From NCBI RefSeq assembly GCF_002356355.1, contig NZ_AP018052.1, forward strand, positions 186,001 through 250,000: DNA of 64,000 nt. The letters are read 5' to 3'. The DNA is from Thiohalobacter thiocyanaticus (lineage in GTDB: Bacteria > Pseudomonadota > Gammaproteobacteria > Thiohalobacterales > Thiohalobacteraceae). A model generated the notes under the pieces. That model had not been told where the DNA came from. It did no database searches and saw only the letters and a list, made by a program, of their open reading frames with translations. The translations under genes and the position numbers were made by a program. Positions 1-64,000 of this stretch are shown in pieces. Position 1 is the first letter of the stretch, and every line of letters starts with the position of its first letter.

Positions 1-1402
1 CCAGTTCCAGTTCCTTGATCTTGCGCGTCAGCGTATTGCGCCCCCAGCCGAGCAGGCGGGCAGCGTCCTGACGCCGGCCTTGGGTCTGGCGCAGTGCGGC
101 CTCGATCATGATGCGCTCGAAGGCAGGCGTGGCACGGTCGAGCAGGCTGCTTTCGCCGCGCCCGAGCTCACGCTCGGCCCATTGCTGCAGGGCGCGTTCC
201 CAGTCCGTGCCTTCGTCAACCATGCCGGGGGCCTCGGCCAGCAGTTCCGGCGGCAGATCGTCCATGTGTACTTCCTGGCTTGAGGCCATCACCGTCAGCC
301 AGCGGCACAGGTTCTCGATCTGGCGCACGTTCCCCGGCCATTCCTGGCGCTGCAGGAATTCCACCACTTCGGTCCGGACCTGCTTGGGCTCGACGTTCAG
401 CTCCCGGGCGGCGCGGTCGAGGAAGAAACGCAGCAGCAGCGGTATGTCCTCGCGTCGCTCGCGCACCGGGGGGATATGGATACGGATCACGTTGAGGCGG
501 TGGAACAGGTCTTCGCGGAAGCGCCCTTCGCGCACCAGCTGCTCCAGGTTCTGGTGGGTCGCGGCAATGATGCGCACGTCCACCTGGATGGGGGTGTGGC
601 CGCCTACGCGGTAGAACTCGCCATCGGCCAGCACCCGCAGCAGGCGGGTCTGCAGTTCCGCCGGCATGTCGCCGATCTCGTCCAGGAACAGGGTGCCGCC
701 GTCGGCCTGCTCGAACCGCCCGGTGCGGCGGTTCTGGGCGCCGGTGAAGGCGCCGCGCTCGTGCCCGAACAGTTCGGATTCCAGCAGGTCACGCGGGATC
801 GCCGCCATGTTGAGCGCGATGAATGGCGCCTCGCTGCGCGGGCTGTGCCGGTGCAGGGCATGCGCCACCAGTTCCTTGCCGGTTCCGGACTCGCCGTTGA
901 TCAGAACAGTAATGTTGGAACGGGACAAGCGGCCGATGGCGCGGAAGACCTCCTGCATGGCCGGCGCCTCACCGACGATCTCCGGGGTCTCCAGGCTTTC
1001 CGTGCGCGGCGCTTCCTCACGCAGCTGTTTGCAGCGGTGCTCGACGGCACGCCGTACCAGGGCCACGGCCTCGTCCACATCGAAGGGTTTGGGCAGGTAT
1101 TCGAAGGCACCGCCCTCGTAGGCGGATACGGCGCTGTCCAGATCGGAGTGGGCGGTCATGATGATGACCGGCAGATCGGGATACCGCGCGCGTACCTGGT
1201 TCAACAGGTCCAGGCCATCGATGCCGGGCATGCGGATATCGCTGACCAGCGCATCCGGGTGCCCCTGTTCCAACGCATCCAGTACGCCGGTGGCGCTGGC
1301 AAAACTCGATACATCCATTCCGGCCTGCTTGAGTGCCTTCTCCAGCACCCAGCGGATGGAGCGATCGTCGTCGATCACCCAGATGCTTTCCTGTTCAGTC
1401 AT
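1..1402 (-). CDS. ntrC: Nitrogen regulation response regulator NtrC (NR(I)), C-terminus cut by window edge
   Basis: Sigma-54-dependent enhancer-binding activator of nitrogen-assimilation genes such as glnA. The 467 codons visible on the minus strand show a receiver domain starting [18 protein letters not shown], with the phospho-acceptor Asp in [10 protein letters not shown]. An AAA+ domain follows with Walker A GESGTGKE, the sigma-54 contact loop GAFTGAQ and a [10 protein letters not shown] segment. A C-terminal Fis-type helix-turn-helix ([20 protein letters not shown]) runs into the window edge, so only the last one or two residues and the stop are missing. The ATG overlaps the ntrB stop as ATGA, which implies translational coupling. 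The open frame has no stop in the window. Family assignment is very secure from domain order and from the ntrB and glnA neighbours. Confidence 0.95.
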
Positions 1403-2472
1403 TCCACAGGCTCCAGCGGTAGTAATAGGGTAAAGACTGTTCTGCCCGGCACGCTCTCACATTCGATCAGGCCGCCGTGCAGGTTGATCAGGGACTGCGA
1501 GATCGACAGCCCCAGCCCGGTACCCTCGGCCTGACCGGTCACCAGGGGGTAGAAGACGGTCTCCATCAGTTCCGACGGAATGCCGGGCCCGTTGTCCTCC
1601 ACGTCCAACCGCAGCACCAGGCGGTGGCGTTTATGGCCGATGGTGAACTGGCGCAGGGTCCGCGTCCGCAGCAGGATCGTCCCCTGTCCGCCCATGGCAC
1701 GCGCGGCGTTGCGCATGATGTTGAGAATTGCCTGGATGAGCATTTCCGGATCGAACTCGAAATCCGGAATGCTTGGATCGTAGTCGCGTTCGACCTCGAC
1801 TTCGCGATGGCTCTCGGCAACCACCAGGCTGCGCACATGCTCCAGCACCTGATGGATGTTGCTCATGCGCTTCTGCGGCACATTGTTCGGCCCCAGCATG
1901 CGGTTGACCAGGGTGCGCAGCCGGTCGGCCTCGCCGATGATGATGCGGGTGTATTCCTTCAGTTCGTCGGAATCCAGTTCGCGCTCGAGCAGCTGGGCCG
2001 CCCCGCGCAGACCGCCCAGCGGATTCTTGATCTCATGGGCCAGGCCGCGGACCAGCTGACGCATGGCCTGGCTCTGTTCCAGCAGATTTTCCTCGCGGCT
2101 GATGCGCAGATGGCGGTCGACCTGGATCAGTTCGATCAGCACATGGGACGGCGGGCCGCTGTCCTGGCGCGGCGACAGGGTGCAGTCCACCGTTACCTCC
2201 CCACCCTGGTGCAGCCTCAGCGCCACCTCGCGTTCGGTGTAGGTGCGGTTCTCGTCCAGGGCGCTGCGGACCCGGTCGAGCAGGGCGTCGGCCGCGGGCA
2301 GCAATTCCGGCAGGCGCTGGCCGGTGGCATGGCTGGCGCTCTGGGCCAGCAGCATCTCGGCGGCCGGATTCATGTATTCGACCCGCATCCCGGCATCGAC
2401 CATCAGGATTGCCGTGGTGATGTTGTCCAGGATCGACTTTTCGCGCGTCATCGGCGTTAGCTGCACATTCAT
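1399..2472 (-). CDS. ntrB: Nitrogen regulation sensor histidine kinase NtrB (NR(II))
   Basis: Two-component kinase/phosphatase that controls NtrC phosphorylation in response to nitrogen status through PII. About 357 residues: an N-terminal PAS-like domain (ILDNITTAILMVDAGMRVEYMNPAAE), a dimerisation/phospho-acceptor helix with the His in GLAHEIKNPLGGLRGAAQ, an N box (ILNIMRNAARAM) and G boxes (VEDNGPGIP, GTGLGLSIS). The start at MNVQLTPMTREKS is my choice. A longer frame runs upstream to about 2610, but its extra residues look non-coding, and MTREKS at about 2451 is also possible. It is followed by ntrC with a 4-base overlap. An NtrC-type palindrome lies upstream at 2650-2666, so the operon is probably autoregulated. 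Confidence 0.93.
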   Translation of the reverse strand: MNVQLTPMTREKSILDNITTAILMVDAGMRVEYMNPAAEMLLAQSASHATGQRLPELLPAADALLDRVRSALDENRTYTEREVALRLHQGGEVTVDCTLSPRQDSGPPSHVLIELIQVDRHLRISREENLLEQSQAMRQLVRGLAHEIKNPLGGLRGAAQLLERELDSDELKEYTRIIIGEADRLRTLVNRMLGPNNVPQKRMSNIHQVLEHVRSLVVAESHREVEVERDYDPSIPDFEFDPEMLIQAILNIMRNAARAMGGQGTILLRTRTLRQFTIGHKRHRLVLRLDVEDNGPGIPSELMETVFYPLVTGQAEGTGLGLSISQSLINLHGGLIECESVPGRTVFTLLLPLEPVE

Positions 2473-2649
2473 GTAACAAGGCCTGTGCAAGAATCCGGCC
2501 ATGCTGTCGACACGCCGGCGACCCTGCCCGATTTCGGGGCGCGCGCATGAAACACCTTTAAAAACAGAGGGTAGGGATTCACTTCGTTGCGGGACGAAAA
2601 CCCCTTGCAACAGGCCGTGTGGTCAGCGCGCCCCGGTAACGGGCCTCAA

Positions 2650-2666
2650 TGCACCATTATAGTGCA
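2650..2666. promoter_or_regulatory. NtrC-type binding palindrome upstream of ntrBC
   Basis: TGCACC-ATTAT-AGTGCA closely matches the NtrC consensus TGCACC-N5-GGTGCA. It lies 178 bases upstream of the ntrB start and downstream of the DUF4124 gene. A GG-N10-GC arrangement exists between it and ntrB on the minus strand, but its flanks fit the sigma-54 consensus poorly, so no promoter is called there. Confidence 0.7.
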
Positions 2667-2693
2667 TATTGTGGCAGGGCGCCCGGCACCGGA

Positions 2694-3230
2694 TCAGGGA
2701 TTGGCCTTGCGGGCAGGGAGATTGATGGATTGCTGGTGCAGGTGGAAGCTGACGGGGTCGCTGCTGATGAGGGTATTTCCATCCCCGTCGACCACCTCGG
2801 CCACGACGCTGTGGGTACCGCGGTCCACCCCGGTGAACTGCCATTGCAGGTTCCGGGTGGTGCCCTGGACCTTGCCGTCGAGGCTGATCCGGATGCGGTG
2901 TCCGGCGCTCGTGTTCAGTTCCGGCTCCAGGCTGAGCCGCAGACTGAAGTTGCCCTGGTTATCCCAGAAGGCGGTGTCCGGTTCCGGATAGGTGATCGCC
3001 AGGCTGTCATACCCGGCCGGTCCGGCCTCGGGAGTCCGGGAACCGGACTGGATCTTCGGCAGGTTCTTCGGCGCCTCGTAGACATTGGGCTGGCGCAGCT
3101 CGACCGCCTCGGCCCCGGGCCGGGGGCTGTCGCTGTAATGCACCCTGCCGTCCTCGTCCACCCAACGGTAGACGGTTCCGGCCTGGGCGGCTGTGCCCAG
3201 CAGCGCAAGTATCAGGATCCAGTGCTTCAT
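2694..3230 (-). CDS. DUF4124 domain-containing exported protein
   Basis: A 178-residue protein of unknown function. It begins with a clear signal peptide (MKHWILILALLGTAAQA, likely cleavage after AQA). Next comes a DUF4124 segment (GTVYRWVDEDGRVHYSDSP), then a proline-containing linker and a C-terminal beta-rich region from about residue 95 that resembles an Ig/fibronectin-type fold. A longer frame upstream (MPDGLDYVGS) exists, but the signal peptide supports the internal ATG at 3230. DUF4124 proteins are common next to glnA/ntrBC in gammaproteobacteria. The linkage is conserved but does not prove a nitrogen role. It is probably periplasmic or envelope-associated. Confidence 0.85.
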   Translation of the reverse strand: MKHWILILALLGTAAQAGTVYRWVDEDGRVHYSDSPRPGAEAVELRQPNVYEAPKNLPKIQSGSRTPEAGPAGYDSLAITYPEPDTAFWDNQGNFSLRLSLEPELNTSAGHRIRISLDGKVQGTTRNLQWQFTGVDRGTHSVVAEVVDGDGNTLISSDPVSFHLHQQSINLPARKANP

Positions 3231-3280
3231 GCTGCCAACATAATCCAGCCCGTCCGGCACGGCAAGTCTTTCGCCGATAC

Positions 3281-3366
3281 GGGTAGGATGGGTGAAGGCG
3301 CTACGCGCCGAAACCCATCACTGGCCCATCTGCGATGGGTTGCGCTTCGCTCCACCCATCCTACCC
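3281..3366. repeat. REP-like inverted repeat, family A copy 1
   Basis: An 86-base imperfect palindrome whose ends are GGGTAGGATGGGTG and CACCCATCCTACCC, with internal aacccatc/gatgggtt arms. Related copies occur at 11834-11921 and 50283-50364, all intergenic. It lies between the glnA terminator and the DUF4124 gene. Confidence 0.8.
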
Positions 3367-3370
3367 AAAC

Positions 3371-3396
3371 AAAAACGCCCCCTTGCGGGGGCGTCT
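3371..3396 (-). terminator. Rho-independent terminator of glnA
   Basis: Read on the minus strand, an 8-bp perfect stem (ACGCCCCC / GGGGGCGT) with a four-base loop is followed by a run of five T (A3371-A3375 on the plus strand). It sits about 25 bases after the glnA stop codon. Confidence 0.85.
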
Positions 3397-3419
3397 GTAC
3401 AGCCGGGGGCGGAAACCGC

Positions 3420-4829
3420 TCAGACGCTGTAGTACATGTCGAACTCGACCGGATGGGTGGTCATGCGCAGGCGCGTGACCTCCTCCATCTTCAGTTTGAT
3501 GTAGGCATCGATCACGTCGTCGGTGAACACGCCGCCGGCCTTGAGGAACTTGCGGTCCTGGTCCAGGGCCTCCAGTGCCTGGTCAAAGGCGTGGCAGACC
3601 TGCGGGATCTGCTTTTCCTCCTCCGGCGGGAGATCGTACAGATCCTTGTCCATGGCATCACCGGGATGGATCTTGTTCTGGATGCCGTCCAGGCCGGCCA
3701 TCATCAGGGCGGTGAAGGCCAGATAGGGGTTGGCGGTGGCGTCGGGGAAGCGCACCTCGATGCGACGGCCCTTGGGGTTGGAGACGAACGGGATGCGGAT
3801 CGAGGCCGAGCGGTTGCGGGCCGAATAGGCCAGCATCACCGGTGCCTCGAAGCCCGGCACCAGACGCTTGTAGGAGTTGGTGGAGGCGTTGGTGAAGGCG
3901 TTGAGCGCGCGCGCATGCTTGATGACACCGCCGATGTAGTACAGCGCCTGGTCCGACAGGCCGCCGTACTTCTTGCCGGAGAAGATGTTCTTGCCGGCCT
4001 TGGCCAGGGACATGTGCACATGCATGCCGCTGCCGTTGTCGCCGACCAGCGGCTTGGGCATGAAGGTGGCGGTCTTGCCATAGGCGTGGGCGACGTTGTG
4101 CACGCAGTACTTGAGGATCTGCACCTCGTCGGCCTTTTTCACCAGGGTGTTGGCGCCGACGCCGATCTCGCACTGGCCGGCGGTCGCCACTTCATGGTGA
4201 TGCACCTCGACTTCCAGACCCATCTCCTCCATGGCCTGGCACATGGCGCCGCGCAGGTCATGCAGGGAGTCGACCGGCGGCACCGGGAAGTAGCCGCCCT
4301 TCACGCTCGGGCGGTGCCCCATGTTGCCGTCCTCGAACACGCGCTCGGTGTTCCAGCTGCCTTCCTCGGAGTCGACCTTGTAGAAGGCGCCGCCGATGTT
4401 GGCGCCCCAACGCACGTCGTCCAGCACGAAGAATTCGGGTTCGGGGCCGAACAGGGCGCTGTCGGCGATGCCGGTGGATTTCAGGTATTCCTCGGCGCGT
4501 CGGGCGATGGAGCGCGGATCGCGCTCGTAGCCCTGCATGGTGGTGGGCTCGAGGATGTCGCAGCGGATGTTGACCTGGGGCTCGTCGCTGAAGGGATCCA
4601 GCAGCGCGGTGGTAGCATCCGGCATCAGGATCATGTCGGATTCGTTGATGCCCTTCCAGCCGGAGATACTGGAGCCGTCGAACATCTTGCCTTCCTTGAA
4701 GAAGCCGGCATCGACCTCGCTGGACGGGATGGTGACGTGCTGCTCCTTGCCCCGGGTGTCGGTAAACCGCATGTCCACCCAGCGGACCTCGTTGTCCTTG
4801 ATCAGTTTCTGAACCTTCGCTGCTGTCAT
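3420..4829 (-). CDS. glnA: Glutamine synthetase type I (GSI-beta)
   Basis: Converts glutamate, ammonia and ATP to glutamine in the cytoplasm. The start [15 protein letters not shown] gives 469 residues, exactly the enterobacterial length, and is preceded by GGAG. A GTG 15 bases upstream is also open. Visible signatures are the N-terminal [16 protein letters not shown], the metal-site [11 protein letters not shown], the [20 protein letters not shown]-site stretch and NRSASIRIP. The adenylylation tyrosine lies in DLYDLPPEE near residue 400, so post-translational control by GlnE is expected. A sigma-54 promoter at 4930-4945 and NtrC-type sites at 5008-5055 indicate nitrogen control. A terminator follows. 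Confidence 0.98.
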
Positions 4830-4929
4830 AACGCTTGTCTCCACGGTACGAGTTTATCTGCGGCGTCCGCCCCTGCGCCCGGTTTCCGGGACCGGGGCGC
4901 AAACGCCTGGAATCAGGTGCTCACTTTGG

Positions 4930-4945
4930 TGCATGAAGCATGCCA
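4930..4945 (-). promoter_or_regulatory. Sigma-54 promoter of glnA
   Basis: The minus strand reads TGGCATGCTTCATGCA, which contains GG and GC separated by exactly ten bases as required at -24/-12. The predicted start site lies roughly 90 bases upstream of the glnA ATG. The adjacent TGCACCAAAGTGAGCACC stretch carries a further NtrC-like half site overlapping the promoter. Confidence 0.75.
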
Positions 4946-5007
4946 CGGATAATAATCCTTGAATTACAATAGCCTGCAACATCCCTTCGGATGCAAACCT
5001 GCCAATC

Positions 5008-5055
5008 TGCACCATATCAATGCGCAAAAAGCCACTCCCGCACCAGTATAGTGCA
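5008..5055. promoter_or_regulatory. Two NtrC-type enhancer sites upstream of glnA
   Basis: The site at 5039-5055 (CGCACC-AGTAT-AGTGCA) is a strong match to TGCACC-N5-GGTGCA. The site at about 5008-5026 (TGCACCATATCAATGCGCA) is weaker. They lie roughly 65-110 bases upstream of the -24 element, the usual enhancer distance for NtrC-activated promoters, and just after the stop of the upstream transporter gene. Confidence 0.7.
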
Positions 5056-5057
5056 TC

Positions 5058-6230
5058 TCAGGCGAACAGGACCCGCACCCGGCCGATATCGGTCACGGTT
5101 GTCGCACGTTGTTTGAGCTGCTCGGCCAGGGCCCGGGCGGCATCGCGGCCCTGATCCAGTTCCAGCGGCAGTACCACGTCGATGTGCACCTCGCCATTGA
5201 GGTAGTGCAGGTTGATCTCCTGCACCTGCTCCATTTCCGGGAGCCCGGCCCAGTTTCTGTGCAACTGGCCGAGGAGTTCGCTGCGCAGCGGCAGGTGATC
5301 ACAGGGCGAGGCGCGGGAATCGTCCTCCGGATCCACGTGCACCGTCACATCCGCCACCACGTCGACGTCCCTGAGCAGGGTCTGGCGCACCCGCTCGCCG
5401 ATCTGGTGGCCCTCGGAGACGCTGAGCCTGGGATCGACCTGGACATGCACATCGACCAGGGCATCGCTGCCGCTGCGCCGGGTGCGCAGCATGTGCAACT
5501 CGCGCACACCGCCGACGTCGCGGATGGTGTCACGGATCTGCTGCACCTCGTCTTCCTCCAGGGCGGTGTCGATCAACTCGCGCATGCTGCTCCAACTCAG
5601 GTCCCAGCCGATCTTCGCCACCATCAGGCCCACCAGCACGGCAGCGATGGCATCGAGATAGGGCAGGCCGGCCATGGTGCCGCCGATGCCCACCATCACC
5701 ACGATGGAGGAAATGGCATCCGAACGGCTGTGCCAGGCGTTGGCGCGCAGCATATTGGACTTGATCCGCCGCGCCAGCCGCATGGTGTAATGATAGATCG
5801 CCTCCTTGGACAGCACCGAGAGCAGGGCGACGATCATGGCCCCCATGCCGGGCTGCAGCAGCAGGTCGGGGTGGAACAGCCTCCGCCCGGCATCCCAGAC
5901 GATACCGCCGGCCACCAGGATCAGCGTCACGCCCAGCGCCACCGTCATCAGGGTCTCGATGCGGCCGTGGCCGTAGGGGTGAGAGGCATCGGCCTCGCGA
6001 TGGGCATGCTTGGCGGCGAAGATGACCAGGAAATCGGTGAGCAGATCCGACAGCGAATGGATGCCGTCGGCGATCAGCGCCTGTGAGTGCGCGATCAGCC
6101 CGACGACGATCTTGGCCACGCCCAGGGCGAAGTCCACCACCGAACCGATCAGCGTGACCTTGCGGATCTCGCGGTAGCGCTCGGTATTCCCCGCTGTGGC
6201 GGGGACATGGCTGTGGCTATGGGCGTGCAT
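5058..6230 (-). CDS. Cation diffusion facilitator family transporter
   Basis: Inner-membrane divalent metal exporter driven by proton exchange. Starting at MHAHSHSHVPAT it has 390 residues with a short His-rich N-terminus. The membrane domain carries the paired metal-site motifs HxxxD in TM2 (ADGIHSLSDLL) and HxxxD in TM5 (HSRSDAISS). The combination of His and Asp in both helices favours Zn or Fe as substrate over Mn. The C-terminal part is a long cytoplasmic dimerisation region (from about residue 215), longer than in FieF, with two beta-alpha-beta-like segments. The longer open frame upstream of 6230 overlaps a repeat element and is not used. Confidence 0.9.
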   Translation of the reverse strand: MHAHSHSHVPATAGNTERYREIRKVTLIGSVVDFALGVAKIVVGLIAHSQALIADGIHSLSDLLTDFLVIFAAKHAHREADASHPYGHGRIETLMTVALGVTLILVAGGIVWDAGRRLFHPDLLLQPGMGAMIVALLSVLSKEAIYHYTMRLARRIKSNMLRANAWHSRSDAISSIVVMVGIGGTMAGLPYLDAIAAVLVGLMVAKIGWDLSWSSMRELIDTALEEDEVQQIRDTIRDVGGVRELHMLRTRRSGSDALVDVHVQVDPRLSVSEGHQIGERVRQTLLRDVDVVADVTVHVDPEDDSRASPCDHLPLRSELLGQLHRNWAGLPEMEQVQEINLHYLNGEVHIDVVLPLELDQGRDAARALAEQLKQRATTVTDIGRVRVLFA

Positions 6231-6288
6231 GGGGTTGTGCTCTCGTTTATTGCGCCCGTGTCCGGTTGACCTTATGTGCGGCGATGAT

Positions 6289-6429
6289 AACGCAAAGGAC
6301 GCAGAGACGCAGAGACGCAAAGGAACATGTATTAAGGAAGGGCACTCTTCAGCCGCGTCATGGCGAGGGAAGCAATGTCATTTACATATAAATCGCTTTG
6401 CGCCTCTGCGTCTTTGCGACTTCTGCGTT
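6289..6429. repeat. Inverted-repeat element, family B copy 1 (AACGCAAAGGACGCAGAG type)
   Basis: The left arm (6289-6322) is built of GACGCAGAGACGCAAAGG-like blocks. The right arm (about 6396-6429) is its reverse complement (TTTGCGCCTCTGCGTC...TTCTGCGTT). The central part is unrelated and AT-richer. Copies of the family occur at 7788-7884 and 61777-61988, with a solitary arm near 11777-11800. Confidence 0.75.
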
Positions 6430-6441
6430 GCAGCCGCCCAG

Positions 6442-6675
6442 TCACTCAGTCGAACCCACCCTCACGCTGATGCGTATGTCGCGGCCGTCCTGCTCGATGC
6501 CGACCACCTCGTGGCCGTTGATGCGGCACCAGGTGGGGATGTCGTTGATCGCGCCGGGGTCGGTGCAGCTGACGTGCAGCACATCGCCGGGGTCGAGCTC
6601 GGCGATCGCATCCTGGGTGCGGATCACCGGCAGTGGGCAGAGAATGTTGCGGGCGTCGAGCGTATGTTCGCTCAC
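6442..6675 (-). CDS. TusA-family sulfur carrier protein
   Basis: A 77-residue protein with the TusA signature near the N-terminus (LDARNILCPLPVIRTQDAI). The CPxP cysteine carries persulfide sulfur in this family. Its ATG overlaps the stop of the upstream PP-loop gene by four bases (ATGA), so the two proteins are almost certainly co-translated. TusA proteins relay sulfur to tRNA thiolation enzymes or, in sulfur oxidisers, to sulfur-oxidation enzymes. Pairing with a PP-loop enzyme favours delivery to a thiolation reaction. The C-terminal half (GHEVVGIEQDGRDIRISVRVG) fits the family's last strands. The specific paralogue name cannot be fixed from sequence alone. Confidence 0.9.
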   Translation of the reverse strand: MSEHTLDARNILCPLPVIRTQDAIAELDPGDVLHVSCTDPGAINDIPTWCRINGHEVVGIEQDGRDIRISVRVGSTE

Positions 6676-7709
6676 AGGTACCAGTCCTGACGGATCTCGT
6701 CCGGCGGCAGCGGTCTGACCCGGCGGGTGCTGCTCTCGCCATTGCGGTTGATCTCGACCTCGACCTCGGCCGCGTCACGCCCCTGACTGAAGCGGCCCAG
6801 CAGGCGCGCGGCCAGTTCCAGGTCGGCATCGTCGACTTCGCCGTCGAGCAGCACCAGCGGGCCCTTGTGACTGGTGCTGCGCAGATGGGTGAACTGCTTG
6901 CGGTAACCCTCGAGAAAGTTGTTCTCGCCCTCGTCGCGACCGATGATCAGCTTGAAATTGGACCGCGGACGGATATGCCGGCCGACCTTGAGCAGCATGA
7001 TGTCATCGAGTTCATAGCGACGCTCGCCGCGCGCCTGCCACAGATCGGCCAGCTTGGTCGAATACTGCCTGTCGGTGAGAAAGCAGCAGCCGCCGGCCGG
7101 CTGCGCATAGTCCTCGAAGCCGAACTGCTGTGCCAGCGCCATCTGCGGCTTGCGTGAGCGGCCGCTGAAATCATACAAGCGCTCGCGCTCGACCCAGCCC
7201 TCGCGCTCCGGCAGGGTCTCGGGGAGGTTCTTCGCGCACAGCGGACGCAGCAGCAGATCCTCGGCGCCTGACTCATGCGCCACCACCGGCATGGTATCGG
7301 CGCGCTGCGACTTGGGCCGCTGGCCGATCACTTCGCCGGTGATGATGAAATCGAACCCGTGCGCCTCGATCCACTCGCGCGCCTTGCCGACCATGAACAC
7401 CTTGCAGTCCAGGCAGGGGTTGAGATTGGCGCCGTAGCCGTGTTTCGGATTGATGACGACATCCTTGTACTCCTCGATGATGTCGACGATGTGCAGCTTG
7501 ATGCCGAGCTGCTCGGCCACCCACAGCGCATTGTTGCGTTTCGGTTTGGCCTGGTCCTGATTGCGGATGGCGTGGGTGTGCCCCTCCACGCAGAAGCCGG
7601 TGAAGAAATTGATCCCCTCCACATGAACGCCCTGCTCCATGATGACGCGGGCGGCAAGGAGTGAATCCAGCCCTCCGGAGATGAGTGCGACGGCCTTGCG
7701 TTGTGACAT
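6672..7709 (-). CDS. PP-loop ATP pyrophosphatase with C-terminal DUF814-like domain, putative sulfurtransferase
   Basis: A 345-residue protein with an N-terminal PP-loop (ALISGGLDSLLAARV) as in MnmA/ThiI-type adenylating thiolases. Two cysteine motifs sit where MnmA has its catalytic pair: NPCLDCK near residue 100 and GGCCFL near residue 207. The C-terminal portion (KVGRHIRPRSNFKLIIGRDEGE) resembles the NFACT-R/DUF814 RNA-binding module. This architecture is often annotated as a tRNA 2-thiouridine or 4-thiouridine enzyme, but its substrate is not established by what I can see. The overlap with tusA suggests the carrier protein is its sulfur donor. It is not canonical MnmA or ThiI (no THUMP domain, different C-terminus). 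Confidence 0.82.
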   Translation of the reverse strand: MSQRKAVALISGGLDSLLAARVIMEQGVHVEGINFFTGFCVEGHTHAIRNQDQAKPKRNNALWVAEQLGIKLHIVDIIEEYKDVVINPKHGYGANLNPCLDCKVFMVGKAREWIEAHGFDFIITGEVIGQRPKSQRADTMPVVAHESGAEDLLLRPLCAKNLPETLPEREGWVERERLYDFSGRSRKPQMALAQQFGFEDYAQPAGGCCFLTDRQYSTKLADLWQARGERRYELDDIMLLKVGRHIRPRSNFKLIIGRDEGENNFLEGYRKQFTHLRSTSHKGPLVLLDGEVDDADLELAARLLGRFSQGRDAAEVEVEINRNGESSTRRVRPLPPDEIRQDWYL

Positions 7710-7787
7710 GGGATTTCGATTGCGGATCGGTAATTTGCCGGACCGGCTATTTTACCCGCAGCTGCGGGTTAATGGCCAATCCTGGGT

Positions 7788-7884
7788 GATAACAATGCAG
7801 AGGACGCAAAGGCGCAGAGGCTCAGAGGAATGAAAAAATAAGAAAACCCTGCGTCTCTGTGCCTTTGCGTGCTCTGCGTTATCG
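7788..7884. repeat. Inverted-repeat element, family B copy 2
   Basis: The arms GATAACAATGCAGAGGACGC and GCTCTGCGTTATC face each other, with GCAAAGGCGCAGAG / CTCTGTGCCTTTGC inside and a short AT-rich centre. It lies between the PP-loop gene and the 190-residue gene. Confidence 0.75.
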
Positions 7885-7933
7885 CCGCCCGGGCCGGAGA
7901 CGAGCTGTCATACCTGACGCTACCGCCATCAGC

Positions 7934-8506
7934 TCAGTGGGGTTTTTCCGTGTCCTCGTCCAGCGGGATCGGGATGACGCCGGTCTGGCGCCGATACTGC
8001 GCGAAGGCCCGCCGGCTGCCGGTCTGCTGCCACAGTTCGGCATTGTGCAGGGGGTCGAGTACAGCTTCGCGGTCGAGTTCGCGCATGGTCTGCAGCACAT
8101 CGCGCAGGTGCACGAAGGCCTCGGCCAGCTGGGCATAGACCTCGGCCGTGGCATGGCGCAGGCGCTCGGCCAGGGTGCCGTAGGCGCTGCGGCCCAGGTC
8201 GACGAAATAGGTATGGTTCACCAGCCGGCGGCGGGCCTGTTCGGGATAGAAACCGGAATACAGCAGGCACTGATCCCCCACGTCGCGCAGCTGTTCCTCC
8301 TGCAGCCGGCCGCGGGATGACATGCCGTGGAGAAAATCGAGCGCGATCACCCGGGCGGCCAGCTCCGGCCGCGAGGTGAACCGCATCAGCAGGAACACCA
8401 GGTAGCTCTGCAACTCCTGGTCGAGGTGGGTCGCGCAGGCCTGTTCGGCCTCGTTGACCAGCGCCTGCCACTGCGCCGTGGACGTGGGGTGAAGGACCAG
8501 CTTCAT
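7934..8506 (-). CDS. Conserved hypothetical protein
   Basis: I do not recognise a named family. The protein has 190 residues, is acidic to neutral, and looks entirely alpha-helical with no signal peptide or membrane segment. The start MKLVLHPTSTAQW is chosen because GGGAGG lies five bases upstream; a GTG six bases earlier is in frame. Another frame covers the same span on this strand (7929-8519), but its composition is arginine/proline/glycine-rich in the way typical of out-of-frame GC-rich translations. The segment LLYSGFYPEQARRRLVNHTYFVDLG looks conserved-like. It stands alone between repeats and the glyQ promoter region. Confidence 0.75.
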   Translation of the reverse strand: MKLVLHPTSTAQWQALVNEAEQACATHLDQELQSYLVFLLMRFTSRPELAARVIALDFLHGMSSRGRLQEEQLRDVGDQCLLYSGFYPEQARRRLVNHTYFVDLGRSAYGTLAERLRHATAEVYAQLAEAFVHLRDVLQTMRELDREAVLDPLHNAELWQQTGSRRAFAQYRRQTGVIPIPLDEDTEKPH

Positions 8507-8687
8507 GGGCACCTCCCAATCAATATATCGGTCCGGGCCGCAGGGGCCTTTACAGTTTATTGACTAGCAGATTCCGGGCCAGGTTCGGTCTGAACGGCCT
8601 GCCCGGCGGCACCTGACACTCAATATACCCAATTCCCGATTCCGGCAGAAACTCCCCGTCGGCGCGGATCCGTGCCGGATTTTCTCT

Positions 8688-8716
8688 TTCACCCCCGGCC
8701 CCGGGCGGGCTATACT
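8688..8716 (+). promoter_or_regulatory. Possible sigma-70 promoter of glyQS
   Basis: A good -10 (TATACT, 8711-8716) stands about 30 bases before the glyQ start. The -35 (TTCACC at 8688, 17-base spacer) is a weak match. The rest of the 239-base gap 8507-8745 shows nothing else I can name. Confidence 0.4.
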
Positions 8717-8745
8717 TGCCGGCCTTTACCTTCAGCAATTTCAAG

Positions 8746-9687
8746 ATGTTTGCGATGGCCAGCTCCACTGCGTCCCAGTCCGGTTTCGATGTCGGCACCT
8801 TCCAGGGCCTGATCCTGGCCCTGCAAAGCTACTGGGCGGAGCAGGGCTGCGTGATCCTGCAACCGCTGGACATGGAGGTCGGCGCCGGCACCTTCCACCC
8901 GGCCACCTTCCTGCGCTCCATCGGCCCCGAGCCCTGGCACGCGGCCTATGTGCAGCCCTCGCGCCGCCCCACCGACGGGCGCTACGGCGACAACCCCAAC
9001 CGGCTGCAGCACTATTATCAGTTCCAGGTGGTGCTCAAGCCTTCGCCGCTGGAAATCCAGGACCTGTACCTGGGATCGCTCAGGCACCTGGGGCTGGATC
9101 CGCTGGTGCACGACATCCGCTTCGTCGAGGACAACTGGGAATCGCCCACCCTGGGCGCCTGGGGCCTGGGCTGGGAGGTCTGGCTCAACGGCATGGAGGT
9201 CACCCAGTTCACCTATTTCCAGCAGGTCGGCGGCCTGGACTGCAAGCCGGTCACCGGCGAGATCACCTACGGCCTGGAGCGCATCGCCATGTACCTGCAG
9301 GGGGTGGAGAGCGTGTTCGACCTGGTCTGGACCCGCACCCCGGCCGGCACCGTGACCTACCGCGACGTGTTTCACCAGAACGAGGTCGAGCAATCGACCT
9401 ACAACTTCGAGCACGCCGACACTGAATCCCTGTTCGCCTGGTTCGACAGCTGCGAGCGCGAGAGCCGGAAGCTGATCGAGGCCGGGCTGCCGCTGCCGGC
9501 CTACGAGCAGGCACTGAAGGCCTCGCACACCTTCAATCTGCTGGATGCCCGCAGCGCGATCTCGGTCACCGAGCGCCAGCGCTATATCCTGCGCGTGCGC
9601 GCCCTGGCCCGGGCCGTGGCCGAGGCCTACTATGCCAGCCGCGAGGCACTGGGCTTCCCGATGCTCAAGCAGGAGGTCCAGGGATGA
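8746..9687 (+). CDS. glyQ: Glycine--tRNA ligase alpha subunit
   Basis: Catalytic subunit of the bacterial alpha2beta2 glycyl-tRNA synthetase. About 313 residues, with near-invariant family stretches such as [43 protein letters not shown] and [19 protein letters not shown]. Either of two ATG codons (8746 or 8755) could be the start; neither has a clear Shine-Dalgarno. The gene overlaps glyS by four bases (ATGA), so the two subunits are translationally coupled. The C-terminal [13 protein letters not shown] is typical. Confidence 0.97.
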
Positions 9688-11756
9688 GCCAGACCCGCGA
9701 CCTGCTGATCGAGATCGGCTCCGAGGAACTCCCGCCGAAGGCCCTGCGCCGGCTGCGTGATGCCTTCGAACAGGGCATCACGACCGGGCTGGACAAGGCC
9801 GAACTGCAGTATGCCGCCACTGTGGCCTATGCCGCCCCGCGCCGGCTGGCGGTCTGGGTGAAGGGTCTGCAGACCGCTCAGCAGGACCGTGAACAGCTCA
9901 AGCGCGGCCCGGCCGTCACCGCGGCCTTCGACGACGAGGGCTGCCCCACCAAGGCGGCCGAGGGCTTTGCCCGCTCCTGCGGCGTGACGGTCGAGCAGCT
10001 CGAAACCCTCGAGACCGACAAGGGCGCCTGGCTGGCCTACCGGCAGTTCGAGCCCGGCAGACCCGCCGCCGATCTGATCCCCGATATCGTCGCCCAGGCA
10101 CTGAGCCAGCTCCCCATCCCCAAACGCATGCGCTGGGGCGATGGCGACGATGAATTCGTCCGGCCTGTACACTGGGTGGTGCTGCTGTTCGGCGACGAGG
10201 TGGTCGATGCAACGATTCTGGGTACGCCCACCGGACGCGAGACCTACGGCCACCGCTTTCATCACCCGGAACCGCTGTATCTCGCCGAGCCGGCCGCCTA
10301 TATGCCGCTGCTCGAGACCGAGGGCCATGTGCTGGCCGACATGGACGTCCGCCGCGAGGCCATCCGCGGCCAGGTGATCGAGGCCGCGCGCCGGCTCCAG
10401 GGCGAGGCCCTGATCGACGACGAGCTGCTGGACGAGGTCACTGCCCTGGTGGAATGGCCGGTGGCCATCAGCGGCGGTTTCGATCCCGAGTTCCTGGAGG
10501 TCCCGGCCGAGGCGCTGATCTCCTCCATGCAGGATCACCAGAAGTACTTTCCCGTGGTGGATGGCAACGGCAGCCTGCTGCCGCATTTCGTCACCGTCGC
10601 CAACCTGGAGAGCCGCGACCCGGATCAGGTCCGCGCCGGCAACGAACGCGTGATCCGCCCGCGCCTGACCGACGCCGCCTTCTTCTGGACGCAGGACCGC
10701 AGACAGCCGCTGGCAAGCCGCCAGGAACGACTGGCCAGCATGGTGTTCCAGAATAAGCTCGGTACCCTGCTGGACAAATCGCAGCGGGTGGCACGGCTGG
10801 GCCGCACCATCGCCGCCGCCATCGAGGCCGATCCGGATCAGGCCGAACGCGCCGCGCTGCTGGCCAAGTGCGACCTGCTCACCCAGATGGTCTTCGAGTT
10901 TCCGGAACTGCAGGGCGTGATGGGCCGCTACTATGCGCTGCACGATGGTGAGTCCGCTGAAGTCGCGCAGGCCCTGGACGAGCAATACATGCCGCGCTTT
11001 GCCGGCGACCGGCTGCCGCAGAGCGCCATCGGCCAGGCACTGGCCATCGCCGACCGGCTGGACACCCTGGTCGGCATTTTCGCCATCGGCCAGGCGCCCA
11101 CCGGCGACAAGGATCCCTTCGCCCTGCGCCGGGCCGCACTCGGCATCGTGCGCATCCTGATCGAATGCGAACTTGACCTGGACCTGCACTCACTGCTGGA
11201 TGAAAGTGCCGGCGGTTTCGCACCGGAGATCAAGGCCGGCCATGTGACCGCCGAGGTATTCGAGTTCATGCTCGACCGGCTGCGCGCCTACTACAGTGAA
11301 ACAGGCCTGGATATCCATATCTTCGAAGCGGTGCGGGCACAGACCCCGACCCGGCCGCTCGATTTCCATCGCCGCATCGAGGCGGTGCGCGAATTCGCCC
11401 GGCTGCCCGAGGCCGAGAGCCTGGCCGCGGCCAACAAGCGTATCGGCAACATCCTGCGCAAGGCTGAGTCCACGGTGCCGGATCAGGTCGATGCCGGGCT
11501 GCTGAAAGAACCGGCCGAGCAGGCACTGCACTCGGCCGTCGAGCAGCTGCGCCCGAAGGTTGAGCCACTGTTCGAGGGCGGCCAATACACCGAGGCCCTG
11601 TGCCTGCTGGCCGCCCTGCGCGAGCCGGTCGACAGCTTCTTCGATCAGGTCATGGTGATGGCCGAAGACCCGGCCCTGCGCGACAACCGCCTGGCCCTGC
11701 TGCAGGGGCTGCAGGCACTGTTCCTGGGCGCGGCGGACCTGTCTCGGCTGCAGTAG
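9684..11756 (+). CDS. glyS: Glycine--tRNA ligase beta subunit
   Basis: The 690-residue beta subunit, which binds tRNA(Gly) and supports the GlyQ dimer. It begins [21 protein letters not shown], the family's hallmark N-terminus. The core has [16 protein letters not shown] and the HD-like segment [20 protein letters not shown]. The C-terminal region ([20 protein letters not shown]) is an anticodon-binding-type domain. Length matches the family (about 690). It starts inside the glyQ stop codon. Downstream, a solitary repeat arm and a REP-like element separate it from the MazG-like gene. Confidence 0.97.
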
Positions 11757-11776
11757 GCTAGACTGAGAACAAAACC

Positions 11777-11921
11777 TCAACGCAGAGGCGCAAAGGCGCT
11801 AAGAAACCAGAATATTTTGCTGCTCGTGCAGTGGTGTAGGATGGGTGGAAGCGCCATGCGCTGTAACCCATCGAATGAACTGCTCAACGATGGGTTGCGC
11901 TTTGCTCCACACATCCTACAC
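11777..11921. repeat. Solitary family B arm followed by REP-like family A copy 2
   Basis: 11777-11800 matches the left arm of the family B repeats (CAACGCAGAGGCGCAAAGGC), but no facing right arm is present. 11834-11921 is a family A palindrome with ends GTGTAGGATGGGTGG and CCACACATCCTACAC. The palindrome ends exactly where the GGGAGGT ribosome-binding site of the next gene begins. Confidence 0.75.
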
Positions 11922-11931
11922 GGGAGGTCCC

Positions 11932-12267
11932 ATGAGCAACCCGGATTCCTACGCTGACATGCTGGCCGCGGTGCAGGCCTTTCATGACAAGCACGACTTC
12001 AAGAACACCGGCGGCGAGGACATGACCTACCGCATCGCCCTGATGGCCGAGGAACTGGGCGAGATCGCCGCCTGCGTGACCAAGGGCAAGGACACAGGCA
12101 AGCTCGCCGAGGAGTGCGCCGACCTGCTGATCCTGATCATGGGCACGGCGATTGCCGAGGACTTCGATCTCAAACAGGCCTTCTGGGACAAGATGGACAA
12201 AATCATGCAGCGCGATGCCCGCATGGTGAACGGCCGCATCCGCGTCTCCGAGTTCCGTGACACCTGA
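11932..12267 (+). CDS. MazG-like nucleotide pyrophosphohydrolase
   Basis: A 111-residue all-alpha NTP pyrophosphatase. The metal-binding signature EExxE...ExxD is visible as EELGEIAACVTKGKD followed by LAEECADLLILIMG. Proteins of this size are single-domain MazG relatives that hydrolyse non-canonical or excess (d)NTPs to the monophosphate and pyrophosphate. Start at MSNPDSYADM, with GGGAGGT four bases upstream; an upstream in-frame extension is repeat-derived. It lies between glyS and the gmhB-like gene on the same strand, eight bases before the latter. The substrate is not predictable. Confidence 0.88.
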   Translation: MSNPDSYADMLAAVQAFHDKHDFKNTGGEDMTYRIALMAEELGEIAACVTKGKDTGKLAEECADLLILIMGTAIAEDFDLKQAFWDKMDKIMQRDARMVNGRIRVSEFRDT

Positions 12268-12275
12268 GCAGCCGC

Positions 12276-12794
12276 ATGCAGCCCGTCATCGTCGACCTTG
12301 ACGTCATTCGTGACACCAGCCGTGACGCCGCGCCCGATCAGTGGAATCCGCGCCCCGGCAGCCTGGAGGCCATTGCCCGCCTCAGCCGCGCCGACCGGCG
12401 GGTACTGGTCACAGGGACACCCGTCAGGGACGGCGACCCCGCCACGGCGCTGGATCGGCTGACCCGGCTGCACAACCGCCTGTCCCAGGCCGCAAGCAAC
12501 GCCGGTGGCCAGATTGATGCGATTCTGTTCTGTCCTCACGGACCGGATACGAACTGCCCCTGCCGTCCACCCCGGCCGGGGCTGCTGCTCGACATCGCAC
12601 TGCGCCAGCAACTGCGCCTGGAACTCGTGCCTTACATCACTCTTGACCAGGGGCCAGCGCTGGAAGCCGGACGCACCGCAGGTCTGCGCTGTCTGCTACT
12701 GGGGACCGGAAACACCGACGCCGCGGAGCCCTGTTTCAGCAGCCTCGATTCTGCCGTCCAATACTTGTTAGACGAAACCGACAACGCCGACTGA
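12276..12794 (+). CDS. Divergent GmhB-like HAD-family protein
   Basis: 172 residues in the place where related genomes carry gmhB (heptose-1,7-bisphosphate 7-phosphatase) between glyS and plsC. The fold signature survives: VDLDVIRDT replaces the usual FLDRDGTIN (Asp7 and Asp9 kept), VTGTP replaces VTNQSG (Thr46 kept), and the zinc knuckle CPHGP...CPCR keeps its three Cys and one His. The catalytic Lys of CRKPxPG is absent (CRPPRPG, about 96-102). Of the metal-binding Asp pair only one remains (ITLDQGPALEAG). It may be a weak or altered phosphatase, or a pseudoenzyme. The reading frame is intact and almost abuts plsC. Confidence 0.75.
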   Translation: MQPVIVDLDVIRDTSRDAAPDQWNPRPGSLEAIARLSRADRRVLVTGTPVRDGDPATALDRLTRLHNRLSQAASNAGGQIDAILFCPHGPDTNCPCRPPRPGLLLDIALRQQLRLELVPYITLDQGPALEAGRTAGLRCLLLGTGNTDAAEPCFSSLDSAVQYLLDETDNAD

Positions 12795-12795
12795 G

Positions 12796-13545
12796 ATGCC
12801 GCCACGCTTACCCTCACCCCTGCTCTACCTGCGTTCCCTGATCTTCTGGCTGGTAATGTTCACCTCCACCCTGGTGCTGGCTCCGCTCACCCTGCTGACC
12901 TTCCCCTTTCCCTTCAGGCTCCGCTATACCGTCGCCACTCAATGGGCGCGGCTGAATCTGTGGTGGCTCCGCATCAGCTGCGGCCTGCACTACCGGGTGG
13001 AAGGCCGTGAGCACATCCCCGCGCAGGCATCGATCGTCTTCTCCAAGCACCAGTCGACCTGGGAGACGCTCGCCCTGCAGCGGGTGTTCCCGCCCCAGGT
13101 CTGGGTGCTCAAGCGCGAGTTGCTGCGCATCCCGCTGTTCGGCTGGGCGTTGGCCCTGATCGAACCCATCGCCATCGATCGCGGTGCCGGCCGCCGGGCC
13201 GTGGAACAGCTGGTCGAACAGGGCACCCGGCGCCTGGCTGACGGCCGCTGGGTGATCGTGTTCCCGGAAGGCACGCGCACAGCACCGGGTAAGAAGGGTA
13301 AGTACCGTATCGGTGGCGCAGTGCTGGCCGAGCGCAGCGGTGCAACGGTGGTACCGGTGGCGCACAATGCCGGTGAGTTCTGGCCGCGGCACAGCTTCAT
13401 CAAGTACCCGGGAGAAATCCGGATGGTGGTGGGACCACCCATTGCCACAGACGGCAGGGCAGCGGCCGAGATCCTGGCCGAGGCCGAGGCCTGGATCGAG
13501 TCGACCGTGGATCGGATCAGCACGCTCAGCGGTACTAATGATTGA
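12796..13545 (+). CDS. plsC: 1-acyl-sn-glycerol-3-phosphate acyltransferase
   Basis: Inner-membrane enzyme that acylates lysophosphatidic acid to phosphatidic acid. 249 residues with an N-terminal hydrophobic segment (SLIFWLVMFTSTLVLAPLTL). The acyltransferase motif I is KHQSTWET, an HX4E variant of the usual NHxxxxD that I recall from several gammaproteobacterial PlsC proteins. Motif III is VFPEGTRT, and motif IV is VVPVAHNAG. It starts one base after the gmhB-like stop, so the two are co-translated. It converges on gyrB. The short gap (13546-13600) holds a weak GATCGC/GCGATC hairpin. Confidence 0.93.
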   Translation: MPPRLPSPLLYLRSLIFWLVMFTSTLVLAPLTLLTFPFPFRLRYTVATQWARLNLWWLRISCGLHYRVEGREHIPAQASIVFSKHQSTWETLALQRVFPPQVWVLKRELLRIPLFGWALALIEPIAIDRGAGRRAVEQLVEQGTRRLADGRWVIVFPEGTRTAPGKKGKYRIGGAVLAERSGATVVPVAHNAGEFWPRHSFIKYPGEIRMVVGPPIATDGRAAAEILAEAEAWIESTVDRISTLSGTND

Positions 13546-13600
13546 TCGCAAAATTCGCGATCTTCCTCAATCTTTCGTTAACTATTCCTAAATTCGACGA

Positions 13601-16033
<2,433 letters not shown>

Positions 16034-16075
16034 CTATCGCAATGGCCCAGTATACCATTTCCTGGGCGCCGCTGT

Positions 16076-16089
16076 GTTCCACGTGGAAC
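16076..16089. other. parS centromere site 1
   Basis: Perfect 14-base palindrome GTTCCACGTGGAAC, the parS core bound by ParB in Pseudomonas-type chromosomes. It sits in the short gap between the recF stop and the gyrB start. Confidence 0.85.
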
Positions 16090-16090
16090 C

Positions 16091-17170
16091 TCAGCGGATC
16101 TCAGCGAGCCGCCCCTGTTCCACGTGGAACATTCTGGCATCCATCCCCGGGCTCGAGGGAATGGCGTCCGCGTCTGTGGTGGTGATATACAACTGGGACT
16201 GCAACGCCAGCAGCCGCTCCAGCACCCGCTGGCGGTGTCCCATATCCAGTTCGGCCGGCAGATCATCGATCAGAAACAGGCAGGGTTGGCGGTTTTTTTC
16301 CATCATCAACTCGGCCTGGGCCAGGAGCAGGGCGGAAACCAGCTGCTTCTGCTGACCGCGCGAGATCCGCTCGATGGCGGGTACTCCGTCCAGCAATGGC
16401 AACAGATCGGCCCGGTGCGGTCCGGCCTGGGTGAAGCCGCGCCGCAAATCGGAATCCAGCCGGGCATCCAGCGTTGCCGCCAGACCCGCCTCTTCCGGCC
16501 AGCCTGGCTGATAGCGGAAATCGAGCCCGGGCAGATCGACCAGGGATGCCAGGTTGCTACGAACATAGGGCAGGAGTTCGCTGATGTATTCATTGCGCAG
16601 GCTGTGCAGAACCTCGGCAGCCTGCACCAGCGCCGGTGTCCAGGCCGCGATGTCACGTCGGCTGCGGCCTGTGCGCAGTGCAGCGTTGCGCTGCTTGAGG
16701 GCCTTAGCATAACGCTGCCAGGCGGAATAGAAACCCGGTTCCACGTGGAACACGCCCCAGTCCAGGAATCGGCGGCGATAACGGGGCCCGCCCTCGAGAA
16801 TCAGGTGGCTGTCGGGATTGAGCAGCTGAATCGGCAACGCCCGGGCCAACTCGGCCAGCTGGCGGACCGGCTGCCCCCCCAGACGCAGGGTCTGGCCATC
16901 CGGGCCGCGTTCAATACCCAGCGTGCGTTCGCCTGTATCCGGATCAGCCAGCCGGGCAATCAACCGAAAGTGAGTTTCACCGCCCTGAATCAGTTGATCG
17001 AGCTTGCGGGTACGGAAGGAACGGACCCGGCCGAGATAGAAAATCGCCTCCAGCAGACTGGTCTTGCCGGAGCCATTGGCACCGACAATCAGGTTGAAGC
17101 GCGGCGACAACTCCAGTTCAGCAGCGGTGATATTCCGGAAATGACTGAGGCTTAACCGGGTCAGCGGCAT
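16091..17170 (-). CDS. recF: DNA replication and repair protein RecF
   Basis: SMC-like ATPase that helps load RecA at gapped DNA with RecO and RecR. 359 residues with Walker A IVGANGSGKTSLLEAIFYLG, the signature-motif stretch RISRGQQKQLVSALLLAQAE and the Walker B/D-loop region LFLIDDLPAELD. It follows dnaN with a 31-base gap on the minus strand. Two of the three parS palindromes lie inside its coding sequence, where they encode FHVE peptides (GVFHVEPG and MFHVEQG). The DNA motif seems to have been accommodated in the protein. Confidence 0.97.
   Translation of the reverse strand: MPLTRLSLSHFRNITAAELELSPRFNLIVGANGSGKTSLLEAIFYLGRVRSFRTRKLDQLIQGGETHFRLIARLADPDTGERTLGIERGPDGQTLRLGGQPVRQLAELARALPIQLLNPDSHLILEGGPRYRRRFLDWGVFHVEPGFYSAWQRYAKALKQRNAALRTGRSRRDIAAWTPALVQAAEVLHSLRNEYISELLPYVRSNLASLVDLPGLDFRYQPGWPEEAGLAATLDARLDSDLRRGFTQAGPHRADLLPLLDGVPAIERISRGQQKQLVSALLLAQAELMMEKNRQPCLFLIDDLPAELDMGHRQRVLERLLALQSQLYITTTDADAIPSSPGMDARMFHVEQGRLAEIR
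16117..16130. other. parS centromere site 2 (inside recF)
   Basis: Perfect GTTCCACGTGGAAC palindrome within the last codons of recF (MFHVEQ), 28 bases from site 1. Confidence 0.85.
16738..16751. other. parS centromere site 3 (inside recF)
   Basis: Perfect GTTCCACGTGGAAC palindrome in the middle of recF (VFHVEPG), about 0.6 kb from sites 1 and 2 and about 1.7 kb from oriC. Confidence 0.85.
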
Positions 17171-17201
17171 GAATCGGGAGCACAGACAGGCACCGTTGCG
17201 G

Positions 17202-18302
17202 CTACAGCCGCATCGGCATGACCACGTAGCGGTTCGGCCCGCCCTGGGGATCGTCGATCAGGCAACTGCTGTTGGCGTCGCTGAGCAGGATACGGACCTC
17301 CTCGCCCGGCAACGCTGACAGGGCATCCAACAGGTAGGTCACATTGAAACCGATTTCCAGCGGATCGGCGCTGTAGTTGATCTCCAGTTCCTCCTCGGCC
17401 TCCTCCTGTTCCGGGTTGTGCGCCTGAATACGCAGGCTGTTGTTGTCCAGGCTGAGCCGGATACCGCGGTATTTCTCGTTGGACAGGATGGAAGTCCGGG
17501 TGAGCGCCTGGCGCAGACCGGTAGTCGCGGCAGTGATGACCTTGTCACCGCCCTTGGGCATAACCCGCTCGTAGTCCGGAAAGCGGCCATCGATCAGCTT
17601 GGAGGTGACCTGCAACTCAGGCGTGTTGATGCGGATATGGTTGGCACCGAGCGCCACGGTGACTTCGGCATCGGAACTTTCCAGCGAGCGGAGCAGTTCC
17701 TGTACCCCCTTGCGCGGGACAATGATCTGGGTCTTTTCCCCCACCCCGGTTTCGACCGCCACTTCGGACATCGCCAGGCGGTGCCCGTCCGTGGCGACGG
17801 CGCGCAGGGCATCGGTATCGACCTCCAGCATCAGGCCGTTGAGGTAGTAGCGCACATCCTGCTGGGCCATGGCGAAATGGGTGCGCTCGATAATCTCCTT
17901 CAACGCCTTTTCCGGCAGGGTGAAGGACAGGGCCGTCTTCATCTCCTCGATCACCGGGAAGTCGCCGGCAGGCAGGGTCGAGAGGGTGAAACGGCTGCGG
18001 CCGGACTTCACCAGGGCCCGTTCCTGCTCGATGCTGATCTCCAGGGTGCTGCCTTCGGGCAGGGCCCGGCAGATATCGAACAGCTTGCGCGCCGGCAGGG
18101 TAACCTCTCCACCTGCGTCAACGGCCTGCTCGACCGTGGCGACCAGTTCGACCTCCAGGTCAGTGGCGGTCAGGGTGAGGCCCTGGCCGCTGGACTGGAT
18201 CAGGACATTGCCCAGGACCGGCAGTGTCTGGCGGCGTTCGACCACACCGATGATCTGCTGCAGTGGCTTGAGGAGGTTCTCGCGCTGAATGCTGAATTTC
18301 AT
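17202..18302 (-). CDS. dnaN: DNA polymerase III sliding clamp beta subunit
   Basis: Ring-shaped processivity clamp. 366 residues, the same as E. coli, beginning MKFSIQRENLLKPLQQIIGVVERRQTLPVLGN across the three-domain architecture. The segment DGHRLAMSEVAVE and the C-terminal RYVVMPMRL are characteristic. The C-terminal MPMRL forms part of the peptide-binding cleft. It lies downstream of oriC and dnaA on the minus strand. Confidence 0.98.
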   Translation of the reverse strand: MKFSIQRENLLKPLQQIIGVVERRQTLPVLGNVLIQSSGQGLTLTATDLEVELVATVEQAVDAGGEVTLPARKLFDICRALPEGSTLEISIEQERALVKSGRSRFTLSTLPAGDFPVIEEMKTALSFTLPEKALKEIIERTHFAMAQQDVRYYLNGLMLEVDTDALRAVATDGHRLAMSEVAVETGVGEKTQIIVPRKGVQELLRSLESSDAEVTVALGANHIRINTPELQVTSKLIDGRFPDYERVMPKGGDKVITAATTGLRQALTRTSILSNEKYRGIRLSLDNNSLRIQAHNPEQEEAEEELEINYSADPLEIGFNVTYLLDALSALPGEEVRILLSDANSSCLIDDPQGGPNRYVVMPMRL

Positions 18303-18519
18303 CTGTACCTGTCCTGACTAGAAATAGTATTGAATAAATATTTACCCTGTTGTTACTCTTAGTGCGCCCTTGTGCTGTGGATAACAGTGAAATAATGTTT
18401 TATTTCAATATCTTGTTATTAGCCACAACCGGGCGGACAACCCCTCGGGAGCCTGTGTGCGGATTGTGGATAAGTCTGTGAGTGCCGGGAACCGGAAAAG
18501 GCCGCACATCTTATCCACA
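18303..18519. other. Predicted chromosomal replication origin oriC (dnaA-dnaN gap)
   Basis: The 217-base gap between dnaN and dnaA holds perfect DnaA boxes TGTGGATAA at 18376-18384 and 18475-18483 and TTATCCACA at 18511-18519. A one-mismatch box (TTAGCCACA) is at 18419-18427. The stretch 18320-18365 is strikingly AT-rich for this genome and is a likely unwinding element beside the boxes. Location next to dnaA, with parS sites nearby, supports oriC. A GC-skew plot of the whole chromosome would confirm it. Confidence 0.8.
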
Positions 18520-19875
18520 TCATGTGGTCAGGGTCCTCAACAGGTTGTAATAGTCCTCCTTGATCCGGATATCGGTGTCGCGCAACTCCGCCACCTTGCG
18601 GCAGGCATGCAGCACGGTGGTGTGGTCGCGGCCGCCGAAGGAGTCGCCGATCTCCGGCAGGGAGTGGCTGGTGAGTTCCTTGGCCAGGGCCATGGCGACC
18701 TGCCGGGGGCGGGCGATGGAGCGGCTGCGCCGCGCCGAGAGCAGATCCGCCACCCGGATCTTATAGTATTCGGCCACGGTTTTCTGAATATTTTCAATCG
18801 ATACCAGCTTGTCCTGCAAGGCCAGCAGGTCGCGCAGCGCCTCCTTGACGAAATCGAGGGTGACCGCCCGCCCGGTGAAGCGGGCACTGGCCGCAACGCG
18901 CCGCAGCGCCCCTTCCAGTTCGCGGATATTGGACTTGATGCGCTTGGCGATGAAGAAGGCGACCTCGTCGGGCATTTCCACCTGGGCCTGGGCGGCTTTG
19001 GCCATCAGGATGGCCACCCGGGTCTCCAGTTCCGGCGGTTCGATGGCCACGGTGAGGCCCCAGCCGAAACGTGATTTCAGGCGCTCCTCCAGTCCGTCGA
19101 CCTCCTTGGGATAGCGGTCGCAGGTCAGGATGATCTGCTGCTGGCTTTCCAGCAAGGCATTGAAAGTATGGAAGAATTCTTCCTGGGAGCGCTCCTTGCC
19201 GGCGAAGAACTGGATGTCATCGATCAGCAGTGCGTCCACCGAACGGTAATAGCGTTTGAACTCGTTGATGGCGTTGTGCTGCAACGCCTTGACCATGTCG
19301 GCGACGAAGCGCTCGGAGTGCAGGTAGACCACCCGGGCGTTGGGCTTGCCCTGCAGGATCAGGTTGCCCACAGCATGCATCAGATGGGTCTTGCCCAGCC
19401 CCACACCGCCATAGATGAACAGTGGATTGTAGGCGCCGCCGGGGTTCTCGCCGATCTGCATGGAGGCGGCCTTGGCCAGCTGATTGGACTTGCCCTCGAC
19501 AAAGGTCTCGAAGGTGAAGCTGGCGTTGAGCGTGTGGTTGGTGGGCGCCTGGGCCGGCTGCTCGCGATTGGCCGCACGGGTGAATCGGGCCGCTTCACGC
19601 GGCTTGTCCGCCGCAGGGGCGACCTTGCGGGTGCCGACCTCGAGCCGGACCCGGGTCGGTTGTTCCGGGGTCAGCCCGGTCAGGGTGTCCTGGATCAGCC
19701 CCAGGTAGTGCTCGCGCACCCAGTCCAGCACAAAGCGGTTGGGTGCCAGCAGCCGCAGGTTGCCTTCCGGGTGGGATTCGGCGTGCAGCGGTCGGATCCA
19801 GGTGTTGAACGGCTGTTCCGGGATCTCCTCCTCGAGGCGATCCAGGCACTGTTTCCACAAATGGGTATCCAACAC
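18520..19875 (-). CDS. dnaA: Chromosomal replication initiator protein DnaA
   Basis: AAA+ initiator that binds DnaA boxes and opens oriC. Domain I is [20 protein letters not shown]. The linker runs to about residue 110. AAA+ Walker A is [15 protein letters not shown] and Walker B is [10 protein letters not shown]. The domain IV DnaA-box signature is [20 protein letters not shown] prefer the GTG at 19875 ([10 protein letters not shown]), which has AAGGAG just upstream and matches the family N-terminus. A GTG at 19893 (MPPKEP) is six codons earlier and cannot be excluded. The gene ends in oriC and diverges from rpmH. Confidence 0.97.
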
Positions 19876-19972
19876 GGGCTCCTTCGGAGGCACAGTTCCG
19901 AGTTCTGGTCCGCACGGGACCGGGTCGTTTCGTTGTGGGAAAAGGCCACGAGTCTAACCCCGATTTCACGAG

Positions 19973-20033
19973 TTATCCACACCCGTTTGCAGGCGTATGG
20001 AAGTTGACAGTATCGCAGCGGCGCCGGTAGTAT
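19973..20033 (+). promoter_or_regulatory. DnaA box and rpmH promoter in the dnaA-rpmH gap
   Basis: A perfect DnaA box TTATCCACA lies at 19973-19981. An rpmH-directed promoter follows with -35 TTGACA (20004-20009), an 18-base spacer and -10 TAGTAT (20028-20033). The box is well placed for DnaA control of the divergent dnaA and rpmH promoters and could belong to a second origin-like cluster. Confidence 0.65.
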
Positions 20034-20096
20034 TGCGCGTTCTCTGCAGGGGCCCCTAAGGCCCGGATCCATTAAGCCTTTACTCGAGTCAACGCC

Positions 20097-20231
20097 ATGA
20101 AGCGAACCTTTCAGCCCAGTAACCTGAAGCGCAAGCGCACCCACGGCTTCCGCGCCCGCATGAGCACCAAGAACGGCCGCCGTGTTCTCAAGGCACGCCG
20201 CGCCAAGGGTCGAGCCCGGCTGAGCGTCTGA
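20097..20231 (+). CDS. rpmH: 50S ribosomal protein L34
   Basis: 44-residue basic ribosomal protein with the diagnostic [18 protein letters not shown] and [19 protein letters not shown] stretches. It is the first gene of the rpmH-rnpA-yidD-yidC operon, transcribed away from dnaA. A standard TTGACA/TAGTAT promoter lies 64 bases upstream of the start. Confidence 0.98.
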
Positions 20232-20248
20232 GCACGCCCGCGAGTGCA

Positions 20249-20617
20249 TTGGCGCGGACCCCGCACGGCTTTCCGCGCCCGGCGCGGCTGACCCGACCCA
20301 GCGAGTTCCGGCGGGTCTTCGCCCACCCCCGCCGCTCCAGCGATCGTTATCTCACCGTGCTGGCCGCCCCGAACGATCTGGGCCATCCCCGGCTTGGACT
20401 GGCCATCTCGCGCAAGGTCTCGCCACGGGCGGTCGAGCGCAATCGGATCAAGCGTCTGATACGTGAACGCTTCCGTCATCTGCAGGCCGAGTTGGGCAAT
20501 CTGGACTTCGTGGTCATCGGTCGTCACGGTCTGAGCCAGGTGCCGGCGGCACAGCTCAACGAGATCCTGGAACGGCATTGGAAACGACTCAGCAGACAAT
20601 CTGGCAACGCATCCTGA
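20249..20617 (+). CDS. rnpA: Ribonuclease P protein component
   Basis: Protein subunit of RNase P, which matures tRNA 5' ends. 122 residues if it begins at the TTG at 20249. There is no ATG or GTG in frame between the rpmH stop and LTRPSEF. The signature [13 protein letters not shown] and the N-terminal [16 protein letters not shown] are clear. The 3' end overlaps the yidD start by about 40 bases. Confidence 0.95.
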
Positions 20618-20844
20618 TCGGTCTGATCGGGGTCTATCGCTATTGTCTCAGCCCGCTGCTCGGTCAGCATTGCCGGTTTCATCCCACCTGTTCCTGTTAC
20701 GCCCAGACGGCCGTGGCACGTCACGGCGTGCTGCGCGGCAGCTGGTTGACCCTGAGGCGGCTGGGCCGCTGCCACCCCTGGCATCCGGGCGGAATCGACC
20801 CGGTGCCCGAGCCTCCCCACCCGGTAGAAAACAAACATGGATAA
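20578..20844 (+). CDS. yidD: Membrane protein insertion efficiency factor YidD
   Basis: Small membrane-associated factor (88 residues) found between rnpA and yidC, assisting YidC-dependent insertion. Conserved stretch: [20 protein letters not shown], then [19 protein letters not shown], including the family cysteines. The likely start is the TTG at 20578, inside rnpA. Its last eight bases overlap the yidC start (ATGGATAA), so rnpA, yidD and yidC are tightly coupled. Confidence 0.95.
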
Positions 20845-22474
20845 TCAGCGTCTGATCCTGTTCATCGCCCTGAGCTTCGTGGTGCTCCTGTTGTGGGAGG
20901 CCTGGCAGCGCGACTATGCCCCCGAGCCGGTCCCGGTCGAAACCCGTGCCGAGAGTGCCGCCGGCGCCGAGTCCACTCCGGCCGCGGACGTCCCCGACGC
21001 CCTGCCGCAGACCGGCATGACCGCCGAGGCCGAACCGACCCCGGACCCCGGGAGCAGGCGCGTCCGCGTGGTCACCGATGTCCTGGATATCGAGATCGAC
21101 ACCCGCGGCGGCGATCTGGTCGGCGCTGCCCTGCTCGATTATCCGATCGATGCCGACAAGCCCGACATCCCGGTGCGCCTGCTGCACGAGCGGCCCAGTG
21201 ACATCTTCGTGGTCCAGTCCGGCCTGCGCACACCGGACAGCACCGAACCGACGCATCACGTGACCTTCAGCAGTGCGCGCGACGAGTGGCGCCTGCAGCC
21301 GGGACAGGACGAGCTCACCGTCGAACTCACCTGGACCAGTCCGGAAGGCATTGAGGTGATCAAGCGTTACCGCTTCACCCGCGGCGACTACCTGGTCGAA
21401 CTGGAGCAGCAGGTCAGCAACACCACCGGCAAACCCTGGCGCGGACGCCAGTATCGCCAGCTGCAGCGCAGCGAAGTCAGCGGTCAGGGCCAGGCCTTCA
21501 TCTATACCTACACCGGTGGTGTGATCTACAGCCCGGAAGAGAAATACGAGAAGTACGACTTCGGGGACATGCGCGACACCCCGCTGGCACGCGATATCAG
21601 CGGCGGCTGGGCCGCCATGATCCAGCACTACTTCCTGGCGGCCTGGCTGCCCGCGCCGGGAGAAACGAATCACTATTACAGCAAGGCGCTGTCCGACAAT
21701 CGCTACGTGCTGGGGCTGGCCGCCCCGGCCGTGAGCGTGCCACCGGGCGGGGAACACACCTTCAGCAGCCGGCTGTTCGTCGGCCCGAAGCTGCAGGACC
21801 GGCTCAAGGAGATCGCCCCCGGGCTGGAACTGACTGCCGACTACGGCATGCTCACCATTCTGGCCAAGCCCATCTTCTGGCTGCTGGAGAAGATCCACGA
21901 CCTGGTCGGCAACTGGGGCTGGTCGATCATCATCCTGACCCTGCTGATCAAGCTGCTGTTCTACAAGCCCTCGGAGATGAGCTACAAGTCCATGGCGCAG
22001 ATGCGCAAGCTCGCCCCGCGGCTGAAGACGCTCAAGGAACGCTACGGCGACGACAAGCAGAAGCTCAATCAGGCCATGATGGAGCTGTACAAGACCGAGA
22101 AGATCAACCCGCTGGGCGGCTGCCTGCCCATCCTGATCCAGATCCCGGTCTTCATCGCCCTGTACTGGGTGCTGCTGGAAAGCGTGGAACTGCGCCAGGC
22201 CGACTTCGCCCTGTGGCTGAACGACCTGTCGTCGAAGGATCCGTACTACATCCTGCCGCTGATCATGGGTGCGACCATGTTCATCCAGCAGAAGCTCAAC
22301 CCGGCCCCGCTGGACCCGATCCAGGCCAAGGTGATGATGATCCTGCCGGTGGTGTTTACCGTCTTCTTCGCCTTCTTCCCCTCCGGTCTGGTGCTGTACT
22401 GGGTGACCAACAACGTGCTCTCCATCGCCCAGCAGTGGGTCATCACCCGCCGCATCGAGCAGGGCGGGAAGTGA
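20837..22474 (+). CDS. yidC: Membrane protein insertase YidC
   Basis: Inner-membrane insertase/foldase, 545 residues. The N-terminal membrane anchor is [20 protein letters not shown] low-complexity Pro/Glu/Ala linker runs to about residue 70, followed by the large periplasmic beta-sandwich (about 75-330). The conserved 60KD_IMP membrane core begins near [21 protein letters not shown] and ends with [24 protein letters not shown]. The family positive groove Arg is in [21 protein letters not shown]. It overlaps yidD and is followed by a long inverted repeat. Confidence 0.97.
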
Positions 22475-22501
22475 CGGGTTCTAGAGCCAAGAGCGAAAAG
22501 C

Positions 22502-22625
22502 GCCACGGACTACACGGAAAGCACGGAAACTATTCATGCTCTCATTGCCAGCGCTGCGCGCCATGGCAATGAGAACATAAGAGTTACAATAATCTTTTGT
22601 CCGTGCTTTCTGTGTAGTCCGTGGC
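22502..22625. repeat. Inverted-repeat element, family C (ACGGACTACACGGAAAGC type)
   Basis: The arms at 22502-22527 and 22600-22625 are near-perfect reverse complements (GCCACGGACTACACGGAAAG...). A second hairpin nests inside: TCATTGCCA at 22542 pairs with TGGCAATGA at 22564-22572. The element fills the yidC-mnmE gap and could form a long hairpin in the readthrough transcript. Confidence 0.8.
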
Positions 22626-22659
22626 TATTATCTTTCAGAGACTGTAGCCACCAGCCACC

Positions 22660-23997
22660 ATGAACGACACTATCGCCGCCATCGCCACCCCCGCCGGGCG
22701 CGGCGGCGTCGGCATCGTGCGCATGTCCGGACCGGATGTCCCCAGGATCGCCACTGACTGGCTAGGAAAATTGCCCGAACCCCGCCGTGCCGGCCTGCAC
22801 AGCTTCCGCGCCGGTGATGGCAGCGCCATCGATCAGGGCATCGCCCTCTATTTCCCCGCCCCGCACTCCTTCACCGGCGAGCATGTGCTGGAACTGCACG
22901 GCCACGGCGGCCCGGTGGTGATGGACCTGCTGCTTGCACGCGCGCTGGAACTGGGTGCGCGCCTGGCCCGGCCCGGCGAGTTCTCCGAGCGCGCCTTTCT
23001 CAACGACAAGCTGGACCTGGCCCAGGCCGAGGCCATCGCCGACCTGATTGATTCCGCCACGGCCACGGCCGCGCGCGCCGCCGTGCGTTCGCTGGAGGGC
23101 GAGTTTTCCAACCGGATCCACGCACTGGTGGAAGGCCTGACCCAGCTGCGCATGTATGTCGAGGCCGCCATCGACTTTCCCGAGGAGGAGATCGATTTCC
23201 TGGCCGACGCCGGGATCGCCACCCGCTTGCAGCGGCTCACTGAACAGTTCGATGAACTGCAGGCCGGGGCCCGCCAGGGCCGGCTGCTGCGCGAGGGCAT
23301 GCGTCTGGTCATCGCCGGCCGACCCAACGCCGGCAAGTCCAGTCTGCTCAATGCCCTGGCCGGGCGCGAGTCGGCCATCGTCACCCCCATCGCCGGCACC
23401 ACCCGCGACGTCCTGCGCGAGCACATCCAGATCGACGGCATGCCGCTGCACGTGATTGACACCGCCGGCCTGCGCGAGACCGTCGACATGGTGGAACAGG
23501 AAGGCGTGCGCCGCGCCTGGCGCGAGATCGAACAGGCCGACCGCCTGCTGCTGGTGATCGACTCGCGCGAAGGATTTACGGAAGAAGACCAGGCGATTCT
23601 CGACCGCCTGCCACACGCCCTGCCGCACACGCTGGTCTGGAACAAGATCGATCTCACCGACGATGCGCCCGGGTTGGATGCACAAAGGCATGAAGTCCGA
23701 CTCTCCGCCAGCACCGGCGCCGGTCTGGAGCCGCTGCGCGAACATCTCAAGGCCTGCATGGGCTACGTCAATGAGGAGGCCGGCGGCTTCATCGCCCGAC
23801 GCCGCCACCTGGAGGCCATCGACCGTGCCCGCCGGCACTTGGAGCAGGGCCGCGAGGCACTGGAGGTGCAGCGGGCGGGCGAACTGATGGCCGAGGAACT
23901 GCGCCTGGCCCAGACCGCTCTGGGGGAGATTACCGGCGAGTTCACCAGCGACGACCTGCTGGGACGGATCTTCACCAGCTTCTGTATCGGTAAATGA
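22660..23997 (+). CDS. mnmE: tRNA uridine-5-carboxymethylaminomethyl(34) synthesis GTPase MnmE
   Basis: With MnmG it makes the cmnm5 modification on wobble uridine. 445 residues. The N-terminal formyl-THF-binding domain begins [20 protein letters not shown]. Helical domain and G domain follow, with G1 [15 protein letters not shown]3 DTAGLRET and G4 NKID. The C-terminal catalytic Cys motif is FCIGK. The final codons carry the attachment site of the integrated element (23978-23989), yet the reading frame and CIGK end are intact. Its partner mnmG lies 24 kb away, with the island and a chromosomal block between them. Confidence 0.98.
23978..23989 (+). other. attL core repeat in mnmE
   Basis: GCTTCTGTATCG encodes part of SFCIGK at the MnmE C-terminus and is repeated exactly at 38367-38378. 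Confidence 0.8.
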
Positions 23998-24109
23998 CAT
24001 CACTTCCCAGGTTGTTCCACAGCATCCGCCGCATCTATATATATAACTGTTTCTTATAGTTTTATAGTCCAACCTGTTCCAGCAAGATACAGCTGAATCC
24101 TACGATTAT

Positions 24110-24218
24110 TGTTCCCAGGTCTGTTCCCATGTATGGTTTTATCATGCTTACTCATGGGAACAAACTGACGTAGTTGGGAACACATTGTTCCCATAAATGC
24201 GTACCAATCATGGGAACA
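24110..24218. repeat. Left-end TGTTCCCA repeat cluster (probable integrase arm sites)
   Basis: Six exact copies of TGTTCCCA in both orientations occur: plus at 24110, 24122 and 24186, and minus at 24155, 24175 and 24211. They usually continue as ATTGTTCCCAT or similar. Two more copies lie at the right end (38288, 38300). They occupy the 301-base gap between mnmE and the integrase gene, which has no other identifiable content. Repeated short sites flanking att cores are typical of arm-type integrase or Xis binding. Confidence 0.7.
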
Positions 24219-24298
24219 GTATCTGGTCCAGCTCGGATATATTCCTAAATTTCAATTATCTGAATAATCCCTTCAGGGAACAGACAGAGGGCGGTGAA

Positions 24299-25516
24299 AT
24301 GGCTTTGACCGATACAAAACTCCGGAATCTGAAGCCTAAACAAAAGCCCCACTCCTTTTCTGATGGTGGTGGGTTATTCATTGAGGTCATGCCCAGTGGT
24401 AAACGGATATGGCGACTTCGCTATCGCTTGAAAGGTCGTCAAGAAAAGGTGACGCTCGGCGAATATCCCTATTTCAGCCTGGGTGACGCCAGAAAATGGC
24501 GCGAAGAGTGCCGGGCCCTGGTGGCCAAGGGTGAAAGCCCGATGCGGGCTAATCGCGAGGCCAAAGCAGCCGAGAAGGAGCCGGATACGATCGAGGCCTT
24601 CTCTAAGATCTGGTTGCGTGACGTGGTGGAAAAGACGACGTCCGAACCCAGGAATGTAAAACGGGTGGTCAATAAGGACATCATCCCGGCCCTTGGCAAC
24701 AAGCGCCTCTCGGAAGTCTCTGTGACCGATGTCCTCGCGATCACAGACAAAATCAAAGCTCGAGGAGCCGACCAGTCCGCCCTGCTCACTCGGAACGTGC
24801 TGAAGCGGCTGTTTGCCTATGCCATTGCCCGCCAGAAGGCCACGTACAATCCGGCTGCGGCCGTTGAGGCGCGTTTCATCGCTCAAGCCAAAAGCCGGGA
24901 TGTGTCACTGAGCTCGGATGAGGTGGGCAAGCTTCTGAGGGCGATTTACACATCCAATATGAGACGCTCCCATAAACTGGGACTCCACCTGCTGATCCTT
25001 TGCATGGTCCGGAAATCTGAACTGACTGAGGCAAAGTGGGAGGAGATTGATTTTGATAAGGCGGAGTGGTGCATTCCCGCTGATCGTATGAAAAAGGAAA
25101 AGCCGCATATTGTGTACCTGTCGCGCCAGGCCCTTGCGATGTTTGATGAGCTGAAGGCATTGTCGAGTACTTCCCCCTATATCATGCCGAGTCGGGGGAG
25201 CCTCCAACGGCCTATATCCAAATCAACCTTAAACACCGCGATCCGTGCGTTGGATTTGGAAATACGTGATTTTGTTATCCATGATTTTCGCCGGACAGCC
25301 TCTACCCACTTGCATGAAGCCGGCTTCAATACCGACTGGATTGAAAAGGCACTGGCGCATGAACAGAAAGGCGTTCGGGGAATATATAACCGGGCTGAAT
25401 ATTCCGAGCAACGGCGTGAGATGATGCAGTGGTGGACTGATTTCGTGGATGCCCAAATCGAGGAAGGCCGAAAAGTCATTATCGGCCAGTTCGGTAAGGA
25501 ATACCGAGCTTCGTAA
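24299..25516 (+). CDS. int: Tyrosine recombinase/integrase, P4 type (DUF4102 N-terminus)
   Basis: 405 residues from MALTDTKLRNLKPKQK. The N-terminal DUF4102 region (FSDGGGLFIEVMPSGKRIWR...VTLGEYPYFSLGDARK) precedes a core-binding domain and the catalytic domain. Visible catalytic residues are Arg in LILCMVRKSELTEAKW, the His/Arg of HDFRRTASTHLHEAGF, the later His of LAHEQKG and the nucleophile region GIYNRAEYSEQRREMMQWW. Length and location next to mnmE agree with the SGI1 integrase as I remember it (also 405 residues). It directs insertion at the mnmE 3' end. An open frame upstream of the ATG covers the repeat region and is not coding. Confidence 0.93.
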   Translation: MALTDTKLRNLKPKQKPHSFSDGGGLFIEVMPSGKRIWRLRYRLKGRQEKVTLGEYPYFSLGDARKWREECRALVAKGESPMRANREAKAAEKEPDTIEAFSKIWLRDVVEKTTSEPRNVKRVVNKDIIPALGNKRLSEVSVTDVLAITDKIKARGADQSALLTRNVLKRLFAYAIARQKATYNPAAAVEARFIAQAKSRDVSLSSDEVGKLLRAIYTSNMRRSHKLGLHLLILCMVRKSELTEAKWEEIDFDKAEWCIPADRMKKEKPHIVYLSRQALAMFDELKALSSTSPYIMPSRGSLQRPISKSTLNTAIRALDLEIRDFVIHDFRRTASTHLHEAGFNTDWIEKALAHEQKGVRGIYNRAEYSEQRREMMQWWTDFVDAQIEEGRKVIIGQFGKEYRAS

Positions 25517-25536
25517 TACATCGGGAGATATTTGTC

Positions 25537-26139
25537 TTGCCAACGCCCTGGTTTCCAACTGGAATCGCTGACTATGAAGCAGTAGAGCTATCCCGTGAGG
25601 ACAAGGAAAGGCTCGGTCTGGAAATCAGCGCCAAGGGACAAGAGCTGAAAGACGCAGATGAATTTCATTCATTAATCGAACATGCCTTGATGAGCTACAA
25701 GGCAATGAGCAGTCTTCGTGATGAAAGCAGACCCAGCGAGGTCAGGAAGAACTTCAAGAAATCACTCGATTCTGCCCTGCTCCTCAATGACCGTCTCAAT
25801 GAAATGGATGCGAATTCGCGATTAATCCTGAGCCGGAAAATCTCTGGGGGAATAACAACCCTTCACAGACACCTGGGCAAGATCATATCGGCTCTTTCAG
25901 AAGGCAGCCATGCGGCTGATGAATTTCCCAAGGGACGATTGACTGATTACGCCAGACTGGAATTAGCTAGGGTTGTAATTAAGGCATTGAAATCACAAGG
26001 CATCGAGCCTACTACCACAAAGGAAGGACTTTTCAGTAATGTTCTGGCAATTGTTCTCGAGATGGCCACAGGCAAGCCTGTAAGCGCGGTCCATGCCCTG
26101 GCTGCAGAGGCAATCCGCACATATCGTTCTGATTCATAA
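25537..26139 (+). CDS. Hypothetical island protein
   Basis: 200 residues, no recognised family. It is predicted largely alpha-helical and soluble, with no signal peptide or membrane segment. The likely start is the TTG at 25537, preceded by GGGAG about nine bases upstream. It begins 21 bases after the integrase stop, so it may be co-transcribed. The composition (roughly 45-50% GC) is lower than the host genes. It could be a regulator of excision or a maintenance factor, but nothing in the sequence shows this. Confidence 0.65.
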   Translation: MPTPWFPTGIADYEAVELSREDKERLGLEISAKGQELKDADEFHSLIEHALMSYKAMSSLRDESRPSEVRKNFKKSLDSALLLNDRLNEMDANSRLILSRKISGGITTLHRHLGKIISALSEGSHAADEFPKGRLTDYARLELARVVIKALKSQGIEPTTTKEGLFSNVLAIVLEMATGKPVSAVHALAAEAIRTYRSDS

Positions 26140-26253
26140 TCCAAAGCCCAATTAATCAATCCATCGGACGGCCCATATATTTGGGTTACGGGACAATACA
26201 CGTGCCATCAAACTGCTTCGCGTTGGTTCAACAACAGCCCAAGAGGTTTGAAC

Positions 26254-26448
26254 ATGGCGAATGCAATACTGAGGCTTCCAATAGTCAAGGCACGAACCGG
26301 TCTGTCCCGTAGTACGATCTACCTCCGGATCAGTGAGGGTACCTTCCCTAAGCCAATCAGCCTGGGAGCCAGGGCGGTCGGTTGGCTGGAAAGCGAGATT
26401 GAGGACTGGCTGGCCCAGCAGGTCAAGCAAAGCCGGGAATCCGACTGA
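26254..26448 (+). CDS. AlpA-family excisionase/transcriptional regulator
   Basis: 64 residues with a MerR-like winged helix: ILRLPIVKARTGLSRSTIYLRISEGTFPKPISLG, then GWLESEIEDWLAQQV, the AlpA/phage-CP4-57 pattern. AlpA proteins activate integrase expression or act as recombination directionality factors for P4-type integrases. The ATG at 26254 has AAGAGG upstream. It sits 10 bases before the next gene. Confidence 0.9.
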   Translation: MANAILRLPIVKARTGLSRSTIYLRISEGTFPKPISLGARAVGWLESEIEDWLAQQVKQSRESD

Positions 26449-26458
26449 GTACGCTTGC

Positions 26459-26851
26459 ATGGCCTACGACCGCCGAAAGCACAAGGGAAGAGGCAAGAGC
26501 CCGCCGTTCACCAGGCTGCCGCACTATTTGATCGGCAGTGAACAGTTCACTCGCCTATCACCCAAGGCGGTCAAGCTTCTGGTTGATCTGTGCTATCAGT
26601 ATCGAGGCTCAAACAACGGCGATCTTTGTGCAGCCTGGGCAATAATGCAGAAGCGTGGCTGGCTCTCCAGAGACACCCTCTTCAAGGCACTCAGAGAGTT
26701 GATAGATACCGGTTTCATTGTAGTTTCAAGGCAGGGCGGAAAGAACAAGGCATCGCTCTATGCCCTGACATGGGAAGGCATAGACGAATGCGATGGAAAA
26801 TTAGACATCGCCCCGAGGCAGACGCCTCTAAATAACTGGAAAAGTCCTTGA
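26459..26851 (+). CDS. Putative winged-helix replication-associated protein
   Basis: 130 residues; N-terminal basic stretch MAYDRRKHKGRGKSPPFTRL, then SPKAVKLLVDLCYQYRG, WAIMQKRGWLSRDTLFKAL and ELIDTGFIVVSRQGG, ending in YALTWEGIDEC. This resembles a winged-helix DNA-binding domain, similar to small island proteins usually found after alpA. I have seen such proteins described as replication-associated, but no function is established. The start at 26459 is supported by MAYDRRK; a longer frame merely overlaps alpA. Its stop overlaps the first of four phased palindromic repeats. Confidence 0.7.
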   Translation: MAYDRRKHKGRGKSPPFTRLPHYLIGSEQFTRLSPKAVKLLVDLCYQYRGSNNGDLCAAWAIMQKRGWLSRDTLFKALRELIDTGFIVVSRQGGKNKASLYALTWEGIDECDGKLDIAPRQTPLNNWKSP

Positions 26852-26978
26852 CACGGAATGCGTGTCAAATTGACACGGATGCAGGGTCAAAGGCCAATAT
26901 AGAAGCTGGTCCGTTGACACGCATGGCGTACCAGTCTGACCAGTATCGGGAAAATATTTGACACGAATACCGTGTCCC
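26848..26978. repeat. Four phased 21-bp palindromic repeats (iteron/operator-like)
   Basis: Units at 26848-26868, 26870-26890, 26914-26934 and 26958-26978 share TTGACACG-N5 with a right half that is CGTGTCAA, AGGGTCAA, CGTACCAG and CGTGTCCC in turn. The start-to-start distances are 22, 44 and 44 bases, so all lie on one helical face. Unit 1 is a perfect palindrome. They could be iterons of a plasmid-like origin or operators of an island regulator. Unit 4 also contains a TTGACA -35 with a weak -10 (TCTAGA) after 17 bases. Confidence 0.75.
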
Positions 26979-27033
26979 TTTCTAGATATCTACCATGTGG
27001 GTATTACCGGTGGGGTGATCACGGGGAAGCGGC

Positions 27034-27618
27034 ATGATCGATAACGTCCATATCGAACTCACGGCCTACCATGAGGCTGCCCACGCTATCGTGGCCCTCT
27101 ACCATGGTTATGCGGTTACAGAGGTGGCGGTCTCGCTTGAGGCGCCTGGGAATGGGGTGATGATGTATCAACCCAGGTTGAAACGGGAACTCTCTGATCC
27201 AAGGTCTGGCAATATCCGGGCGGCCTGGCTGGAGACATTGAAGAAGTACGAGGGCGAGATTCGCATTCTGCTTGCAGGCCCCCTGTCGGAAGCGAAACTG
27301 CTGAATACCCCACTGCGCTCACTTGGAGCAAGATCGGACCTGCTGACTGCCCAGAGTTTCCACCTGCGGCTGCAGGACATACAGATTGAGATGTCCCGAT
27401 ATACCACTCTCCCCAAGCCGCTTCCGGCCCGGCACCTGGACAAGCTCCGGAGAGAGACGCGTGCCCTTCTTGGGCGACCAAGAATGTGGGAGATGGTGTG
27501 CGCCCTGGCGAGTGAACTGAAAGATATTGATTGCCTCAATGCGGATGAAATAGCGGCGATTCTTCAGCAGATCCCGGATCGGTACGGGCAGCTGGGGTTG
27601 GACGACTTATTCAAGTAA
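27034..27618 (+). CDS. Stand-alone M41 (FtsH-like) zinc peptidase domain protein
   Basis: 194 residues with the zinc-binding motif HEAAH in TAYHEAAHAIVALYHGY, aligned with HEAGHA of FtsH. Further M41-like features follow in order: NGVMMYQP (FtsH ALGVTMFLP), EIRILLAGPLSEAKLL (RIAVLLGGRVAEEL) and GARSDLLTA (GASNDLKQA), whose Asp would be the third zinc ligand. No AAA+ domain and no membrane segment are present, so it is the protease half of an FtsH-like enzyme alone. The role is unknown; proteolysis of an island regulator is one possibility. Upstream lie the phased repeats and possibly a promoter. Confidence 0.8.
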   Translation: MIDNVHIELTAYHEAAHAIVALYHGYAVTEVAVSLEAPGNGVMMYQPRLKRELSDPRSGNIRAAWLETLKKYEGEIRILLAGPLSEAKLLNTPLRSLGARSDLLTAQSFHLRLQDIQIEMSRYTTLPKPLPARHLDKLRRETRALLGRPRMWEMVCALASELKDIDCLNADEIAAILQQIPDRYGQLGLDDLFK

Positions 27619-27900
27619 AGTCAAACAGTAAAAACATCATATTTATATTTTATAAACAATACTTTACGTATGTATCCTGCATATTAAATCTTGATTTCAA
27701 TCAAAATTGTGCAGCCGTCTTTCTGGCTAGGGAAATAGCCTTCCAGATATGTCAGACTGGTAAAGTAATGTTCCTTTTACTGAAATTGACGATGTGACAG
27801 ATCGTGACGGATTCATTGATGCCAGATGGGCTATTCCACCATAATTTTCCTAGCTAAGCTGCTAGAAAAGAACAACAAAATTCTAATTTACTAATACGCC
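27619..27900 (+). promoter_or_regulatory. AT-rich regulatory gap upstream of hsdM
   Basis: 282 AT-rich bases without a plausible gene. It contains small palindromes: TTGATTTCAATCAA at 27691-27704 and TAGCTAAGCTGCTA near 27854. They may be operator sites. No convincing ribosome-binding site precedes the hsdM ATG. Confidence 0.45.
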
Positions 27901-29865
27901 ATGACCGAGAACTTCTCCTCCACCGCCGCTTTCATCTGGTCCGTCGCAGACCTGCTCCGGGGCGACTTCAAGCAGTCCCAGTACGGCCGCATCATTCTGC
28001 CGTTCACCCTGCTGCGCCGCCTGGAGTGCGTCCTGGCACCGAGCAAGGCCAAGGTGCTCAAGGAGTACGACAAGCGCAAGGAGTCGGGCCTGGCGATAGA
28101 TGGCTTCCTGAAGAAGGCCGCCGGGTTGCCCTTCTACAACACCTCGCCCATGGACCTGTCCGCCCTGGGCGAGACCCAGATCCTGGACAACCTGGACACC
28201 TACATCCGCAGCTTCAGCTCGGAGGCGCGGGACATCTTCGAGCACTTCGGCTTCTTCGGCTTCCTGGAGAAGCTGGACGAGGCCAACCTGCTCTACCTGG
28301 TCGTGCAGAAGTTCGCCACCATGGACCTCAGCCCCAAGACCCTCAACAACTACCACATGGGCCTGGTGTTCGAGGAGCTGATCCGCCGCTTCGCGGAATC
28401 CTCCAACGAAACCGCCGGAGAGCACTTCACCCCTCGGGATATCGTCCGCTTGACCACGGCCCTGCTGTTCACCACCCAGCAGGAGAAGATCGCCCCTGGC
28501 AAGATCGTCACCGTCTACGACCCCACGGCCGGGACCGGCGGCTTCCTGTCCGAGGGGGAGGAGTACATCCACTCCATCTCCGAGCAGGCCCGTGTCACTG
28601 TTTTCGGACAGGAGCTCAATCCCGAGTCCTACGCCATCTGCAAGGGTGACATGCTGGTCAAGGGCCACGAGATCCAGAACATCAAGCTGGGTAACACCCT
28701 GTCCGACGACCAGCTCACCGGGCAGCCATTCGACTTCATGCTCTCCAATCCGCCCTTCGGCGTGGACTGGAAGAAGGTGCAGAAGCAGGTCCAGGCCGAG
28801 CACAAGAACAAGGGCTTCGCCGGGCGCTTCGGCCCGGGCCTGCCCCGTGTCTCCGACGGCTCCCTACTGTTCCTGATGCATCTGATGAGCAAGATGCGCG
28901 ATCCCAAGGAAGGCGGCTCCCGCATCGGCATCATCCTCAACGGCTCGCCGCTGTTCACTGGCGGGGCCGGTTCCGGCGAGTCTGAGATCCGGCGCTACAT
29001 CTTGGAGCACGACCTGCTGGAGGCCATTGTCGCCCTGCCCACGGATATGTTCTACAACACCGGCATCGCCACCTATGTGTGGATCCTGTCCAACAACAAG
29101 ATCCCGGAGCGCCGGGGCAAGGTCCAGCTCATCAACGCCACGGATATGGGCGAGAAGATGCGCAAATCGCTGGGCTCCAAGCGCAAGTACCTCACCGAGG
29201 ACAGCATCGACGCCATCGTCAAACAATACGGCGACTTCAAGCCCAGCGAGACCTGCAAGATCTTCAAGACGACCGATTTCGGCTACCGCCGTATCACCGT
29301 CGAGCGCCCACTCCAGCTTGCATTCTACCCCAAGGACGAGATCCGGCTGGCCGCCTTACAGGCCGACAAGGGCTGGGCCAAACTGGATGCGTCGCTGCAA
29401 CAGGCCATCCTGGATGCATTGGCCCGATTCGAGGAGGAGAAGGTCCTCTCGCGGACCACGTTCAAGAAGTGGCTCAAGGTCCACATGGACGACGAGAAGC
29501 TGCCTGCACCCGCCTTCAAGCTGTTGCAGAAGCATCTGGGCGAGCACGATGAGGAAGCCGAGCTCTGCAAGGCCAAGGGCCAGGCCGAGCCCGATCCGGA
29601 GCTGCGGGATTATGAGAATGTGCCGCTGAGCGAGAATATCCGGGACTACTTCCAACGCGAAGTGCTTCCGCATGTGCCCAATGCCTGGATTGATGAGACC
29701 AAGAAAGATGAGCGGGATGGGCAGGTCGGTATTGTCGGCTACGAAATCCCCTTCAATCGGCATTTCTACAAGTATGTGCCGCCGCGCCCGCTGGAGGAGA
29801 TCGACGCGGACCTGGATAAGGTGAGTCAGGAGATCATGGGCTTGCTTTCAGAGGTGCATGCCTGA
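27901..29865 (+). CDS. hsdM: Type I restriction-modification system methyltransferase subunit
   Basis: 654 residues; transfers methyl groups from AdoMet to adenine N6. An N-terminal HsdM helical domain ([20 protein letters not shown]) is followed by the Rossmann methylase domain. Motif I is [14 protein letters not shown] at about residue 205, and motif IV (catalytic NPPF) is [13 protein letters not shown] at about 283. The C-terminal extension beyond residue 400 is long and charged and probably contacts HsdS. The stop overlaps the hsdS start by one base (TGATG). The GC content is high, like the host, although its neighbours in the island are not. Confidence 0.96.
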
Positions 29866-31211
29866 TGGCTGGATACCAACGCTACCCGGATTATAAAGAA
29901 TCGGATATCGACTGGATTGGCGATATTCCGTCACATTGGGATACACGTCGGGCGAAGTTTCTATTTCGACGCATGCAACGTCCTCTCAGAGAGAGCGATG
30001 GAGTTGTTACTGCGTTTCGCGACGGCGAGGTAACGCTTCGGGCAAATAGAAGAACCGAAGGCTTTACAAATTCAGTCAAAGAAATTGGATACCAGGGCGT
30101 AAGGATAGGCGACTTGGTCGTTCATGCTATGGATGGTTTTGCCGGAGCAATAGGTGTCTCAGACTCTGATGGAAAATGTTCCCCGGTGTATTCGATCTGC
30201 ACACCTGTAAATCTACCAAAAGTAAATACAAAATATTACGGGTTCCTGCTTCGAAACATGGCAATCACAGGATTTGTAACTGCCTTGGCAAAGGGGGTAA
30301 GAGAAAGGTCTACAGAATTCCGATATGCAGAATTCAAGGAGATTGATCTTCCATTTCCACCGAAAAATGAACAAGACATCATCATAGACTTTCTCAACCA
30401 CGAAACCGCCAAAATCGACCGACTCATCGCCAAACAGGAGCGGCTGATCGAGCTGCTCAAGGAAAAGCGCCAGGCGGTGATCTCCCATGCCGTCACCAAG
30501 GGCCTCAATCCCGATGTGCCGATGAAGGGCTCCGCTGTGGAGTGGCTGGGTGAAGTGCCGGCACATTGGGTTTGTAAGAGCTTCCGATATGCGACTCAAA
30601 TTTTCCGCGGAAAATTTGGCCACAGACCCAGAAACGACCCTGAGTTCTATGATGGTAAATATCCGTTTATTCAAACAGGTGATATCGCACGAGCAACAAA
30701 AAATATTACGGAATACAAGCAAACACTAAATGAGAAAGGAATGTCTGTTAGCCAGATATTTCCTGCTGGCACACTCGTAATGGCTATCGCGGCCAATATC
30801 GGCGACACGGCGATACTAGGGTTTGAGGCATATGCGCCAGATAGTGTCGTAGGATTCAAACCAAAGTCTGATGTGATGCTTGAATTTTTGAGATACAGCT
30901 TGATGGGCGCATTACCTGCTTTACAGCAGACATCGACACAGAGCGCACAAGCGAATCTAAATGTAGATCGTATTGGGTCGGTAGTGGCGGCGTTTCCACC
31001 TCTAGAAGAGCAGACGGAAATCATCCAATATCTAGATTCGCTTCTTAATCGGTATGAGGTGCTCGAAAATAAGGCAAAAGATGGTATTGCATTGATGCAG
31101 GAACACCGCATTGCCCTGATTTCAGCCGCCGTTACCGGAAAGATTGATGTGCGGGGCTGGCTGAAACCTGATACCGAGCAACAAGAAACAACAGAAGCAG
31201 CTACTGCCTAG
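29865..31211 (+). CDS. hsdS: Type I restriction-modification system specificity subunit
   Basis: 448 residues forming two target-recognition domains separated and followed by conserved helices. TRD1 runs from SDIDWIGDIPSHWDTRRAKFL to about residue 170. The central spacer is NHETAKIDRLIAKQERLIEL. TRD2 starts at about residue 222 with AVEWLGEVPAHWVCKSFRY. The C-terminal spacer is NKAKDGIALMQEHRIALISA, then GKIDVRGW. The TRDs are visibly AT-richer than the conserved segments, as expected for exchangeable cassettes. The target sequence is not predictable by eye. Confidence 0.95.
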   Translation: MAGYQRYPDYKESDIDWIGDIPSHWDTRRAKFLFRRMQRPLRESDGVVTAFRDGEVTLRANRRTEGFTNSVKEIGYQGVRIGDLVVHAMDGFAGAIGVSDSDGKCSPVYSICTPVNLPKVNTKYYGFLLRNMAITGFVTALAKGVRERSTEFRYAEFKEIDLPFPPKNEQDIIIDFLNHETAKIDRLIAKQERLIELLKEKRQAVISHAVTKGLNPDVPMKGSAVEWLGEVPAHWVCKSFRYATQIFRGKFGHRPRNDPEFYDGKYPFIQTGDIARATKNITEYKQTLNEKGMSVSQIFPAGTLVMAIAANIGDTAILGFEAYAPDSVVGFKPKSDVMLEFLRYSLMGALPALQQTSTQSAQANLNVDRIGSVVAAFPPLEEQTEIIQYLDSLLNRYEVLENKAKDGIALMQEHRIALISAAVTGKIDVRGWLKPDTEQQETTEAATA

Positions 31212-31216
31212 GAAAA

Positions 31217-31303
31217 GTGGAAAAGGACAAAGAACACATCTTCCAAAAAGCCATCGTCGATGACCACAGCGCCGACCATCGACTGGAAGTTGTGGTGGAA
31301 TAA
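31217..31303 (+). pseudogene. Truncated relic of an hsdR 5' end
   Basis: A 29-codon frame starts with GTG six bases after the hsdS stop and reads VEKDKEHIFQKAIVDDHSAD before ending at TAA. The start of the intact hsdR at 33151 reads MDKAKELVFQQAIVDDLTAD. By hand alignment, 54 of the first 73 bases are identical. It is the decayed head of an hsdR that once followed hsdS directly. The AlbA_2 gene's start overlaps it in another frame. Confidence 0.75.
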
Positions 31304-32990
31304 CGGACTTATGACTGAAGCTGAACTAAAAGCGTACTTGTCAAGACTCTATCCTATTGAGAACGAGTCGTGCGAGTGGAAGGAGTTCAAGTCACTGAAG
31401 CACGCAATTACGGGCAATAAGGGCAATGATGTGGCTTCTTATGTCTCGGCGTTGGCTAATATGGAAGGCGGGCACCTTGTTCTCGGGGTACAGGATGGCA
31501 GCCTAGATCTGATCGGTATCCAGAATTTCCATAGCTACACTCCTGATAACCTGCCGCCGAGGCTTTTGGGTAAATGCAGTAATCTCGATTCCGAGGGTTT
31601 GAAAGTGGAAGCATTTCAGACCACCGATTCAGATAAGATAATTTGGATCATTCATGTGCCCAAACATAAGCCCCGTTTGCCTGTATATGCGCACGATCAA
31701 GCCTGGCAGCGGGTGGGGGACAACCTAGTACCGCTTAGACCGGAACGTCGGGATTCGATTCTTGCTGAATCCATTACGTTTGTGGACTGGAGTTCAGAGG
31801 TTATCCCCGATGCGACGCTCGATGATCTGGATGAGGACGCTATTCGCGTTGCGAGAGAGAAGTTCGGCGATAAACATCAGAAAAGCAGATTTGCTGAAGG
31901 TGTCGATGATTGGGATGATGCTACTTTTCTCGATAAGGCCAAGATCACAATTAACGGGAAGATCACGCGCACGGCGCTCCTTCTGCTGGGCAAGCAGGAG
32001 TCATCTCATTATCTATTGCCGAATCCTGCGCAGATTACCTGGAAGCTGGACACTGAGGAAACAGCCTACGAACATTTCGGTCCTCCTTTCCTGCTGGCAG
32101 GAACCGAACTGCTGCAGCGCATCCGTAACATTACCTACAAAATCTTTCCTGACAATGAATTACTAGCCACGGAGGTCAGAAAATACGAGACTCGGGTGAT
32201 CCTGGAGGCACTGCACAATTGTATTGCGCACCAAGATTATGTGCGAAACGAACGTATTCTTGTGACGGAGAAAACCGACAGGCTTATCTTCGATAATGGA
32301 GGTGGATTCTTCGATGGTAAGCCGGAGGATTATTTCACTGGTGAGACGACGCCTAGGCGCTATCGCAACCCTTGGCTGACGCATGCGATGGTGAGTCTGA
32401 ATATGATAGATACGATGGGCCACGGTATCCATTCCATGATTCTGTCGCAGAGAAAACGCTATTTCCCCCTCCCTGACTATCACCACTCCACGAAAGACCA
32501 TGTGTCCCTGGAGATTTATGGGCAGGTCATAGATGAAAATTACACCAAGCTGTTGCTGGAGCGAAGTGATTTGGATTTGACTACTGTGATTCTTCTCGAT
32601 CAGGTGCAGAAACACCAGCCGATAACTGCGGAAGCGGCTAGTCGGTTACGAAGAGATGGGCTCATTGAAGGGCGCAAGCCTAATTACTATGTCGCGGCTC
32701 GTATCGCGGCCGCGACTGGAAGCGAAGCGCACTATATCCGCCACCGGGGTTTGGAGAAGGCGAAACTTAAGGAATTTGTCATCGAGCATATTAGGAAGAT
32801 TGGACCTTCTACACGAGACCAGTTGGAGCATTTACTGTTTCCGATGCTCCCAGAGGGGCTGGATGACGCCCAAAAACGGAACAAGGTTATCAACCTGCTG
32901 ACTGAGATGAGGAAGGATCGCGTGGTGAGCTGTCGCCGAGAAGGAAACAAGTATTTCTGGGCTCTGACCGATCAGCCATTGGATAAATGA
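31260..32990 (+). CDS. AlbA_2 (Schlafen-like) ATP/DNA-binding protein in type I R-M locus
   Basis: 576 residues. The AlbA_2 domain lies at about 25-150 (ESCEWKEFKSL, ANMEGGHLVLGVQDG). The central and C-terminal part resembles the HATPase_c_4/RecG-like family (VILEALHNCIAHQDYVRNER, LIFDNGGGFFDG), ending in a winged-helix-like tail. The function is unknown; such genes recur as accessory ORFs in type I loci. The start at 31260 (MTTAPTIDWK) lies inside the hsdR relic, so the ATG at 31311 (MTEAELKAYLSRLYP), where the conserved domain begins, may be the true start. It has lower GC than hsdM and hsdR, and the relic suggests it was inserted later. Confidence 0.8.
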   Translation: MTTAPTIDWKLWWNNGLMTEAELKAYLSRLYPIENESCEWKEFKSLKHAITGNKGNDVASYVSALANMEGGHLVLGVQDGSLDLIGIQNFHSYTPDNLPPRLLGKCSNLDSEGLKVEAFQTTDSDKIIWIIHVPKHKPRLPVYAHDQAWQRVGDNLVPLRPERRDSILAESITFVDWSSEVIPDATLDDLDEDAIRVAREKFGDKHQKSRFAEGVDDWDDATFLDKAKITINGKITRTALLLLGKQESSHYLLPNPAQITWKLDTEETAYEHFGPPFLLAGTELLQRIRNITYKIFPDNELLATEVRKYETRVILEALHNCIAHQDYVRNERILVTEKTDRLIFDNGGGFFDGKPEDYFTGETTPRRYRNPWLTHAMVSLNMIDTMGHGIHSMILSQRKRYFPLPDYHHSTKDHVSLEIYGQVIDENYTKLLLERSDLDLTTVILLDQVQKHQPITAEAASRLRRDGLIEGRKPNYYVAARIAAATGSEAHYIRHRGLEKAKLKEFVIEHIRKIGPSTRDQLEHLLFPMLPEGLDDAQKRNKVINLLTEMRKDRVVSCRREGNKYFWALTDQPLDK

Positions 32991-33017
32991 TGCGGGCGTT
33001 TAGTTTTGGGCCAATTT

Positions 33018-33038
33018 AAAAGGCATTAAAAGCCTTTT
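33018..33038. terminator. Small hairpin between the AlbA_2 gene and hsdR
   Basis: AAAAGGC-ATTAAAA-GCCTTTT can form a 7-bp stem with A and T tracts on either side, a form typical of bidirectional terminators. The surrounding gap (32991-33150) is AT-rich and could also hold an hsdR promoter, which would separate hsdR expression from hsdMS. Confidence 0.45.
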
Positions 33039-33150
33039 AAACGCCAAAAACGCGTAACTTATTGATTAATGGTATGTAAAGTCTTTTATTAAGACGCTGT
33101 TGCCGTGTTATTCGTATGCGTTAAATGGCGGATAAAACACTAGAGTATTT

Positions 33151-36100
33151 ATGGATAAGGCCAAAGAACTCGTCTTTCAGCAAGCCATCGTCGATGATCT
33201 GACTGCCGATGGGTGGCTGGAAGGCAATCCCAATGCCTATGACCGCGAACTGGCTCTCTACCCTGAAGATCTCCTGGCCTGGCTCCACGACACCCAGCCC
33301 GAAGCCGTCACCAAACTCACCAAGTTCTACCACGACAAAACCGATCAGATGCTCCTCAAGCGGGCCGCCGAGCAGATGGACAAGCACGGCTCACTACATG
33401 TGTTGCGCCACGGCTTCAAGGACCGGGGCGCGAAGATCCGCCACTGCCAGTTCAGGCCCGACCACGGCCTCAATCCCGATACGCTGGCTCGCTACGGTGC
33501 CAACCGCCTGCGGGTGGTGCAGGAGGTCTCCTACTCGCCCCATGCCAAGGAGGGCTATAACCCCCGCCTGGATCTGGTGCTGTTCGTCAACGGCATCCCG
33601 GTCGCCACCCTGGAGCTGAAATCCGAGTTCAAGCAGTCGGTGGACAATGCCAAGCGTCAGTACCGCAGGGATCGGCCGCCCAGGGCTCCCAAATCCAACA
33701 AGGTCGAGCCGCTGCTGGCCTTCAAGCGCCGTGCCCTGGTCCACTTCGCTGTGGGCCTGGAAGAGGTCTGGATGACCACCAAACTGGAGGGCGAGGATAC
33801 CTTCTTCCTGCCCTTCAACCGGGGATATGACGGCGGAGCGGGCAATCCCCCCAACCCAGAGGGCTACGCCACCGACTACCTGTGGAAGCAGGTCTTTCAG
33901 CGCGATGCCTGGCTGGATATCCTCGGCCGCATCGTCCACCTCCAGCGCGAGGAGAAGGAGGACTGGCAGGGCAAACGCTACACCAAGGAGACGCTAATCT
34001 TCCCTCGCTTCCACCAGTGGGATGCTGTCAACAAGCTGGTCGCCACGGCCCGCCACGAAGGGCCGGGCCACAAGTACCTGATCCAGCACAGCGCCGGTTC
34101 CGGTAAGTCCAACTCCATCGCCTGGACCGCCCACCGGCTAGCCTCCCTGCACGACGAACAGGACCAGCGGGTGTTCGACTCGGTCATCGTCATCACCGAC
34201 CGCACCGTGCTGGATGACCAGCTCCAGGAGACCATCTACCAGTTCGAGCATGCCGAGGGCGTGGTCCGCCGGATCAGCCGCGAGGAGGGCGAGGGCAGCA
34301 AATCCGCCCAGCTGGCCGAGGCCCTGGCCGAACAGAGCCGGATCATCATCGTCACCATCCAGACCTTCCCCTTCGTGCTGGAGGCCATCCAGCAGCAGAC
34401 CGCCCTGAAGGAGCGCCGCTTCGCCGTGATCGCCGACGAGGCCCATTCCTCCCAGACCGGCGCCACCGCCCGCAAGGTCCGCGAGGTGCTGATGGCCGAG
34501 CAGCTGGAGGAGGACGCCGAGATCACCGGCGAGGACGTGCTGGACGCCACCCTGGCCGCCCGCAGCCAGGCCACCAATATCAGCTACCTGGCCTTCACCG
34601 CCACCCCCAAGGCCAAGACCCTGGAGCTGTTCGGCCGCCCACCTGACCCCACGCGCCCGGTGGCAGGAGACAACCTGCCCGAAGCCTTCCATGTCTACAC
34701 CATGCAGCAGGCCATCGAGGAAGGCTTCATCCTGGACGTGCTCCGGCGCTACACCACCTACCAGATGGCCTTCAAGCTGGAACAGGCCCAGGGCAGCCCC
34801 GACGAGGAGGTGGACAAGGGCAAGGCCGCCAACCGGATCTACCGCTGGGTCAAGCTGCACCCCTGGAACATCGAACAGAAGGTGGCCGTGATCGTGGATC
34901 ACTTCCGCAAGCACGTCGGGCACCTGCTCAACGGCCAGGCCAAGGCCATGGTCGTTACCGACTCCCGTAAGGCCGCTGTGCGCTACAAGCTGGCCCTGGA
35001 CAAGTACGTGACCGAGCAGGGCTACACCGATGTTCACGCCCTGGTCGCCTTCTCCGGCGACGTGGAGGACTCGGACAGTGGCCCCGAGCCTTTCAATGAG
35101 CGCAACATGAACCCCAGCGCCAAAGGGCAGGACCTGCGTGACGCTTTCGATACCGACACCTACCAGGTCATGATCGTCGCCAACAAGTTCCAGACCGGCT
35201 TCGACCAGCCCAAGCTCTGCGCCATGTACGTCGATAAGAAGCTGAGTGGGGTAGACTGCGTCCAGACCCTGTCCCGGCTGAACCGGACCTACCCCGGCAA
35301 GGAGGAGCCCTTCGTGCTGGATTTCGTGAACAAGCCCGAGGATGTCCTGGAAGCCTTCCGACCCTATTATCGGACCGCCGAGCTGGAAAGCGTCTCCGAC
35401 CCCAACCTGGTCTACGACCTCCAGCATAAGCTGGACGAGGCCCACATCTACCAATGGCAGGAGGTGCGTGCTTTTGCCGACGCCTTCTTCGATCCCAAAC
35501 AGACCCAGGACAAGTTCAGCTACCATACTCGTCCTGCGGTGGATCGGTTCAAGGATCGATACAAGACTGCCATCCAAGCCATAAAAGCCTCTCAGAAGGC
35601 GGAGCGTGAGGCTGAGAAGTCGGGCGATACCGTCGAGTTGACGAATGCCAGAAAGGACCTGAAGGCTGCTGGAGAGGTGAAGGATGCCCTAGATTTATTT
35701 AAGAAGAATCTGGGTTCATTCGTCCGCTTCTACGAGTTTATGTCCCAGATCGTGGACTACGACGATCGCGAGCTGGAGCAATTCTCAGTCTATGCGCGGC
35801 ATCTACGGCCCCTCCTTCGCGAGGAGCGTCTGGATGAAGACATTGATATAACGAGTCTACAGCTCAGCCATTATCGTCTGAAGAAGATTGCTGAACAAGA
35901 GCTTAAGATCCAAGAACAGGAGGAAGGTGAGTATAAACTGAAGGGCATTGATGGATTGGGATCGGGTGCCGTGCGTGATCCCGAAAAAGAACGATTGTCC
36001 AGAATAATAAAACGGCTCAATGAATTATTTGCAGGTGAAAACCTGTCGGATAATGACCGGATTCATTACATGAATACTATCAAGAACCGGGTGATGGAGA

Positions 36101-36327
36101 ATACCACCGTTGTCCAGCAGCTGGAAAATAATACGGCTGATCAGGTTATGCTTGGCGACTATCCGAATGCAGTAGAGGATGCTGTCATGGAAAGCCTTCA
36201 GACCCATAGTGATATGGCTGGTCAGCTTCTCCAGAATAACAGCGTGTCAATTGCATTTGCGCGATTACTGTTGGAAGTAATTCTGAAAGAAAAAAACGAT
36301 CCTAAGTTAACCGTTCTTGGATATTGA
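33151..36327 (+). CDS. hsdR: Type I restriction-modification system endonuclease subunit
   Basis: 1058 residues; ATP-dependent translocase and nuclease. The N-terminal nuclease motif is LDLVLFVNGIPVATLELK (Asp about 140, ExK about 153-155). Walker A is QHSAGSGKSNSIAW near residue 315, DEAH is VIADEAHSSQTG near 428, motif III is FTATPKAKT near 481, and motif VI is QTLSRLNRTYPGK. The C-terminal helical domain that docks on HsdM runs from about residue 800. The last 240 codons are markedly AT-richer than the rest (hand counts: 75% GC at 34261-34320 against 38% at 36001-36060), so the gene looks mosaic. A relic of a second hsdR start lies at 31217. Confidence 0.95.
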   Translation: MDKAKELVFQQAIVDDLTADGWLEGNPNAYDRELALYPEDLLAWLHDTQPEAVTKLTKFYHDKTDQMLLKRAAEQMDKHGSLHVLRHGFKDRGAKIRHCQFRPDHGLNPDTLARYGANRLRVVQEVSYSPHAKEGYNPRLDLVLFVNGIPVATLELKSEFKQSVDNAKRQYRRDRPPRAPKSNKVEPLLAFKRRALVHFAVGLEEVWMTTKLEGEDTFFLPFNRGYDGGAGNPPNPEGYATDYLWKQVFQRDAWLDILGRIVHLQREEKEDWQGKRYTKETLIFPRFHQWDAVNKLVATARHEGPGHKYLIQHSAGSGKSNSIAWTAHRLASLHDEQDQRVFDSVIVITDRTVLDDQLQETIYQFEHAEGVVRRISREEGEGSKSAQLAEALAEQSRIIIVTIQTFPFVLEAIQQQTALKERRFAVIADEAHSSQTGATARKVREVLMAEQLEEDAEITGEDVLDATLAARSQATNISYLAFTATPKAKTLELFGRPPDPTRPVAGDNLPEAFHVYTMQQAIEEGFILDVLRRYTTYQMAFKLEQAQGSPDEEVDKGKAANRIYRWVKLHPWNIEQKVAVIVDHFRKHVGHLLNGQAKAMVVTDSRKAAVRYKLALDKYVTEQGYTDVHALVAFSGDVEDSDSGPEPFNERNMNPSAKGQDLRDAFDTDTYQVMIVANKFQTGFDQPKLCAMYVDKKLSGVDCVQTLSRLNRTYPGKEEPFVLDFVNKPEDVLEAFRPYYRTAELESVSDPNLVYDLQHKLDEAHIYQWQEVRAFADAFFDPKQTQDKFSYHTRPAVDRFKDRYKTAIQAIKASQKAEREAEKSGDTVELTNARKDLKAAGEVKDALDLFKKNLGSFVRFYEFMSQIVDYDDRELEQFSVYARHLRPLLREERLDEDIDITSLQLSHYRLKKIAEQELKIQEQEEGEYKLKGIDGLGSGAVRDPEKERLSRIIKRLNELFAGENLSDNDRIHYMNTIKNRVMENTTVVQQLENNTADQVMLGDYPNAVEDAVMESLQTHSDMAGQLLQNNSVSIAFARLLLEVILKEKNDPKLTVLGY

Positions 36328-36431
36328 CATAGGCATCTGAGATTACTAAATTACTATAAATCAAAAAGTTAATTAGGCGAAATCTATTTGGGATTTGAAT
36401 TATCTGCTGTCCAAATATAAGGGATATTCAT
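36324..36431 (+). promoter_or_regulatory. Promoter and leader region of the avcD-like gene, possible AvcI-type RNA locus
   Basis: TTGACA (36324-36329, overlapping the hsdR stop) is followed after 17 bases by TAAATT, and TATAAA lies slightly further on. The roughly 75-base leader before the GTG start is AT-rich. In Vibrio cholerae the inhibitory RNA AvcI is encoded just upstream of avcD, so an RNA could start here, but I see no proof of one. Confidence 0.4.
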
Positions 36432-38066
36432 GTGTGCGCAGCTGTAACAAAAAAAAGATCTGTGAAAAAGAAGGCTGGGTCTACTAGAGGTGTCGCTGAT
36501 CCTAAGCGAACTGCTAAAAAGAAATCTCGCTCAAAAGAAAATGAAGTTGGGCCAGCGCCAGAATTATTTATAGGATTGGTAGGCGCCGTTGGTTCTGATC
36601 TGGAAACAGTGAATCGACAGATAAGATCCTATCTAAAAGCGGCAAACTACAAGACTGTAGATATACGTCTTAGTCGCCTGATTACGGATTGTAAGGATTA
36701 TGCTCATTTAGAAAAACTTAAAAATGGCCCTGAAAATGAGCGAATAGATAAATTGATGGATGCTGGAGATGATCTCAGGAGAAATCTTAAGAGAGGTGAT
36801 GCAGTATCCTTACTTGGTATTCTTGCTGTCAGAGCTCACCGAAAGACAAGGAAAGGTGATAGTAAGGAACCAGTCAGTAGAACCGCATACATATTTAATT
36901 CATTAAAACACCCAGATGAAATTGAGTCCCTTAGAAACATTTATGGCGAATCATTCTTTGTAGTTTCTACTTATGCGCCTAAACGTGAACGCATTGAGTC
37001 GTTGGCAAAAAGAATTGCTAGATCTAAAGGGAAGTTCCGGGCAGATGACTATGAAAATGAAGCTGAGTCCTTGGTCGAAAAGGATGAGAAAGAAGTAGGA
37101 GAAGATTACGGCCAAAATGTTAGAGATGCATTTCCACTTGCCGATGTGTTCATCTCACAAAGAAAAAATGTGGATTCCCAAATAAAGCGATTTATAGAAT
37201 TAATATTCGGGCACCCATTTATAACCCCAACTGTTGATGAATATGGGATGTTCCATGCTAAAGCAGCAGCTCTACGTTCCGCTGACTTATCCAGGCAAGT
37301 TGGGGCGGTTATTACTACCGATGACGGTGAAATGATATCTGCTGGTTGTAACGAAGTACCAAAAGCCGGAGGCGGGTCTGTTTGGGAAGACAAGGTAGAA
37401 TCTAAGCAAGACTATCGTGATTTTAAAATTGGGCAGGATGCTAGTGCAGTAATGAAGCGTGAAATAATCACGGAAATATTTGAAAAGCTGAAAACCGCAG
37501 GTTGGCTGTCTCAAGCTAAGAGAAGGAAGAGACCAGATAAACTTGCCGAAGACGCGCTATATTCTAAAACTGATGCGCCTCTTAAAGATACAAGAGCGGC
37601 GAGTATTATAGAATTTGGTAGAATTGTTCACGCTGAAATGTCTGCGATCACGGATGCTGCACGGAGAGGGCTTTCAGTAAAAGATGCAAATCTGTACTGT
37701 ACGACATTCCCATGTCATATGTGCGCCCGTCATATAGTCGCAGCAGGTATGCAACGTGTTGTATATGTAGAGCCTTATCCAAAAAGTATGGCAAAGGACT
37801 TGTATAAACGTTCTATACAAGTCGATGGTGATGAGGCCGATGAAGACGCAGTAGTTTTTGAGCCATTCGTTGGTATTGCACCAATACGCTACATCTCCCT
37901 GTTTGAAATGCCACCTAGGAAAGATAAACGGGGATATCCATTGGATTGGGAATTGGCTACAGCTAATCCGCAAATACAGGAAACCTACCCCAGATATATA
38001 GATTTAGAGGAAGGGTACATTGAACCCTTGTTTAAACGATATGAGCAATATGCAGCGACAGATTAG
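36432..38066 (+). CDS. AvcD-type antiphage deoxycytidylate deaminase
   Basis: 544 residues with two domains. A lysine-rich tail (1-40) precedes an N-terminal P-loop-like NTPase/kinase fold with GLVGAVGSDLE (Ser55) in place of a canonical Walker A, as in AvcD. The C-terminal deaminase has the zinc motifs HAE (400-402, VHAEMSAITDAARRG) and PCxxC (427-431, TTFPCHMCARHIVAAG). AvcD depletes dCTP/dCMP pools by deamination during phage infection and is held inactive by the AvcI RNA. Length is close to V. cholerae AvcD (about 530 residues from memory). The start is GTG, eight bases after AGGGAT. It is strongly AT-rich (24 of 60 bases GC at 36601-36660), so recently acquired. Confidence 0.88.
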   Translation: MCAAVTKKRSVKKKAGSTRGVADPKRTAKKKSRSKENEVGPAPELFIGLVGAVGSDLETVNRQIRSYLKAANYKTVDIRLSRLITDCKDYAHLEKLKNGPENERIDKLMDAGDDLRRNLKRGDAVSLLGILAVRAHRKTRKGDSKEPVSRTAYIFNSLKHPDEIESLRNIYGESFFVVSTYAPKRERIESLAKRIARSKGKFRADDYENEAESLVEKDEKEVGEDYGQNVRDAFPLADVFISQRKNVDSQIKRFIELIFGHPFITPTVDEYGMFHAKAAALRSADLSRQVGAVITTDDGEMISAGCNEVPKAGGGSVWEDKVESKQDYRDFKIGQDASAVMKREIITEIFEKLKTAGWLSQAKRRKRPDKLAEDALYSKTDAPLKDTRAASIIEFGRIVHAEMSAITDAARRGLSVKDANLYCTTFPCHMCARHIVAAGMQRVVYVEPYPKSMAKDLYKRSIQVDGDEADEDAVVFEPFVGIAPIRYISLFEMPPRKDKRGYPLDWELATANPQIQETYPRYIDLEEGYIEPLFKRYEQYAATD

Positions 38067-38102
38067 TGACAGCGATACATATCACTGCGAGGAGATAGCA
38101 TC

Positions 38103-38285
38103 GTGAGTAAGAGAGATTGGATTAAAGAGCAGTTACAAGAAGTGAGTCGAGATTTAGAGAGTTGGAGCCAATCCAGAAGAGATGTAATGCGTAGAGAAGT
38201 GAATTCTATTGGGTGTAAGAATTCCCAAAAGACAAAGGTACTTGGCCCTCAAAACATACCGAAGCGGGCTAAGCTAGCACGATAA
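38103..38285 (+). CDS. Small basic protein of unknown function, downstream of avcD-like gene
   Basis: 60 residues, highly charged: MSKRDWIKEQLQEVSRDLES followed by a basic tail. The GTG start has GAGGAG seven bases upstream, a strong ribosome-binding site that argues for translation. The N-terminal half is probably a single amphipathic helix. It begins 37 bases after the avcD-like stop and may be co-transcribed with it. No family is recognised. Confidence 0.6.
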   Translation: MSKRDWIKEQLQEVSRDLESWSQSRRDVMRREVNSIGCKNSQKTKVLGPQNIPKRAKLAR

Positions 38286-38287
38286 AT

Positions 38288-38307
38288 TGTTCCCATAATT
38301 GTTCCCA
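38288..38307. repeat. Right-end TGTTCCCA pair (probable integrase arm sites)
   Basis: Two direct copies, TGTTCCCA at 38288-38295 and 38300-38307, match the left-end cluster and lie 60-80 bases inside the right att core. Confidence 0.7.
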
Positions 38308-38366
38308 AGGAAGGGTTTGATATAATAAAATATCTAGATATAACAGCGTGGTATGGATTTTATTCT

Positions 38367-38378
38367 GCTTCTGTATCG
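38367..38378 (+). other. attR core repeat
   Basis: GCTTCTGTATCG followed by TAAA, an exact 12-base copy of the mnmE-end sequence at 23978-23989. It marks the island's right boundary. Confidence 0.8.
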
Positions 38379-38424
38379 TAAACGGTTTTCCGCGTGACCG
38401 AAAGGGAACCAAAGAGGCCGGTGA

Positions 38425-38481
38425 TCCTCAAAAGGGGTCGGTGACAAATGATTCTCATTTGTCACCGACCCCTTTTGAGGA
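38425..38481. repeat. Perfect 27-bp inverted repeat with 3-base loop
   Basis: The left arm begins TCCTCAAAAGGGGTCGGTGA and the right arm (38455-38481) is its exact reverse complement, with a TTC loop. A short T run (CCCTTTTTGG) follows on the plus strand. It resembles REP elements linked to IS200-like RAYT transposases (aaaggggtcgg... type). It is 46 bases outside attR and just upstream of the cytochrome gene. Confidence 0.85.
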
Positions 38482-38507
38482 CCCTTTTTGGAGAGCAGGA
38501 GAAGCAG

Positions 38508-39029
38508 ATGAACAAGGATTCAGAGACGCGATATGGCACTGTCACCCGGCTTTTTCACTGGGGCATGGCCTTTCTGATTGGATGGCAGCTGTTGAAAGTC
38601 TTCGATCGTATCGATGATGGCGAGCACTGGGTCGGGCAGACTCTTGTACCCTGGCATGTATCCATTGGATCACTGCTGCTGCTGCTGGTGCTGCTGCGGA
38701 TCGGCTGGGCGATGAACCAGAAGCACAATCGCCCCGCACAGGATCCGGCCGTGGCGTTTCTGGTCAAGGCGGGCCATGGCCTGTTGTATGCCGCTATGCT
38801 GCTGATGCCTGTTACCGGCATCCTGACCATGCTGGGCAACGGCTATGGCTGGAAGGTCTTTGGTATCCAGCTGGCGGCCAAGGGCGATGAAATCCCCTGG
38901 ATGGCCAGCCTCGGCAGCCTGCATTCACCGATCGCCTGGACGCTGCTGGTGCTGATCGTTGGGCATATTGGCATGGCGCTGCTGCACCATTTCGCCCGGA
39001 AGGACGATGTATTGCAACGCATGCTGTGA
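38508..39029 (+). CDS. Cytochrome b561 family protein
   Basis: 173 residues with about four membrane helices and His residues placed for two b hemes: TRLFHWGMAFLIGWQLL, VPWHVSIGSLLLLL, AGHGLLYAAMLLMPVTGIL and GSLHSPIAWTLLVLIVGHIGMALLHH. The family transfers electrons across or within the inner membrane, often from quinol to a periplasmic acceptor. The start MNKDSETRYG has AGGAG upstream. It is the first chromosomal gene after the island. Confidence 0.92.
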   Translation: MNKDSETRYGTVTRLFHWGMAFLIGWQLLKVFDRIDDGEHWVGQTLVPWHVSIGSLLLLLVLLRIGWAMNQKHNRPAQDPAVAFLVKAGHGLLYAAMLLMPVTGILTMLGNGYGWKVFGIQLAAKGDEIPWMASLGSLHSPIAWTLLVLIVGHIGMALLHHFARKDDVLQRML

Positions 39030-39075
39030 TTGTTCCGGTTCCGACAAAGGCACGGCAGGCGTCTAGACTCGGGAC

Positions 39076-40668
39076 ATGCGACTTCATCGCGGCATATGCC
39101 TGACCCTGCTGCTGGCCACTATGGCCAGCGGGACGTTGCTCGCGCTGCCGGATCAGGACGATACGGGTGCCTCCGCCCTGTCCTCCGTAGCCGCGGTGCA
39201 CGACTATCCGCGCGGTTCGGCCATCGACTGGCAACCCTGGGGGACGCAGGCCCGTGCCCGGGCGCAGCGGACGAACAAGGGGCTGTTTGTCTACTTCCAC
39301 GGCCAGTGGTGCACCTGGTGCCGGCAGTATCAGGAGCAGACGCTGGAGCATCCCGCTACCGTGGCTGCCATCGAGGCGCGCTATGTGCCGGTGCTGGTGA
39401 ATCTGGATCAGCGCCGTGACCTGTTCACCCGCCTGGGCGGCCGCGGCGTTCCCTACACGGTGCTGATGGACGCGGCGGGCCAGCCGCTGGCCCGCTTCAC
39501 CGGACATGTGAGCGCCGTGGACCTGCAGCAGCTGTTGCAGGAAACGGCACAACAGCTCATCACTGCCGCTGCCGTCCCGGCCGGCCTGGAAAGCCTGCTC
39601 GAGGGTGATCCGGAGGCGTTTCTGGCCTTTCTGGATGAGACCTATGACCCGACGCAGCAGCGCCTGAGCGGGGCCTCGATCATCGGCGCCCTGAGCAAAC
39701 GGCCGCAGCCACTGACCTATCTGCTGTTGCTGCACGAGCCCGCCTGGGCCGAACGCATCCCGGGCATGCTGGATGTGCTGCGCGAGGAACTGTTTGACCC
39801 GGTCGACGGCGGCTTCTTCTTCTTTCACGATTCCGAGCAGCCCGAGCCGGCGGATCGGACAGAAACCTCCAAGGTGCTGGGCCTCAATGCCAAGCTCATC
39901 TGGCTGTTCGCCGAGTCCTATCATGAACTGGGCCGCGAACGCGATGCGCGCGTGGTGCGAGAATCGCTGAACTATCTGCGCACCGTCCTCTGGAATGAAT
40001 CACACGGAAGCTTTCCGGGCAGTCAGGCCTCGGATCCGGAATATTATGCCGCGCCGGCGCGCGTGCGGGCCGAACTGATACCGCCCCCGGTCGAGCGGGT
40101 TCAGTACGCCGATGTCAGCGGCCAGGCCATCATTGCGCTGATCCGCGCCGCCCGGGCCCTGGACGAACCCGGCTATCTGCGCTGGGCCGGCCGGGCGCTC
40201 GCCGGGCTGGATGCCCGCCTGCGTCACCCCGACGGCGGCTATTACCACTATCGCCCCGATGGCGGCGCGCCGCAGCTGGCCCATTACCTGCCGGCCCAGG
40301 TCTGGCCCGCAGCGGCCTGGTGGTTGTATTACGCCGCAACCGGCGATGCGCAGGCAAAGGCACGGGGGGCGCAGCTGCTGGCGCACATCGCGGCATATTA
40401 CGACGCTTCGCTCGGCGGCTTTGCCGAACGCCTGGACCCGGGTCTGCAACCCTGGACCGAGTCCCGCACCCATGCCGCGCTGGCCTGGATGCTGGTTGCA
40501 CCGGCGGATCCTGCGGTCGTCCCTGATGCGGTATTGTCGCCCGAACGGCGGGAGTTGTGGCTGAGAGCGGCGCTGAAGCAACTGCAGCTGGTCAGCGGCG
40601 GTGATCCGGATGACATGGCGCTGGGCGTATTGGCGCAGCGCCGGATGGGGAGACAGGAAAGGCCGTAA
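39076..40668 (+). CDS. Exported thioredoxin/DUF255-type protein
   Basis: 530 residues: a signal peptide (MRLHRGICLTLLLATMASGT), then a thioredoxin-like domain with an active-site-like CTWC (FHGQWCTWCRQYQEQTLEHP) and the cis-Pro region GVPYTVLMDAAGQP. A long alpha-helical toroid-like domain from about residue 180 to the end resembles the DUF255/YyaL (alpha/alpha) family. It is probably periplasmic. Redox substrate is unknown. It converges with slyD across a short GC-rich hairpin. Confidence 0.85.
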   Translation: MRLHRGICLTLLLATMASGTLLALPDQDDTGASALSSVAAVHDYPRGSAIDWQPWGTQARARAQRTNKGLFVYFHGQWCTWCRQYQEQTLEHPATVAAIEARYVPVLVNLDQRRDLFTRLGGRGVPYTVLMDAAGQPLARFTGHVSAVDLQQLLQETAQQLITAAAVPAGLESLLEGDPEAFLAFLDETYDPTQQRLSGASIIGALSKRPQPLTYLLLLHEPAWAERIPGMLDVLREELFDPVDGGFFFFHDSEQPEPADRTETSKVLGLNAKLIWLFAESYHELGRERDARVVRESLNYLRTVLWNESHGSFPGSQASDPEYYAAPARVRAELIPPPVERVQYADVSGQAIIALIRAARALDEPGYLRWAGRALAGLDARLRHPDGGYYHYRPDGGAPQLAHYLPAQVWPAAAWWLYYAATGDAQAKARGAQLLAHIAAYYDASLGGFAERLDPGLQPWTESRTHAALAWMLVAPADPAVVPDAVLSPERRELWLRAALKQLQLVSGGDPDDMALGVLAQRRMGRQERP

Positions 40669-40687
40669 CCGCCCCGGGCGGGGCGGT
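40668..40687. terminator. Possible bidirectional terminator between convergent genes
   Basis: ACCGCCCC-GGGC-GGGGCGGT forms an 8-bp GC stem between the DUF255-type gene and slyD, but no U tract follows in either direction. Confidence 0.4.
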
Positions 40688-40702
40688 CATCAGCAGACGG
40701 TA

Positions 40703-41182
40703 TTAATGCTCGTGCCCGCCCGGGCCGTGCACGTGGCCGTGGGAGAGTTCTTCCTCGCTGGCATCGCGCACGTCGGCGATCTCGACATCGAAGGTCAGGG
40801 TCATGCCGGCCAGCGGGTGATTGCCGTCGACGGTAACCGTGCTGTCGTCGGCCTTGACCACGGTGACGACCATCGGGCCGTTGGGAGAATCGGCCTGGAA
40901 GCGCATGCCGGGCTGGATGTCCTCGACCCCCTGGAAGGCGTCGCGCGGCACTTCCTGGATCAGGGCCTCATCGCTCATGCCGTAGCCCTGCTCGGGTTCG
41001 ACGGTCACGGTCATCTTCTCGCCCACATCCTTGCCCTCGAGGGCGGTTTCCAGACCCGGGATGATGTTGCTCGCGCCGTGCAGGTAGGCCAGGGGCTGGT
41101 CACTGGACTGGTCCAGGATCTGGCCCTCGGGGTCCTTCAGTGTGTAGTGGATGGAGACGACCTTGTTCTGTGCGACTGGCAT
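40703..41182 (-). CDS. slyD: FKBP-type peptidyl-prolyl isomerase, SlyD-like
   Basis: 159 residues: FKBP domain (VVSIHYTLKDPEGQILDQS, LHGASNIIPGLETALEGKDVG) with an inserted IF chaperone domain and the DGNHPLAGMTLTF segment. A short His-rich tail (HGHVHGPGGHEH) would bind nickel or zinc, as in SlyD. It acts as a prolyl isomerase, chaperone and metal carrier in the cytoplasm. A second family member lies at 59726-60211. The start MPVAQNKVVS is preceded by GGAAAG. Confidence 0.93.
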   Translation of the reverse strand: MPVAQNKVVSIHYTLKDPEGQILDQSSDQPLAYLHGASNIIPGLETALEGKDVGEKMTVTVEPEQGYGMSDEALIQEVPRDAFQGVEDIQPGMRFQADSPNGPMVVTVVKADDSTVTVDGNHPLAGMTLTFDVEIADVRDASEEELSHGHVHGPGGHEH

Positions 41183-41311
41183 GCTGCTTTCCTTTACCCT
41201 GCGGGCAGTTCGTTTCAATCCCCCCATGTTAGCCCATCCGCATCGCTTTCGATAGGCTGCGCCGGGTTTCCGGCAGCAGCGCAGGCGCGGAGCAAGGGCC
41301 TGGCAGCCGCC

Positions 41312-43306
41312 CTAGCGAAAGGCGCGCACCGCCCGGCGCAGGGCCTCGAGCGCATCGCGCGGCGGCTGGCGGCGATAACGCAGCACCTGGTAGCGCTGGA
41401 TCACGCGCCCGGCGGCCGGGGCCAGGGCGGGCCGGGTCCGGCGGATACGAGCGAGCAGCTGACGCGGGGTCTCGCCGGGCTCGGGGCGGATACCGTGGCG
41501 CGCCAGCCGGCGGCAGAAGGCGCGGTAGAGACGCACGGCGGGGTCGCGGGCCGTCTCGCGCGGACGCAGCATCCACCAGGCAAGCAGCGCCAGCACCGGG
41601 ATCAGCAGCAGCAGCAGGGTCAGACCGAGCCCGCGCCAGCTTACGTCGGGCAGGCCCAGGCCGGAGAGAAAATCCCGCTGGCGCTCAGGTCCGTAGTCCA
41701 GCACCCACTGGTTCCAGCGGTGATTGAGCGCGTCCCAACTCTGGCGCATCTCCTGCAGTGTCCGCTGCCAGCCCCGGGTGCCGTCGGTCCAGAAGCGCAC
41801 TGCGCCGGAGTCGCGACTGGCGCCGACCTCGATCCGGCTTTCGATGCGCTCCGGGGCGATGGCGGTGGTGGGGTCGACCCGGACCCAGCCTCCCTCCGGC
41901 AGCCACACCTCGGCCCAGGCATGGGCATCCGACTGCCGCACGACCAGGTAGTCCCCCGCGGCGTTGTATTCCCCGCCCAGGTAGCCGGTCACCACCCGGG
42001 CCGGCAGCCCGGCCGCGCGCATCAGCAGCGTGAAGGCGGCGGCATAATGCTCGCAGAAACCGCGCCGGGTCTCGAACAGGAACTCGCCGACCGGGTTGGC
42101 ACCCAGCCGCGGCGGGGTCAGGGTGTAGATGAAATGCTCCTGGTTGAAGTGGCGCAGGGCCTGGTCGATGATGGCCTGCGGCGAATCGGCCGCCGCCCGC
42201 CAGCCGCGGGCCAGGGCCAGCACCCGGGGATCCAGATCGGCCGGGTAGCCGCGGGTAATGTCGCGCCGGCCGGGTGCGCTGGCGGCGACCCGGACCTGCG
42301 GGTAGGACACCACCTCGTAGCGCTGGCGCAGTCGCACCCGGGTCTCGCTGATGAGTTGCAGGTCGGGAGTCAGCCAGGCGCCTTCCGGCACGCTGCCCGG
42401 GCGGTCCAGGGCGAGCAGATGGACCTGATTGTGCGGCTCCAGGGTCAGGGTCTGGCGCACCGGCTCGCCCCGGGGTTCCAGTAGCCGGCCGGCCTGGACG
42501 TTGCTGGGCAGACGCTGCCCGGCCCGGACCGGCTGCGTCTCCCAGCGGCGTCCATCCGTGAGCGCCAGCACCGGACCGCGCCAGTAACGCTGAGCGGGCG
42601 GCGGCGGCGGACCGTCGAACTGTACCCGGAAGGCCACCGCCTCGGAACCGGCCAGTTCGCTGATGCGACCCGGTTCCATGGCATCGCTCAGGCCGGTCAC
42701 ACCGCTGTGGGCATCCCCGGGCAGGCTCCACAACGGGCCGGGAATGCGCGGAAACAGGAGAAACAGCAGCAGCAGCAGCGGCACGGCGCCCAGCAGCAGC
42801 CGCCCGGCCAGACGGGCGTGACGGCGGGCGGGCAGCGGCTGACGGGGATCGCTGAGCGCGACCCAGACGGAGGTCAGGGCCCAGACCGCGAGCACCAGCC
42901 AGGCGCCCAGCCATAGCGACTGACTGAATAGAAAGGCCACCCCGAGCATGAAATAGCCCAGAAAGATCAGCAGCTGGGCATCGCGCGGTCGACGCAGTTC
43001 GACGAACTTCATGATGGACAGGAACACCAGCAGGGCACTGCCGGGCTCGCGGCCGAAGAAGGCACCGTATTCGATCAGGATCAGGCCGACGCCGGCGGCG
43101 GTGAGCAGCAGGCGCAGCCAGGTCGAGGGCGACGGCCGGCCCTGCCAGGCCAGCGCCAGCCGCCAGCCCAGCAGGATCAGCCACAGCAGGGTCAGCACGC
43201 CGGGCTGGCGCAGCAGCTGCGGCAGCCCGGCCAGGATCAGGCTGGCGGCCAGGGCCAGCAGCAGACCGCGCGGGGGCTGCCAGTCAGCGGGCCGCCGCGC
43301 GGCCAT
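41312..43306 (-). CDS. DUF3488/transglutaminase-like membrane protein (TgpA family)
   Basis: 664 residues. Several N-terminal membrane helices (LLLALAASLILAGLPQLL; AWLVLAVWALTSVWVAL; LLLGAVPLLLLLFLLFP) precede a periplasmic transglutaminase-like domain with the Cys-His-Asp triad visible in RRGFCEHYAAAF, SDAHAWAEVWLP and VDPT. A C-terminal helix and a DUF4129-like cytoplasmic tail follow. The reaction is unproven for the family. It overlaps the upstream DUF58 gene by one base and forms the typical moxR-DUF58-tgpA operon. Confidence 0.92.
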   Translation of the reverse strand: MAARRPADWQPPRGLLLALAASLILAGLPQLLRQPGVLTLLWLILLGWRLALAWQGRPSPSTWLRLLLTAAGVGLILIEYGAFFGREPGSALLVFLSIMKFVELRRPRDAQLLIFLGYFMLGVAFLFSQSLWLGAWLVLAVWALTSVWVALSDPRQPLPARRHARLAGRLLLGAVPLLLLLFLLFPRIPGPLWSLPGDAHSGVTGLSDAMEPGRISELAGSEAVAFRVQFDGPPPPPAQRYWRGPVLALTDGRRWETQPVRAGQRLPSNVQAGRLLEPRGEPVRQTLTLEPHNQVHLLALDRPGSVPEGAWLTPDLQLISETRVRLRQRYEVVSYPQVRVAASAPGRRDITRGYPADLDPRVLALARGWRAAADSPQAIIDQALRHFNQEHFIYTLTPPRLGANPVGEFLFETRRGFCEHYAAAFTLLMRAAGLPARVVTGYLGGEYNAAGDYLVVRQSDAHAWAEVWLPEGGWVRVDPTTAIAPERIESRIEVGASRDSGAVRFWTDGTRGWQRTLQEMRQSWDALNHRWNQWVLDYGPERQRDFLSGLGLPDVSWRGLGLTLLLLLIPVLALLAWWMLRPRETARDPAVRLYRAFCRRLARHGIRPEPGETPRQLLARIRRTRPALAPAAGRVIQRYQVLRYRRQPPRDALEALRRAVRAFR

Positions 43307-44274
43307 CAGTCGCTCACCCCGAACAGGGCCAGCGCCTGCAGGCAGCGTTCACGCTGGTCCGGTCCGCGCCCGAGCGTGATCTCCATGCCGGGCAGGCGCA
43401 GGCCATAGCGCTGCTGGTCCCGGTCCAGCTCCAGCACCCAGCGGACGAGCCGACGCAGCCGGGCTTCGGTATCGTGCTCGGCCAGGGCGTTGAAGTCGAG
43501 CCAGTAGTCGACACTACGGTCGCCCCCGAACTCCTTGATCTGCAGGCCCTGTTCGCGGGCGTAGGCCTTCCAGTCCACCAGCCGCAGCGAGTCCCCGGGA
43601 TGGTAGGTCCGGAAGCCGCGGAAATCGTCCTGACCCCGGCCCTGGGTGCCGTCCTCGCTGGGCCGGCGGCCGGCCTGGGGCGGAGCGCCGCCGGTGTCGG
43701 CCGGGGCCGGCCAGACCCAGGTGCGGGCACTGAGACTGACATGGGTCCAGCAGTGGAACAGGCCCAGCGGGTAGCGGGTGAAGAGCCGGATGCGACCGGG
43801 GCGGAGCCAGCCGCGGCGGCGGGTCGGCAGGTCCAGATGTACGCGGGCCGGGGCCTCGGCGGGGATGTCGAACCAGACCGGCGCGGTCCCGTCGCTATCC
43901 AGGGCCAGGCCGGTGCGCATCCCATCGGCCCGGGCGGTGAGGGTGAAGCGTGCCGGCCGGCCGCACTGGACCGGTGCGGCCGTGGCCAGTTCCAGCCGGA
44001 CCCCGGCCAGGTTGCGCCAGGTCTGCAGCATGGCCATCACCCCGACCCCGGCCAGCAGGAAGGTCAGGGCAAAGACCAGGTTGTTGTTGTAGTTGATGGC
44101 GCCGAGCAGCAGCAGCAGCAGCAGCAGGACGAAGCCCAGACCGGTGGCGGTGGGCAGGATGAAGATGTTGCGCCGATCCAGGGCCAGCGTCTCGCTGCCC
44201 GCCAGTACGGGCGGCTGCCGGCGCAACAGACGTTCGGCGGTGGGAAGGACGGACTGGCGCTGGGTCGGGGGCAT
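43306..44274 (-). CDS. DUF58 domain-containing protein
   Basis: 322 residues with an N-terminal membrane hairpin (GLGFVLLLLLLLLGAINYNN; LVFALTFLLAGVGVMAML) and the DUF58 core motif FRTYHPGDSLRLVDWKAYAR then LQIKEFGGDRS. The family is thought to be a metal-dependent-adhesion-like partner of MoxR ATPases. It is coupled to the transglutaminase gene and lies downstream of moxR, from which a repeat element separates it. Confidence 0.92.
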   Translation of the reverse strand: MPPTQRQSVLPTAERLLRRQPPVLAGSETLALDRRNIFILPTATGLGFVLLLLLLLLGAINYNNNLVFALTFLLAGVGVMAMLQTWRNLAGVRLELATAAPVQCGRPARFTLTARADGMRTGLALDSDGTAPVWFDIPAEAPARVHLDLPTRRRGWLRPGRIRLFTRYPLGLFHCWTHVSLSARTWVWPAPADTGGAPPQAGRRPSEDGTQGRGQDDFRGFRTYHPGDSLRLVDWKAYAREQGLQIKEFGGDRSVDYWLDFNALAEHDTEARLRRLVRWVLELDRDQQRYGLRLPGMEITLGRGPDQRERCLQALALFGVSD

Positions 44275-44307
44275 GGGTCGGCAGGTCAGGGATGCGCGTG
44301 GACAGGC

Positions 44308-44397
44308 GTCATGGCGAGGCGCGCGGCGCCGCGGCAGCCTCTTACCCGGGAATCAGCCAGTTGGAGATTGCCACGTCACTTCGTTCCCCGCAATGAC
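44308..44397. repeat. REP-like inverted repeat, family D copy 1 (TCATTGCGAGG type)
   Basis: The ends GTCATGGCGAGG and CCCCGCAATGAC face each other, with GGAGATTGCC inside. Related copies are at 52207-52284 and 59542-59625. It lies in the moxR-DUF58 gap (44275-44497), whose remaining 100 bases are AT-rich and unremarkable. Confidence 0.75.
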
Positions 44398-44497
44398 GGC
44401 CAGGTAAAGAAAGCCATTTGATTTTGAATGTTTTCAGGGTATTAAGTTCTATTTAAGAATAGACTCCAATAATTTATATAAATATAAATATTGATAT

Positions 44498-45409
44498 TCA
44501 GGGAATTTCCACCGCCAGCAATGGCTCCAGCAGGGTCTCCGGCGCCAGCCCGTCGGCATCCCGCGGTTGCAGGCGATGCCCGACCACGGCCGCCAGCACG
44601 GCCTGGATGTCGTCGGGCAGGACATGGTCGCGCCCGTCGATCAGGGCCCAGGCGCGGGCCCCCTGCAGCAGGGCCAGGCCGGCGCGCGGCGACAGTCCGC
44701 TGCGGTAGTGGCCGCTGTCGCGGCTGGTGGCGAGCAGGGCCTGGATGTAGTCCAGCAGGGCCGGACTGGCATGGATGCGGGCGACCGCGGCCTGCAGTTC
44801 GGCCAGTTGTTCCGGGCTGAGCAGCGGGGCCTGATCGCGTATCAGTTCCCGGCGGGAGACCCCGGCCAGCAGTTCACGCTCGGCGGCCGCATCCGGGTAG
44901 CCCAGGTGCAGCCGCATCAGGAAGCGGTCCAGCTGGGACTCGGGCAGCGGGAAGGTGCCGATCTGATAGGTCGGGTTCTGGGTGGCGATGACGAAGAAGG
45001 GCTCGGGCAGGGCGCGGGTCGCGCCCTCCAGGGTCACCTGGCCCTCCTCCATCGCCTCCAGCAGTGCGCTCTGGGTCTTGGGCGTGGCGCGATTGATCTC
45101 GTCGGCCAGCACCAGCTGGGCGAACACCGGGCCGGGATGGAAGCGGAACTGCCCGCTCTCACGATCGAAGACGGAAATCCCGAGGATGTCCGCCGGCAGC
45201 AGGTCGCTGGTGAACTGGATGCGCTGATAGTCCAGGCCCAGCACCGCCGCCAGGGCGTGGGCCAGTGTGGTCTTGCCCACACCCGGCAGATCCTCGACCA
45301 GCAGGTGGCCGCGCGCCAGCAGACAGGCCAGCGCCAGGCGCAGCGACTGTTCCTTGCCGAGGATGATGCCGTTGAGGGCCGAGAAGACCGGCGCGATGAA
45401 GGGATGCAT
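44498..45409 (-). CDS. MoxR-family AAA+ ATPase
   Basis: 303 residues from MHPFIAPVFSALNGIILGKE. Walker A is DLPGVGKTTLAHAL, Walker B is LVLADEINRATPKTQSALL, and sensor 1 is FFVIATQNPTYQIGTFPLPE. MoxR proteins act as chaperone-like remodelers of partner proteins of the DUF58/VWA type, consistent with the next two genes. A longer upstream frame is out of family and unused. Confidence 0.95.
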   Translation of the reverse strand: MHPFIAPVFSALNGIILGKEQSLRLALACLLARGHLLVEDLPGVGKTTLAHALAAVLGLDYQRIQFTSDLLPADILGISVFDRESGQFRFHPGPVFAQLVLADEINRATPKTQSALLEAMEEGQVTLEGATRALPEPFFVIATQNPTYQIGTFPLPESQLDRFLMRLHLGYPDAAAERELLAGVSRRELIRDQAPLLSPEQLAELQAAVARIHASPALLDYIQALLATSRDSGHYRSGLSPRAGLALLQGARAWALIDGRDHVLPDDIQAVLAAVVGHRLQPRDADGLAPETLLEPLLAVEIP

Positions 45410-45483
45410 GAGGCGATGATCGCCAACTCCGGCCGGCCGGTCAAACGGCCGGTCGGATTCCCGGTCCCCAGCGGCACGGGGCT

Positions 45484-46422
45484 TCAGGCACAGGCGCTGC
45501 AGATGGCCTCCACGTGACGGTGGTCGGTGCCGCAGCAGCCGCCGAGCACGTTCAGCCACGGCAGCTGCCGGCGCAGGCCGCGGTACTGGACGCCGAGTTC
45601 AATCGGATCGCCGGCATCCAGTTCGGTGCAGGCGTCGAGCTCGGCGTGGCTCAGGCGCGAGGCGTTGGCGCGCAGCCCGCGCAGGCGCGCGCGCCAGCCG
45701 GCGTCGGTGTGCAGCAGATGAGCAAAGTGATCGGGATGGGCGCAGTTGAGCATGAAATAGGCGGCATGACGGTCGGTGGCGGCATCGGTGCGTTCGATCG
45801 CCTCACCCAGCGGCTCGCCCGAGGGCAGCCGGCCGTCGGTTTCCACAGTGAAGGATACCGCTATCGGCATGGCGCAGTCGCGCGCGGCCTGGACGATGCC
45901 GATGGCTTCTTCGGCATAGTTCAGTGTTAGCACGGAAACCATGTCGGCCTCGGTGGCGGCGAAGCTCTCGATCTGCGCCCGGTGATAATCACGCGCGGTC
46001 TCAGCACGCATGCGGATGTCGGCGCGATAGCCGTCGCGGCGCGGGCCCAGGTTGCCACTGATCACCAGCGGGGCCACGGGCGATTCATGCCGGGTGCGCA
46101 GTTCGGCCAGCAAGGCCACGGCCCGGCGGTTGACTGCATCGAGGGCGGCGGCGTCATAGCCCAGCTGCGCCCCCCAGTCGGAATTGGCGCGCCAGGTCGG
46201 CGATTCCAGTATGAAGCCGAGGCCGCGTGCGCGGGCGATATCCAGATAGCGCAGGTAGTAGTCGCGCAGCAGGTCAACCCCGTCGGCGGTGTCGAGCAGG
46301 GTGAAGGCGGCGAAACACGGCAGGTCACGGCCCTGATGAAAGACCAGGGTGGTTTCCAGACCGCCGTCGGTCAGGAACAGGCGGTCGCCGAGTTGGGGCA
46401 GTTGTTCACGATACAGGCTCAT
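45484..46422 (-). CDS. Homocysteine S-methyltransferase family protein
   Basis: 312 residues in a TIM barrel. Zinc ligands are visible as the Cys of MLNCAHPDHFA and the Cys pair of LGGCCGTDHRHVEAI. The N-terminal LTDGGLETTLVFHQG and FILESPTWRANSDWG match the homocysteine/selenocysteine methyltransferase (MmuM-like) family. The methyl donor (S-methylmethionine, betaine or AdoMet) cannot be told from sequence. It is preceded by a strong GAGAGAGGA ribosome-binding site. Confidence 0.9.
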   Translation of the reverse strand: MSLYREQLPQLGDRLFLTDGGLETTLVFHQGRDLPCFAAFTLLDTADGVDLLRDYYLRYLDIARARGLGFILESPTWRANSDWGAQLGYDAAALDAVNRRAVALLAELRTRHESPVAPLVISGNLGPRRDGYRADIRMRAETARDYHRAQIESFAATEADMVSVLTLNYAEEAIGIVQAARDCAMPIAVSFTVETDGRLPSGEPLGEAIERTDAATDRHAAYFMLNCAHPDHFAHLLHTDAGWRARLRGLRANASRLSHAELDACTELDAGDPIELGVQYRGLRRQLPWLNVLGGCCGTDHRHVEAICSACA

Positions 46423-46561
46423 GGTCCTCTCTCCTCTTCAGGCCCGGCGCCATTGCCGGCCCGCCGGGTGGTGTACACTCCTTCTATGCCGGGCCACTAA
46501 CATAGGCCTGTCGAGCCCCGGCCACTAAAGCCGGTCGGGCAAGGAACCGGACAAAACGGCC

Positions 46562-47596
46562 ATGAGCGAATCCCCCGTCAGCATTGCCATTCTGGTGTAT
46601 CCGGAAACCACCGCCTCGGTGGTTTACGGGATGCTCGACCTGTTCCGCAGCGCCGGCCGTGACTGGCCTGTGGTGACCGAGGGCCGGCCCGGTCCCGAAC
46701 TGATGCGTCCCTGGCTGGTGGCGCGCGAGACCGGGGCGCTGGAGATCTGCAACGGCGCCCGCCTGTTTCCCGAGTGCCGCCTTGACGACTGTCCGCCGGC
46801 CGACATTGTGTGTGTGCCGGAGGTCAGCCTGCCGCCGGATGCCCCCCTGGCCGGGCGCTATGCCCCGGAGATCGCCTGGCTCGGCGCCCGTTACGCGGAT
46901 GGCGCCCTGCTGGCCACGGCCTGCTCGGGGGCGATGCTGCTGGCCGAGGCGGGGCTGCTGGACGGCTGCGAGGCGACCACCCACTGGGCCTGGTGCGAGG
47001 CGCTGGCGGAGCGTTTCCCCCGGGTGCGGGTCCAGCCGCGCCGCGCCCTGGTGGCCAGCGGGGCCGGCCAGCGCCTGGTCATGGCCGGCGGCGGAACTTC
47101 CTGGATGGATCTGGCGCTGTACCTGATTGCACGGAGTGTGGGTTTGGAGGCGGCCATGCAGGTGGCGCGGGTCAATCTCATCGACTGGCACCAGGTCGGC
47201 CAGCAGCCCTTCGCCCGCCTGGCCAGCACCCGTCAGGTCGAGGATGCGGTGATCGCACGCTGCCAGGTCTGGATCGCCGAGCATTACGTTGAGCCGAACC
47301 CGGTCAGCGCCATGGTCGGGCTGTCCGGACTGGCCGAGCGCACCTTCAAGCGTCGCTTCCGCCAGGCCACCGGCATGGCGCCGCTGGAGTACGTCCAGGC
47401 CCTGCGCCTGGAAGAGGCCAAGCAGATGCTGGAGACCACGGATAACCCCATCGAGGCCGTCGCCAACGAGGCGGGCTATGAGGACGCCGGCTATTTCAGC
47501 CGCCTGTTCCGGCGCCAGGTGGGCCTGACCCCGGGCCAGTACCGGCGCCGCTTCGGGGCGCTGCGCCAGACGCTCGCAGCCGCCGGCATGGCCTGA
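46562..47596 (+). CDS. GlxA-family transcriptional regulator (DJ-1/PfpI plus AraC)
   Basis: 344 residues. The N-terminal DJ-1/PfpI-like domain (ESPVSIAILVYPETTASVVY, nucleophile-elbow LLATACSGAMLLAEAGLLDG) probably senses a ligand. The C-terminal AraC domain has two helix-turn-helices (VGLSGLAERTFKRRFRQATG; ANEAGYEDAGYFSRLFRR). The target genes are unknown. It is transcribed away from the methyltransferase across a 139-base gap, which is a natural place for its operator. Confidence 0.92.
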   Translation: MSESPVSIAILVYPETTASVVYGMLDLFRSAGRDWPVVTEGRPGPELMRPWLVARETGALEICNGARLFPECRLDDCPPADIVCVPEVSLPPDAPLAGRYAPEIAWLGARYADGALLATACSGAMLLAEAGLLDGCEATTHWAWCEALAERFPRVRVQPRRALVASGAGQRLVMAGGGTSWMDLALYLIARSVGLEAAMQVARVNLIDWHQVGQQPFARLASTRQVEDAVIARCQVWIAEHYVEPNPVSAMVGLSGLAERTFKRRFRQATGMAPLEYVQALRLEEAKQMLETTDNPIEAVANEAGYEDAGYFSRLFRRQVGLTPGQYRRRFGALRQTLAAAGMA

Positions 47597-47678
47597 GCCG
47601 CCGGGTGGGAAAACTGGCGAAAACCGCCGGGGCTGCATAGAATGACCGGCTCTGTCTCCCTTTTTCTTGTTGTCAGCC

Positions 47679-49574
47679 ATGCAGGTTCAGGATCAGTTCG
47701 ATGTCATCGTCGTCGGCGGTGGCCATGCCGGTACCGAGGCCGCCCTGGCCGCGGCGCGCGCCGGCGTGCGCACCCTGCTGCTGACCCACAACATCGAGAC
47801 CCTGGGCCAGATGAGCTGTAACCCGGCCATCGGCGGTATCGGCAAGGGCCACCTGGTACGCGAGATCGACGCCCTGGGCGGTCTGATGGCCCGGGCCGCC
47901 GATCGCGCCGGCATCCAGTTCCGCACCCTCAATGCCAGCAAGGGCCCGGCGGTGCGTGCCACCCGCGCCCAGGCCGACCGCAGCCTGTATAAACAGGCGG
48001 TGCGTTCGGTGCTGGAGAACACGCCCAATCTCCATCTCTTCCAGCAGTCGGTGGAAGACCTGATGGTCGCGGGCGGGCGCGTCACCGGGGTGGTGACCGG
48101 CATGGGACTCAGATTCGCCGCCCCCTGCGTGGTGCTGACCGTGGGCACCTTCCTGGGCGGGCGCATCCACATCGGCGAGCAGAATTACGCCGGCGGCCGC
48201 GCCGGGGACCCGCCCGCCAACGCCCTGGCTGCGCGGCTGCGCGAACTGCCGCTGCGGGTTGAGCGGCTCAAGACCGGCACCCCGCCGCGCCTGGACGGCC
48301 GCAGCCTGGATTTCAGCGTCATGCAGGCCCAGCCCGGCGACGAGCCGCGGCCGGTGTTCTCCTATCTCGGCAACTCCGACATGCATCCGCGCCAGGTGGA
48401 CTGCTTCATCACCCGCACCACCGCGCACACCCATGACATCATCCGCGCGGGCCTTCCCCGCTCGCCCCTGTACAGCGGCGTGATCGAGGGCGTGGGGCCG
48501 CGCTACTGCCCCTCCATCGAGGACAAGGTGGTGCGCTTCGCCGATAAGGATTCGCATCAGATCTTCATCGAACCCGAGGGGCTGGACACCCATGAGGTCT
48601 ACCCCAACGGCATTTCCACCAGCCTGCCCTTCGACGTGCAGCAGGCGCTGGTGCGTTCCATCCCCGGCTGTGAGCGGGCCCACATCACCCGCCCCGGCTA
48701 TGCCATCGAGTACGATTACTTCGACCCGCGTGACCTGCGCTACAGCCTGGAGACGAAGGTGATCGAGGGGCTGTACTTCGCCGGCCAGATCAACGGTACC
48801 ACCGGCTACGAGGAGGCTGCCGCCCAGGGCCTGCTGGCCGGCCTGAACGCGGCCCTGCGGGTGCAGGACCGCGCGCCCTGGTGGCCGCGGCGCGACCAGG
48901 CCTACCTGGGCGTGCTGATTGACGATCTGATCACCCGCGGCACCAGCGAGCCCTACCGCATGTTCACCAGCCGGGCCGAGTACCGGCTGTTGCTGCGCGA
49001 GGACAATGCCGACCTGCGTCTGACCCCGGTCGGGCGCGAGCTGGGTCTGGTCGACGAGGCCCGCTGGCAGGCCTTCAGCGCCAGGCGCGAGGCGATCGAG
49101 GCCGAGACCCGGCGGCTGCAGGATACCTGGGTGCGGCCCGGGAGCGCGGCGGCCCGCCAACTCGAGACCGACCATGCCACACCCCTGAGCCGCGAATACC
49201 GCGCCCTCGAACTGCTGCGCCGCCCGGACCTTACCTATAATAAGGTCACCGCCCTGGAGGGTGTCGGCCCCGCCCACCCGCAGGCCGGTGTTGCCGAGCA
49301 GGTCGAGATCCAGGCCAAGTACGCCGGCTATATCGAACGCCAGCAGGCCGAGATCGAACGCCAGCGTCGCCATGAGGACCAGCCCCTGGCGGAGACCCTG
49401 GATTATGATGCCGTCGCCGGTCTGTCGGCCGAGGTGCGTGAGAAGCTGCGCAGCCACCGGCCCCAGACCGTCGGCCAGGCCGCGCGCATCCCGGGGGTGA
49501 CGCCGGCGGCCATTTCCCTGCTGCTGGTGCACCTGAAAAAGGCCGCCCGGCAGCCGGCACGCCGCAGCGCCTGA
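47679..49574 (+). CDS. mnmG: tRNA uridine-5-carboxymethylaminomethyl(34) synthesis enzyme MnmG
   Basis: FAD-dependent partner of MnmE, 631 residues. FAD site is [20 protein letters not shown]. Signature motifs include [20 protein letters not shown] and [20 protein letters not shown], with the C-terminal [16 protein letters not shown]. The start [10 protein letters not shown] follows a possible TAGAAT -10. It is 13 bases ahead of rsmG on the same strand. Confidence 0.98.
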
Positions 49575-49587
49575 CAGAGGAACCCAC

Positions 49588-50265
49588 GTGGCATTCGCGA
49601 GACGCATCAAGCACAACAAGTCGCACGGCAACCGGCCGCCGCCCGCCATCGACCAGCAGCTGGCCGACGGCATCCTGGCCCTGGGCCTGGCGCTGGACGA
49701 GGCCGTGCAGCAGGACCTGCGCGATTTCGTCAACCTGCTGACCAAATGGAACCGGGTCTACAACCTGACCTCGGTGCGCAAGCCGCAGGACATGGTGACC
49801 CGCCACATCCTCGACAGTCTGGCCGCCCTGCCCTATGTGCGCGGTCCGCGTATCCTGGACATCGGCACCGGCGCCGGCCTGCCCGGCCTGGTGCTGGCCC
49901 TGGCGCGGCCGGAGTGGGATGTGGTGGTGCTGGATTCCAGCAACAAGAAGCTGCGCTTCGTGCGCCAGGTGGTGGCCGAACTGGAACTGGGCAACGTCCA
50001 GGTCGAGCATGTGCGGATCGAGGACTATCCGCACGCGGAAAAATTCGATACCGTGATCAGCCGGGCCTTCTCCTCGGTGCAGGACATGTACGACCAGGGC
50101 GCCCCGCACTGCAAGCCGGATGGGGTACTGCTGGCCATGAAGGGGGTCTACCCGGTGACCGAGATCGAGTCGCTGCCGGATCCGGGCATCGTCAAGGCGG
50201 TGCACCGGCTGCAGGTGCCGGGCCTGGATGCCGAACGCCACATCGTCGAGATTCAGACCGGCTGA
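49588..50265 (+). CDS. rsmG: 16S rRNA (guanine(527)-N7)-methyltransferase RsmG
   Basis: 225 residues; methylates G527 of 16S rRNA. AdoMet site is ILDIGTGAGLPGLVLALARP, plus WNRVYNLTSVRKPQDMVTRH and FDTVISRAFSSVQDM. The start is GTG, with GAGGA six bases upstream. The N-terminus is about 20 residues longer than E. coli RsmG, with a basic start (MAFARRIKHNKSHGN). It precedes parAB, the usual order. Confidence 0.96.
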   Translation: MAFARRIKHNKSHGNRPPPAIDQQLADGILALGLALDEAVQQDLRDFVNLLTKWNRVYNLTSVRKPQDMVTRHILDSLAALPYVRGPRILDIGTGAGLPGLVLALARPEWDVVVLDSSNKKLRFVRQVVAELELGNVQVEHVRIEDYPHAEKFDTVISRAFSSVQDMYDQGAPHCKPDGVLLAMKGVYPVTEIESLPDPGIVKAVHRLQVPGLDAERHIVEIQTG

Positions 50266-50282
50266 GCGTATTTCGTGTGAGA

Positions 50283-50364
50283 GTAGGTTGGGTTAGGCGC
50301 GCAGCGCCGTAACCCAACAATGCCGGCGCGGGTGTCGGGTTACGCTGTCGCTAACCCGACCTAC
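50283..50364. repeat. REP-like inverted repeat, family A copy 3
   Basis: The ends GTAGGTTGGGTTA and TAACCCGACCTAC face each other, with GCGCGCAGCGCCGTAACCC inside. It fills the rsmG-parA gap. Confidence 0.75.
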
Positions 50365-50425
50365 GGTCTTATCCATAGCAAGCCACAGACACATAACAAT
50401 TGATTAGGTAACCTAGAGCCTTTGC

Positions 50426-51238
50426 ATGACACGAACCCTGGCCATCACCAACCAGAAAGGCGGCGTGGGCAAGACCACCACCTGCGTCAATCTGGCCGCC
50501 GCGCTGGCGCTGACCCGCCGCCGGGTGCTGCTCATCGACCTCGATCCACAGGGCAATGCCACCATGGGCAGCGGTGTGGACAAGCACGAGGTCGAGTACA
50601 GCAGCTGCGATGTGCTGTTGGGCGAGCTGGATGCGGCCCAGGCAGTAATGAGTTCGGAGGCCGCCGGCTTCGACGTCATGCCGGGCAACAGCGACCTGAC
50701 CGCGGCCGAGGTGGAACTGCTCAACGCCGAGGACCGCCAGTCGCGGCTGCGCGAGGCGCTGCGCCCGCTGCGCGAGCGCTACGATTTCATTCTCATCGAC
50801 TGTCCGCCGTCGCTGAACATGCTCACCATTAATGCCCTGGTGGCGGCGGACGCTGTCTTCATTCCCATCCAGTGCGAGTACTACGCCCTGGAGGGGCTGT
50901 CGGCCCTGATGGACACCATCGAGCAGGTGCGCGGTGCGGTGAACCCGGATCTGGAGATCGAGGGGCTGCTGCGCACCATGTTCGATGCCCGCAACAACCT
51001 GGCCAATCAGGTGGCCGAACAGCTGATCGAGCACTTCGGCGACAAGGTCTACCGCACCATCGTCCCGCGCAACGTGCGCCTGGCCGAGGCGCCGAGCCAT
51101 GGCATGCCGGTGCTGCGCTACGACAAGGCCTCGCGCGGGGCGCTGGCCTACCTCGCCCTGGCCGGTGAGATGGTGCGCCGGGATCAGGAACGCCGTACCG
51201 GGGGTGCCGCGCAGACCGCGGCGGCCTCCACGCACTGA
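50426..51238 (+). CDS. parA: Chromosome-partitioning ATPase ParA (Soj)
   Basis: 270 residues with the deviant Walker A KGGVGKTTTCVNLAAALAL and Walker B DFILIDCPPSLNMLTINALVAAD. It works with ParB and the parS sites in recF to segregate the origin. 17 bases separate it from parB. Confidence 0.97.
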   Translation: MTRTLAITNQKGGVGKTTTCVNLAAALALTRRRVLLIDLDPQGNATMGSGVDKHEVEYSSCDVLLGELDAAQAVMSSEAAGFDVMPGNSDLTAAEVELLNAEDRQSRLREALRPLRERYDFILIDCPPSLNMLTINALVAADAVFIPIQCEYYALEGLSALMDTIEQVRGAVNPDLEIEGLLRTMFDARNNLANQVAEQLIEHFGDKVYRTIVPRNVRLAEAPSHGMPVLRYDKASRGALAYLALAGEMVRRDQERRTGGAAQTAAASTH

Positions 51239-51255
51239 CAGGAATCGCAACAGGC

Positions 51256-52185
51256 ATGGCAACGAAGAAACGGGGACTGGGACGCGGACTGGATGCGCTG
51301 CTGGGCAGCAGCGCCAAGGGGGCCGCGACGAAGCGCAAGCCGCCCACGGCGGCCCCGGACGAAGCGGCCGGGACGCCCCAGGCGCCTGAGCGCGAGGGCC
51401 TGCGCGAATTGCCGGTGGATCTGATTCAGCGCGGCAAGTACCAGCCCCGCCAGGACATGCATACCGAGAGCCTGCAGGATCTGGCCGACTCCATCCGTGC
51501 CCAGGGCGTGGTCCAACCCATCGTGGTACGCCCGATCGAGCACAGCGGGAATCAGACCCGCTACGAGATCATCGCCGGCGAGCGCCGCTGGCGCGCGGCC
51601 CAGCTGGCCGGCCTGCAGGAGATCCCGGCGGTGGTGCGCGAGGTGCCCGACCGTGCCGCCATCGCCATGGCGCTGATCGAGAATATCCAGCGCGAGAACC
51701 TCAACCCGATGGAGGAGGCGCGCGCCCTGCAGCGTCTGCTGCAGGAATTCGAGCTGACGCACCAGCAGGCCGCAGAGGCCGTGGGCCGGTCACGCACCTC
51801 GGTGACCAACCTCCTGCGCCTGCTCGAGCTGAACGAGGACGTGCGCCAGCTGGTCGAGGCGGGCAAGCTGGAGATGGGCCATGCCCGCGCCCTGCTCGGC
51901 GTCAGTGGCACGATCCAGAGCGAACTGGCCCGGGCTGTAACCAGCCGCGGCCTGTCGGTGCGCGAGACCGAGCGCCTGGTCAAGCGCCAGCAGACCGAGC
52001 CGGCACACGGCGGCCGCCCGGCGGCACCGGCGGCCGATCCCAATACGCGGCGCCTGGAACAGGACCTGGCCGAGCGCCTGGGCGCGGCAGTGAAACTCCA
52101 GGCCGGGCGCGGCGGCAAGGGCAAGCTGGTGATCAGTTTCAACAGCCTGGACGAACTCGACGGGATCCTCGATCACATCAAGTGA
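51256..52185 (+). CDS. parB: Chromosome-partitioning protein ParB (Spo0J)
   Basis: 309 residues: MATKKRGLGRGLDALLG start, CTPase/ParB-N box (YEIIAGERRWRAAQLAGLQE), helix-turn-helix (LTHQQAAEAVGRSRTSVTNLLRLLEL) and a C-terminal dimerisation segment (ISFNSLDELDGILDHIK). It binds the three GTTCCACGTGGAAC sites about 35 kb away on the map. Confidence 0.97.
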   Translation: MATKKRGLGRGLDALLGSSAKGAATKRKPPTAAPDEAAGTPQAPEREGLRELPVDLIQRGKYQPRQDMHTESLQDLADSIRAQGVVQPIVVRPIEHSGNQTRYEIIAGERRWRAAQLAGLQEIPAVVREVPDRAAIAMALIENIQRENLNPMEEARALQRLLQEFELTHQQAAEAVGRSRTSVTNLLRLLELNEDVRQLVEAGKLEMGHARALLGVSGTIQSELARAVTSRGLSVRETERLVKRQQTEPAHGGRPAAPAADPNTRRLEQDLAERLGAAVKLQAGRGGKGKLVISFNSLDELDGILDHIK

Positions 52186-52206
52186 CGGAGCGTCATCGGA
52201 CGCCCC

Positions 52207-52284
52207 GTCATTGCGAGCAACGCGAAGCAATCTCCAACCGGATGAGCCTGCTGTACGAGATTGCTTCGCGTTGCTCGCAATGAC
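52207..52284. repeat. REP-like inverted repeat, family D copy 2
   Basis: GTCATTGCGAGCAACGCGAA faces TTCGCGTTGCTCGCAATGAC, a 20-bp perfect arm pair with AGCAATCTCC inside. Copies at 44308-44397 and 59542-59625. Confidence 0.8.
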
Positions 52285-52334
52285 AGCCAAAAAAATCAAA
52301 TGCGATGGGCGCATAACGTATTTTTATCCGGCCA

Positions 52335-52363
52335 TTGACCCCATCGGTCAGAATATCTATACT
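52335..52363 (+). promoter_or_regulatory. Sigma-70 promoter of the atp operon
   Basis: -35 TTGACC (52335-52340), 17-base spacer, -10 TATACT (52358-52363), about 120 bases upstream of atpI. The rest of the 296-base parB-atpI gap holds the family D repeat. Confidence 0.75.
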
Positions 52364-52481
52364 GCGCGCCCGTTCGGACGAGGTGCCGAGCAATCTCCAT
52401 ACGAAGTTACGATAGGTTACGCCTGCCGTGTACAGCCGGTCGGCTGGGCAGCTTGGGCCACAGGGCCTCGCGCACGACGGC

Positions 52482-53706
<1,225 letters not shown>

Positions 53707-53729
53707 TACCGATTACGTTTTGACTTTAA

Positions 53730-53993
<264 letters not shown>

Positions 53994-54054
53994 TCACGAA
54001 GCCGGTCAAGACCGCTTCGAATCCGTGACAAGCCCGTAACCACGAGGTGACGAA

Positions 54055-54525
54055 ATGAATTTCAATGCAACCCTCATCGGCCAGATGATCGCATTCGTCG
54101 TCTTCGTGTGGTTCTGCATGAAGTACGTGTGGCCACCGATGATGAAGGCACTGGACGAGCGCAAGAAGACCATCGCCGATGGTCTGGCCGCCGCCGAGCG
54201 GGGGCAGCGCGAGCAGGAGCTGGCCGAGGAACGCGCCAAGGAGGCGCTGGTTGAAGCCAAGCAGCAGGCCCAGGAAATCATCTCCCGAGCCGAGAAGCGT
54301 GCGTCCGAAATCGTCGAGGAGGCCAAGGCCGACGCCCGTACCGAGGGCGAGCGCATGATCGCCGCCGCCCGCAATGAGCTCGACCAGGAGCTCAACCGGG
54401 TCAAGGAGCAGCTGCGCAGCCAGGTCGCCGCCATTGCCGTATCCGGCGCCGAAAAGGTGCTGGAACGCGAGGTCGACGAGAAAACGCACGATGAGCTGCT
54501 GAGCAAGCTCGCCGCCCAGATCTAG
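54055..54525 (+). CDS. atpF: F0F1 ATP synthase subunit b
   Basis: 156 residues: one N-terminal membrane helix ([20 protein letters not shown]) and a long charged helix ([20 protein letters not shown]) forming the peripheral stalk coiled coil. Length matches E. coli subunit b (156). Confidence 0.97.
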
Positions 54526-54536
54526 GTAGAAACGCC

Positions 54537-55073
54537 ATGGCCGAACTCACCACTATCGCGCGACCCTATGCCCAGGCGGTGTTCCGTCTGGCGCGGGAGC
54601 AGCAAAACCTGGATGCCTGGTCCGACATGCTCGGCCTGATGGCCGTCGTGGCGTCGGATCCGGACATGCAGCGCCTGCTCGACAACCCGCGCCTGACCGA
54701 GGATCAACTCGCCGGTTTCTTTCTGGAGATCTGCGGCGAGCGGCTGAACGCGGAAGGCAGGAACCTGGTCAGGGTGCTGGCCGAGAACCGGCGCCTGGCC
54801 GCCCTGCCCGAGATGTTCCGACTGTATCAGGAGCACAAGAGCGCGGCCGAGGGCGCGATCAAGGCCGAGCTGATCACCGCCTACCCCGCCACCGAGGCGC
54901 ACAAGGCCACTGTCCTGGAGGCGCTCAAGCAGCGCTTCGGGCGCGAGGTGGAACTGGAGTGCAGAACCGACCAGAACCTGGTCGGCGGTGCGATCATCCG
55001 CGCGGGCGATACCGTTATCGATGGTTCGGTCCGGGGCAAACTGGCCCGTCTGGCCACCGCCCTGAGCCACTGA
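54537..55073 (+). CDS. atpH: F0F1 ATP synthase subunit delta
   Basis: 178 residues joining the b stalk to F1: [20 protein letters not shown]-terminus and the C-terminal [20 protein letters not shown] signature. It starts 11 bases after atpF. Confidence 0.97.
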
Positions 55074-55086
55074 GAGGAATCTATCA

Positions 55087-56628
<1,542 letters not shown>

Positions 56629-56684
56629 ATGCACCGGCAGGAGCGGGTTTGTCCGCTCCTGCATAACGAGCTGGAATTATAGAT

Positions 56685-57545
56685 ATGGCTGGCGCGAAAG
56701 AGATACGCACCCAGATCAAGAGCATCCAGAACACGCGCAAGATCACCAAGGCCATGGAGATGGTCGCGGCGAGCAAGATGCGCAAGGCGCAGGAGCGCAT
56801 GGCCGCCTCGCGTCCCTATGCCGAGAAGATCCGCAGTGTGGTCGCGCACGTCGGGCATGCGCATCCCGAATACAAGCATCCGTATCTGATCGAACGCGAG
56901 GTCAAGCGGGTGGGGCTGATCATCATCTCCACCGACCGCGGTCTGTGTGGCGGCCTGAACATCAACCTGTTCAAGCAGGTCATCGGCCGCATGAAGGAAT
57001 GGGATCAGGCCGGCTACGAGATCGAACTGGCGGTGCTGGGCAACAAGGCGTTGCAGTTCTTCAAGCGCATCGGCGGCAATATCGTCGCCCAAGCCACTCA
57101 CATGGGGGATGCGCCCTCCATGAGCGACATGATCGGCAGCGTGAAGGTGATGCTGGATGCCTATGACGAAGGCCGGATCGACCGCCTGTACATCGCCGCC
57201 AACGAATTCGTCAACACCATGACCCAGACGCCGACGATCGAGCAGTTGCTGCCGGTCGCGCCGAGCGAGGAAAAGGAGCTGGTCCATCACTGGGACTACA
57301 TCTACGAGCCGGACTCCAAGCCGGTCATGGACAACCTGCTGATGCGCTACATCGAGTCGCTGGTCTACCAGGGCGCGGTTGAGAACGTCGCCTGCGAGAT
57401 GGCCGCGCGCATGGTCGCCATGAAGGCCGCCTCCGACAACGCCGGGAACCTGATCGACGAGTTGCAGCTGGTCTACAACAAGGCCCGCCAGGCCGCCATC
57501 ACCCAGGAGTTGTCCGAGATCGTCAGCGGCGCCGCGGCGGTATAA
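56685..57545 (+). CDS. atpG: F0F1 ATP synthase subunit gamma
   Basis: 286 residues; central rotor. N-terminal coiled coil [20 protein letters not shown] and C-terminal [30 protein letters not shown] is the conserved central motif. Confidence 0.97.
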
Positions 57546-59027
<1,482 letters not shown>

Positions 59028-59114
59028 TCGCGTGCCGCGCGCCGGCCGCCGCAGCCCGCCCTCACCCCGGGCGGCCGCGGTCCGCTGGCGGGCACGCCAA
59101 GTGGGACTAGAATC

Positions 59115-59534
59115 ATGGCTATGACCCTTCATGTGGACATCGTGAGTGCCGAGGCGGCGATCTTCTCCGGCACCGCCACGATGGTCTTCGCCCCGGCGGA
59201 GATGGGCGAGGTTGGCATCGCGCCCCGCCACACCCCGCTGCTCAGCCGACTCAAGCCCGGCGAGGTGCGGGTCCAGGACGAGCATGGCGAGGAGCACACC
59301 TTCTTCGTCAACGGCGGCATGCTGGAGGTGCAGCCGCACGTGGTCACCATCCTGTCTGATTCCGCCCTGCGCGCGAAGGACCTGGATGAGGCCGCCGCGC
59401 TGCAGGCCAAGCAGGAGGCGGAAAAGACCCTGGCCGAGAACAAGGCCGATATCGACTACGCCAAGGCCCAGGCCGAACTGGCCGAGGCGGTGGCCCAGCT
59501 GCGCACCATCCAGAAGCTGAAGAAATCCAAGTAA
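59115..59534 (+). CDS. atpC: F0F1 ATP synthase subunit epsilon
   Basis: 139 residues: beta sandwich ([38 protein letters not shown]) and a C-terminal two-helix regulatory region. The MAMT N-terminus matches E. coli epsilon. Last gene of the atp operon; a terminator lies 100 bases downstream. Confidence 0.96.
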
Positions 59535-59541
59535 TTCCACT

Positions 59542-59625
59542 GTCATTGCGAGGCGCGAAGCGCCGCGGCAATCTCCAACCGGCTGCTGCCTTGTCACGAG
59601 ATTGCCACGCTTCGCTCGCAATGAC
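59542..59625. repeat. REP-like inverted repeat, family D copy 3
   Basis: GTCATTGCGAGGCGCGAAGC faces GCTTCGCTCGCAATGAC with GGCAATCTCC / GAGATTGCC inside. Directly follows atpC. Confidence 0.8.
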
Positions 59626-59635
59626 GGCAAAGCAG

Positions 59636-59670
59636 ACAGGGGGCAGCCAACGGCTGCCCCCTGTTCGTTT
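59636..59670 (+). terminator. Rho-independent terminator of the atp operon
   Basis: A 13-bp perfect stem (ACAGGGGGCAGCC / GGCTGCCCCCTGT), loop AAC, followed by TCGTTT. 110 bases after the atpC stop. Confidence 0.8.
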
Positions 59671-59725
59671 GCGCCACCCGGATACGATAGAATGGGAAGT
59701 CATACCCGCAACCAGGAACGGTCGA

Positions 59726-60211
59726 ATGTCCGAGCAACGCATCGCCCCCAACAAGCTCGTCGCCATCACCTACAGCATCAAGGATGAGGCGGGCGAATTG
59801 CTGGAGCACAGCGACATGCCCATCAGCTACATCCACGGCGGGCGCTCCGACCTGTTCGAGAAGATCGAGGCCGCGCTGGAAGGCAGGCAGGTGGGCGAGA
59901 TCGTCGAGGTCAGTCTGGCGCCTGAGGAGGCATTCGGCGAGTACGATCCCAGCCTGACCTTCACCGACGACCTCGACAATGTCCCGGAGCAGTATCGCCA
60001 GCTCGGCGCCGAGGTCGAGATGCGCAGCGATCAGGGTGAGAGCCGGGTGTTCCATGTCACCAATATCGGGAACGGCAAACTGACCGTGGACGGCAATCAT
60101 CCCTTCGCCGGCAAGACACTGACCTTCACCGTCGAGGTCAAGGACGTTCGCGACGCCACCGCCGAAGATATCGCGGCGGCCGGCGAAGGTGCCGGGGAGC
60201 AGTTGCACTAA
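59726..60211 (+). CDS. FKBP-type peptidyl-prolyl isomerase, SlyD/SlpA-like (second copy)
   Basis: 161 residues: FKBP/IF arrangement with LVAITYSIKDEAGELLEHS, ISYIHGGRSDLFEKIEAALE and DGNHPFAGKTLTFTVEVKDV. The His-rich tail of the slyD at 40703-41182 is missing (ends GEGAGEQLH), so it likely lacks the metal-carrier role. Strict catalytic activity is uncertain because the usual GxxxxIPG motif is replaced by GGRSDLFEK. Lies between the atp operon and glmU and may have its own promoter after the terminator. Confidence 0.88.
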   Translation: MSEQRIAPNKLVAITYSIKDEAGELLEHSDMPISYIHGGRSDLFEKIEAALEGRQVGEIVEVSLAPEEAFGEYDPSLTFTDDLDNVPEQYRQLGAEVEMRSDQGESRVFHVTNIGNGKLTVDGNHPFAGKTLTFTVEVKDVRDATAEDIAAAGEGAGEQLH

Positions 60212-60272
60212 AGCGGGTACGGCCGATGACCGCTATGACAAAAAGTATCGGATAAGCGTAACTTACATAATT

Positions 60273-60364
60273 CCCCTCCCCCTTTGGGGAGAGGGCCAGG
60301 GTGAGGGGTCAGGTCAGCCGCCATGATCCCCTCACCCCAACCCCTCTCCCGGAGGGAGAGGGGC
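60273..60364. repeat. Inverted-repeat element, family E (CCCTCTCCC/GGGAGAGGG type)
   Basis: The hairpin CCCCTCCCCCTTTGGGGAGAGGG is followed by CAGGGTGAGGGG and its inverse CCCCTCACCCCAACCCCTCTCC. This is a widespread type of intergenic palindrome. It fills most of the gap before glmU. Confidence 0.75.
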
Positions 60365-60399
60365 TGAATTGACCGCCAGCGGAGTCCGGAATCACCTTC

Positions 60400-61770
60400 A
60401 TGGAACTGCACGTCATCATTCTCGCCGCCGGCCAGGGCACGCGCATGCGCTCCGCCCTGCCCAAGGTGCTGCACCCGATCGCCGGCCGGCCCATGCTCGG
60501 CCACGTGATCGAGACCGCCGCCGCCCTGGGCGCAGCCGGCATCCATGTGGTCTATGGCCACGGCGGCGGGCAGGTGCGCGCCGCCTTCGCCGGGCACGAT
60601 GACATCAGCTGGGTGGAGCAGTCCGATCAGCTGGGCACCGGCCACGCCGTCGCCCAGGCCAGCCCGAATGTTCCCGACGACGCCCGGATTCTTATTCTAT
60701 ATGGTGATGTGCCTCTGATCGGCCGTGAGACGCTGACCGCACTGGGCGAGGCGGCAGGCGATGACAGTCTGGGCCTGCTCACCGCCACCCTGGCCGACCC
60801 CACCGGCTATGGCCGCATCGTCCGTGACAACCATCACCGCGTCATCGGCATTGTCGAACAGAAGGATGCCAGCGAGGCCGAACTGCAGATCTGCGAAATC
60901 AACACCGGCTTCATGGCGGCGCCGGCCAGCCCGCTCAAGGACTGGATCGGTCGGCTGGGCAACGACAATGCCCAGGGCGAGTATTACCTGACCGATGTCA
61001 TCGGCATGGCGGCACAGGATGGCATGGCGATCAACGTGGTGCAGCCGCAGTCTCCGGAAGAGATCCTGGGCGTGAACAACCGCAAGCAGCTGGCCGAACT
61101 GGAGCGTGCCTGGCAGCGCCGGCATGCCGAGGCCCTGCTGCTGGGCGGCGTCACCTTGCTGGATCCACAACGCTTCGACCTGCGCGGCCGCTTGCGGCAC
61201 GGCCGCGATGTCACCATCGACATCAATGTAGTGATCGAGGGCGATGTGCAGCTCGAGGACGAAGTCAGCATCGGCCCCAACTGCGTGCTGAAGAACGTCA
61301 CCATCGGCGCCGGCACCGAGGTGCTGGCCAACAGCGTGATCGAGAATGCCGTCATCGGTGCCGGCGCGCGCATCGGCCCGTTCGCCCGCATCCGCCCCGA
61401 GACCCGCCTGGCCGACGGCGTGCATGTCGGCAACTTCGTCGAGGTGAAGAAATCCGTCATCGGCCAGGGCTCCAAGGTGAACCATCTGAGCTACATCGGC
61501 GACACCGACATCGGCGCGAAGGTCAATGTCGGCGCCGGTACCATCACCTGCAACTACGACGGCGCCAACAAGCACCGCACCGTGATCGAGGACGAGGCCT
61601 TCATCGGCTCCGATACTCAGCTGGTGGCCCCGGTGACCGTGGGCAGAGGCGCGACCATCGGCGCCGGCACCACGCTCACCCGCGATGCACCCGCCGGCGA
61701 ACTGACCCTGAGCCGTAGCAGGCAGCAGACCCGCGAGGGCTGGAAGCGGCCGGTGAAGAAAAAGGGCTGA
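60400..61770 (+). CDS. glmU: Bifunctional N-acetylglucosamine-1-phosphate uridyltransferase / glucosamine-1-phosphate acetyltransferase
   Basis: 456 residues, same as E. coli. The N-terminal pyrophosphorylase has [20 protein letters not shown]. The C-terminal left-handed beta helix is made of hexapeptide repeats ([20 protein letters not shown]) and ends with the acetyltransferase site [19 protein letters not shown]. It makes UDP-GlcNAc for peptidoglycan and LPS together with GlmS. Confidence 0.98.
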
Positions 61771-61776
61771 ACAATC

Positions 61777-61988
61777 TCAACGCAGAGGCGCTAAGGCGCA
61801 AAGAACGCAAATAATATAATTGCGAATGCTAAAGTATACCGTCATCCCGGCGCAGGCCGGGATCCAGAAACCGCTGCGGTCTGTAGATCCCGGCCTGCGC
61901 CGGGATGACGATGATGCTAGGGATGCAGCTGTAGGTTGCATGGTGTTAAATGTTCTCGCTTCTTCGCGCCTTAGCGCCTCTGCGTTGA
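61777..61988. repeat. Inverted-repeat element, family B copy 3
   Basis: The 29-bp arms at 61777-61805 (TCAACGCAGAGGCGCTAAGG...) and 61960-61988 (inverse) are near-perfect reverse complements. They enclose about 150 bases that include a separate GTCATCCCGGC palindrome, so one repeat appears nested in another. Confidence 0.85.
61841..61909. repeat. REP palindrome (GTCATCCCGGCGCAGGCCGG type)
   Basis: GTCATCCCGGCGCAGGCCGG and its exact inverse flank a GATCC-containing centre. This is the common proteobacterial REP type (cattcccgcgcaggcggg family). It lies inside the family B element between glmU and glmS. Confidence 0.85.
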
Positions 61989-62014
61989 ATCCTTTGATCT
62001 GAGGGTAATCAAAA

Positions 62015-63847
62015 ATGTGCGGAATCGTCGGAGCCGTAGCCCAGCGTGATGTCGCGCCCATCCTGCTCGAGGGCCTGAAGCGACTGGAATACCGCGGCTA
62101 TGACTCGGCCGGCATGCTGGTGGTCACGCCCGAGCACAAGTTCAGCCGCAAGCGCGCCATGGGCAAGGTGGCCGTCCTGGGTGATGCCCTGAGCAGTGAT
62201 CCGCTGCCCGGCCACACCGGCATCGCCCACACCCGCTGGGCCACCCACGGCCGGCCCAGTGAAGGCAATGCCCATCCGCATGTGTGCAACGAGACCATCG
62301 CCGTGGTGCATAACGGCATCATCGAGAACCACGATGCCCTGCGCGCACAGCAGAAGGAACTCGGCTACCGCTTCACCTCTGAGACCGACACCGAGGTCAT
62401 CGCCCATCAGCTGCATCATCACTACTCGCAGTCGCACGATCTGCTCGCCGCGGTACAGGCCGCCGTGGGCGATCTCGACGGTGCCTATGCCCTGGGCGTG
62501 GTCACCAACAGCGATCCGGAGCGCATCATCGTTGCCCGCCGCGGCAGCCCACTGGTCATCGGCCTGGGCGTGGGCGAGAACTTCATCGCCTCCGACGTCG
62601 CTGCCCTGGTGCCGGTAACCCAGCAGTTCATCTTTCTGGAAGACGGTGATATCGCGGAGATCAAGCGCGACGCCATCACCATCTACGACCACGAAGGCCA
62701 TGAGGTCACGCGCCCCGTGCGCCAGTCGGAACTGACCGCTGACGCCGTCGAGCGCGGCCAGTACCGCCATTACATGCTGAAGGAAATCTTCGAGCAGCCA
62801 CGTGCCGTGGCCGACTGCCTCGAAGGCCGCATCAGCGGTGACAAGCTGCTGGAGGCCGCTTTCGGCCATGAGGCCTCTGAAATATTCGACCAGGTTCAGG
62901 GCGTGCACATCATCGCCTGTGGCACCAGCTACCATGCCGGCATGGTCGGGCGCTACTGGCTGGAGTCCATCGCCGGCATCCCCTGCAGCGTGGAGGTGGC
63001 CAGCGAGTTCCGCTATCGCAAGCCGGTGGTGCGCAACAACTCGCTCATCGTGACCCTGTCGCAGTCGGGCGAGACCGCCGACACCCTGGCCGGTCTGCAG
63101 GAGGCCAAGCGTCTCGGGTTCGGTCATTCGCTGGCCATCTGCAATGTGCCCGAAAGCTCGCTGGTGCGTGAATCCGATCTCACCCTGATGACGCGCGCCG
63201 GTCCCGAGATCGGCGTGGCCTCCACCAAGGCCTTCACCACCCAGCTGGTCTCACTCTTGATGCTGGTCATCGCACTGGGCCGACGCAATGGCCTGGACCC
63301 GTTCGTCGAGGCCAAGATGATCCAGCAGCTGGAGCACCTGCCCGGCAAGATCGATCATGTGCTGCAACTCGACGACCGCATCCGGGAAATCGCGGAGGGC
63401 TTCGCCGACAAGCACCACACCCTGTTCCTCGGCCGCGGTGCCCAGTACCCGGTGGCGATGGAAGGGGCGCTGAAGTTGAAAGAGATCTCCTACATCCACG
63501 CCGAGGCCTACCCCGCCGGCGAACTCAAGCACGGCCCCCTGGCCCTGGTCGATGCCGAGATGCCCGTCATCGCCGTCGCACCCAACAACGAGCTATTGGA
63601 AAAGCTCAAGTCCAACCTGCAGGAAGTCAGCGCCAGGGGCGGCGAGTTGATCGTCTTCGCCGATGAACACGCCGGCGTGGTCGAAAGCGAGAACATGACC
63701 GTATTGCCCGTCGCGCCAACCGATGACTGCATTGCTCCCATCATATTCACCATCCCGCTGCAGCTGCTGTCGTATCACGTGGCGGTGCTGAAGGGGACGG
63801 ATGTGGATCAGCCGAGGAATCTGGCGAAGTCGGTTACGGTTGAATAA
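62015..63847 (+). CDS. glmS: Glutamine--fructose-6-phosphate aminotransferase (isomerizing)
   Basis: 610 residues; makes glucosamine-6-phosphate from fructose-6-phosphate and glutamine. Catalytic Cys2 is in [20 protein letters not shown], with [12 protein letters not shown] and the glutaminase segment [18 protein letters not shown]. Two SIS domains carry [19 protein letters not shown] and [11 protein letters not shown]. The C-terminal [11 protein letters not shown] is the universal end. The gap to the window edge contains a 20-base tandem repeat. Confidence 0.98.
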
Positions 63848-63880
63848 TCACAGGGCTTTGAGGCGGTCGACCTGTGGTGG

Positions 63881-63940
63881 GAAAAAATAATCCTTTCCTG
63901 GAGAATAAAATCCTTTCCTGGGAATAAACTTCTTTCCCGA
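63881..63940. repeat. Three 20-base tandem units downstream of glmS
   Basis: Units of exactly 20 bases: gaaaaaataa+TCCTTTCCTG, gagaataaaa+TCCTTTCCTG, and ggaataaact+TCTTTCCCGA. The region to 64000 has no gene I can support. Confidence 0.6.
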
Positions 63941-64000
63941 TAAGGCCTGACGTAACCAACTGTAAATTCGAGAATTAATGCGGGACGGATGAGACCGACC

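Follow-up and report, generated by a model that had tools for sequence, protein, structure and literature searches.

A THUMP-less PP-loop/NFACT-R_2 enzyme paired with its own TusA: a probable tRNA 4-thiouridine synthase in ThiI-less Gammaproteobacteria

Two overlapping genes of Thiohalobacter thiocyanaticus probably encode a tRNA 4-thiouridine (s4U8) synthase and its own TusA carrier, a pair that would replace ThiI. They lie in a 64,000-nucleotide stretch of the genome (the window, to which all positions refer). The thiolated base would be U8 of tRNA, converted to s4U8, a substrate that we assign with fair confidence from phylogenetic profiles, fold, mutual exclusion with ThiI and a link to the s4U eraser RudS. 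According to the accessible text of PMC11417400, many bacteria modify their tRNA with s4U8, which near-UV light targets, and ThiI is considered the principal enzyme that produces it.

Results

An overlapping enzyme/TusA gene pair

A sequence-only reading of the window had described a sulfur carrier and a PP-loop enzyme encoded by overlapping genes. Both genes are present there, on the minus strand, with the following features:

6672..7709, minus strand: PP-loop + NFACT-R_2 enzyme, 345 aa, the proposed THUMP-less tRNA s4U8 synthase
7662..7679, minus strand: PP-loop signature SGGLDS (residues 11-16)
7590..7592, minus strand: C40
7401..7421, minus strand: NPCLDCK (residues 97-103), with C99 and C102
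7077..7094, minus strand: GGCCFL (residues 206-211), with C208 and C209
6678..6983, minus strand: NFACT-R_2 domain (residues 243-344), proposed to bind tRNA instead of a THUMP domain
6672..6675, minus strand: 4-base stop/start overlap GTGA
6442..6675, minus strand: 77-aa sulfur carrier of the TusA family, with a GTG start; its clade accompanies the PP-loop/NFACT-R_2 enzyme
6628..6639, minus strand: CPxP motif of TusA (CPLP in LCPLP, Cys13), the proposed persulfide carrier

The overlap had been given as ATGA; the shared bases are GTGA on the coding strand, the TGA stop of the enzyme running into the GTG start of TusA. Among relatives, the enzyme/TusA junction is ATGA in 50 of the 142 distinct proteins and GTGA in 33. 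A chance overlap of open reading frames is ruled out by the conservation of the enzyme among relatives, and the GTGA sequence suggests that translation of the enzyme and TusA may be coupled. A scan of three neighbouring ORFs found no cysteine desulfurase.

A FieF-like CDF cation transporter is encoded after TusA (5058-6320, minus strand). Among the named loci, 70 have 1.5 kb or more of downstream sequence; TusA is adjacent to the enzyme in 65 of them and a CDF transporter comes next in 59, often with glnA following. Four loci from another class (L160, L161, L166 and L169) have the transporter after the pair too. On the other side, a 192-residue protein of no clear family is encoded (7934-8512, minus strand), and homologues of it lie upstream of the enzyme in 25 of these 70 loci, in which the upstream room varies. 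Short GACGCAGAGACGC-like repeats, in both orientations, flank the pair on either side (6298-6420 and 7803-7863); the window contains 10 matches where 3.4 are expected, and six of the 10 flank the pair.

Domain architecture and predicted fold of the enzyme

Within residues 2-159, the enzyme matches the Pfam PP-loop thiolation families PF03054 (tRNA_Me_trans) and PF02568 (ThiI), the latter with 43.9 bits for a gathering score of 20.5, as expected of a ThiI-type PP-loop domain. Residues 243-344 match PF18297, NFACT-R_2 (E 5e-35, 120.1 bits against 26.9), which agrees with the earlier impression of a different C-terminus of RNA-binding appearance. The label 'DUF814' attached to it was loose: PF05670, which we take to be NFACT-R_1, the former DUF814, gave no match at E <= 1. 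'Thiolase-like' was a wrong term for a fold that is that of thiolation enzymes.

Pfam gave no match to THUMP or rhodanese in the enzyme and none to NFACT-N at E <= 1, so that it falls outside the RqcH/NEMF type. The PRC-barrel and beta-barrel domains of MnmA are also absent by Pfam, and present in the true MnmA of the same genome. The whole-protein ThiI equivalog TIGR00342, with its N-terminal ferredoxin-like and THUMP parts, was matched over profile positions 171-314 only, with 45.1 bits for a cut-off of 264.5. NCBIfam MnmA equivalogs gave 49.1 bits for a cut-off of 284 and 45.4 for 236.95.

The AlphaFold2 model of the enzyme has a mean pLDDT of 89.6 and a pTM of 0.84, with weaker blocks near the cysteines (residues 41-50, 91-100 and 201-210, with mean pLDDT of 56, 67 and 67). 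Structural matches that differ by less than 1 in Z were considered tied. The PP-loop half (first ~240 residues) matches YcfA (Z 15.3) and ThiI (4kr6, 14.8; 2c5s, 14.5), then LarE (13.8) and MnmA (13.1); because the Z values are tied, the fold does not decide between ThiI and YcfA. Residues 241-345 match the NFACT-R domains of FBPS (5h3w, Z 14.2) and RqcH (8s1u, 13.9) and CCDC25 (12.5).

The enzyme thus shares with ThiI/TtuI a PP-loop thiolation domain (25-26% identity at Z 14.5-14.8) and, as we propose, the s4U8 product, but it differs in the absence of THUMP and rhodanese matches, in its order of PP-loop then NFACT-R_2 and in its pairing with TusA. It resembles MnmA in the PP-loop HUP domain and in a CxxC (DxxC in E. 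coli) plus a second cysteine at the same places, and differs from it in domain content, in its score and in coexisting with MnmA itself. What it has in common with RqcH/NEMF, FBPS and CCDC25 is the fold of the C-terminal 100 residues (Z 12-14), fused here to a PP-loop domain instead of accompanying NFACT-N.

Small-molecule enzymes stand high among these fold matches, namely LarE and YcfA, which is tied with ThiI and whose substrate we take to be a small molecule. It is nevertheless highly improbable that the enzyme thiolates a small molecule (cofactor, thiopurine or thiamine sulfur) instead of RNA. Its C-terminal fold is shared by RqcH, a protein reported to act together with tRNA on ribosomes; the family is linked to the s4U eraser RudS (see below); and its usual neighbours are TusA, the CDF transporter and glnA, with no biosynthetic cluster. 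The C-terminal fold alone is no proof of RNA binding, since CCDC25, titled a dsDNA sensor, shares it.

Relatives of the enzyme

Of 36 other related genomes, 19 encode a relative with 64-98% identity that aligns over the full length (in one case from residue 29 on); a wider tally of 26/37 counts the genome of T. thiocyanaticus itself and short MnmA-like matches. In named genomes, at least 561 stretches encode a relative at E <= 1e-3, a number in which distant PP-loop proteins may be included. The best 80 of these are 71-94% identical in the best segment and, by record title, nearly all gammaproteobacterial, with T. thiocyanaticus Hrh1, Sedimenticola, Cycloclasticus, Methylomicrobium and Ca. Thiodiazotropha among them. 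One relative comes from a record titled Halobacteria archaeon, which we took for a mislabelled bin. Three plasmid records carry a relative, all fusobacterial, one of which (2.1 Mb) was taken for a chromosome. On viral contigs, a search for close relatives gave 17 pattern hits and no confirmed one.

Two sets of conserved cysteines

Conservation was followed in an alignment of 156 rows, in which the window protein appears twice and other classes and two Fusobacteriota are included. In the SGGLDS signature, whose role is presumably ATP binding/adenylation, G13 is kept in 156/156 rows and S11, G12, D15 and S16 in 155/156, the sole exception (div_L196) having its aligned N-terminus missing. The two cysteine motifs picked out in the sequence-only reading, NPCLDCK and GGCCFL, are both found. 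C99, C102 and C209 are invariant, and all 156 rows thereby display the CxxC + C pattern that we take to be the layout of [4Fe-4S] thiolation enzymes (TtuA, Fe-S MnmA and archaeal TtuI). C209 aligns with the cysteine of GICFIGE in E. coli MnmA (C199).

C40 and C208 are each kept in 150 rows and are missing jointly in the same six. No TusA match was detected near these six sequences in the 1.4-3.8 kb seen downstream; their losses possibly represent as few as one or two events. The cysteine pattern sets TusA-linked forms of the enzyme apart from TusA-free forms. We infer from this sequence pattern that C40 and C208 may belong to the hand-over of sulfur from TusA, and that C99, C102 and C209 may constitute the catalytic core.

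NFACT-R_2 homologues without C40 and C208 and without an adjacent TusA are encoded by Fusobacterium animalis (L152) and Haliovirga abyssi (L153), where they are annotated as 'MnmA/TRMU family protein' and '7-cyano-7-deazaguanine synthase', respectively.

A TusA clade that accompanies the enzyme

E. coli TusA relays sulfur to MnmA. The partner TusA resembles it in belonging to PF01206 (81.2 bits against 28.6) and in having the CPxP cysteine, but its gene overlaps that of a thiolation enzyme and its score with the E. coli-type TusA equivalog PRK00299 (NCBIfam) is 47.9 for a cut-off of 78; the NCBIfam cut-off for YedF is not reached either. Thirty-four sampled adjacent TusAs form one clade (98/92), apart from E. 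coli TusA and from five other TusA-family genes of the T. thiocyanaticus genome, in a tree built on few columns and with bootstrap values not fully settled.

We searched the neighbourhoods of the enzyme with a TusA profile built from partner TusAs. The 153 enzyme loci correspond to 142 proteins that are distinct when the last 330 residues are compared. Enough downstream sequence for the search is available at 137 distinct loci, and at 120 of these a TusA match starts no more than 300 bases from the enzyme. Of the remaining 17, three have a TusA match at 650-800 bases and one is masked. Long open frames were seen at enzyme loci, and a TusA-enzyme fusion was considered. At one locus (L189, genome G039), only a stop-containing remnant of the enzyme gene is left and the nearby TusA has lost its CPxP cysteine, the CDF gene being open; this co-decay, a single case, fits the expectation that the partner TusA serves the enzyme. 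A divergent full-length relative (L027, 64% identity) has an altered GHTH region and no TusA next door.

The frequency of the pairing, the single clade of the sampled partner TusAs, the decay of TusA along with the enzyme in G039 and the loss of C40 and C208 where TusA is absent all argue against a scheme in which a [4Fe-4S] cluster of the enzyme holds sulfide as the donor for s4U8, with TusA kept for regulation or for supplying other pathways. We consider this scheme unlikely, although the invariance of C99, C102 and C209 and the existence of relatives without an adjacent TusA would suit it, as would the Fe-S ThiI of Methanococcus, said in the accessible text of PMC9957541 to take S2- as donor.

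The enzyme family and ThiI exclude each other in the genomes sampled

We analyzed an even draw of 281 gammaproteobacterial genomes with a completeness of 95% or more. The family was called from best matches of at least 412 bits, the best match of every other genome being at E 4e-10 or weaker, and ThiI was called with TIGR00342 at E <= 1e-15 (23 genomes, 21 of them over the curated cut-off). The enzyme family was present in 142 genomes and ThiI in 23, with both in none and neither in 116 (Fisher p 3.4e-8). Counted by family of genomes (148 families), the enzyme occurs in 73, ThiI in 19 and both in 0. In a phylum-wide sample of 179 genomes that includes other classes, 29 had the enzyme, 60 ThiI, none both and 90 neither; 3 of these 29 enzyme-bearing genomes belong to the class sample too. 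This exclusion can stem from clade history, as the enzyme and ThiI each cluster by family, with only 15 mixed families, and were counted without a species tree.

Among ThiI, MnmA and TtcA, only ThiI is exclusive with the enzyme family. MnmA (E <= 1e-40) was found in 139 of the 142 enzyme genomes, 22 of the 23 ThiI genomes and 111 of the 116 with neither, and a TtcA-like gene (E <= 1e-40) in 126/142, 19/23 and 85/116; the curated TtcA cut-off is passed in 132/281 genomes only. A role as substitute for MnmA or for TtcA was rejected on these counts of coexistence. The genome of T. thiocyanaticus itself contains MnmA, a TtcA-like gene below the curated cut-off and a full RudS (PF04463+PF08349), and a TIGR00342 search found no ThiI in it. 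Eight enzyme-bearing genomes from the named loci, with Methylomicrobium sp. wino1 as an example, and one Fusobacterium vincentii record likewise have no ThiI over the cut-off; the ThiI-profile matches at E <= 1e-8 in these nine are weak and cover the PP-loop part.

The enzyme might instead thiolate another RNA site (2-thiouridine 34, 2-thiocytidine 32, rRNA or a new thionucleoside), the exclusion of ThiI being a by-product of clade history. Its NCBIfam scores are as close to MnmA (E 4e-13) as to ThiI (7e-12), and its GGCCFL cysteine aligns with the second cysteine of MnmA, both in keeping with such a site. The s2U34 and s2C32 jobs, however, look filled, since MnmA and TtcA-like genes coexist with the enzyme, and the RudS domain tracks the enzyme and ThiI, being found in 0/116 and 0/90 of the genomes with neither. 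Thiolation of another RNA site appears distinctly unlikely to us.

The s4U eraser RudS follows the enzyme and ThiI

RudS, a fusion of TudS with DUF1722, takes sulfur off s4U in tRNA, as stated in the accessible text of PMC11417400; for groups that have RudS and no ThiI, the same text suggests either ThiI homologues of other architecture or the absence of s4U. It also describes PF08349 (DUF1722) as a stand-alone domain in YbgA of E. coli. The full PF04463+PF08349 architecture was established in the T. thiocyanaticus genome; elsewhere our RudS counts are counts of the PF08349 domain.

In the 281 genomes, PF08349 was present in 67 of the 142 with the enzyme and in 12 of the 23 with ThiI, and in none of the 116 with neither. 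A stricter threshold (E <= 1e-20) gave 60/142, 12/23 and 0/116, and counting by family gave 44/73, 10/19 and 0/56. The same distribution was seen phylum-wide (16/29, 38/60 and 0/90). Within the 15 families that are mixed for a writer (the enzyme or ThiI), PF08349 occurs in 9 of 18 writer genomes and in 0 of 22 others, and within-family permutation gave p about 8e-4. The link is one-sided, since 75 of the 142 enzyme genomes have no RudS domain. ThiI is absent from 67 of the 79 DUF1722-bearing genomes of the 281-genome sample.

Genome reduction as the full cause of RudS absence was rejected, the genomes with neither writer including some of 5.1, 4.8 and 5.7 Mb (G085, G097 and G185). In one genome (G266, contig 25), a gene with the DUF1722 domain (27078-27428) directly adjoins ThiI (27505-28575), forming a writer-eraser neighbourhood.

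Discussion

The sequence-only reading had suggested that the pair might thiolate RNA with a dedicated sulfur donor. This is backed by the architecture, the fold, the conservation of cysteines, the kept pairing, the separate TusA clade and the phylogenetic profiles. Burroughs and Aravind, in a computational study in RNA Biology in 2014, reportedly proposed that this architecture and TusA-like proteins make up a pathway for tRNA 4-thiouridylation. Architecture, partner and proposed product all agree with that reported prediction, and the enzyme class is for this reason not new; the exclusion with ThiI and the link to RudS were put to the test in the present analysis. The PF02568-PF18297 combination was also used as one 4-thiouridylation marker in a 2022 paper, in its accessible text (PMC9239080), and on both counts the system was less 'unassigned' than the sequence-only reading had it. 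Among the papers listed in our search of open-licence PMC literature, none was seen to report an experiment on the enzyme family or a thionucleoside measurement on its members. The present analysis adds a genome-scale exclusion test that might have failed but held, the RudS link and the cysteine pattern.

In the mechanism that we propose for s4U8 synthesis, the NFACT-R_2 domain would bind tRNA and the PP-loop domain, with ATP, would adenylate the 4-oxygen of U8. Sulfur from a cysteine desulfurase would ride as a persulfide on Cys13 of TusA until it is passed to the enzyme, with C208 or C40 as the probable acceptor. The site made of C99, C102 and C209 would deliver it to C4 of the uridine; like related thiolation enzymes of the PP-loop type, this site may contain a [4Fe-4S] cluster. 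RudS, encoded elsewhere in many of the same genomes, could strip the sulfur again.

We think it likely that these proteins represent a second widespread kind of s4U8 synthase, which has no THUMP domain, finds its tRNA through an NFACT-R domain of the ribosome-rescue type and uses a TusA of its own. It would take the place of ThiI in roughly every second gammaproteobacterial family of our sample (73/148) and would explain s4U in RudS-bearing bacteria without ThiI, and its TusA-less forms, such as the fusobacterial ones, would run on sulfide. If the proposal is true, the two fusobacterial relatives are mislabelled under their present annotations. For the question left open in the RudS paper, that of genomes with RudS and without ThiI, an answer is suggested by the exclusion of ThiI together with the RudS counts, and the pair described here would be a named candidate for the s4U8 maker of these genomes.
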